Shown here: one piece after another, positions 1 to 64,000 of the stretch
Layout of the letters: every line of letters starts with the position of its first letter
Numbering within the stretch: position 1 is the first letter of the stretch
NCBI RefSeq assembly: GCF_964019755.1
Contig: NZ_OZ026469.1
Location: forward strand, 186,001 to 250,000
Direction of reading: 5' to 3'
DNA: 64,000 nucleotides
Source of the DNA: Spiroplasma endosymbiont of Polydrusus cervinus
Lineage (GTDB): Bacteria; Bacillota_I; Bacilli_A; Mycoplasmatales; Mycoplasmataceae
Translations under genes and position numbers: made by a program
Notes under the pieces: model-generated
The model's database searches: none
What the model was told of the DNA's origin: nothing
What the model saw: the letters and a program-made list of their open reading frames with translations, nothing else

Positions 1-1
1 T

Positions 2-670
2 ATTTTAGCAGTAATTAATAATAAGATTGATCCAACCATTAAGCATTTATTACCAATTAATAAAGTTCAAGATGTTTTAAATGCTAATGAATCATGATTC
101 TCACAGTCTTTCAACCAAGGAGAAGGAAAAATAATTTCTGATTATTTAATTAGTAAGAAGGCAAGTATTATTTTCCCAGTTGCCGGACCACAAACACAAG
201 ATACAATTGATTACATTAAATATAAGCAAGTGAAAACCAAAGTTATTGGTGTCGATACTGCCCAATCGCAAATATATGGTGATGAACATATCATTACTAG
301 TGGTTTACTAAATATTGCCCAAGCAACGGAGGATGCTTTAGCTAATATTTATTCATCAAAATGTAATTATAATAGTGTAACTAAACAATGAGATGACAGT
401 AAAACCGCTCAAGAATGTTGAATTAATACTGATCAATCTTCTAAAACAAATCCTAATTGATTAGGAGTCGAGAAAACAAAATGAATTGATGATAGCGTTA
501 TTAATTATCTTAACAATAATGCAAAAATTGCTAAATTAACCACCACAATTGGGACAATTTATGAACAAATCAACCAAGCTCATTTTGCTGATACGTTAAG
601 ATTAACTTATCAAACGCAAAACCAACTAAAAAAAGACTTATTAGTAATGCTAGAAAATGGTTTAAAATAA
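2..670 (+). CDS. BMP-family ABC transporter substrate-binding lipoprotein, C-terminal part
   Basis: The open frame enters from the left edge and gives 222 residues before TAA, so signal peptide and N-terminus lie outside. The motif VIGVDTAQSQIYGDEHIITS followed by a helix-rich tail is typical of the second lobe of BMP/PnrA-type solute receptors, which bind purine nucleosides and feed an ABC importer at the membrane. Several tryptophans are encoded by TGA. The family call rests on this motif only; the substrate is inferred. No transporter subunit is visible downstream, so the rest of the operon, if any, would be upstream. Confidence 0.75.
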
Positions 671-684
671 AAATCATTTATTTT

Positions 685-714
685 TTCATAAAATTTTAAA
701 AAGTATAGTATAAT
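685..714 (+). promoter_or_regulatory. probable promoter for the 739-999 gene
   Basis: TTCATA (685-690), an 18-base spacer and TATAAT (709-714) lie 25 bases ahead of the ATG at 739. The -10 is perfect and the -35 weak. Confidence 0.45.
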
Positions 715-738
715 TCTCATAGATAGTGTGGTGTTTAT

Positions 739-999
739 ATGGAGGGCTTCTTGACGACGACTATAAAAATCTTAGATTTGGAAATATCAGTAATCGGGTT
801 AATTGGTTTTTTTCTAGGGTTTGCAGCGCTATTATTATTTGTTTATTTTATTATTACTTTTTCTTTATTTCAAAGTAAAAAAAGTAGTAGTAATTGAACA
901 AATATTATAAATCTAAAACAAGAAACTAGTTTTAAAGAAAACATTGAGTATTTTGAACAAGAAATTATGCTAGCTAAAAAAATGGGTGATAAAAACTAG
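739..999 (+). CDS. small single-pass membrane protein, unknown function
   Basis: 86 residues from the ATG at 739, which follows the promoter directly. Residues about 16-43 form one long hydrophobic helix (VIGLIGFFLGFAALLLFVYF), then a basic stretch KSKKSSS-like and a soluble, probably helical tail with acidic and lysine residues. One TGA tryptophan is present. I recognise no family. It sits between the lipoprotein end and the larger membrane protein at 1041 and could be transcribed with the latter, 41 bases away. Confidence 0.6.
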
Positions 1000-1040
1000 C
1001 ACTTTCTTTTTTCATACAATGTTATTCACATTTAGGGCAG

Positions 1041-2762
1041 GTGAAACAAAGAATGGGTTTTTTCAATACGGTTAAGTCTTTTATGGTAAAAGATAAACAA
1101 CATCAGCAACCACCAATGCAATCAGAGCAACGTTTTGGTGATAGTTTTAATGTTGATTTAATTCAACATAATAATTCTGGCTTTACAGAAAACCGCCCAT
1201 ATCCGCATAATATGCTGCCAAATCAATATTTTCGTCCAAATGAAGCATATAAACAAAACCAATTAAATAATATGGAAATGTTATATCAAAATAATAATAC
1301 AATTCATCCGTGCCGGATGAATTTAAGTAATCAATATAATTATTATGCTAATAATAATAAGCGACAATATCCACCAGAAGACCAGGATATTATGCATACA
1401 ACCTCACCTCAAATGCGATCAGGGTATGTTGAACCATATTATAATCATGTTGCTGCGCAAAATCATCCACAATCAATGCCAATGCAGCAACAAATTTTTC
1501 CACGGCGAATTCAACAATATCCGGCAAGTGCTAATTATGATCAATATTGGGCCGGACCACAAAAACCAGAGCGTTATGATAATCCGGAATTTGTTGGATA
1601 TCAAAATGACCATGAAGGGTATGAAAATAATGATAATTATTCACATCAGCATTGTCATCCTTATCAAGCTCGTGTTACACCGGCATATAATCAAATGCCT
1701 GTGAATGACCAATTTAATCGTTCGGAAGTAGGGTATGATTCGAAAGGATATTATCGTGGAGCAAATGCCGGCCAATATTTGGATGATAATCAAATGATGG
1801 GGAATAGGATGCTAGCGCCACCGTCATTTTATCAAAAGAATCATTTTATCCCCTCAACACAATTTGAAGCACCAGCGTTAACAAATAGTATTGAAAATAA
1901 ACGCTATGCTTATCAACCACAATTATCCGAGAAACAACGCCACCGTCATTTTAGTAAAGATTATGCTAATCGATTGATTCCGTTAGAAATTGGGCGGGAA
2001 ATTCGTTCGGAAAAAGTGCGCACTTTAATTATGATTATTGTTGGTTTCTTTGGCACAATGATAGCAAGTTTATTTATTGCTTTATATTTTATTTCGCATC
2101 AGCAAGAGTTAGAAGCAATTATGGGAATTAAAGCCAGATATATTCCCCATCCTTTTTTAACAATTACTTTTTTATTAATATCTTTAGGCTTATTGTTTGC
2201 TGGTATTTTTGATTTATCACGCGTTCGGATTGAAATAAATAGTTATCTTTCGAATTTAATACGGGGTAATCACACGATTCCTCATTTCTTAATTGATAAT
2301 TATAAAAAGATGACCGTTCGTAGCATTGTTTTAAATTGATTGGCTTTTCCAACTTATTTCTTTGGCGGTATTATTTTAGGAATTTTATATGGTTTCCAAC
2401 AACATTTCGGGGAAGAATTCCGCTTTGGTTTCTGGAGTTGAGGCATTGTTGATGATTTAACAGCCGCCATCACCATTACCATTATTATTTTAATTGTAAC
2501 GTTAGGGGTTCATATTGCGAATATTGTTTTAGCGAAAAAAAGAAAAGCAAATATTATTGGCTATTATGGTTATGAAATTGTTCATCCCGAAGAATTAGCA
2601 GCGTTAAAGAAAAAAACAAACCGGATTTGTTTAGTTGTCTTTATTATTTTCCTAATTATTTTAACCCTAGTAATTTCAATTCCATGATTAATTGCTCGTC
2701 GTCGTAAATGAAGTGGGAAGTCTTTCCTTGACAGTTGATTTAATGGTAATTGTATACTGTAA
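1041..2762 (+). CDS. large membrane protein with N/Q/Y/H/P-rich cytoplasmic-like N-terminus
   Basis: 573 residues when TGA is read as tryptophan. Residues 1 to about 300 are low-complexity and rich in Asn, Gln, Tyr, His, Met and Pro with almost no hydrophobic core, so likely disordered. The remaining part has about five hydrophobic segments, roughly residues 330-350, 372-392, 434-458, 473-497 and 530-552, ending in a basic tail. I do not recognise a family; a role in scaffolding or surface organisation is only a guess. The last residues CIL and the stop come from the TGTATACTGTAA end of an inserted IS30a element (from 2751), so the native C-terminus has been cut or replaced. The upstream spacer has only a weak Shine-Dalgarno (AGGGCAGGTG). 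Confidence 0.65.
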
Positions 2763-2949
2763 AACTAAATCATAAAAAGTTAATAAAATTATAACAAATT
2801 AAAAATAAAAAACAATAATCACAAAAAATATTAAATTAAAAATATTGTTTTTAATATTTATTTTTAAAATTATAAAATTAAACACAACAAAAAATAAATT
2901 TTACTAATCTTAACAAACACTAATTTAATTTAAAAAAATTTTTTTATAT

Positions 2950-2999
2950 TAGACTGCACCCAAAAAAGTAAGTAAAGAAAAAAAGTCTTTGCTAAACTT
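2950..2999 (+). repeat. solo IS3a left end
   Basis: Fifty bases starting TAGACTGCACCC are identical to the left end of IS3a and abut the right end of the complete copy at 3000, in inverted arrangement. No transposase accompanies it. Confidence 0.8.
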
Positions 3000-4227
3000 T
3001 AGACTGCACTCTGTTTAGTAAATATTAATAAAAAGGTTTACAAACTTTCATTTATTATATATTTTTCTTTTTGGTTTGAATATCATTTATTTCATTTTTT
3101 AACATCATTAATATATTCATTATGAGATTTATAATTTTTATTATGGATTGTTCCTTTTTTAAGTACTGAATGAAAACTTTCAATAATAATGTTGTCTGCA
3201 CAATGATAATTTTTACCCATTGAAATTATAATTTTGTTATCTAAACATTTACTATTGTAATCTTTAGATGTATATTGATATCCGTGATCTGAATGAATTA
3301 TTATTTTATTTAAATCTTTTTTTATTTTTTTAATTTTATTAATTTCATCATTTAAATTATCAAGTACAAGTTTGTTATTATTAAATTTTGATCATTTTAC
3401 ATCAATAATTTCTTTAGTATATCCATCAAGTATTGTTGATTGATAATGTTTTTTACCATTTCAAATTAAATAAGTTACATCAGTAAATAAAATTGAAAAT
3501 CTTTCTTTAATATCATTAAAATTACGATTTACTAAATCAGGATATTTAATTATATTTTTATTTCTATTTTGTTTTATTAATATTTTTCTACGCATACGCT
3601 TTACATATTCAGCTTGAATATTATTTTCTTTCATAATTCGCAATACTTTCTTAGCATTATAAACAATGCCATAATCTTCTTTTAAATATTTGGTAATTCG
3701 ACGATAACCAAATTGTTTTAAATTTTCTTCATAGACTTTTACAATATTTTTTAATGATTCGCTATCCTTACCATTACTTGAATAATTTTTATATTTATCT
3801 CAATAACTACGCTTTAAATCTGTTATATCAAGTAATAAATTTAGTGGATATTTATTAATGTTTTCTTTGATAAAAGATACAATTTTTCTTTTATTTAATT
3901 GTAAAAGTCATGAAGCTTTTTTAGTAATTCATACCTAACTTTGTAATAGTTTAAATCTCTTTTTTCAAATGATTCTTTTGGACCTTTATTGGTGTTTAAA
4001 ATTCCTTTCTTAAAATTTTCATACCATGAAGCAACAGTTTTTTATTAATTTGATATTTTTTTGCAATAAAACTTATACTATTATTTTTAACCTCTTGTAC
4101 TATCATTTTTCGAAAATATGCTGTATATTTATTAAATTTTTGTCCTTTTCTTGCCATATAAAAATGCACCTCCTCTAAAGTTTAGCAAAGACTTTTTTTC
4201 TTTACTTACTTTTTTGGGTGCAGTCTA
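3000..4227 (-). mobile_element. IS3a insertion sequence (IS3 family, IS150-like), copy A
   Basis: Right end TAGACTGCACTC at 3000, left end GGGTGCAGTCTA to 4227. orfB (DDE integrase domain with FTDVTYLI, HSDHGYQY and IIESFHS carrying the D, D and E) reads through as in the intact copy at 46164. orfA is shifted because a run of seven T (minus: A) is six here, near 4030. Transposition-deficient on its own unless orfA is supplied in trans. Confidence 0.85.
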
Positions 4228-4837
4228 TTTGATTTACGATTTACTAAAACTAACAAATGAAAATTACCACAATCAAGAGTATCCATTTCTTAAATTCCAC
4301 TAAAACTTAAATCATTTCCATAATCATTTAAAAATTGCTTATAATCTCTAAGATTAAGTAATTTTCCACGATTATCATTTTGTTCCCCATTTTTTGTTTT
4401 TCTTTTTTTATTTTTAAAATATAACATTTCTTTTTTTAAATTAAAATAACCTAATTTAATATATTTATACATTGTTTTAAACATACACCAAATTTTACAT
4501 TATATTGTAATTCATACGAAGTAATAATATTTTGTGGCGAACGACCAAAATTATTATATTCATTAGAAAAATGACTTAATTCTTGTGAATTTAACATTGA
4601 ATATTTACGACATTATTTTTTATTTTTATCATTTATTTTTTGTGCTTTTGCAGCATTATAATCATTAATATTATCAAACATATTTAACTCTTGCCAAATA
4701 GCTCTATAATCTCTATTCATTTGCTTAGCAATTTTTCGAATATTAATTGTTCCATTTTCCTTTTTAAATAATTCATTATCTTTTAATTTTTCCAAATTTA
4801 CTCTTTCATTAAAATCTAATCTTTCATATTTTTTCAC
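4228..4837 (-). pseudogene. IS30a transposase, N-terminal part
   Basis: Starts at a GTG (4837) behind AGGAGGTAAA. The first 65 residues carry the IS30-type helix-turn-helix (INIRKIAKQMNRDYRAIWQEL). A TAA replaces CAA after KNKK near 4613, and the frame reopens beyond it as CRKYSMLNSQELSHF. The sequence is cut by IS3a at 4227 before the catalytic region, so no DDE core remains. Confidence 0.8.
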
Positions 4838-4907
4838 ACTTTACCTCCTAAAATATTTAAAATGTTATAATTATTGCACATAAATTATAACATTTTAAAT
4901 ATTTTAG

Positions 4908-5072
4908 GAGCAGTCGGATTAACAGCAACAAGTACAACATCATTAATTTAGTTGCGAAAAACCAAATAATAGTGAAAACGGCGAGTAATAAACCAGAACC
5001 CAAACCACAACAACCACCAGTTGGAAGTAATTGAAAGTTAATTGAAGATTGTAAATTACGCGGGATAATTTA
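4908..5072 (+). pseudogene. mini-lipoprotein remnant of the IS30a unit
   Basis: The mirror partner of the transposase start. The start codon and signal-peptide beginning are gone: a deletion joins the two TTTTAGGAG repeats that flank them in other copies. What remains is the end of a signal peptide (TATSTTSLI), followed by a Pro/Lys-rich stretch in shifted frames. Compare the complete copy at 17903-18007. Confidence 0.6.
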
Positions 5073-5076
5073 TTCT

Positions 5077-5187
5077 TTACTTTTTAATTTCAATATCATT
5101 TGTAATCTTATTGACAGTATTAATAACAATATTTTTACCATACTTTTTCACTAACGACCGCAAAGTTAAATATTGCTTTATTTGCAT
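5077..5187 (-). CDS. 36-residue ORF carried by the IS30a unit
   Basis: ATG at 5187 behind AGGAGGTTGAAATT; the product begins MQIKQYLTLRSLVKKYG and ends NDIEIKK. It is basic, probably helical, with no membrane segment. Other copies (54282 on plus; 9990 on minus; a tail at 17774) have one-base losses near the Ser-Leu-Val codons, so this is the only intact one in the window. Its constant place just inside the left end suggests it belongs to the element. Function unknown. Confidence 0.5.
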   Translation of the reverse strand: MQIKQYLTLRSLVKKYGKNIVINTVNKITNDIEIKK

Positions 5188-5212
5188 AATTTCAACCTCC
5201 TATAATTAACTT

Positions 5213-5268
5213 AAAAAGTTAACTAAATTAATAGTTAACTTTTTATGATTTGGTATTTACAATTTACA
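5213..5268. repeat. IS30a left-end foldback (partial)
   Basis: AAAAAGTTAACTA / TAGTTAACTTTTT form a hairpin, followed by ATGATTTGGTATTTACAATTTACA. This is the left terminus of the unit at 2751-5268. Confidence 0.7.
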
Positions 5269-5361
5269 CTTTCTATGAATTTTTTTCATAATAAAATGCA
5301 CCCCATTTCTAGTTTACACAAATGTTTTTATTTTTGTGTCTACTATATAGGGGGCATTCCA
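5269..5361 (-). repeat. IS3b left-end fragment
   Basis: Contains the start of IS3b orfA (minus strand, ATGAAAAAAATTCATAG) and the terminal GGGGGCATTCCA. The rest of the element is absent. It lies inside a right-end foldback of IS30a (5362-5457). Confidence 0.7.
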
Positions 5362-5457
5362 CAGTATTTTTAATTTAATATTTTTTGTGATTATTGTTTT
5401 TTATTTTTAATTTGTTATAATTCTATTAGCTTTTTATGATTTAGTTTTACAGTATAC
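5362..5457 (+). repeat. IS30a right end with outward -35/-10
   Basis: Ends in TTTTACAGTATACA at 5457. TTGTTT, 16 bases, TATAAT read rightward towards the gene remnant at 5458 and nadD. Confidence 0.7.
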
Positions 5458-5737
5458 ATTTTTCATCGTGATGATGATAAATTAGAATTATACCAAAATG
5501 GTAAACCACTAGAAGTAAAAAAGAATAACAAAGTAGGGAAAAAATAAAATTACAGTTACTGGTGATAAAGAATAAATTACGAGTTTAAAACAAAAATTAC
5601 CAAATAATTCTTTGAATAATATTGAGGAAAAAGATAATCTTACCATTACTTTATCTGTTAAATAATTTCAACAAGTTGTTCGTGATACAGTGGAAGATGT
5701 TTTAGTTGAGTTGGGAATTAAAAATAAAAATGAATAA
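5458..5737 (+). pseudogene. degraded gene remnant, not recognised
   Basis: Two or more frames together give HRDDDKLELYQNGKPLEV, then KITVTGDKEQITSLKQKL and FQQVVRDTVEDVLVELGIK before the final TAA. One base is missing in an A-run near 5540, and two in-frame TAA stand where CAA would fit. The start was removed by the IS30a end at 5457. I cannot name the family. Confidence 0.45.
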
Positions 5738-5788
5738 TTTTCCCTTTATTTTTGTTTATTTTAATTTTAGATTGGAGCGGAAAAATCG

Positions 5789-6886
5789 ATGAAAATAGCG
5801 TTATTTGGTGGTAGTTTTGATCCTTTTCATACTGATCATTTAACAATGATTAATCTTGTTAAAATAAAAACAGATATTGATGAAATTTGAATTATTCCAA
5901 CAAATCAAAATCCGTTTAAAACACGGAAACTATCACCAGTTAATGATCGCCTTGCAATGATTACTTTAGCAGTTAGTAGTTTACCATATGTTAAAATTAA
6001 TGCAATTGAATTAGAAAATAAAAAGCCTAGTACTACTTATGATACTGTTTTAAAATTACAACACCAATTTTTTAACCATCAATTTTATTTTATGATTGGG
6101 TCTGATCAATTGGCGACGTTAGATAAATGAAATAATATTGAGGCATTAACAAAAATTCAAACTTTTATTATTTTTCAGCGAAATAAAAAGATTGATCAAG
6201 CAATTTTAAAACAATATCAAGCAATTTTAATTCCATTTCATGATAATTTACATTTATCATCAACAATGTTACGCGAAGGAAAAAATATCGCCTTGCAATT
6301 ACCAATGATTACTAATTATATTAATAATAATTTATTATATTTGCCAGAACGTTTAAAACAAAATATGGATGCGAAACGTTATCAACATTGTTTAAATGTT
6401 GGTCAAAAAGCACAAGAATTAGCGTTAATTTATCATTTAGATTCGCAAAAAGCTTTAATTGCCGGGACTTATCATGATATCACAAAACAATGAACAGAAG
6501 AAAAACAACAGGCGTATTTAACAAAATATTTACCATCTTTTTTATCAGAGCCCTTGCCAACGTGACACTCTTATACTGGTTATTGTCATTTAAAATATGA
6601 TTTATTATTTACTGATGAAGAAATTTTATCAGCAGTTAAGTGGCATACTGTTGGTTGACCACAGATGACAATGTTTGAAATGTTAATATTTATTACTGAT
6701 AAAATTAGTTGTGAACGAGATTATCCGAAGGTTGATTATTATCGAACATTAGCCCAACAAGATTTAAAAAAAGCATTTCAAGAATTGTTAGTCGCTCAAT
6801 TTGAGTGAGCAGTGGCTCAATATGGTCTTGAACATTTAGGAAAGAACATTCAATTAACTTATCAACATTGGAGAGAGGATAAATAA
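5789..6886 (+). CDS. nadD: nicotinate-nucleotide adenylyltransferase fused to HD-domain YqeK-like hydrolase
   Basis: 365 residues. Residues 1 to about 190 are NadD: GGSFDPFHTDH carries the nucleotidyltransferase HxGH-type signature in the form TDH, and the segment LSSTMLRE matches the family's C-terminal ISSTxIR motif. It makes deaminated NAD from nicotinate mononucleotide and ATP. Residues from about 195 are an HD-type phosphohydrolase like YqeK: RYQHCLNVGQKAQEL, AGTYHDITK with the HD pair, and a downstream WHTVGW histidine. Such a fusion is known in mollicutes. SD is GGAGCGG, 10 bases before ATG. In Firmicutes yqeG-yqeH lie just upstream of nadD; here they are 45 kb away (50473-51770). Confidence 0.9.
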
Positions 6887-6939
6887 AGTGTAAATTGTAA
6901 TTGAAATTATGGTGGAAAAATTTATATGTTGCTTTTGAG

Positions 6940-6967
6940 CGTTTTACTTCTAGTAAAACGATTTTTT
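6940..6967 (+). terminator. rho-independent terminator
   Basis: CGTTTTACT TCT AGTAAAACG followed by ATTTTTT. It separates nadD from the gene at 7037. Confidence 0.8.
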
Positions 6968-7036
6968 GTAGCAAAATTAACTAGATAAGTTTATAATTAT
7001 AATTAGAAGATAAAATCAGAGGAGATTTATTTTACA

Positions 7037-8284
7037 ATGCAAAAAGGATTAGAAAAGCAGCTGGAAGATAGTTTAAAAAGCTCAGAACAAGCGATGTTTG
7101 ATGCTTTATTAAAAAGTTATTATTTAGATGATGATCAATTAGATTATTTACACCAACATTATCGCCCAATTTTTACTTTTGATGATAATGAAGAATGTAT
7201 TTGTTTAAGCAAGGAAAAATATGGAGTTTGTTGTAACCCAAAGGTCTTAAGTTCAATTAAAAACCGAACAGAATATATTTCAATTTTACAAGCGGTGGGG
7301 GATTCGACCTTAAAAGAATTTTATTTGCAACAAGAAACAAAACATTATCAACAAGCCTTAAAAAATTGTGCTAAACAAACATGTATTTTACCAGATTGTG
7401 ATAATAAAGTTTCCCAATATGACTTGTATCCGCTTGAAATTAGTAAAAATAGGTATTATTTAAATCGTTATCATTCAAAGAATTTTTTTAAAAGTATTAA
7501 AATACCATTTTTAGATGCTACAAAGGATGATAAAACGGCGTATTATTTTAGTGTTTTTTGTCGTAAACATCTTAATGAGTATCTTAAAACAGATAAGGTC
7601 CTAGCACCACAATTAGAAGCATTATTAATGAATATAAATGATAATTTAATTGATCATAAAGAGCTTTATGAAACATATGTTAATTATTATCATGGGTTAA
7701 GTGTTGCTGAACAAGTAATTTTAACGATTAAACTTCGTCGTCTGATGAAATTAGCTTTAATTTATCAATTCGAGTTATCACGGTTACTTAATGATTTAGA
7801 TAATCAACAACATAGATATGTTACTAAAAAAATTATTTTACCAAAGCCAATTCATTCGCTTGTTTTTAATGATATCTTATTAGCTCAATTAACACCAATT
7901 ACTTTTCAAGCAATTAATTCACCAAATAATCCCTTTTTGCAAAATAAAATTTTATATGCATGATTAGTTAATAAGGATAAAAAGGGAGAAGTCCACTTTA
8001 TTTATCATAAAAATAATCGAATCTTTAATACTTATTTTGCCGAATGAGACGAAAAGAATAAAAAAGAAAAACAATGAGAAAACTATATTTCAAGTATTAT
8101 CCTTAACCAAGGAACCCATTTTTTAATTGATAAAAAATATTATGATAAATTGAACCAAAAAACAAAAGATTTAATTAATATTTATTATTATAATCGTTTT
8201 GAACAACCACGAAATTCGGCAGAAGAATTAATATTGCAAACTTTTATTAATAATTTTAATAATGGCATTAATATTTTAAAATAG
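7037..8284 (+). CDS. protein with SEC-C-like zinc motif, unknown function
   Basis: 415 residues, SD GAGGAG. Residues 54-66 read CICLSKEKYGVCC, the C-x-C-x8-C-C spacing of SEC-C zinc motifs as at the end of SecA. A second possible metal site is the C-x4-C of CILPDC (about residue 118) with a later C-x2-H (FCRKH, about 178). The remainder is helical and rich in Asn, Lys, Tyr and Leu, with no membrane segment or enzyme motif. It heads a three-gene run (7037, 8292, 8893) with spacings of 7 and -11 bases. The same C-x4-C ... C-x2-H pattern occurs in the small protein at 45384-45623. Zinc binding is inferred from spacing only. Confidence 0.6.
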
Positions 8285-8291
8285 GAAGTTA

Positions 8292-8903
8292 ATGAAAATG
8301 ACAATTGCAGGATGAATTATAATTGGTTTTTTCCTTAGTTTATTAATTATATTTAGTGGTTTTTTATGATGATTTTATCAAAAGAAACAACAACTTTTTT
8401 TTGAAATTTATAAACAATTAGAAATGGAAAATCAAGAATATATTAATAATAAATTAGCAGATTTACCTTTACAAGAAATTGCTGTTAAATTTAAGTTAGA
8501 ACCTGGTGAAAAGGTTTTTAGTAATATTTCAGTAACAACTTATCGCCAAGGGCAAACGAAAAAGAATGCTGGTCAAACCCACTCAAAATATACTATTTCA
8601 TTTGAAAATGGTATTAGTCTTGGTTATGGAAATGGTAAAAAAATTAAAGAAATGGTCCAAATTCCTTTTCAAAATGGTCATATGTTTATTATGAACCAAC
8701 GAATTTTAATTATTAACGAGGAGATTACAACGATTTGACCGTTAACACAAATTAACAACTTTGAATTAAGTATCTTTCGCATTAATAATATCTTATGTCA
8801 GGGCTTTTTTTATTTATATGTGCAACTAAAGTGCTTTATAATCATTGTAAAAGGGTTAGAAACACCATATTTAATTTATAAGGTGTGAAAAAATGAACAA
8901 TAG
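8292..8903 (+). CDS. membrane-anchored protein, paralogue of the next gene
   Basis: 203 residues. One N-terminal transmembrane helix (residues about 6-27, GWIIIGFFLSLLIIFSGF) is followed by a lysine stretch and a soluble domain. The segment GHMFIMNQRILIINEEITTIW parallels GTLYVTNQRLVWQTKDQ in the next gene, a pattern also seen in PH-like or GRAM-like membrane domains. Start ATG AAA ATG follows AGGAAG. The end overlaps the start of the 8893 gene by 11 bases, so the two are cotranscribed and probably translationally coupled. Function unknown. Confidence 0.6.
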
Positions 8904-9507
8904 TTATTTAATTGCTTTTATTTTATTTGGCAGTATTTTAGGAAGTGCTACCATTATTGTGCTTATTTTAGCTTTGTTCCAACACCAAAAAATTAAGCAT
9001 TTTAAACAAAAAAAACATGAATTACAAACGATGATTGATGATAATCAACCATTGTTAACTGATCCATTAAATGAAGTCCAAATTAAATATGAATTGCCAA
9101 AAGATGAAACATGTTATTATGAAGCAACAATTAGTGGCTATGAAATCACTAAGAAAAAAGAACTTAACCAAAATGCTTATTATTTAAGTCAACGAATGCA
9201 AAATAAATATTATGTTGAATACTTGGCGGGTTATTTAAACTTAACCACAAATAGGGGTGGGGAAACCCTGACCGGAACACTTTATGTAACAAACCAACGT
9301 TTAGTATGGCAAACTAAAGATCAAAATGTAATAATTTGATTAAAAGATGTCAGTTTTGCCTTACCAAGTGTTTTTAATCGGAATGGACTTTATCAACGTG
9401 GTTTTTTCATTAGTACCACTGAAAAAATTTATTGTTTTATAACAAATGATGTTAAAATATCAATAATAATTTTTAAAGCATGTGTATACTATAAAACTAA
9501 ATCATAA
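8893..9507 (+). CDS. membrane-anchored protein, paralogue of the previous gene, 3' end replaced
   Basis: 204 residues from ATG at 8893 (SD AAGGTGTG). One transmembrane helix at about residues 5-28, then a soluble domain with TGTLYVTNQRLVWQTKDQ, matching the neighbour. The final residues VYYKTKS and the TAA are encoded by the IS30a end that starts at 9482, so the true C-terminus is lost. Shared layout suggests duplication of one ancestral gene. Confidence 0.6.
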
Positions 9508-10081
9508 AAAGTTAATAGAATTATAACAAATTAAAAATAAAAAACAATAATTACAAAAAATATTAAATTAAAAATATTGTTTTTAATATTTATTTTTAAA
9601 ATTATAAAATTAAACACAACAAAAAATAAATTTTACTAATCTTAACAAACACTAATTTAATTTAAAAAAATTTTTTTAAATTATTGTCTTGATGTAAAAT
9701 TTTCCAAGCAAGGTCTAATTGTGGTATTTAATATATCTAAAATAGATTTTAATCTACTACGAATATTAATTAATGGCTCATTTTGACCCAATCAACGCCT
9801 TATATCTCTATTTATTCTTTCTACTAATGCTTTCTTGCGAGGTTTACCAGGATCACAAAAATAAACTCTTATTTTAAAATGTTTTTCTATGGTTTAGACT
9901 GCACCCTGTTTAGTAAGTATTAATAACAATATCTTTACCATACTTTTTCACTAAGACCGCAAAATTAAATATTGCTTTATTTGCATAATTTCAACAGCCT
10001 ATAATTAACTTAAAAATTAACTTATAAAAAGTTAACTAAATTAATAGTTAACTTTTTATAAGTTGGTATTTACAATTTACA
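9482..10081 (-). mobile_element. IS30a deletion derivative
   Basis: Right end at 9482 and left foldback end (10019-10081) enclose only the C-terminal third of the transposase (9665-9894), a 31-base IS3a right end (9895-9925) and a frameshifted copy of the 36-residue ORF (9926-9990). Middle parts are gone. The junction at 9895 shows that an IS3a copy was involved in the deletion. Confidence 0.75.
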
Positions 10082-10167
10082 GGGGAAATATTTTTTTATT
10101 TTACAAAAAATAGTGGTTTTCTAACGAAAAGTCACTTTAAAATGGAACAAATTCCTCATTTTCGGTA

Positions 10168-10173
10168 TATAAT
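10168..10173 (+). promoter_or_regulatory. -10 box ahead of ptsI
   Basis: TATAAT 41 bases before the ptsI start. No convincing -35 is visible. Confidence 0.4.
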
Positions 10174-10214
10174 AAAAATAGTTTTAGTAGAAAGAGAAGT
10201 GAGGATTTTTTATT

Positions 10215-11948
10215 ATGTCAAAAAAACTACACGGGATAGGCGCTAGTAATGGAATTGCGATTGCAAAAGTTTTTAAGTTAGAAGAACCAAAATGTGAAAT
10301 TTCAAATAATACGGTTTTTGACCCAGCAAAAGAAATTAAAATGTTAGAAGCAGCAATGCAAAAAGCAAGTACAGATATTGAAAAATTACAAAAGATTGCT
10401 TTGGAAAAATTAGGGGCAGAGAAAGCGGCCATTTTTGAAGCACACAAAGAAATATTGCATGATCCAGCAATGATTGATGAAGCAAAAAACATGATTAAGA
10501 ATAATAACAATAATGCAGCGTATGCAATTCATACAGTTACCCAAAAATTTATTACAATGTTTGCCGGAATGGATGATACATATTTTAAAGAACGTGCTGC
10601 TGATGTTAAAGATGTAAAGGACCGTTTAATTAAGTACCTTTTAAATTTTCCAGTGTTAGATTTAGCAACTATTAATGAAGAAGTTATTATTGTTGCAGAA
10701 GATTTAACACCTTCCCAAACAGCGCAGTTAAATCCTAAATTTGTTAAAGGATTTAGTTGTGATATGGGGGGAAGAACTAGTCATGCGGCAATTATGGCGC
10801 GTAGTTTAGAAATTCCAGCTGTCTTAGGATTAAAAGATGTTACAAAACAAGTTAAACATAATGAAACAATTATGCTTGATGGAACAACGGGAGAAGTTAT
10901 CTTAGATCCAACAACAGCAGAAGTTAAAGAATGAACAACCGCAAAAGAAAATTTTTTACAATTGCAACAAGAATTATTAGCATTTAAAGACAAACCAACT
11001 ATTTCCAAAGATGATTATAAAAAATTTGTTTTAGAAGGAAATATTGGGGCGCCAAAAGATATTCAAGGGGTTTTAGATAACGGTGGCCAAGGAATTGGGC
11101 TGTTTAGAAGTGAATTCTTATACATGGATAATGATCATTTTCCAACTGAAGATGAACAATATGAAGCGTATAAAGGTGTCTTAGAAGGAATGCAAGGACG
11201 ACCAGTTATTATTCGAACATTAGATATTGGGGGCGATAAAAAATTATCGTACTTTAAATTTCCCGAAGAAATGAACCCATTTTTAGGTTATCGTGCTATT
11301 CGTCTTTGCTTGGATAAAACAGATATTTTCCGTACACAATTACGGGCTTTATTACGTGCCAGTATGCATGGAAAAATGGGAATTATGTTTCCAATGATTG
11401 CAACAATTGATGAATTTAAATCCGCTAAAGAAATTACTTTAGAGGAAAAAGCCGCTTTAATCAAAGCAGGATATAAAGTTTCAGATAATATTGAAATTGG
11501 AATGATGATGGAAATTCCAGCAGCAGCAATGATAACTGACCAGTTTGCTAAACATGCTGATTTCTTTTCAATCGGAACTAATGATTTAATTCAATATACA
11601 ATGGCAGCTGATCGTATGAGTCAATTTGTGGCATATTTATATCAACCATATAATCCGTCTGTTTTACGCTTAATTAAAAAAATTATTGATGGCGCACATA
11701 AAGAAGGAAAATGAGTTGGAATGTGTGGCGAAATGGCAGGAGAGGAACAAGCAATTCCACTTTTAATGGGAATGAAATTAGATTACTTTTCAATGTCAGC
11801 AACAAGAATTTTAAATGCTCGTCGCATTATTAGTAAATTAGAAGTTTCAGCAATGGAACAATTAGTATCAGAAGCATTAGCAGCAGAAACAGCTGATGAA
11901 GTTTTAACATTAGTTGAAAAAATAACAAAAGCTGCTTTAAACGCTTAA
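10215..11948 (+). CDS. ptsI: PTS enzyme I (phosphoenolpyruvate-protein phosphotransferase)
   Basis: 577 residues, two of them TGA tryptophans. It starts phosphorelay for all PTS sugars by moving phosphate from PEP to HPr in the cytoplasm. Seen: the phospho-histidine loop [13 protein letters not shown] (His about residue 190), the PEP-binding region with GLFRSEFLY, the MGIMFPMI and [10 protein letters not shown] segments, [16 protein letters not shown], and the C-terminal CGEMAGE cysteine motif. Length is normal for the family. ptsH is not adjacent. A strong terminator follows, and the next gene (12012) is destroyed by an inserted element. Confidence 0.95.
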
Positions 11949-11959
11949 AATTTTGTTAA

Positions 11960-11994
11960 AATAACACTATAATTATATATAGTGTTATTTTTTA
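11960..11994 (+). terminator. ptsI terminator
   Basis: A 12-bp perfect stem AATAACACTATA / TATAGTGTTATT with a 6-base loop, followed by TTTTATT. Confidence 0.9.
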
Positions 11995-12011
11995 TTAAAT
12001 AGGTGGTTTGT

Positions 12012-12071
12012 ATGAATTATTTAAATGTGTATACTGTAAAAATAAATCATAAAAAGTTAATAAAATTATAA
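12012..12071 (+). pseudogene. gene start truncated by an IS30a end
   Basis: ATG at 12012 with SD AGGTGG encodes MNYLN, then the IS30a end (TGTATACTG at 12028) runs on as [14 protein letters not shown] and stops. Only five native codons survive, so the gene that followed ptsI cannot be named. It and the interval to miaA were displaced by nested elements. Confidence 0.55.
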
Positions 12072-12275
12072 CAAATTGATGGAATGCCCCCTATATAGTA
12101 GACACAAAAATAAAAAATTTGTGTAAACTAGAAATGGGGGGCATTTTATTATGAAAAAAATTCATAGAAGTAAAGAATTAATTATTAAAATTGTTAATGA
12201 ACATCTAAAATAAGGATGTAGTTATAATTATTTAGCTGAAAAATATAATATTTCTCGCAATACTATTAGTCAGAC

Positions 12276-13508
12276 TAGACTGCACCCCGTTTAGTACGTA
12301 TTAATAAAAAGGTTTACAAACTTTCATTTATTATATATTTTTCTTTTTGGTTTGAATATCATTTATTTCATTTTTTAACATCATTAATATATTCATTATG
12401 AGATTTATAATTTTTATTATGGATTGTTCCTTTTTTAAGTAATGAATGAAAACTTTCAATAATAATGTTGTCTGCACAATGATAATTTTTACCCATTGAA
12501 ATTATAATTTTGTTATCTAAACATTTACTATTGTAATCTTTAGATGTATATTGATATCCGTGATCTGAATGAATTATTGTTTTATTTAGATCTTTTTTTA
12601 TTTTTTTAATTTTATTAATTAATTGCATCATTTAAATTATCAATTACAAGTTTGTTATTATTAAATTTTGATCATTTTACATCAATAATTTCTTTAGTAT
12701 ATCCATCAAGTATTGTTGATTGATAATGTTTTTTACCATTTCAAATTAAATAAGTTACATCAGTAAATAAAATTGAAAATCTTTCTTTAATATCATTAAA
12801 ATTACGATTTACTAAATCAGGATATTTAATTATATTTTTATTTCTATTTTGTTTTATTAATATTTTTCTACGCATACGCTTTACATATTCAGCTTGAATA
12901 TTATTTTCTTTCATAATTCGCAATACTTTCTTAGCATTATAAACAATGCCATAATCTTCTTTTAAATATTTGATAATTCGACGATAACCAAATTATTTTA
13001 AATTTTCTTCATAGACTTTTACAATATTTTTTAATGATTCGCTATCCTTACCATTACTTGAATAATTTTTATATTTATCTCAATAACTACGCTTTAAATC
13101 TGTTATATCAAGTAATAAATTTAGTGGATATTTATTAATGTTTTCTTTGATAAAAGATACAATTTTTCTTTTATTTAATTGTAAAAGTCATGAAGCTTTT
13201 TTAGTAATTCATACCTAACTTTGTAATAGTTTAAATCTCTTTTTTCAAATGATTCTTTTGGACCTTTATTGGTGTTTAAAATTCCTTTCTTAAAATTTTC
13301 ATACCATGAAGCAACAGTTTTTTTATTAATTTGATATTTTTTTGCAATAAAACTTATACTATTATTTTTAACCTCTTGTACTATCATTTTTCGAAAATAT
13401 GCTGTATATTTATTAAATTTTTGTCCTTTTCTTGCCATATAAAAATGCACCTCCTTTAAAGTTTAGCAAATACTTTTTTTCTTTACTTACTTTTTTGGGT
13501 GCAGTCTA
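12276..13508 (-). mobile_element. IS3a copy B
   Basis: Full-length, ends TAGACTGCACCCC and GGGTGCAGTCTA. orfA (minus, 13438-13175) is intact. orfB is broken by extra bases near 12620 and by CAA-to-TAA at about 12994. Confidence 0.85.
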
Positions 13509-13556
13509 AAGAGCAAAGACTTTTTTTCTTTACTTACTTTTTTTGGGTGCAGTCTA
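13509..13556 (-). repeat. tandem extra IS3a left end
   Basis: A second 48-base left terminus directly abuts the first in the same orientation. Confidence 0.8.
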
Positions 13557-14624
13557 GACTATAAACATAAAAATAAAAATTGAAATTTTGAAAGAAAAAT
13601 TTATAAGGCAAATTATAGTGAGCTTGAATATTTAAGATTAGAAAATAAAATTCAAAAAAAGTTCCTTTCCTTCTCAAGACAACAACAAAATATAAAATAA
13701 ATTTTATTAATTTATATAAAAATAAATACTCAATAAAAGTATTATGTAACATTCTTAATGTTAATCGTGCTAATTATTATAAACAAAGATTTAATAATAA
13801 AAATGATTTTAAAGAAATAAATAGTATTAAAAAATTTTTTGAAAAAAAAAGAAATGTTACGGGTATAGGAAACTAAAAACTGCTATTGAGAAGGAAGCTG
13901 GATGAATTATTAATCATAAAAAATTATTAAAATTAATGAAAAATTATAATATTAGAGCTAATTGAGTAAAACATATTCACAGAAAAAATACTGATCGTAG
14001 TTATGAAAATTTATTAGATGCTAAATATAATTTATTACAAATAAATTTTAGAGCTGAAAAAATTAATAAAAAATGAGTTATTGATATTACTTATATTAAA
14101 ATTTATAAACAAAAATATTTTCTTTATTTAAGCACTATTATTGATTTATATGATAAAAGAATTATTGTATATGAAATTGGTTTTAAAAACAATACAGAGC
14201 TAGTAATGAATATTCTTTTAAAAGCTGTAAAAAATAAAAAATTAAATGGTTTAATATTACACTCTGATCAAGGAATTCAATATAGAACCACTAAATATAA
14301 TAAATTTTGTGAAAATCTTGGAATACATATATCAATGTCAAGAAAAGATATTCCTTTAGATAATGCAGCTATAGAAAGGTTTCATTCAATTTTAAAGAAA
14401 GAAAATATTTACAATAATATTATCAAAATAAAACACGATATGATTAATTTAATTCATAAATGAATGAATTTTAAACAAACATATCGTGTAGAATATTAAT
14501 ACCAAATGTTTTTTATTTTATGTCTACTTTTTGGGTATCATTCCACAAATTGATGTTAGTTTTTTAATTTGCAAAAAATAGATTATCCGCTAAAATTGAT
14601 AGTGAGATTAGTGAGGTTTTGGTA

Positions 14625-15542
14625 GTGAGTAAAAAAGTTATTTTAATTGTTGGACCAACAGGGAGTGGTAAGACTGACTTATCAATTAAGATTGCCCAAA
14701 AATTTCATGGGGGGGAGTGTGTTAATGTTGATGCAACCCAAATTTTTAATGGTTTAAATCTTGCCACCAATAAAATAACACCAACGGAACAAACGGGAAT
14801 TCCACATCATTTATTATCAACAGTTGATTTAAAAGATAATTATTCAATTAAGACTTATCAACAAGAGGGACGTAAAATATTAGAGAAATTGTGAGCTAAA
14901 AATAAGCTTCCGATTGTTGTCGGGGGCAGTGGTTTATATATTAATGCATTATTAAAAAACTATTGCTTTTCTGATCAGGGGCGTGATTTAGAATTGGTTA
15001 AAAAATATGAGCAAGTTTCTAATGATACTTTATGAGAAAAGTTAGCCACAATTGATCCACAAGCAAGTGCAAAAATTCATCCGAATAATCGCAAACGAGT
15101 TTGACGGGCATTAGAATATTATTTCCAAACGGGGACCTTAAAATCATCGAATGATCATCATCACAATGACTGGTATGTTGAGCCATATATTATTGGATTA
15201 TTACCCGATAAAATCGAACTTCACCAACGCTTACATGACCGGGTATTACAATTAATAGCGCGTGGTTTGTTTGCCGAAGTTACTGCAGCATATGAGTATT
15301 GTGACTATGATTTAACCAAGCAAAGTATGAAAATTATTGGTTGTCCGGAAATTGTTCGTTATTTAAACGGTGAACTTTCATATGAAGCAACATTAGATGC
15401 AATGGTACAAGCGAATAAGATTTATGCTAAAAAACAAGTAACATGGTTTAAACATCAATTAAAAAATGTTCATTGATATTCATTTCATTATGCACAATTT
15501 AATGATCTTTGCCAACAAATTATTCTTGATTGTATACTGTAA
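14625..15542 (+). CDS. miaA: tRNA dimethylallyltransferase
   Basis: 305 residues from GTG at 14625, preferred over TTG at 14619 because GAGG lies 9 bases upstream. MiaA adds a dimethylallyl group to A37 of tRNAs reading UNN codons. Seen: Walker A GPTGSGKT, the [15 protein letters not shown] substrate loop (usual DSMQVYRGMDIGTAK), [18 protein letters not shown], and NNRKRVWRALE. Native sequence ends about LCQQIIL; the last four residues DCIL and stop come from the foldback element at 15531, which provides TGTATACTGTAA. Loss of the final residues may be tolerated since catalytic parts are N-terminal. Confidence 0.9.
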
Positions 15543-15611
15543 ATACTAAATCATAAAAAGTTAACTATTGTTAATAGTTAACTTTTTATGATTTAGTATT
15601 TACAGTATACA
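15531..15611. repeat. IS30a foldback element, 81 bp
   Basis: A near-perfect palindrome from TGTATACTGTAAATAC to GTATTTACAGTATACA, with both ends of the TGTATACTG type but the short centre of the left-end family (AGTTAACTATTG TTAATAGTTAACT). It closes miaA. Confidence 0.85.
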
Positions 15612-15612
15612 C

Positions 15613-15683
15613 ATAAAATGCACCCCCTATAAAAATTTAGCAAAATCTTTTTTTATTTTACTTACTTTTTTGGGTGCAGTCTT
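15613..15683 (-). repeat. solo, diverged IS3a left end
   Basis: ATAAAATGCACCCCC to TTTTTTGGGTGCAGTCT; it ends 31 bases from the groEL stop. Confidence 0.7.
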
Positions 15684-15714
15684 ACTTAGTCTTTTTTAAT
15701 TTATTTTAATCTAA

Positions 15715-17349
<1,635 letters not shown>

Positions 17350-17625
17350 CTATTCTTCAATGACACCTAAGATATCATCTGCTGGAATTACAACTAATTT
17401 TTTATTATTGCATTCAATTTCAGTTCCGGCATATTCACGATAAAGAACTTTACTGTTCATCTTGCCTTCAAATGTTCCATCTTTACTAATTTCGGTACTA
17501 ATTGCAATTATTTTCCCAATATGACTTTTGCTTTTCTCATCTTCTTGTAAATAAATTCCATTAATAAATGTTTCTTGTTTTTCTTCTTTTTCTAAGACAA
17601 TATTTTTGCCTAATGGTTTGATCAT
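17350..17625 (-). CDS. groS: co-chaperonin GroES
   Basis: 91 residues from ATG at 17625 with SD AAGGAGGGACAAGAT; a longer frame upstream lacks an SD. MIKPLGKNIVLEKEEKQETF begins the seven-stranded fold, the mobile-loop region is FINGIYLQEDEKSK, and the end is KLVVIPADDILGVIEE. It caps the GroEL ring. Upstream lies a degenerate CIRCE-like repeat and then an IS30a right end. Confidence 0.93.
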   Translation of the reverse strand: MIKPLGKNIVLEKEEKQETFINGIYLQEDEKSKSHIGKIIAISTEISKDGTFEGKMNSKVLYREYAGTEIECNNKKLVVIPADDILGVIEE

Positions 17626-17654
17626 ATCTTGTCCCTCCTTATTAATATGAACTA

Positions 17655-17681
17655 TTAGCAAATGGCATATGTAACTGCCAA
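17655..17681 (-). promoter_or_regulatory. degenerate CIRCE-like inverted repeat ahead of groES
   Basis: TTAGCAAAT - 9 bases - AACTGCCAA has the 9-9-9 geometry of the HrcA operator (TTAGCACTC-N9-GAGTGCTAA) but matches only about six bases per arm. It lies 30 bases before the groES start. Confidence 0.35.
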
Positions 17682-17714
17682 TAATATATTTAACAAATTT
17701 TAGAAAAAAATGCA

Positions 17715-17773
17715 AGTATTTTTAATTTGTTATAATTTTATTAACTTTTTATGATTTAGTTTTACAGTATACA
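17715..17773 (+). repeat. IS30a right-end fragment
   Basis: Ends TTTTACAGTATACA at 17773, with outward TATAAT. It abuts the next IS30a unit whose left end is missing. Confidence 0.7.
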
Positions 17774-17902
17774 CTGTCAATAAGATTGCAAATGATATTG
17801 AAATTAAAAAGTAAAGAATAAATTATCCCGCGTAATTTACAATTTTCAATTAACTTTCAATTACTTTCAACTGGTGGTTGTTGTGGTTTGGGTTCTGGTT
17901 TA

Positions 17903-18007
17903 TTACTCGCCGTTTTCACTATTATTTGGTTTTTCGCAACTAATTAATGATGTTGTACTTGTTGCTTTTAATCCGATTGCTCCTAAAATAATTAGCAACT
18001 TTTTCAC
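17903..18007 (-). CDS. 34-residue mini-lipoprotein of the IS30a unit
   Basis: GTG start behind AGGAGGTAAAGT. The product MKKLLIILGAIGLKATSTTS is a signal peptide and LISC is a lipobox, followed by only ten residues (EKPNNSENGE) and a TAA. Beyond the stop a shifted frame continues as NKPEPKPQQPPVG, so this may be a truncated longer lipoprotein. However, all four copies in the window share the same GAGTAA end, and three keep the reading frame up to it. It is divergent from the transposase and shares a mirror-image promoter. Function unknown. Confidence 0.5.
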   Translation of the reverse strand: MKKLLIILGAIGLKATSTTSLISCEKPNNSENGE

Positions 18008-18095
18008 ACTTTACCTCCTAAAATATTTAAAATGTTATAATTTTATGTGCAATAATTATAACATTTTAAATATTTTAGGAGGTAAAGTGTGAAAA
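18001..18095. promoter_or_regulatory. mirror-symmetric divergent promoter/RBS palindrome
   Basis: Two perfect 41-bp arms (18001-18041 and 18055-18095) around a 13-base centre. Each arm holds TATAAC/GTTATAAT, AGGAGG and GTGTGAAAA, so mini-lipoprotein and transposase have identical start regions. Confidence 0.8.
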
Positions 18096-18751
18096 AATAT
18101 GAAAGATTAGATTTTAATGAAAGAGTAAATTTGGAAAAATTAAAAGATAATGAATTATTTAAAAAGAAAAATGGAACAATTAATATTTGAAAAATTGCTA
18201 AGCAAATGAATAGAGATTATAGAACTATTTGGCAAGAGTTAAATATGTTTTTGATAATATTAATGATTATAATGCTGCAAAAGCACAAAAAAAATACATG
18301 ATAAAAATAAAAAACAATGTCGTAAATATTTAATGTTAAATTCACAAGAATTAAGTCACTGTTCTAATGAATATAATAATTTTGGTCGTTCGCCACAAAA
18401 TATTATTACTTCGTATGAATTACAATATAATGTAAAATTTGGTGTATATTTTAAAAAAATGTATAAATATATTAAATTAGGTTATTTTAATTTAAAAAAA
18501 GAAATGCTATATTTTAAAAATAAAAAAAGAAAAACAAAAAATGGGGAACAAAATGATAATCGTGGAAAATTACTTAATATTAGAGATTATAAGCAATTTT
18601 TAAATGATTATGGAAATGATTTAACTTTTAGTGGAATTTGAAAAATGGATACTCTTGATTGTGGTAATTTTTATTTGTTAGTTTTAGTAAATCGTAAATC
18701 AAAAATACTTTTTTATCATATTTTATTTAGTAAAAAGGCAAGTGTTGTATT

Positions 18752-18800
18752 TAGACTGCACCCAAAAAAGTAAGTAAAGAAAAAAGTCTTTGCTAAACTT
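18752..18800 (+). repeat. tandem extra IS3a left end
   Basis: A 49-base left terminus directly before the complete IS3a, same orientation. Confidence 0.85.
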
Positions 18801-20030
18801 TAGACTGCACCCAAAAAAGTAAGTAAAGAAAAAAAGTCTTTGCTAAACTTTAGAGGAGGTGCATTTTTATATGGCAAAAAAAGGACAAAAATTTAATAAA
18901 TATACAGCATATTTTCGAAAAATAATAGTACAAGAGGTTAAAAATAATAGTATAAGTTTTATTGCAAAAAAATATCAAATTAATAAAAAAACTGTTGCTT
19001 CATGGTATGAAAATTTTAAGAAAGGAATTTTAAACACCAATAAAGGTCCAAAAGAATCATTTGAAAAAAAGAGATTTAAACTATTACAAAGTTAGGTATG
19101 AATTACTAAAAAAGCTTCATGACTTTTACAATTAAATAAAAGAAAAATTGTATCTTTTATCAAAGAAAACATTAATAAATATCCACTAAATTTATTACTT
19201 GATATAACAGATTTAAAGCGTAGTTATTGAGATAAATATAAAAATTATTCAAGTAATGGTAAGGATAGCGAATCATTAAAAAATATTGTAAAAGTCTATG
19301 AAGAAAATTTAAAACAATTTGGTTATCGTCGAATTACCAAATATTTAAAAGAAGATTATGGCATTATTTATAATGCTAAGAAAGTATTGCGAATTATGAA
19401 AGAAAATAATATTCAAGCTGAATATGTAAAGCGTATGCGTAGAAAAATATTAATAAAACAAAATAGAAATAAAAATATAATTAAATATCCTGATTTAGTA
19501 AATCGTAATTTTAATTATATTAAAGAAAGATTTTCAATTTTATTTACTGATGTAACTTATTTAATTTGAAATGGTAAAAAACATTATCAATCAACAATAC
19601 TTGATGGATATACTAAAGAAATTATTGATGTAAAATGATCAAAATTTAATAATAACAAACTTGTAATTGATAATTTAAATGATGCAATTAATAAAATTAA
19701 AAAAATAAAAAAAGATCTAAATAAAATAATAATTCATTCAGATCACGGATATCAATATACATCTAAAGATTACAATAGTAAATGTTTAGATAACAAAATT
19801 ATAATTTCAATGGGTAAAAATTATCATTGTGCAGACAACATTATTATTGAAAGTTTTCATTCATTACTTAAAAAAGGAACAATCCATAATAAAAATTATA
19901 AATCTCATAATGAATATATTAATGATGTTAAAAAATGAAATAAATGATATTCAAACCAAAAAGAAAAATATATAATAAATGAAAGTTTGTAAACCTTTTT
20001 ATTAATACTTACTAAACGGGGTGCAGTCTA
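18801..20030 (+). mobile_element. IS3a copy C
   Basis: Full-length. orfA is shifted by an extra A in the AAAAAAAGAG run near 19070; orfB appears open from about 19120 to 19992 with the D, D, E motifs. Confidence 0.85.
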
Positions 20031-20574
20031 ATTAACAATTTTAATGAAAATGATTAAACAAACTGGTATTAGTAAATTTAGTTGTATTTTAACCGATAGA
20101 GGAAAAGAATTTTATAGATGAAAAAGAATAGAAAAACATTTTAAAATAAGAGTTTATTTTTTGTGATCCTGGTAAACCTCGTCAGAAAGCATTAGTAGAA
20201 AGAATAAATAGAGATATAAGGCGTTGATTTGGGTTAAAATGAGCCATTAATTAATATTCGTAGTAGATTAAAATCTATTTTAGATATATTAAATACCAGA
20301 ATTAGACCTTGCTTGGAAAATTTTACATCAAGAAAATATTTTAAAAAAATTTTTTTAAATTAAATTAGTGTTTGTTAAGATTAGTAAAATTTATTTTTTG
20401 TTGTGTTTAATTTTATAATTTTAAAAATAAATATTAAGAACAATATTTTTAATTTAATATTTTTTGTGATTATTGTTTTTTATTTTTAATTTGTTATAAT
20501 GTTATTAACTTTTTATGATTTAGTTTTACATTATGCAAACTGTGGAAAATTAATAAAAATGACGAGGTGAAGAT

Positions 20575-22059
20575 ATGGAGAGAAAAAAAGCTCAAAAATA
20601 TGGTTTTTTTATGTGCTTTTGTATGGTTGTTGGAACAGTTGTTGGAACAGGAATCTTTTTTAAAAACGAAGGTGTATATGGATTAACAAATGGAAATGGA
20701 ATTTTAGGTTTAATTGCCTGAATAATTGGTGGTATTATGGCCCTTTCATTTGGGTTATCCTTTATGGAAATTTCATCAGCAAATCAAGATTCAAATTCTG
20801 GGATTGCTTTATATGCAAAAATATTTGGAGGAAAACAATTTGGATGCGTTGTGCGGAATGCGATGAACCACATTTATATTCCATTAATAACTTTTACTGT
20901 GGCGTATTACACAACAAAAGCGTCGATTTGAGCATTTGGTGGTGGTTTAGCAGCTGAAATTGCTTTTAGTGAAAAGGTTGGTGGTTATGCTAATTATCAA
21001 TTAATTTTAACTAGTTTTTCCATTGTTTATACTATTTTATTGATTTATATTTGTACGTATTTAGAAAAAACAGGAAAATATATTCAAATGACAACCGTTG
21101 TTTTAAAGTTAATTCCATTAATTTTAGTTGGTTTAATTGGAATGTTCTTTTTTAGGAATGAGCCGAATGCATTAAGTAAGACTGGCTTAGGCGATCCAAC
21201 AAAATATAAGTTAGTTGCCAATAAAACTGGCTTTGAAATGATTTTAATGGCTTTACCAGGAATTTTATTCTCATTTGATGGTTTTTTATCAACAACTTAT
21301 ATTCAAAAAGATGTTAAAAAACCAGAACGAAACATTCCTTTAGCTTTAGTATTAGGATTAGCTTCTGTAACGATCCTTTATTTACTTGTTTCTCTTGGAA
21401 CTTTAAATTTAGATGCTCGTGGAAGTGTTGCCACCGCAGCGGGTAAAATCTTTAGTGATCCAGTTGTTAATAAAATTTTTGAACGGGTTGTTTTTTTCTT
21501 TATTTTAATTAGTGCCTTTGGCACATTAAATGGCTATAGTTTTTCATTAGTTAAGATAAGCCATTCCTCAATTGAAGATAATTTTTTCATTGGGGCAAAG
21601 TTATGAAATAAAATTATTGAAAAATATAATCTTAATTTAGCAATTTTTTTAGGCTCAGTGATGATAACGTTAGTATGGGGATTAATTATGGGAATTCCCA
21701 CAATCTTGGCAACTGAGAATTATAATTTTTATGATTTTATTAGTAATGCGGGGGTTGTGATGGCCTTTTTAATGTATGGCACAATTATTATGTTGGGGAT
21801 TTGCAATCGCTTTCGTCAGCGGATTACAACAGTTAAAAAATGGTATTTTCTTCCCGCAGCAATAATTAGTGTATTTTGTATTGTTACAATAATTGGTTAT
21901 AATGTTTATTCATATTTTTTAAATGCGATTGTTATGGCGGAAAAAACTGGCCCTATTTTAGCAATTGTCTTATTATTATTAATCTTGCTTTTACCATGAG
22001 TTGGTGTATGAATGAAAGATAAAGATACAATTAATGTATACTGTAAAACTAAATCATAA
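20575..22059 (+). CDS. APC-superfamily amino-acid permease
   Basis: 494 residues, about twelve membrane helices. The first helix carries GTVVGTGIFFKNEGV, the APC substrate-site signature, and helix 6 to 7 carries GILFSFDGFLSTTYIQKDVKKPERNIP, typical of amino acid/polyamine transporters. SD GAGGTGA. Substrate cannot be told. The native end is about MKDKDTIN; the residues VYCKTKS and the TAA are supplied by the IS30a end at 22035. Upstream, another IS30a right end with an outward -35/-10 lies only 38 bases before the start and may drive it. Confidence 0.85.
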
Positions 22060-22137
22060 AAAGTTAATAAAATTATAACAAATTAAAAATAAAAAACAAT
22101 AATCACAAAAAATATTAAATTAAAAACATTTTTTTAA

Positions 22138-23325
22138 TGGAACGATACCCAAAAAGTAGACATAAAATAAAAAATATTTGATATTAATATTCTATACGCT
22201 ATGTTTGTTTAAAATTCATTCATTTATGAATTAAATTAATCATATCGTGTTTTGTTTTGATAATATTATTGTAAATAGTTTCTTTCTTTAAAATTGAATG
22301 AAAACTTTCTATAACTGCATTATCTAAAGGAGTACCTTTTCTTGACATTGATATACGTATTCCAAGATTTTCACAAAATTTATTATATTTAGTGGCTCTA
22401 TATTGAATTCCTTGATCAGAATGTAATATTAAACCATTTAATTTTTTATTTTTTACAGCTTTTAAAAGAGTATTCATTACTAGCTCTGTATTGTTTTTAA
22501 AACTAATTTCATATGCAATAATTCTTTTATCATATAAATCAATAATAGTGCTTAAATAAAGAAAATCTTTTTGTTTATAAATTTTAATATAAGTAATATC
22601 AGTAACTCATTTTTGATTAATTTTTTCATCTCTAAAATTTCTTTGTAATAAATTATATTTAGCATCTAATAAATTTTCATAACTACGATCAGTATTTTTT
22701 CTGTGAATATGTTTTACTCAATTAGCTCTGATATTATAATTTTTCATTAATTTTAATAATTTTTTATGATTAATAATTCATCCAACTTCTTTCTCAATAG
22801 CAATTTTTAGTTTCCTATACCCGTAACATTTCTTGTGTTTTTCAAAAATTTTTTTAATAATATTTATTTCTTTAAAATAATTTTTATTATTAAATCTTTG
22901 TTTATAATAATTAGCATGATTAACATCAAGAATTTTACATAATATTTTTATTGAGTATTTATTTTTATATAAATTAATAAAATTTATTTTATATTTTGTT
23001 GTTGTCTTGAGAAGAAAAGGAACTTTTTTAGAATTTAATTTTCTAATCTTAAATATTCAAGCTCACTATAATTTGCCTTATGAATTTTTCTTTCAAAATT
23101 TCAATTTTTATTTTTATGTTTATAAAGTCACTGACTAATAGTATTGCGAGAAATATTATATTTTTCAGCTAAATAATTATAACTACATCCTTCTTTTAGA
23201 TGCTCATTAACAATTTTAATAATTAATTCTTTACTTCTATGAATTTTTTTCATAATAAAATGCACCCCATTTCTAGTTTACACAAATGTTTTTATTTTTG
23301 TGTCTACTATATAGGGGGCATTCCA
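22138..23325 (-). mobile_element. IS3b copy 2
   Basis: 1,188 bp, ends TGGAACGATACCC and GGGGGCATTCCA. It encodes orfA (from 23253) and orfB (stop 22199-22201) on minus. Confidence 0.88.
22199..23253 (-). pseudogene. IS3b transposase OrfA-OrfB
   Basis: orfA starts MKKIHRSKELIIKIVNEHL with an HTH (YNYLAEKYNISRNTISQW) and is stopped by TAA after YLRLEN, just before the slippery A AAA AAG site. orfB in the -1 frame is open through VTDITYIKI, LHSDQGIQY and VIESFHS, the three acidic residues of the DDE core, and ends WMNFKQT. In copy 1 the stop is absent, so the -1 fusion scheme is the likely native mode, as in other IS3 members. Confidence 0.75.
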
Positions 23326-23398
23326 TTTTAATATTTATTTTTAAAATTATAAAATTAAACACAACAAAAAAATTTTACTAATCTTAACAAACACTAAT

Positions 23399-24007
23399 TT
23401 AATTTAAAAAAACTTTTTTAAAATATTGTCTTAATGTAAAATTTTCCAAGCAAGGTCTAATTGTGGTATTTAATATATCTAAAATAGATTTTAATCTACT
23501 ACGAATATTAATTAATGGCTCATTTTGACCCAATCAACGCTTTATATCTTTATTTATTCTTTCTACTAATGCTTTCTGACGAGGTTTACCAGGATCACAA
23601 AAATAAACTCTTATTTTAAAGTGTTTTTCTATTGTTTTTCATCTATAAAATTCTTTTCCTCTATCGGTTAAAATACAACTAAATTTACTAATACCAATTT
23701 GTTTAATCATTTTTATTAAAATTGTTAATACAATACTTGCCTTTTTACTAAATAAAATATGATAAAAAAGTATTTTTGATTTACAATTTACACCTCCAAA
23801 AAATATTTTATTTATTTTTTCTTGTATTGGTTTTTTAGATAAATTGTTAACATCTTGATATCTTTCTGAATGTAAAGCGATAATATTTAAAAATTGTTTT
23901 AAGGTAAATAATTTTAAATCGCTAACTAAATAACGACATTCTTTAATTAAACAAATAAAAGTATGAGTTCAGTTTTTATTTAAATTTTGATTAACTACTT
24001 TTTTCAT
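23399..24007 (-). CDS. chimeric ORF: phage tail-assembly-chaperone-like N-terminus fused in frame to IS30a transposase C-terminal half
   Basis: 202 residues without a stop. Residues 1 to about 74 (MKKVVNQNLNKNWTHTFICL onwards to INKIFFGG) follow and overlap a phage tail-chaperone gene by 17 bases, the place of the second chaperone ORF in siphophages. From about residue 77 the sequence is IS30a transposase (KSKILFYHILFSKKA, CILTDRGKEFYRW, GKPRQKALVERIN) through its native stop. The joint is at GTAAATTGTAAATC, where both partners have a similar run. The transposase part keeps the second D and the E but lacks the HTH and first D. Probably a by-product of deletion; expression unknown. Confidence 0.6.
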
Positions 24008-25543
24008 TAATATTATTATTTGAAATAAATACCTCTGCTATTAAATTATTTAATTTTGTTACAAATGCTTCATTCATAATTTCTGATAATGGGATACTTT
24101 GGAAAAATTCTTTATAATTTAAATTATTATCATAATTATATGCAAAAGAAAACAACATATCTAATAATTTTTTATATGAAAATTTTTCATTCTAGACTGC
24201 ACCCAAAAAAGTAAGTAAAGAAAAAAAGTCTTTGCTAAACTTTAAAGGAGGTGCATTTTTATATGGCAAGAAAAGGACAAAAATTTAATAAATATACAGC
24301 ATATTTTCGAAAAATGATAGTACAAGAGGTTAAAAATAATAGTATAAGTTTTATTGCAAAAAAATATCAAATTAATAAAAAAACTGTTGCTTCATGGTAT
24401 TAAAATTTTAAGAAAGGAATTTTAAACACCAATAAAGGTCCAAAAGAATCATTTGAAAAAAGAGATTTAAACTATTACAAAGTTAGGTATGAATTACTAA
24501 AAAAGCTTCATGACTTTTACAATTAAATAAAAGAAAAATTGTATTTTTTATCAAAGAAAACATTAATAAATATCCACTAAATTTATTACTTGATATAACA
24601 GATTTAAAGCGTAGTTATTGAGATAAATATAAAAATTATTCAAGTAATGGTAAGGATAGCGAATCATTAAAAAATATTGTAAAAGTCTATGAAGAAAATT
24701 TAAAACAATTTAGTTATCGTCGAATTACCAAATATTTAAAAGAAGATTATGGCATTGTTTATAATGCTAAGAAAGTATTGCGAATTATGAAAGAAAATAA
24801 TATTCAAGCTGAATATGTAAAGCGTATGCGTAGAAAAATATTAATAAAACAAAATAGAAATAAAAATATAATTAAATATCCTGATTTAGTAAATCGTAAT
24901 TTTAATTATATTAAAGAAAGATTTTCAATTTTATTTACTGATGTAACTTATTTAATTTGAAATGGTAAAAAACATTATCAATCAACAATACTTGATGGAT
25001 ATACTAAAGAAATTATTGATGTAAAATGATCAAAATTTAATAATAACAAACTTGTAATTGATAATTTAAATGATGCAATTAATAAAATTAAAAAAATAAA
25101 AAAAGATTTAAATAAAATAATAATTCATTCAGATCACGGATATCAATATACATCTAAAGATTACAATAGTAAATGTTTAGATAACAAAATTATAATTTCA
25201 ATGGATAAAAATTATTATTGTGCAGACAACATTATTATTGAAAGTTTTCATTCATTACTTAAAAAAGGAACAATCCATAATAAAAATTATAAATCTCATA
25301 ATGAATATATTAATGATGTTAAAAAATGAAATAAATGATATTCAAACCAAAAAGAAAAATATATAATAAATGAAAGTTTGTAAACCTTTTTATTAATACT
25401 TACTAAACAGGGTGCAGTCTATTCTTCATTTTTTCAAAATCAGTAATTAAATCACTACCAGTTAATTGTTCATAAATTACTAAAAAATAAGCACTTGTAT
25501 TAATATTTATATCAACATTCCCAACTTTAATTTTTTTGTTCAT
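23991..25543 (-). pseudogene. phage tail assembly chaperone, split by IS3a
   Basis: Start 25543 behind AAAGGAGTTAAAT. Removing IS3a (24193-25421) and one copy of the TTC duplication restores 321 bases, i.e. 106 residues with no stop: MNKKIKVGNVDININTSAYF at the start, then NEKFSYKKLLDMLFSFAYNY. Small acidic/helical proteins of this kind lie directly after the major tail protein in siphophages and guide tape-measure assembly. The assignment rests on gene order and overlap with the next ORF more than on sequence. The overlap AATGAAAAAAG could be a frameshift site. Confidence 0.55.
24193..25421 (+). mobile_element. IS3a copy D
   Basis: Full-length, TTC target duplication. orfA has GAA-to-TAA at about 24402; orfB is open with a Gly-to-Asp and His-to-Tyr change near DKNYYC. 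Confidence 0.85.
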
Positions 25544-25573
25544 ATTTAACTCCTTTAAATTCTTAAATATTTT

Positions 25574-26448
25574 TTAAGAATTTTTAATTACAACATCAAT
25601 CTGATTTGTTTTACCAGTAGCGTTGTTTTTACCTTTAATTTGAACTTCAACAGTTTTATCATTTGTAATATTAATTGGTCAATCTTCACCTTTACTTTCA
25701 ATAAAATAATTAAAATCATTTTCAGTTAAAGAACTATCTACGGCTTTTACTGCTTTTAAAACAACATCTTTAAATTGTGGTTTTAATTCTTCTAGTGTTG
25801 TACTTGCTGCGTTTGCAACATGAATGATTGGTTTGTCTATTTTATTAATTTTACTAATATTGATTTTAATTATTTCAGAATGTATTTCACTATTTTATTT
25901 ATATACTTCATTAAATCAACTATTAAAAATATTTTTATTAGTATTTTCACTAATATAACTTTTAATAATATTATCTTCTGCTCTGGGAAAGGCATTAAAT
26001 TCAAATGAATAAGTATCTGCTTCAACATTTTCATTTTTTGTATTGTGTGTTTCATTAGACCTTTTTAAATTAACTCGATAAAGTCATATTCTTCGTTTTA
26101 CGGTGTCACCATCAATTTCAAAACCCAATGCCATTTCTTTTGGTTGAATATTTGATTTTTCAAATCTAATATTATTTTTATCTTTTATTAATCCAAAAAT
26201 TTCTTCTAAAAATGTATCACTTGGTTTAATAATAGTTAATGTTCCAGTATAACCTTGATTAGAATGAGCAATATAATAGGGAATATTATCAGCATAAATA
26301 GTAGTTGTATTTTCAGCAATATTTAACGCTAAACTGGTAGCACCTTTAATTGCTTTTGGTGTTTTATAACTGATTTTATTATCTATTTTTTAATAATTGC
26401 ATAATGAACATTTGAAAGTCCAAACTCAATTAAATTATCTTTGTTCAT
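25574..26448 (-). pseudogene. phage major tail protein, phi13 type, frameshifted
   Basis: Start 26448 (MNKDNLIEFGLSNVHYAIIK) with SD AAGGAG. After a one-base loss in an A-run the frame continues ISYKTPKAIKGATSLALNI, then YADNIPYYIAHSNQGYTGTL and MALGFEIDGDTVKRRIWLYR. This order (N-x-YYA, GAxSLxL, YADDxxYY, NxGYTG) is the pattern of phi13-type major tail proteins that build siphophage tail tubes. An in-frame TAA follows FNEVYK, and the end is an Ig-like domain (TVEVQIKGKNNATGKTNQID). Total is consistent with 291 residues after correcting one base. Inactive. Confidence 0.8.
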
Positions 26449-26460
26449 ATTTTTTCTCCT

Positions 26461-26540
26461 TGTAAATTGTAAATATCAAATCATAAAAAGTTAACTATTA
26501 ATTTAGTTAACTTTTTATGATTTGATATTTACAATTTACA
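26461..26540. repeat. 80-bp IS30a left-end foldback element
   Basis: TGTAAATTGTAAATATC to GATATTTACAATTTACA, an almost perfect palindrome with centre TTAACTATTAATTTAGTTAA. It separates the phage tail genes from folD; flanked by CT on both sides. Confidence 0.88.
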
Positions 26541-26643
26541 CTCCCGAATATTTTACGCGCTCAAATAGCATTTAATTTTCTAACCCTTTCAGATACAATT
26601 ATTCATATAAAAGTATTTTAGCATAGAAAAGAGTAAAAATTTG

Positions 26644-27510
26644 ATGGATAAAGAAAAAATAATTGATGGAAAAGTGGTTAGTGAATTAATTAAAACAAAA
26701 GTTACGGCACAAGTTGCAAAAATAAAAGCAGCAGAACAACGAATTCCTGCCTTAACTATTATTCAAATTGGTAATTATAAAGCAAGTAGTACTTACATTA
26801 AAAATAAAAAAATTGCTTGTGAAAAAGTTGGCATTAATTGTAATGTTTTAAATTATCTCGATACTATCTCTGAAGCAGCATTAATTAAAATTATTGATGA
26901 ATTGAACAATAATGCAGAGATTGATGCTATTCTTATTCAACTTCCTTTACCAGAGCATATTAATAGTGAAAAAATTATTAATACAATTGCAACAAAAAAA
27001 GATGTTGATGGTTTCACACCTGAAATCTTGGGAAATTTAATGCTTGGTCATTATAATCTATTACCAGGAACACCCAAAGGAATTATGGCCCTGTTTAAAC
27101 ACTATCAAATTCAATTATCTGGGCAACATGCTGTCATTCTTGGCCGTAGTAATATTGTTGGAAAACCTCTTGCTAATCTCTTAATAAATGCCTCAGCAAC
27201 AGTAACAGTTTGTCATTCACAAACAAAGGATTTAACTGCTTTAACAAAGCAAGCTGATATTTTAATTTCTGCAGTTGGAAAAGCAAAATTTGTAACAGCA
27301 TCAATGATTAAAGAAAATGCTATTGTTATTGATGTTGGTATTAATCGGGATGAACATAATAATTTATGTGGCGATGTTGATTTTGAAAATATTTTACCAA
27401 AAGTAAAAATGATTACCCCCGTCCCTGGTGGGGTTGGGCCAATGACAATTGCCTCATTATTAGAAAATATCTTATATCTTTACCATGTATACTGTAAAAC
27501 TAAATCATAA
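26644..27510 (+). CDS. folD: bifunctional methylenetetrahydrofolate dehydrogenase/cyclohydrolase
   Basis: 288 residues from ATG at 26644; a TTG lies just before it, and the SD (AAGAG) is weak. FolD interconverts methylene-, methenyl- and formyl-tetrahydrofolate with NADP. Seen: the catalytic lysine motif [36 protein letters not shown], the nucleotide-binding [16 protein letters not shown] and [10 protein letters not shown]. The last eight residues (VYCKTKS with preceding H) and the stop are made by the IS30a end at 27486, so the native tail is replaced. Confidence 0.95.
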
Positions 27511-27560
27511 AAAGTTAATAAAATTATAACAAATTAAAAATAAAAAACAATAATCACAAA
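27486..27560. repeat. IS30a right-end half, pointing into folD
   Basis: TGTATACTGTAAAAC to AATAATCACAAAAA, then the sequence passes straight into the ligA leader; the matching second arm is missing. Confidence 0.75.
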
Positions 27561-27591
27561 AAGAAGCTAAATATAAAATAAGGAGGAAATT

Positions 27592-29595
<2,004 letters not shown>

Positions 29596-29596
29596 G

Positions 29597-29890
29597 ATGG
29601 CAAGAATTACGAAAGAAGTGCTACAATTTTTAGCACATGATATTATGTTAGATTTACAAGATGAGGAATTAACTAATTTAAGTCAAGAATTTGATGTTAT
29701 TTTGAAACAAATGGATTTAGTGCAAAAAATTGATACAACTAATGTTCATTCAATGCATTTTCCCTTTGATTTAACAGTTAATTATTTGCGAGAAGATGAT
29801 GCGATTGATGTTGCACCCCAAACGGAAATTTTAACGGCCGCGCCTCAAAAAAAAACTGATTATATTGTAATTAATAAGGTGGTTAAATAA
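29597..29890 (+). CDS. gatC: aspartyl/glutamyl-tRNA amidotransferase subunit C
   Basis: 97 residues, SD AAGGAGAAATAAG inside the ligA end. Short helical protein with LAHDIMLDLQDEEL at the start and MHFPFDLTVNYLREDDA towards the end, as in GatC, which holds GatA and GatB together in the complex that amidates Glu-tRNA(Gln). Position between ligA and gatA supports the call. Confidence 0.9.
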   Translation: MARITKEVLQFLAHDIMLDLQDEELTNLSQEFDVILKQMDLVQKIDTTNVHSMHFPFDLTVNYLREDDAIDVAPQTEILTAAPQKKTDYIVINKVVK

Positions 29891-29891
29891 A

Positions 29892-31367
29892 ATGACATAT
29901 TATTCAATTAAAGAATTGCATCAACTTTTATTAACTAAAAAAATTATTCCATCGCGAATTGTCAAAGATGCTTTTACTAATTTAGCACAGCATCAAATTT
30001 TAAATGCAACAGTAACCGAATTAGCAGCGGAAGCTGCAATCTTAGCTAAAAAATTAGACGACCTTGTTGTTCCAAAGGATAATTATTTATTTGCTTTGCC
30101 ATATTTTGCCAAAGATAATTTTGCAACAAAGGGGATTAAGACAACGGCTAGCTCAAAAATTTTAGAAAATTTTGTTCCAAATTATGAATCAACAGTAATT
30201 AATATTTTAAAAGAACATCATAGTATTTTATTAGGAAAAAGTGCCCTTGATGAATTAGGAATGGGGGGGCATGGTTTATATGCCTTAACAGGTGATGTTT
30301 TAAATCCATGAGATTTAACCCGCATTACGGGGGGTTCATCATCAGGTTCTGCGGTTCTTGTTGCTGCTGGAGTTGTCCCATTTGCCTTAGGAACCGATAC
30401 AGGTGATTCTGTGCGAAAACCCGCTGGGTATTGTGGTATTGTTGGATTTAAACCAACTTATGGCTTAATTTCACGTTATGGTGTTTTTCCCTATGCTCCA
30501 TCGTTGGATACTGTTGGGTACTTTACCCGAACTGTTGAAGATAGTGCGATTGTTTTTGACTATTTAGCGCAAGAAGATCATCAGGATGCGACATCATTAA
30601 AAAGTAAAGAGCATGGTTATTTTAAAAATTTATCAAGTTCCGCTGCTAAAAAACAGAAATTTGCTTATTTAAAAAATGCTCATTTAATTCTAGACGATGA
30701 AATTAGAGAACAATTTGAACAATTATATGGCAAGTTAAAAGCAGTCGGAATTAGTGTGACAGCAATTGATTTCCCTGAGGATTTATTAAAAACCTTAATG
30801 TCGGTTTATATGGTGATTTCTTTTGCTGAAGCAGTAAGTAGTCATTCAATGTTAGATGGGATTAATTTTGGAACGCGAGTTGAGGGGGATACCTACCAAG
30901 AAGTAATGATGAATTCTCGGACAACTGGTTTTGGCCATGTTGTTAAACGCCGTTATGTTATTGGTTCTTATGCCTTAACAAAAGATAACCAAACATTATT
31001 ATTTTTGAAAGCGAAATGTGTCCGTCGTTTAATTGTTGATGCTTTAGCTGCTGTTTTTTCTGAATATGATATTTTATTATTGCCAGCGGCTTCAACGATT
31101 GCTCCGAAAATTAGTACAATTAAAGATCAAATTTTAACAGAAGCTGAATTAGAAAATTATGTTGATGATTTATTAGTATTAGGAAATTTAATGGGTAATC
31201 CCTCGTTAACTATCCCCCTTGCCTATCTTGAAGAAATGCCAATTGGGATTAATGTTAATGCGGCTCCTTTTGCGGATCAAAAAGTCTTTAATGCTAGTTT
31301 ATTAATTGAAGAAATTATTGGCATTAAAAATAAAGTGGCGTCACAAGGAGGGAAAAACCATGGTTAA
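29892..31367 (+). CDS. gatA: aspartyl/glutamyl-tRNA amidotransferase subunit A
   Basis: 491 residues. The amidase subunit frees ammonia from glutamine. The Ser-cisSer-Lys triad is visible: FAKDNFAT (Lys), TGGSSSGSA (cis-Ser) and GTDTGDSVRKPAGYCG (nucleophilic Ser region). One TGA tryptophan follows DVLNP. It starts one base after the gatC stop and overlaps gatB by 8 bases. Confidence 0.96.
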
Positions 31368-32793
31368 TTTTCAAGTAGTGATTGGAATTGAAAATCATGT
31401 GGAATTAAAAACTAAAACCAAAATGTTTTCAACAGGAGCAGTTAGTTACGGGGAAAAACCAAATAGTATGGTGAATCCAATGGATGTTGGTTATCCGGGG
31501 ACAATGCCAACGGTTAATAAAAAAGGGGTTGAATTAGCTTTAATTGCGTGTCAGACGCTTAATTTAACAATTGATCCGATTGTGCAATTTGATCGTAAAC
31601 ATTATTATTATCCTGATTTAGCGAAAGGATTTCAAATTACACAACAATATTATCCAATTGGGAAAAATGGCGTTTTAACAATTATTGATGAAAAAGGGAA
31701 ACCGTTAAAAGTAGAAATTGAACGGTTACATCTTGAAGAAGATACGGCAAAACAATTGCATGAAGAAGATTGCACATTATTAGATTATAATCGTGCCGGG
31801 ATTGGGTTAATTGAAATTGTAACACGACCAGTGTTATCTTCTGCTTTTCAAGTTCGGCAATATTTAGAAGCTTTACATGAAATTTTAGTTTATACCCAAG
31901 TCAGCGATGCCAAAATGAATGAGGGTTCACTTCGTTGTGATGTTAATATTTCATTGCGACCAGTTGGAGCAAAGACATTTGGGGATAAAGTTGAATTAAA
32001 AAATCTTAATTCAATTGTGAATGTTGAAAAGGCAATTGAATATGAAATTAAAAGACAAATGGCAATTTTATTAATGGGGGAAAAAGTGCCTCAAGAGACT
32101 CGTCGTTTTGATGAAAAAACAAAAAAAACAGTGCTAATGCGTCACAAAACCGATGCGATTGATTATAAATATTTTTCTGAACCAAATATTTTTCCGATTC
32201 AATTAGATAAAACATGGATGAAAAAGGTTCTTAAAAATATGCCGGAGTTACCAGCAACAAAACGAGAGCGCTATTTAACGGAATTAAAATTAAAAACGGC
32301 TGATATTGAAATTATTTTACAAGATTATGCTTTAATGAATTTTTTTGAAACAGCAATTAAGTTGTCATCGCATTATGAAACAATTGCCCATTATTTAATT
32401 GGTGATATTACTGCTTATTTAAATCAAAAAGGATTAACATTAACGGAAACGGCTTTAATGCCCCAAAATTTAGTGGAAATGATTACCCTAATTAATACGA
32501 ATGTAATTTCAAATAAACAGGCTAAAATGGTGTTACAACGGATTTTAGTTGAAGATTATTCCCCAACTAAAATAGTTGCTGAGTTAGGATTAAAACAAGT
32601 TAGTGATCCGACGGAAATTAAGGCAATTATTGAACCAGTTTTCGCAGCTAACTTAGAAATATTAGCGCAATATGAACAACGCCCAGAACGAGTAATTAAG
32701 TTTTTTATGGGTGAACTAATGAAATTAACAAAAGGACAAGTTGTTCCAGAAATTGGTCAACAGGTTGTTTTGGAATTAATTACGGCGAAATAA
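31360..32793 (+). CDS. gatB: aspartyl/glutamyl-tRNA amidotransferase subunit B
   Basis: 477 residues from ATG at 31360 (SD AAGGAGGG within gatA); an earlier in-frame start lacks an SD. GatB activates the Glu on mischarged tRNA(Gln) and passes ammonia to it. Seen: IGIENHVELKTKTKMFS, YPGTMPTVNKKGVELAL, QFDRKHYYYPDLAKGFQITQ, MNEGSLRCDVNISLR and DYKYFSEPN, all GatB signatures, then the helical and YqeY-like tail. Last gene of the operon. Confidence 0.96.
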   Translation: MVNFQVVIGIENHVELKTKTKMFSTGAVSYGEKPNSMVNPMDVGYPGTMPTVNKKGVELALIACQTLNLTIDPIVQFDRKHYYYPDLAKGFQITQQYYPIGKNGVLTIIDEKGKPLKVEIERLHLEEDTAKQLHEEDCTLLDYNRAGIGLIEIVTRPVLSSAFQVRQYLEALHEILVYTQVSDAKMNEGSLRCDVNISLRPVGAKTFGDKVELKNLNSIVNVEKAIEYEIKRQMAILLMGEKVPQETRRFDEKTKKTVLMRHKTDAIDYKYFSEPNIFPIQLDKTWMKKVLKNMPELPATKRERYLTELKLKTADIEIILQDYALMNFFETAIKLSSHYETIAHYLIGDITAYLNQKGLTLTETALMPQNLVEMITLINTNVISNKQAKMVLQRILVEDYSPTKIVAELGLKQVSDPTEIKAIIEPVFAANLEILAQYEQRPERVIKFFMGELMKLTKGQVVPEIGQQVVLELITAK

Positions 32794-32817
32794 GGACAAT
32801 AAAAAAAGATGGTTAAG

Positions 32818-32965
32818 GACTGCACCCATTTTAGTAAGTATTAATAAAAAGTATTTACTATTTTTTTAATTATATCTTTTTCTTTACATATTCAATATGA
32901 ACATCTTGTATATATTCTTCGTGTTAATTATATATTTTATTATGGATTGTGGCTTTCTTAAGTAT
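32818..32965 (-). repeat. old IS3a right-end remnant
   Basis: ACTGCACCCATTTTAGTAAGTATTAATAAAAAG and following bases match the IS3a 3' end with many differences, so this is an older insertion than the others. Confidence 0.6.
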
Positions 32966-33392
32966 AAATTGTAATGCTGCAAAAGCACAAAAAATACATG
33001 ATAAAAATAAAAAACAATGTCGTAAATATTCAATGTTAAATTCACAAGAATTAAGTCACTTTTCTAATGAATATAATAATTTTGGTCGTTCGCCACAAAA
33101 TATTATTACTTCGTATGAATTACAATATAATGTAAAATTTGGTGTATATTTTAAAAAAATGTATAAATATATTAAATTAGGTTATTTTAATTTAAAAAAA
33201 GAAATGCTATATTTTAAAAATAAAAAAAGAAAAACAAAAAATGGGGAACAAAATGATAATCGTGGAAAATTACTTAATATTAGAGATTATAAGCAATTTT
33301 TAAATGATTATGCAAATGATTTAAGTTTTAGTGGAATTTGAGAAATGGATACTCTTGATTGTGGTAATTTTCATTTGTTAGTTTTAGTAAAT
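32966..33392 (+). pseudogene. IS30a transposase middle fragment
   Basis: Open from NCNAAKAQKIHDKNKKQCRK through LSFSGIWEMDTLDCGNFHLL, which holds the first catalytic D (EMDTLD). Both sides are truncated, right side by the foldback at 33393. Confidence 0.75.
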
Positions 33393-33472
33393 TGTAAATT
33401 GTAAATACTAAATCATAAAAAGTTAACTATTAATTTAGTTAACTTTTTATGATTTAGTATTTACAATTTACA
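33393..33472. repeat. 80-bp IS30a left-end foldback element
   Basis: TGTAAATTGTAAATAC to GTATTTACAATTTACA palindrome, same family as 26461-26540. Confidence 0.88.
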
Positions 33473-33536
33473 AAGGAATAATTTTAATAAAAATACATTT
33501 TTATTGTGGAAAAATTTAAAAAAATAGAAAAATATA

Positions 33537-33564
33537 TTGACAATAAAATTAAAAGTAATATAAT
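33537..33564 (+). promoter_or_regulatory. strong orphan sigma-70-type promoter
   Basis: TTGACA, 16 bases, TATAAT. It points right into 90 bases without an ORF and then the 3' end of mreB (minus). About 120 bases around it are repeated near 60660-60830 (minus strand; -10 is TACAAT there). Confidence 0.6.
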
Positions 33565-33660
33565 TTAAGTAAGTAAGTGGTATATTATTCCAAAATTTCT
33601 AAGGTATTAATTTAATACCCTAAAATAATTTATGCGACCTTTTTTGTATATAACATAAAA

Positions 33661-33696
33661 ATAGAGAAACTATATTTTAAAATATATTTTCTCTAT
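33661..33696 (-). terminator. mreB terminator
   Basis: A 36-base palindrome, ATAGAGAAA...TTTCTCTAT with two mismatches, overlapping the stop codon and followed on minus by TTTTTAT. Confidence 0.7.
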
Positions 33697-34742
33697 GAAA
33701 TCTTGTATTCATTTGCATCAATTAATTGAATTCTTTCAATTACAGCACCTAAATTTTTTTCATATGTTTTTGCGCCATCAATTACACACATCAATGGATC
33801 ATTTGCAGCTTTTACTTTTAATTGGAAGATTAATTCAAAATATTTCACAATCCCACGAATTAAAGCTCCTCCCCCACAAATTGTAATTCCATTTCTAATA
33901 ACATCTCCAGCTAATTCTGGTGGTGTTTGTTCTAATACTTCAACGAGTAAGTCTGTAATTCTTGAGAATGGAGTTAATAAAACGTTTTTAACTTCTTCAG
34001 GTTTAATTAATACTTCACGTGGTAGGCCGGTAATAATATCACGGCCAAAAGCACGAACTGGTTTTTCATTAATTATTTTAACTAATGCTCCAATTTCTTT
34101 TTTAATTTGCTCAGCAGCTCTAATACCAACTAAGACGTTGTATTGAGCACGAATATATTTTTGAATTTCTTGATCTAAGTGTTTTCCAGCAACTTTAACT
34201 GATTTTGAAATTACAATATCACCTGCTGAAATAATTGCGATGTCAGTTGTTCCGCCACCAATATCAATTACTAAATTTCCTTGTGCTAAACCAATATTAA
34301 TTCCTGCTCCCAAGGCTGCTAGCTTAACTTCTTCTTCAACTAAAACATGACTTGCGCCCATATCTTTTGCAATAGCTTTTAAAGCACCACGTTCTAATTC
34401 GGTAACTCCACTTGGACATGCTAATATTACTAGTGAATTTTTTCAAATTCCTGATAATTTTAATCTACTAAAAATATGTTTTAATAAATCTTGTGCTGCC
34501 TCTATATCTGAGATAACGCCATCAACTAGCGGTGTTACCATTCTAATATGGTCGTGGGTTTTTCCAACCATTTTGTATGCTTCATTTCCTAAGGCAATTA
34601 ATGAGTTACTTAAAGTATCATAAGCCATCATAGAAGGTTCATTGTAAACGATTCCTTGGCCTGATACATATGCCACTGTATTAGCTGTACCTAGGTCTAA
34701 AGCCAAAAATGAGTAGTCTTTTCCAAATTTATAATTAGCCAT
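33693..34742 (-). CDS. mreB: MreB actin-like protein, catalytically canonical
   Basis: 349 residues. Bacterial actin; spiroplasmas have no wall and use several MreBs for helicity and swimming. Seen: phosphate 1 loop LALDLGTANTVAYV, phosphate 2 loop VIDIGGGTTDIAIIS, the catalytic-Glu helix LVEEEVKLAALGAG in which E aligns with the canonical EP site, and the adenosine motif CGGGALIRGI. SD GGAGGC precedes the start. It diverges from rnmV with a shared palindromic promoter. Which of the numbered Spiroplasma MreBs it is cannot be settled here. Confidence 0.93.
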
Positions 34743-34800
34743 TTTTCTTTTGCCTCCTACTCCTATATTTAAAATTTATGATTATTTTAATATAACAGTT

Positions 34801-34816
34801 TAGTATAATTATACTA
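34801..34816. promoter_or_regulatory. palindromic divergent -10 region
   Basis: TAGTATAATTATACTA is a perfect palindrome that gives TATAAT on both strands, between mreB (minus) and rnmV (plus). Confidence 0.5.
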
Positions 34817-34870
34817 TAAAATCATAATTAAGTAAAATCAAAAATATATTTATAGGGGTGAAAGGCTAAG

Positions 34871-35398
34871 ATGGCAGTATTTATTATTGTTGAAGGAAAA
34901 ACTGATACAGCAAAATTAAAAAGTATTTTTCCGGAAATTAAAACAATTGAAACTAGTGGTAGTGGAATCACAACTGAAAAATTAGCATTTATTAAACAAA
35001 TTAGTTTGAATAATAAAGTAATCATTTTTACTGATCCGGATTATCCTGGCCAAAAATTACGCCAAACTATTAGTGATTATTTGGATAACAATTGTCTGCA
35101 TGCTTTTATTAATAAAAATGATGCAATCAAAGGTAAAAAAATTGGCATTGCTGAAGCATCTCCAGTAGCAATTAAAAATAGTATTAATAATTTAATTAGT
35201 TTTACCAAGCAAGTAGATAATACCTTATGCTGAAATGATTATATTAATTTGGTTGATTCAAAAAGTAAACGCGATAAAATTATTAAATATTATAACTTAA
35301 TGCCAACTAATAATAAAACAACTTTTAAATGACTAAACTATATGAATATTACCAGCCAAGATTTAATTAATATTTTAGAGGAGAAATGTATACTGTAA
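34871..35398 (+). CDS. rnmV: ribonuclease M5 (5S rRNA maturation), C-terminus altered
   Basis: 175 residues, SD GGGGTGAAAGG. The Toprim fold is clear: IIVEGKTDTAKL with the catalytic Glu and IIFTDPDYPGQKLR with the DxD pair. RNase M5 trims 5S rRNA precursors. The family normally continues with an L18-binding C-terminal domain, present here as KSKRDKIIKYYNLMPTNNKT. The last residues CIL and the stop come from the 187-bp foldback starting at 35387, so some tail may be missing. Confidence 0.85.
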
Positions 35399-35573
35399 AA
35401 TTAAATCATAAAAAGTTAATAACATTATAACAAATTAAAAATAAAAAACAATAATCACAAAAATATTAAATTAAAAACGCTGTTTTTAATTTAATATTTT
35501 TGTGATTATTGTTTTTTATTTTTAATTTGTTATAATGTTATTAACTTTTTATGATTTAATTTTACAGTATACA
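35387..35573. repeat. 187-bp IS30a right-end foldback element (MITE)
   Basis: Two arms of about 88 bases, TGTATACTGTAAAATTAAAT... and its inverse, around the centre ACGCTGTTTT. The arms equal the non-coding right end of IS30a. No coding sequence. The right arm contains TTGTTT (35509-35514), 16 bases, TATAAT (35531-35536) pointing at the mreB at 35604; the left arm ends rnmV. Confidence 0.88.
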
Positions 35574-35603
35574 GGCAATAAAACGAAAGGAGACATTTTA
35601 AAG

Positions 35604-36662
35604 ATGGCAATATCAGACGTATTAAAAAATACATTTAACATTTCACCAAAAGCACCGCGTAAATTTATTGCGATTGACTTAGGTACCACTAATTCAATTG
35701 CTTATGTTGCGGGGAGAGGCATCATTTTTAATGAAGCATCAGTAATGGCATTTGAAATCGGAACTAATAAACTAATAGCATTGGGGGATGATGCTAAAAA
35801 GTTAATTGGAAAAACCCACGATAAAATTGAAATTTATTCACCATTACGAAATGGTGCAGTTACAGATTTAACTATTGCAGAAGAATTTATTGAACAAATA
35901 GGAAAAAAAGCAAAGGTAACTGAGTTATGAAAAAATGCTATTGTTTTAATTTCATGCCCCAAAATTGTTACAGACTTAGAAAAACAAGCAATAATTAAAA
36001 TGTGTAAAAATATTGGTGCTGACTTTGTAAAAATTGAAGAAGATTCATTAATGGCAGCCTTGGGAGCAGGCGAAAATATTTTTGCACCAAAAGGAACTTT
36101 TATTTTAGATATTGGTGGTGGCAAAACAAGTTGTGCCATTATCTCTGCTGGTGGAATAGTTGAAAGTAAATCAATTAAAACAGCCGGAAATTATATTGAT
36201 GAAGAAATCCTAAAATATATTCGTGCAAAACACACCATCTCAATTGGTATCGTAACCGCTGAACAAATTAAAAAACAAATTGGTTCGTTATACAAAACAA
36301 AAGAAAATAAAAAAATGATTATTTTTGGCCGTGATGTTGTAACAGGAATGCCAAAAGAAACCGAGATTTTAGACTCAGAAATTAGAAAATTATTAATAAG
36401 CATTTTTTCATCAATTACGCAATTAATAACAGAAGTTTTAGAAAAAACTCCTGCTGAATTAGCTGGGGATGCTGTTGCTAACGGTATTTTAGTTACTGGC
36501 GGATGTTCCCAAATTGCTGGAATGAAAGAATTCTTATCCGAATATTTCCAAATTCCTGTTCAAATAGCTAAAAATGCTAACACATCTGTTATTGACGGAT
36601 GTATAGCCTATGAGAAAAAAATTAGAACTGAATTAATTGAAGAAAATAAAAAAAATAGATAA
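35604..36662 (+). CDS. mreB: MreB paralogue with substituted catalytic residues
   Basis: 352 residues from ATG at 35604 (SD AAAGGAG). FIAIDLGTTNSIAYVAGRG is phosphate loop 1. Phosphate loop 2 reads DIGGGKTSCAIISAG, with Lys where T is usual, and the catalytic helix reads IEEDSLMAALGAG, where Asp aligns with the ATP-hydrolysing Glu. Comparable changes are recalled for one or two Spiroplasma MreB classes with low ATPase, so this is likely an MreB3- or MreB1-like filament former. Transcription may come from the foldback immediately upstream; a terminator overlaps the stop. Confidence 0.88.
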
Positions 36663-36690
36663 GGATTTTAAACCTTATCTATTTTTTTAT
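36653..36690 (+). terminator. terminator of the second mreB
   Basis: 12-bp stem AAATAGATAAGG / CCTTATCTATTT, loop of 8, then TTTTAT. It includes the stop codon and fuses into a short IS30a end (to 36712). Confidence 0.88.
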
Positions 36691-36725
36691 GATTTAGTTT
36701 TACAGTATACAGTTTTATTTTTTTT

Positions 36726-36734
36726 TGATATAAT
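36726..36734 (+). promoter_or_regulatory. extended -10 promoter for the ABC exporter
   Basis: TGATATAAT (TGn plus TATAAT), 56 bases ahead of the start. Confidence 0.5.
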
Positions 36735-36789
36735 ACATTGATAAGATAGCAAATATTATGCTCGCATTTTTAAGAAATGAGGTGAGGTT

Positions 36790-38685
36790 ATGGGGAAAAT
36801 TAAAGAGTTAATTGATATTAATAAAATTGAGAAGAATTTACATTACAATGAATTATATGAAAAAAATAAAACTCGTAAGCAAGAAACGCCATTAGAAATG
36901 ATGAAGCGGATTAAGGCACCTCGCATTGGTTTTTTTAAGTTCGTTGCGATTTATTATCGTCGTTATATTTTACGTTCATTGACAATTTTACTAGCATTGG
37001 TAGTCAGCTCCACTTCAATTGTTATAATGACTTTTTTAATTAACCAGTTAATGAGTGAAATTTTATATGAATTTGGGGATGACCCAAAGGCAATAACAAC
37101 CAGATTAAGATGATATATATGATTAATTATTATTGGGGTTGATTTATTAGTAGCCGTAATCACAACCAATGTTCGAGAACGAGTAGGTGGGATGTTAGGA
37201 AGGAATATTGAAATTGATGTCCGTAATGCGGTGTTAAATAATTTAGTTAATTTAAACATTGGTTATTATTCTGATAAAAAAATTGGAGAAACAATGACAA
37301 AATTAATTAATGATACCCAAGTAATTGGCGATGAATCACAATTAACACCAGCTAACTTAATTAGTATTCCAATTATTTTTATTGGTAGTGCTATTTCGTT
37401 GTTAAATATTGATTGAAAATTAGCATTAATTTGTTTAGGCTCAACAGCATTATTTATGACTGCTGTTGCCGTAACTTTCCGTTCACAAGCAGCAGAAACA
37501 GAAAATATTCGTACTAAAATTACCAATGTTAATGGGGATGTAACAGACCGCATTGCTTCAATTGCTTTAATTAAATCAACTGGAGCGGAAGAATATGAAC
37601 GTATTCGTTTTGAACAAATTTATAAAGAATATTATCGTGTTAATCGTCGTTTGAATCGGATTCAAGCTCGTATGACAACAATTATTATTTTATGTGCTTT
37701 GAGTTTGACAGTTATTGTTGTTTTAGCAAGTATTATTTTATATGGTAATAAAGGAGCGGAACATACTAACCGTATTATGAAAATTTTACCAGCCTTCATT
37801 ACCGGGGTTAATACATTAGCCTTTCCAATTTGAACATTGACAGGGTTAGTGCCCGGATTAGCACGGGCAACCACTTCAACAAAAAGAATTATTCAATTAA
37901 TTCGTGTCGATACAACAATTGAACCAAACCGTAATGCTCCAGCAGTAAAAGAAGTTAAAGGAGATATTATCTTAAAAGATATTGTTTTTGAATATCCCGA
38001 AAAACCTGGAGTTACTATTTTACCAAAAACAACAGTTATTTTTGAAAAAGGAAAAAGTTATGCTTTTGTTGGGGAAACAGGAAGTGGTAAATCAACAATT
38101 TCAAAATTATTATTACGTTTTTATGACCCAACAAGTGGTGACGTTATTGTTAATAATACTAATTTAAAAGAATTAAACTTATCAAGTTATTTAACGCATG
38201 TTGGTTATGTGGAACAAGAACCAAAAATTTTATTTGGAGATGTTGTGTATAATGTTAAATACGGAATCTTTAATGCTACGGATGAAGAAGTTGTTGAAGC
38301 TTGTAAAAAAGCTAATCTGCATGAGTTAGTGATGGGTTGAAAAGACGGTTATAATACCATTTTAGGAGAACGTGGTTTCATGTTATCTGGGGGCCAAAAA
38401 CAACGGTTAGTTATTGCCCGGATGATTTTAAAAAATCCCCAAATTCTAATCTTAGATGAAGCGACAAGTGCTTTGGATAATATTGTTGAAAAAGAAATTC
38501 AAGCGGAATTAGAAAAAATTATGGTTGGCAAAACAACAATTTCAATTGCCCACCGGTTAAGTACCATTAAAAATGTTGATCAAATTTTTGTATTAGGAAA
38601 AGGACAAGGAATTATTCAAAATGGAACATATGATGAATTAACTGCGATTGATGGTCCTTTCCGTGATCTACATCTAGCTGGCTAG
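36790..38685 (+). CDS. ABC exporter, fused transmembrane and ATPase domains
   Basis: 631 residues. A basic soluble N-terminus of about 60 residues, six membrane helices (about 62-330), then the nucleotide-binding domain: Walker [11 protein letters not shown]-loop YVEQEPKIL, signature LSGGQKQR, Walker [13 protein letters not shown] and H-loop IAHRLST. One polypeptide is half of a transporter and must dimerise. MdlB/MsbA-like exporter; substrate not deducible. SD GAGGTGAGG. Confidence 0.9.
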
Positions 38686-38699
38686 CAAGGAAAATAAAA

Positions 38700-38935
38700 A
38701 ATTGTTAAAATAAAAAACAATGTCGTAAATATTCAATGTTAAATTTACAAGAATTAAGTCATTTTTCTAATGAATATAATAATTTTTTTCGTTCGCCACA
38801 AAATATTATTACTTCGTATGAATTACAATATAATGTAAAATTTGGTGTATGTTTAAAAAATGTATAAATATATTAAATTAGGTTATTTTAATTTAAAAAA
38901 AGAAATGTTATATTTTAAAAATGTATTATGTAAAT
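38700..38935 (+). pseudogene. IS30a transposase fragment
   Basis: Matches the CRKYSMLNSQELSHFSNEYNN to EMLYFKN part with several small lesions. No ends. Confidence 0.7.
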
Positions 38936-38979
38936 TCAAGCAGTAAATTCTGTCTCTTGTTAGTATGATAATAACATCA

Positions 38980-39254
38980 TTTAAAATAAATGCAACTATT
39001 TTTTTTAAAAAAATTAAAATATTTGTAAATTTAGTCTATTTTAAGAATATTTAAGCACACTAAAAAATAATTTATTAAATTTTTAAAATAAACTTTATCT
39101 AAAATTATTTAAAAATACTTCTTTAGATGTTCTTCAATTTAAACAAGGTCTTAATTTTTCATTCATAACATTAATTACTCAATCTATTTCTTGTTGAGTA
39201 ACATTATTAAAATCCGCTCCCTTAATATAACGTTTTCTAAATTCATGGTTCTTC
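38980..39254 (-). pseudogene. IS30b 3' fragment
   Basis: The last 50 codons (minus: FNNVTQQEIDWVINVMNEKL, RPCLNWRTSKEVFL) and the right flank resemble the full IS30b at 52381-53382. Confidence 0.7.
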
Positions 39255-39301
39255 TAGACTGCACCCTGTTTAGTAAGTATTAATAAACAGGGTGCAGTCT
39301 A
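39255..39301. repeat. 47-bp double right end of IS3a
   Basis: TAGACTGCACCCTGTTTAG and its inverse CAGGGTGCAGTCTA flank only 15 bases; the whole IS body is deleted. Confidence 0.75.
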
Positions 39302-39420
39302 AAACTAATCAAACTATTAAAAAAATTAAAAAAGTACAAAGAAAAGTTAATAGTTATAAACCATCTAATTTAAAAAATAAATATCATAATCAATTAAGGG
39401 GTATTTTATATGGAAAATAA
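39302..39420 (+). pseudogene. 3' end of an upstream phage gene
   Basis: Open frame KTNQTIKKIKKVQRKVNSYK to LRGILYGK then TAA; it enters from the IS3a remnant and overlaps the next gene by 11 bases, a phage-like arrangement. Confidence 0.45.
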
Positions 39421-40129
39421 TTTAAGTAATTTGTTATTTATAACAGTTGAAGATGTTAAAGAAAGTAAACTTTGACAACCTATTAATGACCGTAAGCAAT
39501 CTGCTTATAATAATAATTTAATTTATAATGCTATTTTAAAAACTAGTTTATGAATGGATAGATTATCAGGTGGAATAATTTCAGATAAAATAAATAAAAA
39601 AGATTTATTTCCCTGAGTAAAAAAGATAATACTGGAATAATTGAATATGATAAATGATTAAATTATATTCAATCTGCTTGTTTATTAGCAATTATGAATT
39701 GGTATTTACCAAAAGGAGTTAATGATTTAACTGGTAGTGCATCATTTTCACAAGGTGGAGTTGCTTATTCACAAACTAATTATCCTGAATCAAATGAAAA
39801 TATTACTCGTGATGTTAAAAATGCTTTAAAATTAGCTGGTGAAATAATTGATATTATATCTAGTAAAACAGTTACAAGACCATATAATTATTATTTAGGG
39901 AATTATGTTCATCCTTGAGAAGAAGAATATAAATATATAACTAAAAAAATTTTATGAAGTATTATTATATTATTTAAAAGAAAGAGTGCAAACTGACAAT
40001 ACTATTAATATTACTCATCCAGAAATTATTGATTATAGTAAAATTGATTATAACGAATATATTAAGATTATTGTTCCGTTTGATAAAGATATTATTTATT
40101 TTGATAGTGGAATTTGAAAATCAAAATAA
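39410..40129 (+). pseudogene. phage structural protein, frameshifted
   Basis: ATG with SD AAGGGG. MENNLSNLLFITVEDVKESK, SLWMDRLSGGIISD, then after a one-base loss in an A-run (near 39623) NWYLPKGVNDLTGSASFSQG and NYYLGNYVHPWEEEYKYITK; a second shift lies near 39960. It ends YFDSGIWKSK with TAA. It precedes a fibre-like segment in the same frame, so the two may once have been one distal-tail or baseplate gene. Exact role not recognised. Confidence 0.5.
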
Positions 40130-40651
40130 AGTAATAATATTCCAACTGACATTATTAAAGATAGTGATTTAAATAAAGATTATATTGATAAAGAAAATGA
40201 TAAATATATTGTAAAAACATCACAAGATATTAATACAAAATAAAATAAATTAATAAGTGGAACAAACATTAAAACTATTAATGGTAATTCATTATTAGGG
40301 GGTGGTAATGTAACCATTATTTCTAGTAATGATTGAGAAGAAGTTGATACTCATTATTTTAGAGCGGGTCAAACTGGATATAATATTCCTAATTTTGATA
40401 AAGAAAAATATATTTATAGAATTTGAGCCTCAGGGAAAAACAGTCAGGGAGATCTAAAGAGTCAAGGAATATTGCAAACAAGGCGTGGTTTTACACAAAT
40501 AATAGGTATTATATATGATCAAATTGGTGTTAATAGTGCATGTTTAGCATTATCTATTAATCCTGATGGATTGATTAATATTGGAGTTAATGGTCCAGCA
40601 ACGTTTAGACCTTTGGAATTTGTTTTTGTTGAAAGAAAAAAAGTAAGTTAG
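40130..40651 (+). pseudogene. phage tail-fibre-like C-terminal domain
   Basis: Continues in frame after the TAA at 40127. INGNSLLGGGNVTI is the hallmark linker of phage fibre/receptor proteins, followed by a beta-rich domain (YFRAGQTGYNIPNFDKEKYI ... RPLEFVFVERKKVS). A TAA at about 40241 stands where CAA would fit, and no good start codon exists, so it is the decayed end of a longer gene. Confidence 0.6.
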
Positions 40652-40666
40652 AAAGGAGTTTAATTA

Positions 40667-40789
40667 ATGAAACAAGATAAAACAAGTTGATTAAAAGGTG
40701 TCTTACCGTGAAATTGATTTAAAAAAGACCCTATTCCAACTTATAATTGAACTAATAAAGATATTAAGAGAATGAGAAAGAAAATATAA
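40667..40789 (+). CDS. 40-residue Trp-rich phage ORF
   Basis: ATG with SD AAAGGAG. MKQDKTSWLKGVLPWNWFKK is basic and Trp-rich, four of the Trp being TGA. It lies between fibre and membrane-protein genes. Function unknown. Confidence 0.45.
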
Positions 40790-40823
40790 AATTAGGAGTT
40801 GAGTAGTTAGTTTTTATACTTTA

Positions 40824-41309
40824 ATGTTTTTAACATTAAATTGTTGATTGGAATATGGAATGATTAATGCAATTAAAGATAATATTAATTGATATAATTA
40901 CGGCCAATATTGGGGTAATGGGATTGCTATTTTATTAACACCATTATTTACATATGGAATTCAAGGTGTTTTTGTTGCTAGTAGTAAACCAAAAGTAGAT
41001 ATGAAGATTGATATTCCACGATTAAAAGTTTCTAAAATGGGATTAGTATTTACAATTTTGCCTTTAATTACTTTAATAATTTCTTTAATTATTATTTGAA
41101 TTGATAAATCAAAATGAAAAAAAGACCATTTAAGATATTGTTTAGATTGCCGGATTAATCCTCGTGTTATTCAACCAAGAATAGCAAAACAATGAAATAA
41201 TTTAGATGGTGTAACAGAAGAAATATTTAAAAATATACAAGATAAAAATATTAAAAAACAAGAACAAGAAGAAAATAACAAAGAATTAAATATAAACAAT
41301 AACTCTTAA
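40824..41309 (+). CDS. phage-segment membrane protein
   Basis: 161 residues from ATG; the frame is open 70 bases further up without a usual start, so the beginning may be a non-ATG codon near 40760-40800 where AGGAG occurs. Three hydrophobic segments: around MF LTLNCWLEYGM, GIAILLTPLFTYGIQGVFVA and LVFTILPLITLIISLIIIW; then CLDC and a charged, Gln-rich coiled tail. Could be a holin partner or a membrane-attachment protein; not recognised. Confidence 0.5.
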
Positions 41310-41420
41310 AAATAATATATAATTATAGCAAGGTTAACCAAATATAAAAAACAACAATAATTTTGTTCTGAAAGGATAGATGGCCACTGTTTGAGTAAGG
41401 ATAAGAAAGGAAATATAAAA

Positions 41421-41715
41421 ATGGAAATTAGTAATGAGTTAGTAATTACTTTACTTGTGTTAGCTGGCGCAGGGGGGGATGGGTAGTCTTGGCATTCTTG
41501 GATTATCTGCTAAAAAAATTAAAAAATATAAAGCAGAAATTAGAGAATTAAGAACTGCTGTTATTGCCCACGAAAAACATTTACGAGGACCTGATTATGC
41601 AACAGAATTAGCCCTTAAAACAGGTCAAATTAAAAACGTTAAAAAACAAGTTAAAGTAAACGATAAAAAACAAGCACAAAAAGATGCTATTAGAAAACTA
41701 ACAAATAGTATTTAA
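41421..41715 (+). pseudogene. holin-like small membrane protein with a G7 frameshift
   Basis: MEISNELVITLLVLAGAGG then, one base later, MGSLGILGLSAKKIKKYKAE ... RKLTNSI. The two frames meet at GGGGGGG (41471-41477); six G would give one 97-residue protein with one membrane helix and a basic cytoplasmic tail, the layout of small phage holins. SD GAAAGGAAA. Either a mutation, a sequencing error, or slippage-dependent expression. Confidence 0.55.
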
Positions 41716-41748
41716 AAAAATAACCAATTAAGGTTATTTTTTATTTGT
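41716..41748. terminator. bidirectional terminator between convergent phage genes
   Basis: AAAAAATAACC AATTA GGTTATTTTTT serves both the plus gene and the minus gene ending at 41734. Confidence 0.8.
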
Positions 41749-41919
41749 TTTTAAGATAACTAAATTTTCTTCACCATATGCCTTAATTAAATATTCCCAA
41801 TTTCAAGTTGAATTAATGTTTACACCTTCAATATCTGAACCAGTAATATATTCACCAAGAAGATTTTTACAAGGAACATTACCTCCTTCGGTACGATAAC
41901 ATAAAATATATTTATTCAT
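41734..41919 (-). CDS. 61-residue phage ORF
   Basis: MNKYILCYRTEGGNVPCKNL ... LIKAYGEENLVILKTNKK. Start ATG at 41919; SD weak (AGGTGAC). Soluble, not recognised. Last gene of the minus-strand early-type cluster. Confidence 0.5.
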
Positions 41920-41962
41920 GTTTTTTGTCACCTTTATTGTGACTAATATAAAAATTAATAAG

Positions 41963-42103
41963 TTATTCTATTCGTTGTGAATAAGTATCAAAGTTAGATA
42001 ATTGATTTCAAACTTTTTCTTCATTTTCATTTAAGTAAATATTAACATTTCGAATTTTACAAGAATAATATTTTCCTGTTTTTTGATTATATGACTCTTT
42101 CAT
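41963..42103 (-). CDS. 46-residue phage ORF
   Basis: MKESYNQKTGKYYSCKIRNV ... SNFDTYSQRIE; SD GAGGG lies 8 bases upstream, inside the RuvC-like stop region. Not recognised. Confidence 0.5.
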
Positions 42104-42107
42104 AATA

Positions 42108-42602
42108 TTAACCCTCATAATTAACAATAATAATGGCATCTCGTAAATGATTACTTATTTTCTCATTATTATATTTTCAACCTTTACCATATTGATAAAT
42201 TAAATTACCATCTTTATCAAATTCTCATAAACAACTATCATTATATTTACTTAAATTTTCTATATTTTTAACAACGGATTTAGTGTGTTTTGGAGAAATA
42301 GTAGCAATATATCCTTGTGTTTCTAATGAACCTAATAGTCTTAATAAATTATCTCTATCTTTTGAACCGCTGGCCTTTGTATATAAACAATTTTCTATAA
42401 AAATTGAATATTCTAGTTTATGATTATTTGATAATATTTCCTCAAATGGTTTTTCATTTTTTAAATAATTTATAATAAATTTAGAATGATTTTTTCAATC
42501 TTTATTTTTAAACTCTTGTTTATCTAATAAGATATTATTTTCAAAAACAGCAATAGCAGTAGTACCGGTTCCAGATGGGTCAATACCTATTTTTATTCCC
42601 AT
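42108..42602 (-). CDS. RuvC-like Holliday-junction resolvase
   Basis: 164 residues. MGIKIGIDPSGTGTTAIAVF gives the first Asp of the RNase H fold, YSIFIENCLYTKA the Glu, and the end SNHLRDAIIIVNYEG the last Asp with HxxDA. This is the RuvC/poxvirus-A22-like pattern used by phages to cut recombination and replication junctions. The start overlaps the likely RecT tail. Family call good; action on a specific phage is inferred. Confidence 0.7.
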
Positions 42603-43464
42603 CTTGCTCATTCCTCATTGTTATTATTAACTGTTGGCACTAAATTTGATATATCATCTTCTTTAACTATATTATCGTTTGTGTCCGCTATTTCTGTATA
42701 AGATGGGGTATTTATTATTATATTATATTATTTGATACGGGTTCATTGCTCATTTGCCCCTGATTTTTGGCGACAGTAATATCATTAAAAGGTATGTAAT
42801 CAAAATTATCATCTTCTTTAATTTCTTTTTCATCTAAATCAATGTCAGTAATATCTATACTTAATTCTTGCGCTAATTTACGATATAATTTTGCTTCAAC
42901 CATTTCTTTTGGTCATTTATTTCAAGGCGAATACTCACTATTTCCACTTGGACTACTATTTTTTAAACGGTCAATATCTGCTTTTTTTAATAAAATACCT
43001 TGATAATTTCCATTAATATCTTTTGCAAAAGCATAAGCACCAATAATTTCATTATAATCACTAGTATTTGCATTAAAATTAATCTCATGAATTTTGGGGC
43101 AAGAATTTATAGTATCCCATTCAAATTTTTCATCTTTAAATATAATAGATTTTCGTGGACTGTATACTGCTTCTTCAATTCTTTTACAATAAATTTTACT
43201 ATCAATAATAGTAGTTAATTTATTTTTAAATGGAATAATATTAAAATCTTTTCCAAAAATTAAACCTTTATTACTTAATTTAATAATTCCTAAGGCTGTA
43301 ATTTTGGCATTATCTGCATTATTAATTAATTGTAAATAACTTTGTACATTTTTCATTTTTAATTCTTCAAGTGCTAAAATATTTTCTTTTAAATATTTCT
43401 CATTAACTTTTAATTCATATTTAATAATTGCACCTTTAATATATTGTTGTAATTCATTTGTCAT
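42593..43464 (-). pseudogene. RecT-family single-strand annealing protein, 3' frameshift
   Basis: The main frame, 43464 to 42718, gives 248 residues: MTNELQQYIKGAIIKYELKV, a helical central part, then CPKIHEINFNANTSDYNEIIGAYAFAK and NKWPKEMVEAKLYRKLAQEL, the conserved W..EM..K...RRL-type RecT element. Stop TAA is reached inside an AATATAATATAATAATAAA run. A different frame beyond continues NTPSYTEIADTNDNI ... NEEWARWE and ends at 42593, overlapping the RuvC-like start, so the tail was lost by a slip in the AT repeat. The core domain is complete, so activity may remain. Confidence 0.7.
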
Positions 43465-43465
43465 T

Positions 43466-44243
43466 TTATTTTTCTCCTTTATTTATTTTGAATTTAATTC
43501 CATTAACTCTAATAGTATTAATATCTTTATTACTATCTCATTGTTCTTTAATTTCGTTTTTAACAACTTGTTCATCGATAATTAAATAATTTTTAATAAG
43601 ATTAATAAGTCCTAACTTATCGGTATTTTGTAAAAAATCATCATTAACACCTAAAATCTCAATATCTTTAACTAATATTTTTTCTTTACGAAATTTACCA
43701 ATATTTTTTTCTAATTCCCTATCTATTTTTGCTACATCTTCCATAGCACGAACTTGTTCATCTTCAATTTGGTCCATGTCTAATCCCATATCAGACGTTA
43801 AGTTATTAGCATATTCAACCCTATTTTCTTGTTCTTGTTTTTTTAGTTTGAATAAACTGTTGTTGTTTTAAATATTGAACTTGTATTAGGCTATTTTTAA
43901 TTTCAATTTTATTATTTTGAAGTATTTTTTCTAAATTAATAACATTAACTCTAATTCGATTTAATTCATCTTTAAAATCTTTTATTAATTCTAATGGTTC
44001 TCTAAAAACAAAATCAATTTTACTAATAGCACTGGGTATATCTTTTAAATGTATATCTTGATAACCATTTAATGTATAATGATTAAGGTGACGATAGATA
44101 AACTCTGTTAATTCTTGACCATGATTATCAATTCAATTTTTAATTGGTAATTCTTTTAAACTTAATTTTTTAAAATCATTACCTTTTAAATAAAATGGAT
44201 AAGTAATATTTTTAATTTGATTATTTAATGTTAAATCTGCCAT
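43466..44243 (-). pseudogene. phage protein upstream of recT, A7 frameshift
   Basis: Start 44243 (MADLTLNNQIKNITYPFYLK, SD GAGGAAA). About 132 residues to QFIQTKK, then one extra A in a run of seven (near 43843) shifts the frame; the rest is QEQENRVEYANNLTSDMGLD ... RVNGIKFKINKGEK. Corrected length 258 residues, mostly coiled-coil/helical. Its place before recT is where phages carry an exonuclease or partner protein, but I see no nuclease motif. Confidence 0.55.
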
Positions 44244-44266
44244 TATTAAATTTCCTCTAATTGCAT

Positions 44267-44392
44267 TTATTCAATTAAATTATCAATATCTTCATAAGCA
44301 CTTTCTTCTGAATGACATTCTTCTAATACTATATTAAATAAATCTTCTTCTGTATAAACATAACCATCCTCATTTTTTCACATATTATTCAT
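44267..44392 (-). CDS. 41-residue acidic phage ORF
   Basis: MNNMWKNEDGYVYTEEDLFN ... AYEDIDNLIE, SD GAGGTGATAAATT inside the preceding gene, with an 8-base overlap. Very acidic; not recognised. Confidence 0.5.
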
Positions 44393-44675
44393 AATTTATC
44401 ACCTCGTAATCTGCTTCTTCATCTTCTAAATAATCACCTATTAAACCTTTAACTTCATCAATTTGATATCATTTTAAATTTAAATCAAAATCTGTTGACA
44501 ATAAAATATTACCTACATATCTTTCTTCATTACCAAATTTAAGATATAAATTTAATTCTCAACTCATATCATAATCACTATCAATTTGTGCATAAATAAT
44601 ATCTTTATTACTAATTTTTAATGCTTTATTATTAATTCATTTTTCATTTAAGTAATCACTAATACAATATGACAT
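44385..44675 (-). CDS. 96-residue acidic phage ORF
   Basis: MSYCISDYLNEKWINNKALK ... GDYLEDEEADYEVINYE; SD GGAGGAATAAGAAA. Beta-rich appearance, acidic end. Overlaps the next ORF. Not recognised. Confidence 0.55.
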
Positions 44676-44688
44676 TTTCTTATTCCTC

Positions 44689-44814
44689 CTAATTCTTTTT
44701 ATTGTTTAATGCTCAATGTTCATCAGTAATATCATCAAGTGATACAAGGTAACTTCTAAGCATTATTTGATTTAATTTATTAATTATGTATTTATTTAAC
44801 TTTTTCTTTTTCAT
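44689..44814 (-). CDS. 41-residue basic phage ORF
   Basis: MKKKKLNKYIINKLNQIMLR ... DDITDEHWALNNKKN; AAGGGAT upstream. First ORF of the minus-strand cluster. Not recognised. Confidence 0.45.
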
Positions 44815-45383
44815 ATATATCCCTTCGTTAAATTATTTTATTAATTTTTTTAATTCTCTTTTTTTAACTCGCTGGCACCCACTCCCAAGTGAAAGTACCA
44901 AAGCGAGAATTAGTTATATAATTAAGGTATTTATCTATTTATTTACTTCGCCGCCCGCTTCACTTTGAGGGTGAGCGGTTGCGGTATATTATTCAATAAT
45001 CGATAGTTGTTTTTTATTGTTTACGCCAGAGAATTCTCTCTCTTCATCCGCACCATTTCAGGTCAAAACGTTCAGTTTTTAAAATAAATTCACTAGCACC
45101 TTGAAGAGCCTGGTGCTGGCTTTGTGGTTTGTTTTAAACCGCTGTCACTTCTAAGAAGTAATATCTATCGCAAATTTATTTATAAAGTGATCATCTCAAT
45201 ATTTATTGTCGTTTGATGTTGACTATACACTTATCACGACTATCGCTTAGTTTAAATATAACCAGCGCCGATTTACATATTTCCTCATACACTATTTCAG
45301 TACTTGCCTCGGCTAGCTGTGGAAAATGAATTATTTAATCCATTTAGTACTTAATTATTAATAAATAACCGTTCCACACTACA
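44815..45383. other. structured, GC-richer non-coding block
   Basis: No convincing ORF. It is clearly less AT-rich than the surroundings and has several hairpins: CTCGCT/AGCGAG (44866 region), CCGC..GCTTCAC/GTGAGC..GCGG (44951 region), AGCACC/GGTGCT (45093 region). Lies at the head of the early-type phage cluster; a replication or packaging site is possible. Confidence 0.4.
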
Positions 45384-45623
45384 TTAAGTTGTTTTATAAA
45401 ATTTAAGTTTAAAAGAACCAGTTTTATCATCAAAGATAATTTTTGAATTTTCTAAGCATTTATAAAACCGCTTTTGTTTTTTATCTTTTGTTCGATTTAA
45501 TAAATCTTTATGTTTTTCACAAGTTCATAAAACTCTATTTGATACAAATTCTTCGGTAATGAACGATATTGTTTTATAGCAGTTATCAATATCGCAAATT
45601 TGTTGTTGCTTATTAATTGCTAT
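45384..45623 (-). CDS. 79-residue protein with Cys/His motif and non-ATG start
   Basis: No ATG opens the frame. ATA at 45621-45623 follows AAGGAAGGAG with 6 bases between and is the best start (ATA is an allowed start in genetic code 4). The product reads AINKQQQICDIDNCYKTISF ... VLWTCEKHKDLL ... KLKFYKTT. C-x4-C and a later C-x2-H resemble a small zinc knuckle and repeat the pattern in the 7037 gene. Function unknown. Confidence 0.4.
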
Positions 45624-45680
45624 TACTTACTCCTTCCTTTATTAAGTTTTTTATTTATTAGCCAAATTAATTAACTAAAA

Positions 45681-45836
45681 CAGAGAAAGGACAACACCGT
45701 AAAATAGGAGAAAAACAGTTACACTTTGTAAAGATTTCTAAGATATTTAATAAATGTGTAATACAACTTTAAGTTAACGAAAAAGTTGTGATAAAAAGTT
45801 TTTATTTTAAGAATTTAAAATGCTGTCCTTTCTCTG
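45681..45836. repeat. 13-bp inverted repeat with 130-base centre
   Basis: CAGAGAAAGGACA (45681-45693) and TGTCCTTTCTCTG (45824-45836), flanked outside by AATTAATT on both sides. Inside is a smaller hairpin ACAACTTTAAGTTAACGAAAAAGTTGT. No ORF. Confidence 0.6.
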
Positions 45837-45870
45837 AATTAATTAATAATTATGGGTTTACAAATAAAAA

Positions 45871-45907
45871 AAACAACCCTTTTTATTTAACAAGAGTTGT
45901 TTTTTTG
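45871..45907. terminator. probable bidirectional terminator
   Basis: AAAAAAACAAC ... GTTGTTTTTTT around CCTTTTTATTTAACAAGA. Confidence 0.6.
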
Positions 45908-46163
45908 CCGCTTCACCGTACATGATACAAAATAAAAAAAGAAAAACAAAAAAAGGGGAACAAAATGATAATCGTGGAAAATTACTTAATATTAGAGATT
46001 ATAAGAAATTTTTAAATGATTATGGAAATGATTTAAGTTTTAGTGGAATTTGAGAAATGGATACTCTTGATTGTGGTAATTTTTATTTGTTAGTTTTAGT
46101 AAATCGTAAATCAAAAATACTTTTTATCATATTTTATTTAGTAAAAAGGCAAGTGTTGTATTA

Positions 46164-47393
46164 TAGACTGCACCCAAAAAAGTAAGTAAAGAAAAAAAAG
46201 TCTTTGCTAAACTTTAAAGGAGGTGCATTTTTATATGGCAAGAAAAGGACAAAAATTTAATAAATATACAGCATATTTTCGAAAAATGATAGTACAAGAG
46301 GTTAAAAATAATAGTATAAGTTTTATTGCAAAAAAATATCAAATTAATAAAAAAACTGTTGCTTCATGGTATGAAAATTTTAAGAAAGGAATTTTAAACA
46401 CCAATAAAGGTCCAAAAGAATCATTTGAAAAAAGAGATTTAAACTATTACAAAGTTAGGTATGAATTACTAAAAAAGCTTCATGACTTTTACAATTAAAT
46501 AAAAGAAAAATTGTATCTTTTATCAAAGAAAACATTAATAAATATCCACTAAATTTATTACTTGATATAACAGATTTAAAGCGTAGTTATTGAGATAAAT
46601 ATAAAAATTATTCAAGTAATGGTAAGGATAGCGAATCATTAAAAAATATTGTAAAAGTCTATGAAGAAAATTTAAAACAATTTGGTTATCGTCGAATTAC
46701 CAAATATTTAAAAGAAGATTATGGCATTGTTTATAATGCTAAGAAAGTATTGCGAATTATGAAAGAAAATAATATTCAAGCTGAATATGTAAAGCGTATG
46801 CGTAGAAAAATATTAATAAAACAAAATAGAAATAAAAATATAATTAAATATCCTTATTTAATAAATCGTAATTTTAATGATATTAAAGAAAGATTTTCAA
46901 TTTTATTTACTGATGTAACTTATTTAATTTGAAATGGTAAAAAACATTATCAATCAACAATACTTGATGGATATACTAAAGAAATTATTGATGTAAAATG
47001 ATCAAAATTTAATAATAACAAACTTGTAATTGATAATTTAAATGATGCAATTAATAAAATTAAAAAAATAAAAAAAGATTTAAATAAAATAATAATTCAT
47101 TCAGATCACGGATATCAATATACATCTAAAGATTACAATAGTAAATGTTTAGATAACAAAATTATAATTTCAATGGGTAAAAATTATCATTGTGAAGACA
47201 ACATTATTATTGAAAGTTTTCATTCATTACTTAAAAAAGGAACAATCCATAATAAAAATTATAAATCTCATAATGAATATATTAATGATGTTAAAAAATG
47301 AAATAAATGATATTCAAACCAAAAAGAAAAATATATAATAAATGAAAGTTTGTAAACCTTTTTATTAATACTTACTAAACAGGGTGCAGTCTA
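46164..47393 (+). mobile_element. IS3a copy G, apparently intact
   Basis: 1,230 bp, ends TAGACTGCACCC and GGGTGCAGTCTA, TTA target duplication. Both ORFs are undamaged, so this is the best candidate for an active copy. Confidence 0.9.
46235..47355 (+). CDS. IS3a transposase, OrfA-OrfB by -1 frameshift
   Basis: orfA runs 46235-46498 (87 residues; SD AAAGGAGG) with an HTH (SFIAKKYQINKKTVASWYEN). At 46471-46477 A AAA AAG stands in the correct phase for -1 slippage; the new frame is open to 47355 if TGA is Trp, giving a 373-residue fusion. The catalytic core has LFTDVTYLI, IIHSDHGYQY and IIIESFHSLL (D, D, E). Typical of IS150-group IS3 elements, where the fusion is the active transposase. Confidence 0.88.
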
Positions 47394-47765
47394 TTAAATA
47401 ATTTTAATGAAAATGATTAAACAACTTGGTATTAGTAAATTTAGTTGTATTTTAACCGATAGAGGAAAAGAATTTTATAGATGAAAAACAATAGAAAAAC
47501 ACTTTAAAATAAGAGTTTATTTTTGTGATTCTGGTAAACTTCGCCAGAAAGCATTAGTAGAAAGAATAAATAGAGATATAAGGCGTTGATTGGGTCAAAA
47601 TAAGCCATTAATTAATATTCGTAGTAGATTAAAATCTATTTTAGATATATTAAATACCACAATTAGACCTTGCTTGGAAAATTTTACATCAAGACAATAT
47701 TTTAAAAAAATTTTTTTTAAATTAAATTAGTGTTTGTTAAGATTAGTAAAATTTATTTTTTGTTG

Positions 47766-47845
47766 TGTAAATTGTAAATACCAAATCATAAAAAGTTAAC
47801 TAAATTAATAGTTAACTTTTTATGATTTGGTATTTACAATTTACA
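47766..47845. repeat. 80-bp IS30a left-end foldback element
   Basis: TGTAAATTGTAAATACC to GGTATTTACAATTTACA; it truncates an IS30a copy and lies 30 bases before the helicase gene. Confidence 0.88.
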
Positions 47846-47875
47846 ATGTTATAATTTTGATGGTAAGGGGGTTAA

Positions 47876-49264
47876 ATGATGAGCAATTTTGATAAATTTC
47901 GTTTTAAACAGTTTTTAAATTTAGGTCTTGCTGAATTAAATTTTTCAGCCCCAACGAGTGTGCAGGATAAGGCTATACCATTATTATTAAAGCATCAAAA
48001 TGTTATTTGTAAAGCCCACACAGGGACGGGGAAGACATTTACATTTTGTTTGCCAATTTTAAATAATTTAGATTATGACCAAGCAAAGATTCAATGTATT
48101 ATTGTAACGCCAACGCGTGAGTTAGCGAAACAAATTTATGATAATATCCGCTTTTTTAAAAAATTTCAACCAACATTACAAGTTAATTATTTTATTGGTG
48201 GTAAAGACATTAAACGGCAAAGTGAACAATTACAACGCACACAGCCACAAATTATTATTGCAACGCCAATGCGCTTAAAAGATTTATTTGATCAACAAAG
48301 TTTAAACTTAGGAAAATTAACCACTTTTATTATTGATGAATATGATATGATGATGTTTAATTTAGGTTTTATTGAAAATATAGACTATATTTTGAGTAAA
48401 GTTAATCCCAATGTTCAAGTATCGGTTTTTTCAGCGACAATTACTGATGAATTAAAACATTTCCTAATGAAGTATTTAAAAAATCCCCATTATTTGGATT
48501 TAAGTTCTAATCAATTAACAAACCAGAATATTACGCATATCTTAATTCCAACCAAACATCAAGAACGAGAAACAATTTTATTAAAGCTTTTAAAAACATT
48601 TGACCCATATTTATGTTTAATTTTTGTTAATAAAAAAGAAGAAATTAATAAATATTATGATTTATTATTGGAGCATAATTATTCGGTTACGCAATTGCAC
48701 GGGGGGTTAGAGCCACGCTTACGCACACAAATTGTGAAACGGATTCGCAATTTAGAATATAAATATGTTATTGCCAGTGATATTGCAGCCCGGGGAATTG
48801 ATTTTGTTGGTATGAGTCATGTTATTTCACTTGATTTACCAAATGATTTAGAATACTATATCCATCGTAGTGGTCGTACTGGGCGAGCAAATTATACGGG
48901 GTATAGTTATGTTTTGTATGATACTAAAAATTTAACTTTAGTACAACAATTAATTGCCAAAGGAATTACTTTTGAACCTAAAAAATGAAATCAAGCAGGA
49001 GAATTAGTCGAAACTGATCTTGGTGGGGGTAAACCTAAAAAACAAACCCCTCCAGCAGTTAATAATGAAATTAATAAAATTATCCATCGTTATAAAACAA
49101 AAGATAATAAGAAAAAAGTCAAACCAGGCTATAAGAAAAAAAGGAAAGCCGAAATTGTTGAACTTAAGAAACAAATTCGTCGTGATCACATTAAAGCATC
49201 AATTAAAAAAATTAAAAAAGAAAAGGCAAGAGAACGCGCAATTAAATTATTTGATAAAGATTAA
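47876..49264 (+). CDS. DEAD-box RNA helicase with DEYD motif II
   Basis: 462 residues, start ATG ATG behind AAGGGGG. CshA/RhlE-like ATP-dependent RNA unwinding. Seen: Q motif region FSAPTSVQDKAIP, motif I AHTGTGKT, Ia PTRELAKQ, Ib ATPMRL, motif II IIDEYDMM (DEYD for DEAD), III SAT, IV CLIFVNKK, V ASDIAARGID and VI HRSGRTGR. A lysine-rich tail of about 90 residues follows, as in RNA-binding helicases. A foldback element stands directly on each side. Confidence 0.93.
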
Positions 49265-49295
49265 GTGTAAATTGTAGCAAATTAAAAATAAAAAT

Positions 49296-49375
49296 TGTAA
49301 ATTGTAAATACCAAATCATAAAAAGTTAACTATTAATTTAGTTAACTTTTTATGATTTGGTATTTACAATTTACA
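49296..49375. repeat. 80-bp IS30a left-end foldback element
   Basis: Same palindrome as 47766-47845, flanked by AT on both sides; it truncates the phage-like gene that follows. Confidence 0.88.
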
Positions 49376-49377
49376 AT

Positions 49378-49686
49378 TATATTAAAAATAATAGTGTAGG
49401 AATTAAAGTTTATAAAGAAAATTGATATTTGGGTTCTTGCACTGAATCACAAATTTCACATAATGTAAAGTGATTAAAAGGTTATGGTGCAAAATCATAT
49501 AGTGAAAAAGTTTTTAAAAATATTATTGCAATGAAAATGGCAAAAGAAAATGGAATTGATTTAATTGGATTTTATCTTAACAAGATAAATAAAAAATTAC
49601 AAAAACAAAATAATAATTATTTATATAAAAACAATCAATTTCTAGTAAATAATACTGTTTTGTCACAAACACAAGCTTTTGGCTAA
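49378..49686 (+). pseudogene. 3' part of an unrecognised gene, possibly phage
   Basis: 102 codons open from the foldback to TAA: YIKNNSVGIKVYKENWYLGS, TESQISHNVKWLKGYGAKSY, then FYLNKINKKLQKQ. The start is lost. No motif recognised; its neighbourhood (structured block like the one at 44815) hints at a phage origin. Confidence 0.4.
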
Positions 49687-49721
49687 AAAATTTAAAGCAA
49701 CAACTAATTAAAAATAAATTT

Positions 49722-49752
49722 ATTAAATAATTTACAAATTATTATTTTTTTG
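49722..49752 (+). terminator. terminator
   Basis: AATAATTT ACA AATTATT then ATTTTTTTG. Confidence 0.6.
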
Positions 49753-49754
49753 TG

Positions 49755-49782
49755 TTGTAAATTATTAATTTTATGTTACAAT
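49755..49782 (+). promoter_or_regulatory. promoter ahead of a non-coding block
   Basis: TTGTAA, 16 bases, TACAAT; no ORF follows for 600 bases, so the product would be RNA. Confidence 0.45.
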
Positions 49783-50261
49783 GAAATTAATTAAAAAAGA
49801 TAATTTCATCTTTTTCTTAGAAAATCTTATTTTAATAAGTAATTATTTATTAAAATTGGGTTTCACCAAACATTTATTTTATTCCATCCTTCGGTTGTGA
49901 GCGGGGGGGGTAAGGTTATTTAGACAGAGTTTATCCCCCTACGGAAGTAAAAAAACAGTTTACCCAGTTATTAATTACGCTTCATCCATCCCTACACAAC
50001 TTTATATAAAGAAAATAACCTTTTGGAGATCCAACCCTCTTGTTTTTTTAGTGTCCGATATTGTTTTTTTCGGTTTAACAGCATTCTTTTTATGAAAACA
50101 AGCAAAAACAAGTGCTCTGACATTTCGCAAGTGATTAATCTTGCCGAGAATTAAAGAAATAAATAGGAGTAGTAAATCCAATCGCTTTCACACTTTCTTT
50201 AAGGCTTCGCGCCATAGATGAGTTATTCATCTTTAAGCATCAAAATATTAAGTTTTAAGAG
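49783..50261. other. structured, GC-richer non-coding block
   Basis: No convincing ORF on either strand. A run of eight G (about 49904), several short hairpins (AAAGATAATTTCATCTTT, and GGTT/AACC pairs) and a base composition like 44815-45383. A promoter lies just before it. Possible phage packaging/replication region or a long RNA. Confidence 0.4.
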
Positions 50262-50399
50262 TTGCATTATTGATCAGATAATACCTTTATTTGAAAGGAT
50301 TTATAAAAATAAAGTTTATTTTGTGTAGGGAAAACAGAACTTAATCTGTTTTATAATAAAAGTTCTAAATTTAAAGATACTATCCGATCAATAATGCAA
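50262..50399. repeat. 19-bp inverted repeat with 100-base centre
   Basis: TTGCATTATTGATCAGATA (50262-50280) and TATCCGATCAATAATGCAA (50381-50399), 18 of 19 matching. Similar in design to 45681-45836. Confidence 0.65.
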
Positions 50400-50407
50400 A
50401 TAAATTT

Positions 50408-50472
50408 ATGTTTTTTATTTTTAATTTGTTATAATTTTATTAACTTTTTATGATTTAGTTTTACAGTATACA
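50408..50472 (+). repeat. IS30a right end
   Basis: Ends TTTTACAGTATACA at 50472, with outward TATAAT; it has removed the 5' two-thirds of yqeG. Confidence 0.75.
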
Positions 50473-50643
50473 GTTAACCCCCATGAAATGATTATCGTTG
50501 GTGATCAATTAATTATTACAGATATTTTATTTGCTAACCGTGCTCATATGAAAAGTATTTTGGTAGCCCCAGTAACAGGGGTTAATGAATTAAACCGGTT
50601 AGTGAGTTTATTAGAAAATTTACTTTATAAACGGTTAGCGTAA
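50473..50643 (+). pseudogene. YqeG-like HAD phosphatase, C-terminal fragment
   Basis: VNPHEMIIVGDQLITDILFA is HAD motif IV with GDQxxTD, then NRAHMKSILVAPVTG, as in YqeG. Only 56 codons remain; the N-terminus with the nucleophile Asp was cut off by the IS30a end. In Firmicutes yqeG precedes yqeH, and it does here too. Confidence 0.75.
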
Positions 50644-50693
50644 AAAAACATTTTACATAAAGGGTTTTTTGATGAAGGAGTATGGATTAGACT

Positions 50694-51770
50694 ATGATAT
50701 CTTATAAAAAATGTAGTGGGTGTGGGGTCATCTTACAAAATACCAGCCCTAACCAACTTGGTTATGTTGAAGCATTAACCCAAGATTATTGTTATCGTTG
50801 TTTTCGGTTAACCCACTATAATGAATTAATTCCTTATGATATTACTGAAATTGATTTTTTGGCAAAGGTACAACAAGATTATCACTTAAATTGACATTAT
50901 TTTTATGTTTTAGATGTTTATGATTTAGACGGATCACGAAACTTTGAATTAGAGCAACTGATCCAAAACAATAAAATTACCTTAATTATTAATAAAATTG
51001 ATTTAGTGGATAAATTAATTAATAAGCAGAAGATTATTAGTTATATTAGTGAACTGTTTACTAGTTCAGTTCTCTTTAGCAAGATTGAGGATATTATTTT
51101 AGTTAGTGGTTTAAAGAATTATGGGTTAGATGAATTATGACGTTATCTTAAACGTCAGACAGATGATCTTGTCTTTGTTGGCAACTCTAATACGGGGAAA
51201 AGTACCTTATTAAATAGTTTAATTAAGTTAACCAAGCAACAACAAAAGATTACTGTTTCAAATAATATTGCAACAACCTTAGACAAGATTGTTATTAACT
51301 TAGGAACAAGACATCGGATTTATGACACCGCAGGGATTGTTAATGAACATAATATTGTTACTTATCTTGCCAAGAATGATAAAAGAATGATTACCAAACA
51401 ATTATTAAAACCAATTACGTTTCAATTAAATGTTGAACAAGCAATTTTTTATGAAGGGTTAGCGAGCTTTTCTTATTTACAAGGTGGTAAAACAAGTTTT
51501 CATTTTTATAAAAATAATAATTTAAAATTACATCGTACCAAGTTGATGAATAAAGATTATTATTTTAGGCAACATTTAAGTACCTTATCAATTCGATTAA
51601 AAGATTATCAGGACTGAATAGAGCGAGAAATTGAAATTAAAGAATCAGGGAATTATTCATTATTTATTTCCGGACTAGGGTGAATTAGTTTTAAAGGCGA
51701 GAGTGGTCAAAAAATGTTAGTGGGAACTAATCAAAAGATTAAAATAACGCTACGAAAGCAATTTATTTAG
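50694..51770 (+). CDS. yqeH: circularly permuted ribosome-biogenesis GTPase YqeH
   Basis: 358 residues. An N-terminal zinc finger (CSGCG ... CYRC), then the permuted GTPase motifs in the order G4 (INKIDLVDK), G5 (VSGLKNYG), G1 (GNSNTGKST), G3 (DTAG), followed by a C-terminal RNA-interacting domain. It acts in small-subunit ribosome assembly. Shine-Dalgarno AAGGAG is 13 bases upstream of the ATG. Confidence 0.93.
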
Positions 51771-51811
51771 TTATAATTAAGAGGAGATAGGTAGAAAGGA
51801 AATTGATTATT

Positions 51812-51883
51812 ATGAATCTTGTTAAAAAATATCCGTATATGTATACTGTAAAACTAAATCATAAAAATTTAATAAAATTATAA
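51812..51883 (+). pseudogene. gene start truncated by an IS30a end
   Basis: ATG with SD AAAGGA encodes MNLVKKYPY; then the IS30a end (from 51840) adds [14 protein letters not shown] and a stop. Nine native codons are too few to name. In related genomes yqeH is followed by aroE/yhbY/nadD. Confidence 0.5.
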
Positions 51884-51895
51884 AATGTTTTATAA
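51840..51895. repeat. IS30a right-end half
   Basis: TGTATACTGTAAAAC then AAATTTAATAAAATTATAAAATG; second arm missing. Confidence 0.7.
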
Positions 51896-51914
51896 GGAAA
51901 TTATAAAAAATTTT

Positions 51915-52160
51915 TTAATCAGTATCCAAACTACTTTTACGGTTTTCTTTAAATTCTTCTAATGTTTTAATAAAAATTGCCGCTGTCGGACAAACCATTT
52001 GGCCTTCAACTAGTTCTTTGTCATTGTCAATTGTATTTGCAAAACCATCATCATCCATAAAAAATATTTTAGTTTCATCAATCATAATACAGCTACCACA
52101 AGAAATACATAAGTCAGTATTTACATATGTTCTTTTTTTTGATATATCACGATTTGTCAT
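51915..52160 (-). CDS. [4Fe-4S] ferredoxin
   Basis: 81 residues from ATG at 52160 (SD GGAG, 8 bases); a GTG nine bases earlier is less well placed. CISCGSCIMIDE gives C-x2-C-x2-C and QMVCPTAAI the fourth cysteine with proline, so one [4Fe-4S] cluster. Small electron carrier; partner unknown. Alone on its strand between insertion sequences. Confidence 0.9.
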   Translation of the reverse strand: MTNRDISKKRTYVNTDLCISCGSCIMIDETKIFFMDDDGFANTIDNDKELVEGQMVCPTAAIFIKTLEEFKENRKSSLDTD

Positions 52161-52380
52161 CTTTATCACTCCATTATTTTTGTTATTATAATAATAAAAA
52201 TTTTAATATAAGGCGCTGTGTAGATACAAACGGCAAATTTATATCTTGCTAGATTAATAATAAAATATTTTTAATAAATTGCAACCATTTTTTCAAAAAA
52301 AATAAATATTTGTAATTTCATCTTATTTTAAGTATATTTAAGCACGCTAAAAATAACTTATTAAATTTTAACTAATAAAT

Positions 52381-53382
52381 TTATTTAATATTTTGTAAAA
52401 ACATTGCTTTTGCACTTATTCAATTCAAACATGGTCGAAGTTTATCATTTATAACATTAACTACTCAATCTATCATTTTTTGACTAACATTATTAAAATC
52501 AGTTCCCTTAGGGAGTCAATATCTAAATTCGCCATTCATATGTTTAATTAATGGTTTTTGTTGTGGTTTACCGGGATCACAAAAATAAACTTGTGTTTCA
52601 GAAAATATTTCCATTTCTCTTCATTTACTAAATTCTTTTCCTCTATCAGTTATTATTCCTTTAATTTTCCTAATTAAATTATTATTTATAACAATATCTT
52701 TAAATTTTGTTACAATTTCGCTAGCACTATGATTTTTCAATTTCACTGCAAAGTAATTATTACTTAATCGCTCAACTAATACCAAACAACTAGATTGATG
52801 GTGTTTTCTCATAACAGTATCCATTTCAAATCAACCAATACTAGAAACTTTATTTTCAATATCTCAAATTGATTTAAAATTAAGTAATTTTCCACAATTA
52901 TCTGGTTTTTGTTTTGTTTTATATTTTTTACCACGATGGGGAAAATTTTCTTTTCTTAACCCTAATTTTCCTAAGCGAATTCATTTATATAAAGTTTTAA
53001 CACAAGCAGAAAATTTAACACCAAATTCTATAAAATAACGATAAATCAATTGTTCGGGTGTATCGTGGTATTTATTAAATCTTGTTTTAATAAAATCTAA
53101 CTGCTCTTTTGTAAATTCAGGTATTTTTTTAATACATTTTTTATGCTTTTGTTTATAATCTTTGTGAGCATCTGATGGATTATAATCTTGTATATTTTTA
53201 AATCGCTTAATTTCTCTTTTAACAGTATTAATCCCGCGACCCATTTGTCTTGCTATTTCAGATAAATTAATCGTGCCACTTTTCTTTTTACAAGTATCAG
53301 ATAATAATAAATTTTTAAAAAAATATCGTTCATCAAATATTAAATATTTAAATTTTCTCATTTTTATACAAATTCCCTTCAT
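52381..53382 (-). CDS. IS30b transposase
   Basis: 333 residues without a stop. N-terminal HTH (GTINLSEIARQMGRGINTVK), EMDTVMRKHHQSSCLVLVER with the first D, GIITDRGKEFSKW with the second, and CDPGKPQQKPLIKHMNGEFR towards the E region, here His/Met where IS30a has VERINRD, so the catalytic Glu may be lost (LIKHMN). IS30 family, distinct from IS30a at roughly a third of positions visible. A fragment of a sister copy is at 38980. Confidence 0.75.
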
Positions 53383-53427
53383 TTTTTCTTATAATATTTT
53401 ATATATAAAATAAAGAGGTTAATAAAT

Positions 53428-54187
53428 ATGCAAGAATTTAGTAAAGTTAACAACAAAAAAACGAATAACAAGCTACGAACATTTAAATAAAAAATATGAT
53501 TTAAATTTTATTGACTATAATTTTGGTTTTGATTGAGAAGTATTTAAATATTTTGTTGGTGATAGTTATGCTCGATATTTTACAACGAATTGTTTTTTTA
53601 AGTTTGTTTCAGCGGTCGTGGTACTAATAAAACATGAAATCACCTAGCAGAAAAGTTATTTTATGCTTGCAATTTTACAGATGCTTCATCTAATATTTTA
53701 CGAAGATACGCCAACACCCACGAAGATACTACATTTGGAGATGCAATTAATGTATGTAATTATCTATATGATAAATATGGAGTTGATTTGGGCCCTGATA
53801 ATGAAAATGAGATTACTTGACCTAAAAATGTTAAAGAAGGTGGAGAGATTGTTTTTCCTAGTGGTGTAAGAATTGCTTTTGCGGGTTATGCTAATGGTAA
53901 TAAAAAGTTGGTAAAGGTAGCGGCATTATATCAGCATGAACAGATGAAATGATCCATGCTGAAGAAAAAGAAATATTGACGGATAAAGAACTAGATAAAA
54001 GATATAATAATTTAAGAATTTCAATGTTTCGTTCTAAAAGTTTAAAAGTATCTTATGAAAAATACATTAACGATATTGGAGATGAGCATTATAATTTAGA
54101 AAATCCTATTCCAGTAAAATAATTATCTTGGACATTTCAAGAATGAGATAGCACAGCAAAACAATATAGCACAATAACAAGATATTT
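53428..54187 (+). pseudogene. phage terminase large subunit, frameshifted N-terminal part
   Basis: ATG with SD AAGAGG. Stitched frames read YEHLNKKYDLNFIDYNFGFD, then VSGGRGTNKTWNHLAEK (Walker A type), ILRRYANTHEDTTFGDAIN, GVRIAFAGYANGNK and GIISAWTDEMIHAEEKE (Walker B with the acidic pair). This is the ATPase half of PBSX-type large terminases, the motor that packs DNA into tailed-phage heads. At least three frameshifts (near 53470, 53611, 53912) and a TAA after PIPVK. Cut by the foldback at 54188; nuclease half missing. Confidence 0.75.
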
Positions 54188-54479
54188 TGTAAATTGTAAA
54201 TACCAAATCATAAAAAGTTAACTATTAATTTAGTTAACTTTTTTAAGTTAATTTTTAAGTTAATTATAGGAGGTTGAAATTATGCAAATAAAGCAATATT
54301 TAATTTTGCGGTCGTTAGTAAAAAGTATGGTAAAGATATTGTTATTAATACTGTCAATAAGATTGCAAATGATATTGAAATTAAAAAGTAAAGAATAAAT
54401 TATCCCGCGTAATTTACAATCTTCAATTAACTTTCAATTATTTCCAACTGGTGGTTGTTGTGGTTTGGGTTCTGGTTTA

Positions 54480-54584
54480 TTACTCGCCGTTTTTACTATT
54501 ATTTGGTTTTTCGTAACTAATTAATGATGTTGTACTTGTTGCTTTTAATCCGATTGCTCCTAAAATACTTAGCAACTTTTTCAC
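54480..54584 (-). CDS. mini-lipoprotein of IS30a, lipobox Cys lost
   Basis: 34 residues, MKKLLSILGAIGLKATSTTS then LISYEKPNNSKNGE. TAC replaces TGC at the lipobox, so lipidation is not expected in this copy. Same length and stop as 17903-18007. Confidence 0.4.
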   Translation of the reverse strand: MKKLLSILGAIGLKATSTTSLISYEKPNNSKNGE

Positions 54585-54656
54585 ACTTTATCTCCTTATT
54601 TAAAATGTTATAATTATTGTACATAAATTATAACATTTTAAATAAGGAGATAAAGT

Positions 54657-55630
54657 GTGAAAAAATATGAAAGATTAGATTTTAATGAAAGAGTAAATTT
54701 GGAAAAATTAAAAGATAATGAATTATTTAAAAAGAAAAATGAAACAATTAATATTCGAAAAATTGCTAAGCAAATGAATAGAGATTATAGAACTATTTGG
54801 CAAGAGTTAAATATGTTTGATAATATTAATGATTATAATGCTGCAAAAGCACAAAAAATACATGATAAAAATAAAAAACAATGTCGTAAATATTAAATGT
54901 TAAATTCACAAGAATTAAGTCACTTTTCTAATGAATATAATAATTTTGGTCGTTCGCCACAAAATATTATTACTTCGTATGAATTACAATATAATGTAAA
55001 ATTTGGTGTATATTTTAAAAAAATGTATAAATATATTAAATTAGGTTATTTTAATTTAAAAAAAGAAATGCTATATTTTAAAAATAAAAAAATGGGGAAC
55101 AAAATGATAATCGTAGAAAATTACTTAATATTAGAGATTATAAGCAATTTTAAAATGATTATGGAAATGATTTAAGTTTTAGTGGAATTTGAGAAATGGA
55201 TACTCTTGATTGTGGTAATTTTTATTTGTTAGTTTTAGTAAATCGTAAATCAAAAATACTTTTTTATTATATTTTATTTAGTAAAAAGGCAAGTATTGTA
55301 TTAACAATTTTAATGAAAATGATTAAACAAATTGGTATTAGTAAATTTAGTTGTATTTTAACCGATAGAGGAAAAGAATTTTATAGATGAAAAACAATAG
55401 AAAAACACTTTAAAATAAGAGTTTATTTTTGTGATCCTGGTAAACTTCGTCAGAAAGCATTAGTAGAAAGAATAAATAGAGATATAAGGCGTTGATTGGC
55501 TCAAAATGAGCCATTAATTAATATTCGTAGTAGATTAAAATCTATTTTAGATATATTAAATACCACAATTAGACCTTGCTTGGAAAATTTTACATCAAGA
55601 AAATATTTTAAAAAAATTTTTTTAAATTAA
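54657..55630 (+). pseudogene. IS30a transposase, almost complete but broken
   Basis: GTG start. TCA-to-TAA after KKQCRKY (54894) and a 17-base loss near 55091 break the frame. Catalytic parts MDTLDCGNF, CILTDRGKEFYRW and ALVERINRDIRRW are all visible, the DDE core of IS30 enzymes. Confidence 0.8.
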
Positions 55631-55815
55631 ATTAGTATTTGTTAAGATTAGTAAAATTTATTTTTTGTTGTATTTAATTTTATAATTTTAAAAATAAATA
55701 TTAAAAACAATATTTTTAATTTAATATTTTTTGTGATTATTGTTTTTTATTTTTAATTTGTTATAATTTTATTAGCTTTTTATGATTTAGTTTTACAGTA
55801 TACAAAGGGATAAAT

Positions 55816-56343
55816 ATGAAAAAAACATTAAGTCTTTTAGGATCAATTACTTTAATTGGAACAAGTACAACAAGTTTAGTGGCATGTAATAATGTGGTAG
55901 AATATACACCAGAACAATTAGACGCATTAAAAAAAGAGAACCAAATAAATACAACAAATAAAGAAATCAAAGATAATTTAGAATGAATAGCACCACAAGA
56001 AAAACCATTTAATAAAGTTAATAATAAGTATTACTATATAGTATGAAAAGGTAAAAATTGAAACATTACCAAGTTTAAAAATAATGAAGAAATAATACCT
56101 CCAAAACAAGAATATAGATATAAACTTCTACAGGAAAAAGAAGAATACAAAATTCAATTACGCTATTGCTCGCGTAATGATACTAAAATTGATTTAATTA
56201 TTTTTAAATCAATTAATGAACCAACTTTAATTTGAAAAAGAAATAGTAATGATTTTATTAAATCAGTTTATCGTTGAAATGGCGAAGAACAAAATTTACC
56301 TAACTTAATTATTGATAAAGATGCTAATATACAAGTTAATTAA
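55816..56343 (+). CDS. lipoprotein, unknown function
   Basis: 175 residues. Signal peptide MKKTLSLLGSITLIGTSTTS with lipobox LVAC (Cys 24), then a hydrophilic, lysine-rich region and a beta-rich C-terminal half (YYYIVWKGKNWNITKFKNN ... IDKDANIQVN). Surface-anchored. SD AAAGGGA. It starts 12 bases after the IS30a right end, so the outward TATAAT there (about 55770) is its only visible promoter. No ortholog recognised. Confidence 0.7.
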
Positions 56344-56362
56344 TAATTACAAAAAGAGATTT

Positions 56363-57590
56363 TATACTGCACCCTGTTTAGTAAGTATTAATAAAAAGGT
56401 TTACAAACTTTCATTTATTATATATTTTTCTTTTTGGTTTGAATATCATTTATTTCATTTTTTAACATCATTAATATATTCATTATGAGATTTATAATTT
56501 TTATTATGGATTGTTCCTTTTTTAAGTAATGAATGAAAACTTTCAATAATAATGTTGTCTGCACAATGATAATTTTTACCCATTGAAATTATAATTTTGT
56601 TATCTAAACATTTACTATTGTAATCTTTAGATGTATATTGATATCCGTGATCTGAATGAATTATTGTTTTATTTAGATCTTTTTTTATTTTTTTAATTTT
56701 ATTAATTGCATCATTTAAATTATCAAGTACAATTTTGTTATTATTAAATTTTGATAATTTTACATCAATAATTTCTTTAGTATATCCATCAAGTATTGTT
56801 GATTGATAATGTTTTTTACCATTTCAAATTAAATAAGTTACATCAGTAAATAAAATTGAAAATCTTTCTTTAATATCATTAAAATTACGATTTACTAAAT
56901 CAGGATATTTAATTATATTTTTATTTCTATTTTGTTTTATTAATATTTTTCTACGCATACGCTTTACATATTCAGCTTGAATATTATTTTCTTTCATAAT
57001 TCGCAATACTTTCTTAGCATTATAAACAATGCCATAATCTTCTTTTAAATATTTGGTAATTCGACGATAACCAAATTGTTTTAAATTTTCTTCATAGACT
57101 TTTACAATATTTTTTAATGATTCGCTATCCTTACCATTACTTGAATAATTTTTATATTTATCTCAATAACTACGCTTTAAATCTGTTATATCAAGTAATA
57201 AATTTAGTGGATATTTATTAATGTTTTCTTTGATAAAAGATACAATTTTTCTTTTATTTAATTGTAAAAGTCATGAAGCTTTTTTAGTAATTCATACCTA
57301 ACTTTGTAATAGTTTAAATCTCTTTTTTCAAATGATTCTTTTGGACCTTTATTGGTGTTTAAAATTCCTTTCTTAAAATTTTCATACCATGAAGCAACAG
57401 TTTTTTATTAATTTGATATTTTTTTGCAATAAAACTTATACTATTATTTTTAACCTCTTGTACTATCATTTTTCGAAAATATGCTGTATATTTATTAAAT
57501 TTTTGTCCTTTTCTTGCCATATAAAAATGCACCTCCTCTAAAGTTTAGCAAAGACTTTTTTTCTTTACTTACTTTTTTGGGTGCAGTCTA
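56363..57590 (-). mobile_element. IS3a copy E
   Basis: Right terminus mutated (TATACTGCACCC), left terminus intact. orfA shifted by a six-T run at about 57402; orfB open. Confidence 0.85.
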
Positions 57591-57595
57591 TTTAG

Positions 57596-57730
57596 TATCT
57601 ATTTTGTTTTTATCTCGGTTTTTTAATTTTTATTTTAACGGGGTTAGTACTACTATTTCTAACACCTAATACATTTTGATTATTAATATTTATTATTATA
57701 TCTTTTTCATTTCCAGAATTAAAAAATTAA
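57596..57730 (+). pseudogene. 3' end of a membrane protein
   Basis: Open frame from the IS3a border: YLFCFYLGFLIFILTGLVLL and FWLLIFIIISFSFPELKN, two hydrophobic helices, then TAA. The rest is gone. Confidence 0.45.
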
Positions 57731-57798
57731 AAGCCCGAATTATTATTACGTAAAAGTAATTCAATAAATAATATTTTTGAAAATATAATTTTTAATTT

Positions 57799-58014
57799 TG
57801 CATACTGTAAAACTAAATCATAAAAAGTTAATAAAATTATAACAAATTAAAAATAAAAAACAATAATCCAATGGAATGCCCCCTATATAGTAGACACAAA
57901 AATAAAAACATTTGTGTAAACTAGAAATGGGGTGCATTCCATTGGATTATTGTTTTTTATTTTTAATTTGTTATAATTTTATTAACTTTTTATGATTTAG
58001 TTTTACAGTATGCA
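57799..58014. repeat. IS30a right-end foldback with IS3b mini-element inside
   Basis: Arms start TGCATACTG and end CAGTATGCA, both carrying the same T-to-C change, so the palindrome stays perfect. Its centre is replaced by a 70-bp IS3b mini-element (57872-57941). The right arm offers the outward promoter for asnS. Confidence 0.85.
57872..57941. mobile_element. 70-bp IS3b-derived miniature element
   Basis: TGGAATGCCCCCTATATAG to AATGGGGTGCATTCCA; both ends are IS3b termini, with only the left-end leader between. Confidence 0.7.
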
Positions 58015-58025
58015 GGAGAAAAAAT

Positions 58026-59393
58026 ATGACAACAGTTTTACAGTTATATCAAAATCAAGTTAAAGATCAAGATGAAGTTACAATTTTGGGGTGAGTTCGT
58101 TCTAATCGTAGTAGTGGTAAACTAGGTTTTTTAGTTGTGAACGATGGAACTATTTTTGACAATGTGCAAATTGTTTATAAAGCGGAACAACTTCCTAATT
58201 TTTTAGAAATTAGTAGTTTACGAGTTTCATCCGCCATTAAAGTGGTTGGTAAGTTTTGTTTAACACCATCAACGAAACAAACCTTTGAAATTCAAGCAAC
58301 AATGATTGAAATTCTTGATCAAGCAAGTAAAGATTACCCGTTACAAAAAAAAGAACATTCATATGAATATTTACGCGAAATTTCTCATCTACGCGCAAAG
58401 ACTAATACTTTTAATGCTATTTTTCGAATTCGTAGTAGTAGTGCTTTTGCCATTCATCAGTTTTTTAATAAAAATAATTTTATTTATGTTCATTCGCCAA
58501 TTATTACGGAGAATGATGTTGAGGGAGCTGGTGAATCATTTGTTGTGACAACAAGAACGGATAATAATTATCCCGAAGATTTTTTTGGCAAAAAAGCTAG
58601 TTTAACTGTTTCTGGGCAATTGCACGCCGAGGGATTTGCCCAAGCATTTCGCCAAGTTTATACTTTTGGGCCAACTTTTCGTGCGGAAAATTCGAATACA
58701 ACAAGACATGCTGCCGAGTTTTGAATGATTGAACCAGAAGTTGCTTTTATTGACCTTGCGGAAAATATGACCTTAATTGAAACAATGATTAAACATATTA
58801 TTAATTATTTATTTGCTAATAATCGGCATGAGTTAGAATTTTTAAATAATAATGTTGATGATAAATTATTGGCAAGATTACAAAATGTCATTGATGAGGA
58901 ATTTGTGCGTTTATCATATACAACAGTAATTGAAATTTTACAAAAAGCGGTCACAAAAGGACAACAATTTAATAATCCTAATATTTTTTGAGGAATGGAC
59001 TTAGAAACTGAGCACGAAAGATATTTATGTGAACAAGAAACCAAGAAACCAACCTTTCTATTTGATTATCCAAAAGAAATTAAAGCATTTTATATGAAGG
59101 CCCAAGATGATAATAAAACAGTAGCGGCTTGTGATTTATTAGTACCAGGAATTGGTGAATTAGTTGGAGGTAGTGTTCGGGAAAATGATTATGACAAAAT
59201 TGTTAACCGTTGTCATGAATTAAAAATTCCTATGGCAGACTTACAATGATATCTTGATTTACGAAAATATGGGTATTATAAAAGTTCTGGTTTTGGCTTA
59301 GGATTTGAACGCTTTGTGATGTATGTTACCGGGGCAACTAATATTCGGGATGTGATTCCTTTCCCCCGCACACCACGCAACTTACTATTTTAA
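58026..59393 (+). CDS. asnS: asparaginyl-tRNA synthetase
   Basis: 455 residues, SD GGAGAAAA. An N-terminal OB fold ([20 protein letters not shown]) binds the anticodon; the class II core follows: motif 1 with [20 protein letters not shown], motif 2 [20 protein letters not shown], motif 3 [15 protein letters not shown], end [10 protein letters not shown]. It charges tRNA(Asn). Presence together with gatCAB fits amidation of Glu-tRNA(Gln) as the main GatCAB job. Confidence 0.97.
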
Positions 59394-59414
59394 TTTGATG
59401 CATATAAAAATTTT

Positions 59415-60284
59415 ACAATCTTCAATTAACTTTCAATTACTTCCAACTGGTGGTTGTTGTGGTTTTTCTGGTTTGGGTTCTGGTTTATTACTCGCCGTTT
59501 TCACTATTATTTGGTTTTTCATAACTAATTAATGATGTTGTACTTGTTGCTTTTAATCCGATTGCTCCTAAAATATTTAAAATGTTATAATTATTGCACA
59601 TAAATTATAACATTTTAAATATTTTAGGAGGTAAAGTATAAAAATATGAAAGATTAGATTTTAATGAAAGAGTAAATTTGGAAAAATTAAAAGATAATGA
59701 ATTATTTAAAAAGAAAAATGAAACAATTAATATTCGAAAAATTGCTAAGCAAATGAATAGAGATTATAGAACTATTTGGCAAGAGTTAAATATGTTTGAT
59801 AATATTAATGATTATAATGCTGCAAAAGCACAAAAAATACATGATAAAAATAAAAAACAATGCCGTAAATATTCAATGTTAAATTCACAAGAATTAAGTC
59901 ATTTTTCTAATGAATATAATAATTTTGGTCGTTCGCCACAAAATATTATTACTTCGTATGAATTACAATATAATGTAAAATTTGGTGTATGTTTTAAAAC
60001 AATGTATAAATATATTAAATTAGGTTATTTTAATTTAAAAAAAGAAATGTTATATTTTAAAAATAAAAAAATGGGGAACAAAATGATAATCGTGGAAAAT
60101 TACTTAATATTAGAGATTATAAGCAATTTTAAAATGATTATGGAAATGATTTAAGTTTTAGTGGAATTTGAGAAATGGATACTCTTGATTGTGGTAATTT
60201 TTATTTGTTAGTTTTAGTAAATCGTAAATCAAAAATACTTTTTTATTATATTTTATTTAGTAAAAAGGCAAGTATTGTATATAG
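59415..60284 (+). mobile_element. IS30a 5' part, truncated
   Basis: Contains the mini-lipoprotein tail region (minus, with an insertion CTGGTTTGGGTT), a shortened mirror promoter and the transposase first half. Start codon context is damaged (GTATAAAAATATG) and a 17-base loss recurs near 60068. Cut by IS3a at 60285. Confidence 0.75.
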
Positions 60285-60658
60285 TAGACTGCACCCAAAA
60301 GAGTAAGTAAAGAAAAAAAGTATTTGCTAAACTTTAAAGGAGGTGCATTTTTATATGGCAAGAAAAGGACAAAAATTTAATAAATATACAGCATATTTTC
60401 GAAAAATGATAGTACAAGAGGTTAAAAATAATAGTATAAGTTTTATTGCAAAAAAATATCAAATTAATAAAAAAACTGTTGCTTCATGGTATGAAAATTT
60501 TAAGAAAGGAATTTTAAACACCAATAAAGGTCCAAAAGAATCATTTGAAAAAAGAGATTTAAACTATTACAAAGTTAGGTATGAATTACTAAAAAAGCTT
60601 CATGACTTTTACAATTAAATAAAAGAAAAATTGTATCTTTTATCAAAGAAAACATTAG
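60285..60658 (+). mobile_element. IS3a copy F, truncated
   Basis: Left end and complete orfA (60355-60618), then only 40 bases of orfB before the sequence changes at 60659. Confidence 0.85.
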
Positions 60659-60731
60659 GTTGTATGTATTATTTAAGGGCTTTAATTAATATCTTAGAAA
60701 TTGTGGAATAATACACCACCTACTTATTTAA

Positions 60732-60759
60732 ATTGTATTACTTTTAATTTTATTGTCAA
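60732..60759 (-). promoter_or_regulatory. orphan promoter, second copy
   Basis: On minus TTGACA, 16 bases, TACAAT. The surrounding 120 bases repeat those at 33473-33620. No ORF follows. Confidence 0.5.
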
Positions 60760-60836
60760 TATATTTTTCTATTTTTTTAAATTTTTCCACAACAAAAATA
60801 CATTTTTATTAAAATTATTTAATTTCTTAGATAAAA

Positions 60837-62177
60837 CTAATAAAAATATAAGTTTGGTTGCAAATTATTATTTACAAAATTATTAACTGAATAATTAATT
60901 CTATTTTCTTCTAGTGGTTCATTGGTATTAAATAAATTAATTTTATTTTTAAAATTAATCATACTAGTATTTAATTTATTTTTAAGAGTTTTTCCATGAT
61001 AAGTTGCTTTTTTAACCAAAACACCTTTACAGTAATGTGATATATCACCCTCAATATGACAACCAATATTATTTCATAATGTTTGATTTCTGACACCTTC
61101 TTCATTATTTTTAATTAATCTAATTATCTCTTTTAAGAATTTCATTTTTACTTCTTTTATAAAAGAAGTACTGTTTTCTAAGCATTCTAATAATTCTTCA
61201 TATTTAGCATTAAAAAAATAATCAACCGCCTTATGATATGTTTCTTTATTTTGTTTGTTTTTACTTTGGTAGGGATATAATTTTTTAAATCTACTTGTAA
61301 GATGAAATTTATCTATAGTGTAATGCACTTTATTTTTGGGGAAATATTCTTGGATAAGTTTTGCAATATTTTTAATTCAAGGTGCACCATCGCCTAAAAC
61401 CATAATTTCAATATTGTCATTAATATCGTAATAACTTGTAATTAAAATAAGTAATTTATTAACAAAATTAGTTAATTTACTATTTTTTTTAATATATTCT
61501 GGAATATTATCTAGTTCTATAACACCCAATTTATTTGCAATTACAGGTCTTTTTTTAGTTGATTTTGTTTTATCAAAACCAGTATGAACAGTTGAAAATA
61601 TACTATGTTTTTTTATTTTTTCTTTCCCTTTTTTATTTTCATTTCACATTTTTAAATAAGTTCCATCAACTTGAATATATAAAGTATGTGGTATTTTTAT
61701 TTTTTTATCAGTTTTATTAAAATAATATTCTTTATTAGTTTTTGCATTTTTCATAATATTTGAAACTGTTTTTATACAAAGTTTTACATATTCCATAGTA
61801 TCTAAAATATCTTGATATGTTTTTTTCTTGCCAATAAATGATAATATTTTTTCTTTAACACTATTATCTATTCTTTGTCATTTTTCAATTTCTAAAAGTT
61901 TATCTAAAAGAAAAATATATTCTTCTTTACCTGTTTCTGTATTAATTTTATAAAGTTTTCTTCTTTTAAAAATTATTTTTCCTCCCATAGTAATTAATGT
62001 TTTTGGTTTTATTTCTTTTACTTTATATTTTTTAAATTCTTTTAAACTTTCGTGAGTTTTATAATTTTTTAAAATTCATTCATCATAATTTTCTAAATTT
62101 TGTTTAATAATCTCAACACTTTGTTTATCTAAAAAATTAAAATAATTTTTAATAAAATTTTTATCAAAATTTATCAT
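60837..62177 (-). CDS. ISLre2/UPF0236-type transposase-like protein
   Basis: 446 residues without a stop. N-terminal helical part, then KIIFKRRKLYKINTETGKEE, HTLYIQVDGTYLKMW (first acidic residue), ILVLGDGAPWIKN (second) and YTIDKFHLTSRFKK, the order found in ISLre2 transposases and in the Mbov_0401-like proteins of mycoplasma mobile elements. Start ATG at 62177; SD AGAGGG. Length normal. The termini of the element were not identified. It may still be active. Confidence 0.8.
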
Positions 62178-62257
62178 TTATTTTGCCCTCTTTTCTTTTT
62201 TATTTATAAATTAATATTGCTCACACACTAACTCTATTTTAGATATTTGTCAAATTA

Positions 62258-62545
62258 ATTTTAATAAAAAAAACAAGATTATTATTAATCTTGTAATAGA
62301 AATAATACGGCGATAATCAAATATTATTAACTATTTTAGTTTTTTATTAAAACAGGTGGCTATGGTTATCGCCGCCTATGTCAAATTATATATGCTTTTT
62401 TTCTGTCATATTATTTACTCAATCTAGCAAGGGTTTTGTATATATAGTAATACCCACTTTCGTGGGACTTTGTGCCGACCAATTTCAAGAAACTTTTTAA
62501 TTCCCATTTAACGAATAGGATACCATTTTTGAATATTTCTTTATA
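62258..62545 (-). ncRNA. candidate structured RNA
   Basis: No ORF, but on minus: a 7-bp hairpin TCCTATT/AATGGGA (62502-62520), CCCAC-GAAA-GTGGG with a GNRA loop (62452-62466), GGCGGC/GCCACC (about 62354-62375), a competing CGGCGATAA/TTATCGCCG pair (62308-62372), and a terminator ACAAGATTA/TAATCTTGT plus T8 at 62262-62294. TTGACA stands upstream at about 62568. Class not recognised. Confidence 0.45.
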
Positions 62546-62770
62546 TAGATACTGTTATTAAAATATAATGTCAAATAAAAAAAGACAATTAAAATTGTCT
62601 AAAAAAATAAATACGATATTATTAAATTAATTTAATAAATAAAAAGAATGATAAACCAACTATCACTCTATAATTTCATTATAACATAATTATTATGTTT
62701 ATCAATAAAAAAATAGAAATTTAAACGGTTATAATCACTTTTTTAATTAAATTAAGGAGGTGAAAAATAC

Positions 62771-62968
62771 ATGAATAAAAATAATGAAAATAATTTAGAT
62801 TTAATTTTAAAAGAAAACAAAGAATTAAAAGAAAGAATATTTTTGTTGGAAGAAGAATTTAAAAAATATGCAAATGATACAAATATTAGATTATCTGAAC
62901 TTGAAGATATAGAAGTATTAACGAATAAAGTGTGTAGATGTATGGGAAATAAAATAAATAGGAGTTAA
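62771..62968 (+). CDS. 65-residue coiled-coil protein
   Basis: ATG with SD AAGGAGGTG. ENNLDLILKENKELKERIFL and following residues form a heptad-rich helix; the end is VCRCMGNKINRS. Probably a small dimeric or regulatory protein; not recognised. Converges with the gene ending at 63028. Confidence 0.55.
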   Translation: MNKNNENNLDLILKENKELKERIFLLEEEFKKYANDTNIRLSELEDIEVLTNKVCRCMGNKINRS

Positions 62969-63012
62969 AAAATAAATAATATTAATTAATTATTAGTATT
63001 TTTATTTTATAA

Positions 63013-63042
63013 ATAAAAATAGTTTAATTAAACTATTTTTTT
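63013..63042. terminator. bidirectional terminator
   Basis: AAAATAGTTTAATTAAACTATTTTTTT, shared by the genes at 62771 and 63198. Confidence 0.8.
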
Positions 63043-63198
63043 ACTTATTTCCAAAAATTCAATAGCATCATCAATATTATTAACTGTTATAGAAATTGAT
63101 ATGGAGTCTTTAACCTTATTATAATTTTTTTCAACATTAAAATAGCCTTTTTCATTTGAGTCATTGATTTTTTTTATTTTTAAATCATTAATTTTCAT
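63028..63198 (-). CDS. 56-residue protein, unknown
   Basis: ATG at 63198 with SD AAAGGAG. MKINDLKIKKINDSNEKGYF ... NNIDDAIEFLEISKKIV. A TTGACA and the small palindrome TGACG-ATGATAC-CGTCA lie at 63224-63265 upstream. Not recognised. Confidence 0.5.
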   Translation of the reverse strand: MKINDLKIKKINDSNEKGYFNVEKNYNKVKDSISISITVNNIDDAIEFLEISKKIV

Positions 63199-63697
63199 AT
63201 ATTTACTCCTTTCGCTTTAATTTACATGACGATGATACCGTCATTAAAATATAATGTCAAATAAATAATTAAAATAATCTGCCTTTATTAAGCATTTTAA
63301 CCACCATATGAGGGATTATTTTATATTAATGTTGTTGTTAAAAATAAAAATAATATCACAAAATCAAATGTAGCACTTTATGAACTATAAAATCAAGCTT
63401 TTTAAATTTTTAAAGATTTGTTATAAAAATTAAAGCAAAAATATTTTTTATTTTATGGTTTATTTTCGTTAATTAATTACTAAAATTAATTATTAAGTTT
63501 AAAACTAATATTTTCATTTGTATAAAAAGCGCTACACTTCATAGTACAATTTACATAATTAATAAAATTATTATATATAATATATATTTATTTTATTAAA
63601 AAACATAATAAAATAACCGCTTGCCCATTTATACAATCATAATTAAAATAATAATCATTCTAATTTTCCGATATTTCTAAAATAGATTTAAAGGTAC
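63199..63697. other. long AT-rich intergenic region
   Basis: About 500 bases without a supported ORF. Apart from the upstream signals of the 63198 gene and many poly-A/T runs, nothing is recognised. Confidence 0.4.
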
Positions 63698-63722
63698 TTG
63701 TATATATATATATATATATAAT
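63698..63722 (+). promoter_or_regulatory. promoter with (TA)10 spacer
   Basis: TTGTAT (63698-63703) and TATAAT (63717-63722) are separated by 13 bases that are part of ten TA repeats. The gene starts 51 bases later. Confidence 0.5.
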
Positions 63723-63772
63723 GTCGATAGATCGTGATAAAAGTTTCAAGATAAGAAAGGTAAAATAAAGTT

Positions 63773-64000
63773 ATGAAAAAACTTTTAAGTTTATTAAGTG
63801 TATTAACAATTAGCGGAACTGCAATGCCAATTGTAATTTCTACTAGTCCTTATAAAAAAGAAAAAAATAATTCGGAAATATTAAAAATAAATAGACAGGA
63901 AACAAAATCAACAAATGAATTTTTAGATTTTAAAAATAAAAATGACGATATTAAATATTTTGAAAAAATTAAAGAAATAGAAGGATCTGTTAATAATCTT
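63773..64000 (+). CDS. secreted protein, N-terminal part (runs off the window)
   Basis: MKKLLSLLSVLTISGTAMPI is a signal peptide without lipobox Cys, followed by TSPYKKEKNNSEIL and a charged helical region. SD AAGAAAGG. The leader resembles those of spiroplasma secreted and plectrovirus-related surface proteins (recall, not tested). 76 codons are visible. Confidence 0.65.
   Translation, partial: MKKLLSLLSVLTISGTAMPIVISTSPYKKEKNNSEILKINRQETKSTNEFLDFKNKNDDIKYFEKIKEIEGSVNNL

Follow-up and report, generated by a model that had tools for sequence, protein, structure and literature searches.

The 187-bp palindrome at positions 35387–35573 separates the 3′ end of rnmV (ribonuclease M5) from the 5′ end of an mreB gene, within a 64,000-nucleotide stretch of DNA (the window; genome 186001–250000) of a chromosome represented by one contig of 1,120,781 bp, which gives a good reading in translation with TGA as tryptophan. 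The palindrome consists of two right ends of the insertion sequence IS30a and nothing else, exactly as an earlier note on this DNA had described it, with 92-bp arms that are 100% complementary around a 3-bp centre. Five palindromes of 80–81 bp had been described there as pairs of left ends; all five are perfect units of this kind, with the one correction that the copy at 15531 has right-type outer tips (TGTATACTG) around a left-type interior. The full IS30a copy has one end of each type, as also noted, though its transposase reading frame is broken. Units with two left ends are hereafter termed LL and those with two right ends RR. The features of the window are as follows:

15531–15611, no strand assigned: LL palindrome with right-type tips, 81 bp, between the convergent genes miaA and groEL
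26461–26540, no strand assigned: LL palindrome, 80 bp, with a private, mirrored change TATC, upstream of folD
33393–33472, no strand assigned: LL palindrome, 80 bp, with a mirrored TACT change, adjoining a transposase fragment
35387–35573, no strand assigned: RR palindrome, 187 bp, each arm an IS30a right end
47766–47845, no strand assigned: LL palindrome, 80 bp, upstream of a gene for a DEAD-box helicase
49296–49375, no strand assigned: LL palindrome, 80 bp, on the downstream side of that helicase gene
54188–55804, plus strand: full-length IS30a, comprising a left end with hairpin, a broken transposase gene (rve, PF00665, in 55196–55627) and a right end
54212–54244, plus strand: hairpin inside the left end (fold of 54188–54260, −12.4 kcal/mol, compared with −46.5 for an LL palindrome)
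55700–55731, plus strand: imperfect hairpin inside the right end (AATATTAAAAACAATATTTTTAATTTAATATT), seen in the sequence; RR copies have an identical centre
55757–55767, plus strand: extended −10 motif TGTTATAAT pointing outward, 37 bp in from the right tip, likewise seen in the sequence
57799–58015, no strand assigned: RR palindrome whose tips are mirrored TGCATACTG and which abuts the ribosome-binding site of a gene resembling those of aminoacyl-tRNA synthetases

IS30a is assigned to the IS30 family by the rve/DDE core of its transposase (PF00665; 39.7 bits, cut-off 32.6) and by abutted left and right tips with a 3-bp spacer in the relative G013 (G013:C1:646659/646663, L225), the IR-IR junction typical of IS30-type elements. 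Its two ends differ, sharing an inverted repeat of about 30 bp, and a small hairpin lies directly inside each. A copy at genome 1034902–1036492 retains an intact transposase frame of 329 aa. The transposase is related to the IS30 transposase of plectrovirus R8A2B, and window 54235–54416, in the left part of IS30a, is 88–90% identical to the ORF14 region of plectroviruses SkV1 and C74, so the IS and the phages have DNA in common. A second IS30-type transposase, distinct from that of IS30a, occupies window 52381–53382 with an intact 333-aa frame and an rve domain. Internal-deletion derivatives of IS30a of about 555–577 bp with one left and one right end, a conventional MITE form, occur in S. kunkelii (NZ_CP012424.1:13005–13559; L235:601–1155) and at several places in the relative G001. 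The latter is very probably Spiroplasma kunkelii CR2-3x, since the element on its contig C3 has coordinates identical to those on plasmid pSKU205. The ends of IS30a carry stop codons in all three frames, and genes that enter a tip therefore terminate in CIL, CKL or CKTKS. Solitary right ends replace gene 3′ ends at window 9507, 22059 and 27510, where the protein C-termini read KTKS, mostly CKTKS, and the palindrome at 15531 provides the stop codon of miaA.

The palindromes are numerous across the chromosome. At least 28 LL units (80–81 bp; 26 with exact centres and two variants) and at least 13 RR units (184–203 bp) were counted, both figures being lower bounds because a limited number of candidates was scored per search. 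The tip motif TTTACWDTWTACA occurs 366 times genome-wide, compared with three occurrences of a reversed-motif control. At least six irregular palindromes with other architectures were also recorded, at six genome sites:

243799–244014 (window 57799–58014)
340950–341300, with a mirrored 37-bp tandem duplication
359605–359710
504994–505132
790573–790737, with an unsymmetric IS interior flanked by 59-bp mirrored arms
882313–882498

The proposal that one transposon had given rise to two short non-autonomous families is borne out in part: both types come from the two ends of a single element of the IS30 family and are short and gene-free, but more than two structural classes exist. The centre of 57799–58015 is a second inverted repeat (TGGAATGC[AC]CCCC...), giving a palindrome nested in a palindrome, and at genome 443707 (L231) a right tip is followed by another perfect hairpin (TATGGCGTCCTGTACGATGAACCGGCAAAAAACAAT...).

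Full LL or RR palindromes were not found in the 13 other genomes of the genus that were searched, in which IS30a ends, where present, are solely ordinary single ends (S. kunkelii, G002, G012 and G013). Matches of an RR query to six repeated places in G002 resembled palindromes, but the two of these inspected are an ordinary right end with its 33-bp inner hairpin. Scans of IMG/VR with both palindromes and the right tip gave no match, and plasmid searches returned single ends at most.

The two arms of a palindrome evolve together. Ordinary repeats would take mutations one arm at a time; here, instead, the arms change in mirror. LL arms show 34 changes from their consensus and two differences between arms of the same copy, while RR arms, compared over 82 bp, show 19 and none respectively, a total of 53 consensus changes against two between-arm differences. 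Mirroring extends to indels, to the 37-bp tandem duplication at 340950–341300 and to hybrid left/right tips, which are found at 15531 in the window and at genome 485251, 545883, 748852 and 882313. Many LL copies are identical to one another, and one asymmetric copy exists. Most RR arms match some IS right end just as closely as they match another RR unit; in the same arm comparison RR 1093673 is identical to 241804 and RR 221387 is nearest to 630695. A single amplified RR lineage was abandoned on the basis of a permutation test, which gave no support for RR arms forming one cluster (p = 0.12), so it is likely either that the units arose many times independently or that IS copies keep converting them.

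The palindromes lie at rearrangement breakpoints. At the sites compared, flanking genes are not simple neighbours in related species and gene blocks stop at IS30a tips. The flanks of RR138241, RR399116, RR458038, LL641209, LL831078 and the IS at 1034902 match relatives to or near the tips and are far apart there; RR281872 forms the edge of an inverted block of about 1.8 kb, and the IS at 648844 takes the place of about 1.2 kb. At the 35387 unit, the rnmV and mreB flanks are joined in an orientation inverted relative to related genomes, and miaA and groEL, which flank 15531, do not adjoin each other in G012, G003 or G011. Many of these sites were picked because a palindrome was present; among 20 block edges picked independently of palindromes, nine have an IS30a tip no more than 25 bp away, compared with 4.6% of random positions (p = 1e-7). 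A search of the same genome for ancestral neighbours mapped few of them. The relatives, which are heavily rearranged and about 83–91% identical across aligned genes, do not show in which order the events took place.

Symmetry runs past the tips into host DNA by 5–13 bp in nine of 45 palindromes, where 0.49 would be expected (0 of 20,000 shuffles of flank pairings); the overrun is shorter than 5 bp in the other 36, and at most 2 bp in 11 non-palindromic pairs of left and right elements. Two overruns, RR138241 and LL641209, could be compared with a relative. The ffh-side flank of RR138241 (AAATAAAGGA) is ancestral, as judged against G012, while the opposite flank begins with foreign AAATAAA, a mirror of the ffh flank, before the ancestral sequence resumes at AGGA. 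LL641209 has an ancestral right flank, CATTTAA, and a left flank, CATTT, that mirrors it. In both cases, therefore, the ancestral flank is on one side only and the copied tract stops at a short match, as fold-back copying followed by a switch would leave. Target duplications of 3 bp or more were found at none of 41 palindromes and at none of 13 left/right element pairs; since the pairs also have none, later shuffling could have erased such duplications. The sequence TTTCTCC stands on two flanks that are now separated (genome 116554, and window 35386, which is genome 221386) and is single-copy in G012, and it is possible that this represents a 7-bp target duplication parted by a later rearrangement.

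The two ends differ in gene context, RR units lying at gene starts and LL units mostly at gene ends. Tips were counted in 258 kb taken around the elements, with left and right tips treated alike, so that the gene-context frequencies are not those of an unbiased genome sample. Within 40 nt, 19 of 73 right tips have a ribosome-binding site plus the start codon of a frame 100 aa or longer, as does one of 68 left tips (p = 1.4e-5), or, for palindromic tips alone, nine of 28 and one of 46 (p = 5e-4). Left tips are weakly enriched at gene 3′ ends (30/68, compared with 19/73 for right tips; p = 0.03), an enrichment that is not significant for palindromes alone. By direct search, every arm of the 13 RR units carries an outward TGnTATAAT ending 37 bp from the tip; a sigma-70 scan did not flag this right-end motif because its −35 is weak. 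LL units fold to a stem of 37–39 bp and often follow genes. From sequence and position, the outward motif of the right ends is a putative promoter and the terminator-like hairpin of the left ends a putative terminator.

It appears fairly probable that the palindromes were made and kept perfect, and distant loci joined, by fold-back template switching seeded at IS-end hairpins in a bacterium without SbcD. Each palindrome would consist of one IS30a end and a fold-back copy of that end. Having copied an IS end in the course of replication or of break repair, a strand would fold back at the inner hairpin, take its own arm as template and copy the end outward. Synthesis would then move to another piece of the chromosome, either at one of the approximately 366 homologous tips, yielding a tip-exact junction, or a few bases past the tip at a short shared sequence, leaving a perfect palindrome between two loci formerly far apart. 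Later switching of the same kind would keep the arms identical. Hairpins are proposed as seeds because inner hairpins are present at both ends of ordinary copies, and tip-to-tip switching must be added because simple fold-back alone does not predict the 36 of 45 overruns below 5 bp. The unsymmetric IS interior at 790573–790737 and the mirrored tandem duplication at 340950–341300 count in favour of fold-back template switching; the many identical LL copies are also compatible with transposition. SbcD belongs to the hairpin-cutting nuclease of E. coli. It was found in 0 of eight Spiroplasma genomes, compared with 13 of 14 control genomes, and its absence would leave hairpins uncut. Rearrangements would be retained where transcription still works, with right ends at gene starts and left ends mostly at gene ends. 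Template switching creates and homogenizes hairpin arms in other systems (PMC8794818, PMC8604942, PMC6649704), and S. melliferum and S. citri are extensively rearranged relative to each other despite a truncated recA (PMC3563533).

The earlier note had instead seen two foldback, MITE-like families. That like-ended palindromes were moved in trans by the IS30a transposase, with inter-copy recombination shuffling the chromosome later, accords with the proper inverted tips on both sides, the intact 329-aa transposase, the numerous identical LL copies and palindromes found in this genome and not in its relatives; the single ancestral TTTCTCC, now carried by both separated flanks, is also what a 7-bp duplication would give. 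This account is nevertheless unlikely, given that the 41 copies show no flanking direct repeat of 3 bp or more and no clean empty site was found among the sites compared in related species, both being among the checks the note had proposed. Moreover, the flanks are rearrangement junctions, RR arms resemble those of diverse IS copies and not a single lineage, private mutations are mirrored between arms and symmetry extends into host DNA. Inverted IS copies recombining at their inner hairpins, so that right flank is joined to right and left to left and the arms are homogenized afterwards, would account for the breakpoints, for RR units upstream and LL units downstream of genes and for several ancestral junctions now split with one side at a left tip and the other at a right tip. 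However, the arms would start as two different haplotypes, and homologous recombination would not copy flanks, so that one-sided copying of symmetry into the flank stays unexplained; with RecA also reported as truncated in two other species, S. melliferum and S. citri (PMC3563533), this route is judged quite unlikely.

A slimmer chance attaches to insertion of IS30a into inverted repeats such as terminators, with the palindromic flanks as its targets. According to the title of Calcutt 1999 (cited in PMC3317919), IS1630 of Mycoplasma fermentans targets inverted repeats and duplicates them, and some flanks here resemble broken stems. However, with insertion into a palindromic target both flanks would be ancestral, whereas only one is ancestral in both testable cases, and pairs of left and right elements lack mirrored flanks. 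Perfect palindromes are difficult to sequence, so that assembly or polishing might yield perfect symmetry, but no result supports such an artefact: a short read can span an LL unit, the copies are distinct in flanks, centres and mirrored variants, and one asymmetric copy persists. It is accordingly highly improbable.

The palindromes have partial counterparts elsewhere. Long perfect inverted repeats with co-changing arms, for which template switching was proposed, occur in Nematomorpha mitochondria (PMC6649704), where they lie in mitochondrial protein genes rather than in transposon ends at bacterial rearrangement junctions. In template-switch hairpins (PMC8794818, PMC8604942), one event likewise produces a perfect stem and later events restore symmetry, though these are described for RNA genes and yeast coding regions, and not for IS ends or for the joining of chromosome pieces. 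Yeast fold-back inversions primed at double-strand breaks (PMC10622511) also arise by self-primed fold-back synthesis giving an inverted duplication, but are chromosome-scale events in nuclease mutants, whereas here units of 80–200 bp are fixed at high copy number. Like bacterial IS-derived MITEs (PMC10969869), the palindromes are short, non-coding and made of the ends of a resident IS, with terminal inverted repeats common to an autonomous parent (intact at 1034902); they differ in having two like ends rather than one of each, and in lacking target duplications and, at the sites compared, clean empty sites. IS1630 and IS30, in the parts of the sources consulted (PMC3317919, PMC9333248), share with IS30a an rve transposase, heterogeneous inverted repeats and abutted-end junctions that cause rearrangements, but no direct repeats flank the copies here and LL or RR units were not found described in those parts. 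Of IS30-family target duplications (2–3 bp, or long as in IS1630), none was found at the 13 present left/right pairs, with one possible 7-bp case on separated flanks. The foldback transposon Galileo of Drosophila (PMC2775673) is similarly an inverted-repeat element at inversion breakpoints, though eukaryotic, far longer and attributed to ectopic recombination. REP/REPIN elements have hairpins tied to the RAYT tyrosine transposase, whereas the palindromes here are IS30a ends.

Spiroplasma genomes are known for extreme rearrangement, even with impaired homologous recombination (PMC3563533), and the palindromes may be a sequence-level footprint of how rearrangement can happen without RecA, through self-primed copying at IS hairpins. 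More than 40 perfect palindromes in a genome lacking SbcD offer a natural test bed for the speed of arm homogenization. More tentatively, it is conceivable that fold-back template switching at IS ends has largely rebuilt the chromosome out of blocks the size of genes, with RR units now acting as two-way promoters and LL units as two-way terminators; if so, a transposon would have been turned into the transcription punctuation of the genome.

Follow-up and report, generated by a model that had tools for sequence, protein, structure and literature searches.

The right end (RE) of an abundant IS30-like element very likely acts as an outward promoter in this Spiroplasma chromosome, driving the genes behind it in place of their native promoters or operon links. 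Most likely, as judged from the sequences compared here, the RE took over from native promoters that were lost after element-driven rearrangement, and the element is probably the new on-switch of dozens of genes. We observed the end sequences and their numbers, a bias in their orientation, and a loss of native upstream sequence in the genes compared with relatives. We infer that RNA polymerase uses the RE promoters; selection would have kept motif-bearing ends ahead of gene starts.

The palindrome between rnmV and mreB2

The chromosome is a single contig of 1,120,781 bases (genetic code 4), of which 635,852 bases were read. MreB identity was 94% to S. phoeniceum and 93% to S. poulsonii. Within the window (the whole stretch of DNA analysed, 64,000 nucleotides), the locus around the mreB paralogue mreB2 contains the following features.

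33389-33473, no strand: palindrome of left-end sequence (TGTAAATTGTAAATAC...), close to the second border of the inverted rnmV-mreB1 block
33693-34742, minus strand: mreB1, inverted together with rnmV relative to nine relatives
34871-35398, plus strand: rnmV (ribonuclease M5), its stop codon TAA (35396-35398) supplied by the palindrome
35387-35573, no strand: near-perfect 187-bp palindrome, two IS30-like right ends head to head without an IS body
35424-35451, minus strand: mirror outward promoter of the left arm, pointing back into the 3' end of rnmV
35509-35536, plus strand: outward promoter of the right arm, TTGTTT, 16 nt, TATAAT preceded by TGn
35604-36662, plus strand: mreB2, 30 bp behind the right arm, with its own SD kept and its native promoter region lost

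The sequence-only reading had placed TTGTTT-16-TATAAT at 35509-35536. We found the motif exactly as claimed, on the plus strand, with TG one base ahead of the TATAAT hexamer. The TTGTTT -35 is weak and matches the consensus TTGACA at 3/6 positions. Because of this -35, a generic sigma-70 scan of 35200-35700 missed the promoter, while it listed nine other sites (4.9 in shuffles). The mapped promoters of S. melliferum are described in PMC5138195 as having -10 TAWAAT, EXT TRTG and -35 TTGACA, with starts at G or A, mostly after a 6-nt gap. Compared with these rules, the RE fits fully in the -10 and in the start rule, at 3/4 positions in EXT (TTTG) and at 3/6 in the -35. The start rule predicts A35543, after a 6-nt gap, as the candidate start of the right-arm promoter. 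The terminus holds a -10 and a -35 at workable spacing and reading out, as a complete outward IS promoter does. Both arms of the palindrome bear the promoter, which gives it two outward directions.

We observed that the palindrome marks a rearrangement. The rnmV-mreB1 block is inverted here compared to nine relatives (L032-L040, those whose stretch covers the whole block), in which mreB1 and mreB2 are co-directional; four further stretches (L041-L044) showed the same inversion in the mreB1 part. Homology to mreB2 begins at 35575, two bases past the palindrome, in 8/9 relatives, and rnmV homology stops at 35386-35387. In the relatives rnmV overlaps ksgA, which lies ~104 kb from rnmV here, 9 bp behind an RE. 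Most of the nine relatives have a hairpin with a T run after mreB1. Upstream of mreB2 they carry TTGCAA (TTGAAA in S. phoeniceum), 16-18 nt and TATAAT, which by eye is kept in all except L039. When the S. phoeniceum mreB2 upstream region was searched against the present genome, the matches (53 bases at 77%, E 3e-4; 28 bases at 89%) were not convincing, and mreB2 therefore appears to have lost this region. This strengthens the earlier claim that no other promoter is visible for mreB.

A single hairpin of 92 pairs (-111.5 kcal/mol) is predicted for the palindrome. Although this hairpin is very stable, a scan of 35200-35700 found no intrinsic terminator (a G+C-rich stem followed by a T run), and a classical terminator was rejected as the role of the palindrome. 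A phage origin was also rejected, as a phage collection gave no match.

The element itself was recognized from an ORF at 55196-55630, ahead of a right end, which matched Pfam rve (39.7 bits) in keeping with an IS30-type DDE transposase. Its DNA was 69.8% identical over 139 bases (E 2e-7) to the gene annotated as IS30 family (Tra8) in Spiroplasma phage R8A2B. The copies of the element that we saw were broken. Terminal inverted repeats are present and are alike, not identical: the left end is TGTAAATTGTAAATACCAAATCATAAAAAGTTAA and the right end, as its reverse complement, TGTATACTGTAAAACTAAATCATAAAAAGTTAA. A 205-bp piece of the element tail gave 64 matches in the DNA read, of which 56 reach the tail end and 8 are partial. 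Among the 56 complete copies, 47 were scored as running into this RE arm, 7 begin the arm in the printed stretch and 2 are interrupted by another IS. This bears out the earlier label "IS30a right end" as far as sequence goes, and it rules out a palindrome unrelated to this IS, an idea raised by the other ISs in some centres. As a description of the copy at these coordinates the label falls short, since 35387-35573 is a bodiless RE/RE palindrome that points two ways.

IS30-family elements produce a target duplication of 2-3 bp. By eye, none was evident in either of two sets of palindromes (12 in one, 30 in the other); the tested ones lie at rearrangement joints, with flanks from different places. 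The palindromes are short and non-coding like a MITE, but assignment to that class was rejected, as no target duplication was seen and each is a perfect palindrome of one end. For the copies tested, simple MITE insertion was likewise rejected: in four relatives, the sequences flanking five other palindromes map to separate places, and rnmV-mreB1 is inverted compared to the nine.

We also noted that copies of the palindrome differ by base changes mirrored in both arms, each copy staying perfect. This points to arm-to-arm copying, possibly by hairpin-templated repair or gene conversion. Some RE palindromes hold other ISs (ends TGGAATGCCCCC... and TAGACTGCACCC...) or scraps in their centres (window 57799-58014; genome 26263-26479 and 166656-168072), as if the centre were a preferred target.

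The RE supplies stop codons in all three inward frames, and genome-wide 17/85 genes reading toward an end stop inside it. In the window, stop codons of upstream genes lie within the right end at 9507, 22059, 27510 and 35398. The right end would in effect be a compact gene boundary.

Right ends and the genes behind them

The genome contains 212 copies of the outer 31 bp of the RE, split 103:109 between the two strands, and a reversed control pattern gave no match. Our end set comprised the 205 of these 212 that were read with flanks. TTGTTT-N14..18-TATAAT was present in 133/205 ends and the extended -10, TGTTATAAT, in 157/205. Among the 133 motif-bearing ends, 130 have a -10 that stops 37 bp short of the outer edge, and 129 have an A at the seventh position past the -10. 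In the 635,852 bases read, the ends hold 165/277 TGnTATAAT sites and 133/157 TTGTTT-N14..18-TATAAT sites, the latter share also reflecting copy number. The -10 was intact in 42/42 full arms facing a near gene start compared to 79/81 others; because the arms are recent copies, this conservation says little on selection. Outside the ends, base preference was limited to a weak A+T bias.

In the window, TTGTTT-N14..20-TATAAT occurred at 14 sites (shuffles: mean 2.1, largest 8), 11 of which are copies of one 28-mer, that of 35509-35536. Besides the mreB2 locus, the following ends were examined.

2751-2873, minus strand: right end, promoter 2815-2788, facing the 3' end of a gene that stops at 2762
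5361-5458, plus strand: right end, promoter 5394-5421, with nadD-yqeK 330 bp on
20440-20537, plus strand: right end, promoter 20473-20500, 37 bp ahead of the ATG of an amino-acid permease (20575)
55707-55804, plus strand: right end, promoter 55740-55767, 11 bp ahead of a lipoprotein gene (55816)
57799-58014, no strand: 216-bp RE palindrome with a remnant of another IS in its centre, promoter 57950-57977, asnS (58026) 11 bp on

Ends had been said to lie directly before five genes. This held for the permease (37 bp), mreB (30 bp), the lipoprotein (11 bp) and asnS (11 bp); the yqeG fragment could not be pinned to any end. The end at 5458 is followed by 0.33 kb without a long open frame before nadD-yqeK, and the end at 50472, which lies 221 bp ahead of yqeH, has lost its -35.

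Two further features of the window were noted. TTGACA-16-TATAAT at 33537-33564 (+) reads toward the 3' end of mreB1 and is possibly the stranded native promoter of a lost neighbour. A second family of short perfect palindromes derives from the left end (15530-15611, 26457-26541, 33389-33473, 47762-47846 and 49292-49376). The palindromes of left-end sequence in the window measure 78-85 bp and look like left-end/left-end versions; 47762-47846 adjoins the edge of a synteny block.

Genes, and with them the gene starts, were predicted with a simple code-4 ORF caller, and each end was assigned the nearest gene beyond it (for 4/205 ends the stretch contained none). With a gene within 50 bp, motif-bearing ends had 48 genes reading away and 22 reading toward them, compared to 5 and 21 for motif-less ends (OR 9.2, P = 2e-5). 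The bias was also observed within 100 bp (57/24 with the motif, 9/29 without; P = 3e-6) and at any distance (87/43 and 29/42; P = 6e-4). Background over all intergenic sides was 385 away and 367 toward. After removal of near-identical flanks (201 to 195 ends), the 50-bp counts were 48/22 and 5/18 (P = 1.7e-4). Single arms alone (34/17 with the motif, 4/12 without; P = 0.004) and palindromes alone (14/5 and 1/6; P = 0.02) gave the same direction at 50 bp. The motif in an end does not imply a client gene, because 22 motif-bearing ends within 50 bp face the 3' end of a gene.

Eighteen palindromes carry the motif in each arm and have two known neighbours; 11 of them lie between divergent genes, 5 are mixed and 2 convergent. 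Divergent genes flank 70 of the 337 intergenic gaps in the baseline, which covers all gaps >60 bp, palindromes included (P = 2e-4). The sharpest divergent case is at 436412-436588 of the genome, where a tlyA-like and a DJ-1-like gene lie 19 and 30 bp outside the palindrome.

The 48 genes that start within 50 bp behind motif-bearing ends include asnS, dnaG, ffh, tpiA, pyrH, plsX and map. Their gaps to the ends are 9-46 bp, which would leave room for a ribosome-binding site and hardly for another promoter. Model scans covered 33 of the 48: 20 were run against NCBIfam and 10 against Pfam, in addition to the mreB2, permease and lipoprotein genes from the window. A first batch of models matched ffh (partial), dnaG, triose-phosphate isomerase, methionyl aminopeptidase, pyrH, plsX, asnS, transketolase, a PlsY-like protein and an AcpS-like protein. 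The second batch gave RNase Y, ksgA, L-lactate dehydrogenase, an RNase J, rlmN, mnmA, deoD, greA, a phosphohexomutase-like protein and a TlyA-like protein. Two of the ten genes scanned with Pfam had no match, nor did the lipoprotein. asnS is single-copy; its other matches were 25-30% identical. Core genes of this kind are normally essential in Mollicutes.

Joints, native promoters and competing explanations

We compared three stretches of the window with one relative (G012); these stretches were used since the control intergenic gaps that had been drawn fell in repeat-rich regions and were discarded. An edge of a conserved block coincided with 11/14 ends, 10 of them within 3 bp and one with a 25-bp overlap. 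The other 3/14 ends had no match outside, and 0/14 lay inside a block. The joint at ~6889-6898 was without an element end.

Seventeen genes were each compared with two relatives: dnaG, tpiA, map, pyrH, plsX, plsY, acpS, tkt, ksgA, ldh, ffh, rlmN, rny, tlyA, DJ-1, asnS and mreB2. They were picked before the joint statistics, ten by gene name, five via whole palindromes and two from the window. Ten palindrome flanks were searched, of which five gave compared genes; 281872-L, 357920-L, 358108-R, 138429-R and 458038-L were omitted (gene end, gap >50 bp, or upstream not examined). The printed upstream stretch of the relatives held no copy of the element end for any of the genes (17/17).

In the relatives, 4/17 genes (dnaG, ksgA, tlyA and asnS) lie behind an ORF of the same sense whose end falls at -9 to +14 bp relative to the joint; these four have therefore lost an operon partner. 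For 7/17 (tpiA, pyrH, plsX, plsY, ldh, rlmN and DJ-1), the relatives have an exact TATAAT whose end is no more than 5 bp away from the joint. When joints were placed at random using the observed gap sizes, at least seven such cases arose in 0.13% of 20,000 trials (expected 2-3, P = 0.001). TATAAT lies further upstream in relatives for ffh, rny and mreB2, and map, acpS and tkt have only imperfect candidates there. At ldh, a remnant ATAAT is left just outside the end. In most cases the native promoter or operon link has therefore been cut. The element probably prefers -10-like targets.

These data suggest the following course of events. Element copies and bare right ends lie at the joints of a heavily rearranged chromosome, and at many joints an end would have landed between a native promoter, or an operon partner, and the ribosome-binding site. 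Transcription would then start within the element end, from the extended -10 and weak TTGTTT -35, ~31 nt inside the outer edge, with a leader made of ~31 nt of the end plus the gap. At 35387-35573, which parts rnmV from mreB2, the right arm would drive mreB2, a gene that no longer has its native promoter region, and transcription from the left arm would run antisense into rnmV. The earlier proposal of an outward promoter that serves the neighbours is well supported by its anatomy, the genome-wide statistics and the relatives; the -35 is poor, and transcription from the promoter is a prediction.

Read-through from genes or IS bodies further back could also transcribe the client genes, leaving the motif in the ends idle, and we consider this very unlikely. 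It is possible at mreB2, with which rnmV is co-directional, and the next ORF behind the 48 ends is same-sense in 23 cases, some of these being IS remnants. However, it is opposite in 15 (the stretch ended in the other 10), and the 11 palindromes between divergent genes also speak against read-through, as does the palindrome's 92-pair RNA hairpin, which a read-through transcript would contain. Motif-bearing ends, moreover, face gene starts far more often than motif-less ends. We give equally little credence to an accident of a very A+T-rich genome, in which case the end would do no more than bind transposase. A+T-rich DNA often contains TATAAT, the -35 matches at half its positions, and the generic scan omits the site, but the concentration of full motifs in the ends, even if copy number contributes to it, argues otherwise, and chance leaves both the gene-start bias and the missing native promoters unexplained.

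A third explanation concerns what the promoter is for, and we regard its chances as even: the promoter may serve the element, in that circularization would bring right end and left end together and the promoter would then drive the transposase across their junction, and effects on neighbours would be by-products. Junction promoters of IS911 are extended to IS30 and other families in a review (PMC9330008). The motif is in the RE of nearly all copies, also those that face no gene start, and by eye no strong promoter points inward from the left end ahead of where the transposase presumably starts. Such a function would account for the existence of the promoter; it would leave unexplained why the ends are biased in orientation and why native promoters were removed from the genes behind them. 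It is compatible with a promoter that drives the neighbouring genes.

A more far-reaching proposal is tentative, and we place it somewhat below even: a single promoter from an element end would be a main promoter of housekeeping genes, expressing dozens of unrelated genes, with the element tending to join at native -10 hexamers and operon seams, swapping in its own promoter, and the bare RE palindromes acting as two-way modules between divergent genes. If true, a selfish element would have taken over basal transcription of many core genes (among them asnS, ffh, dnaG, tpiA, pyrH and map) in one lineage whose relatives keep native promoters. Genome survival under massive operon breakage would become testable, in that an operon-cutting element brings a replacement promoter. 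The set of genes behind near-identical promoters would be useful for asking which regulation Mollicutes can do without.

Comparison with known systems

Among the papers listed by literature searches on Spiroplasma combined with outward promoters, the mreB operon, IS30 rearrangement or palindromes, none dealt with this subject. Nor did the papers listed describe a genome in which dozens of core genes have one IS end as their sole plausible promoter and relatives show the loss. MITEs are likewise short and non-coding, with inverted terminal repeats and many copies; in contrast, the copies here are perfect one-end palindromes, without a target duplication seen, and the tested ones lie at rearrangement joints. 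IS481 of Bordetella pertussis has hundreds of copies in a rearranged genome, with outward transcription. It belongs to a different IS family from the element here, and we know of no bare one-end palindromes in it.

Complete outward promoters are reviewed for ISEcp1, ISAba1, ISAba125, IS1237, IS481 and others (PMC9330008). ISAba125 is an IS30-family element, and its promoter is among those compared in that review. As in the RE, a complete -35/-10 pair lies in the terminus and reads into the neighbour, and IS1237 fires from both ends. The cases described there are single activations, mostly of resistance genes. Here, in contrast, 48 genes lie within 50 bp of motif-bearing ends in one chromosome, and the clients include housekeeping genes stripped of their own promoter or operon partner. 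Work on mobile promoters and IS-gene couples (PMC9208149) describes many ISs <100 bp from gene starts that are argued to be promoters, also in the divergent <-IS-> arrangement. That work surveys many genomes, whereas our comparison with relatives reveals the lost native promoter for individual genes. Outward promoters in ISs, like IS-gene couples, are well known; what is unusual here is the scale, the presence of core genes among the clients, and palindromes that point both ways.
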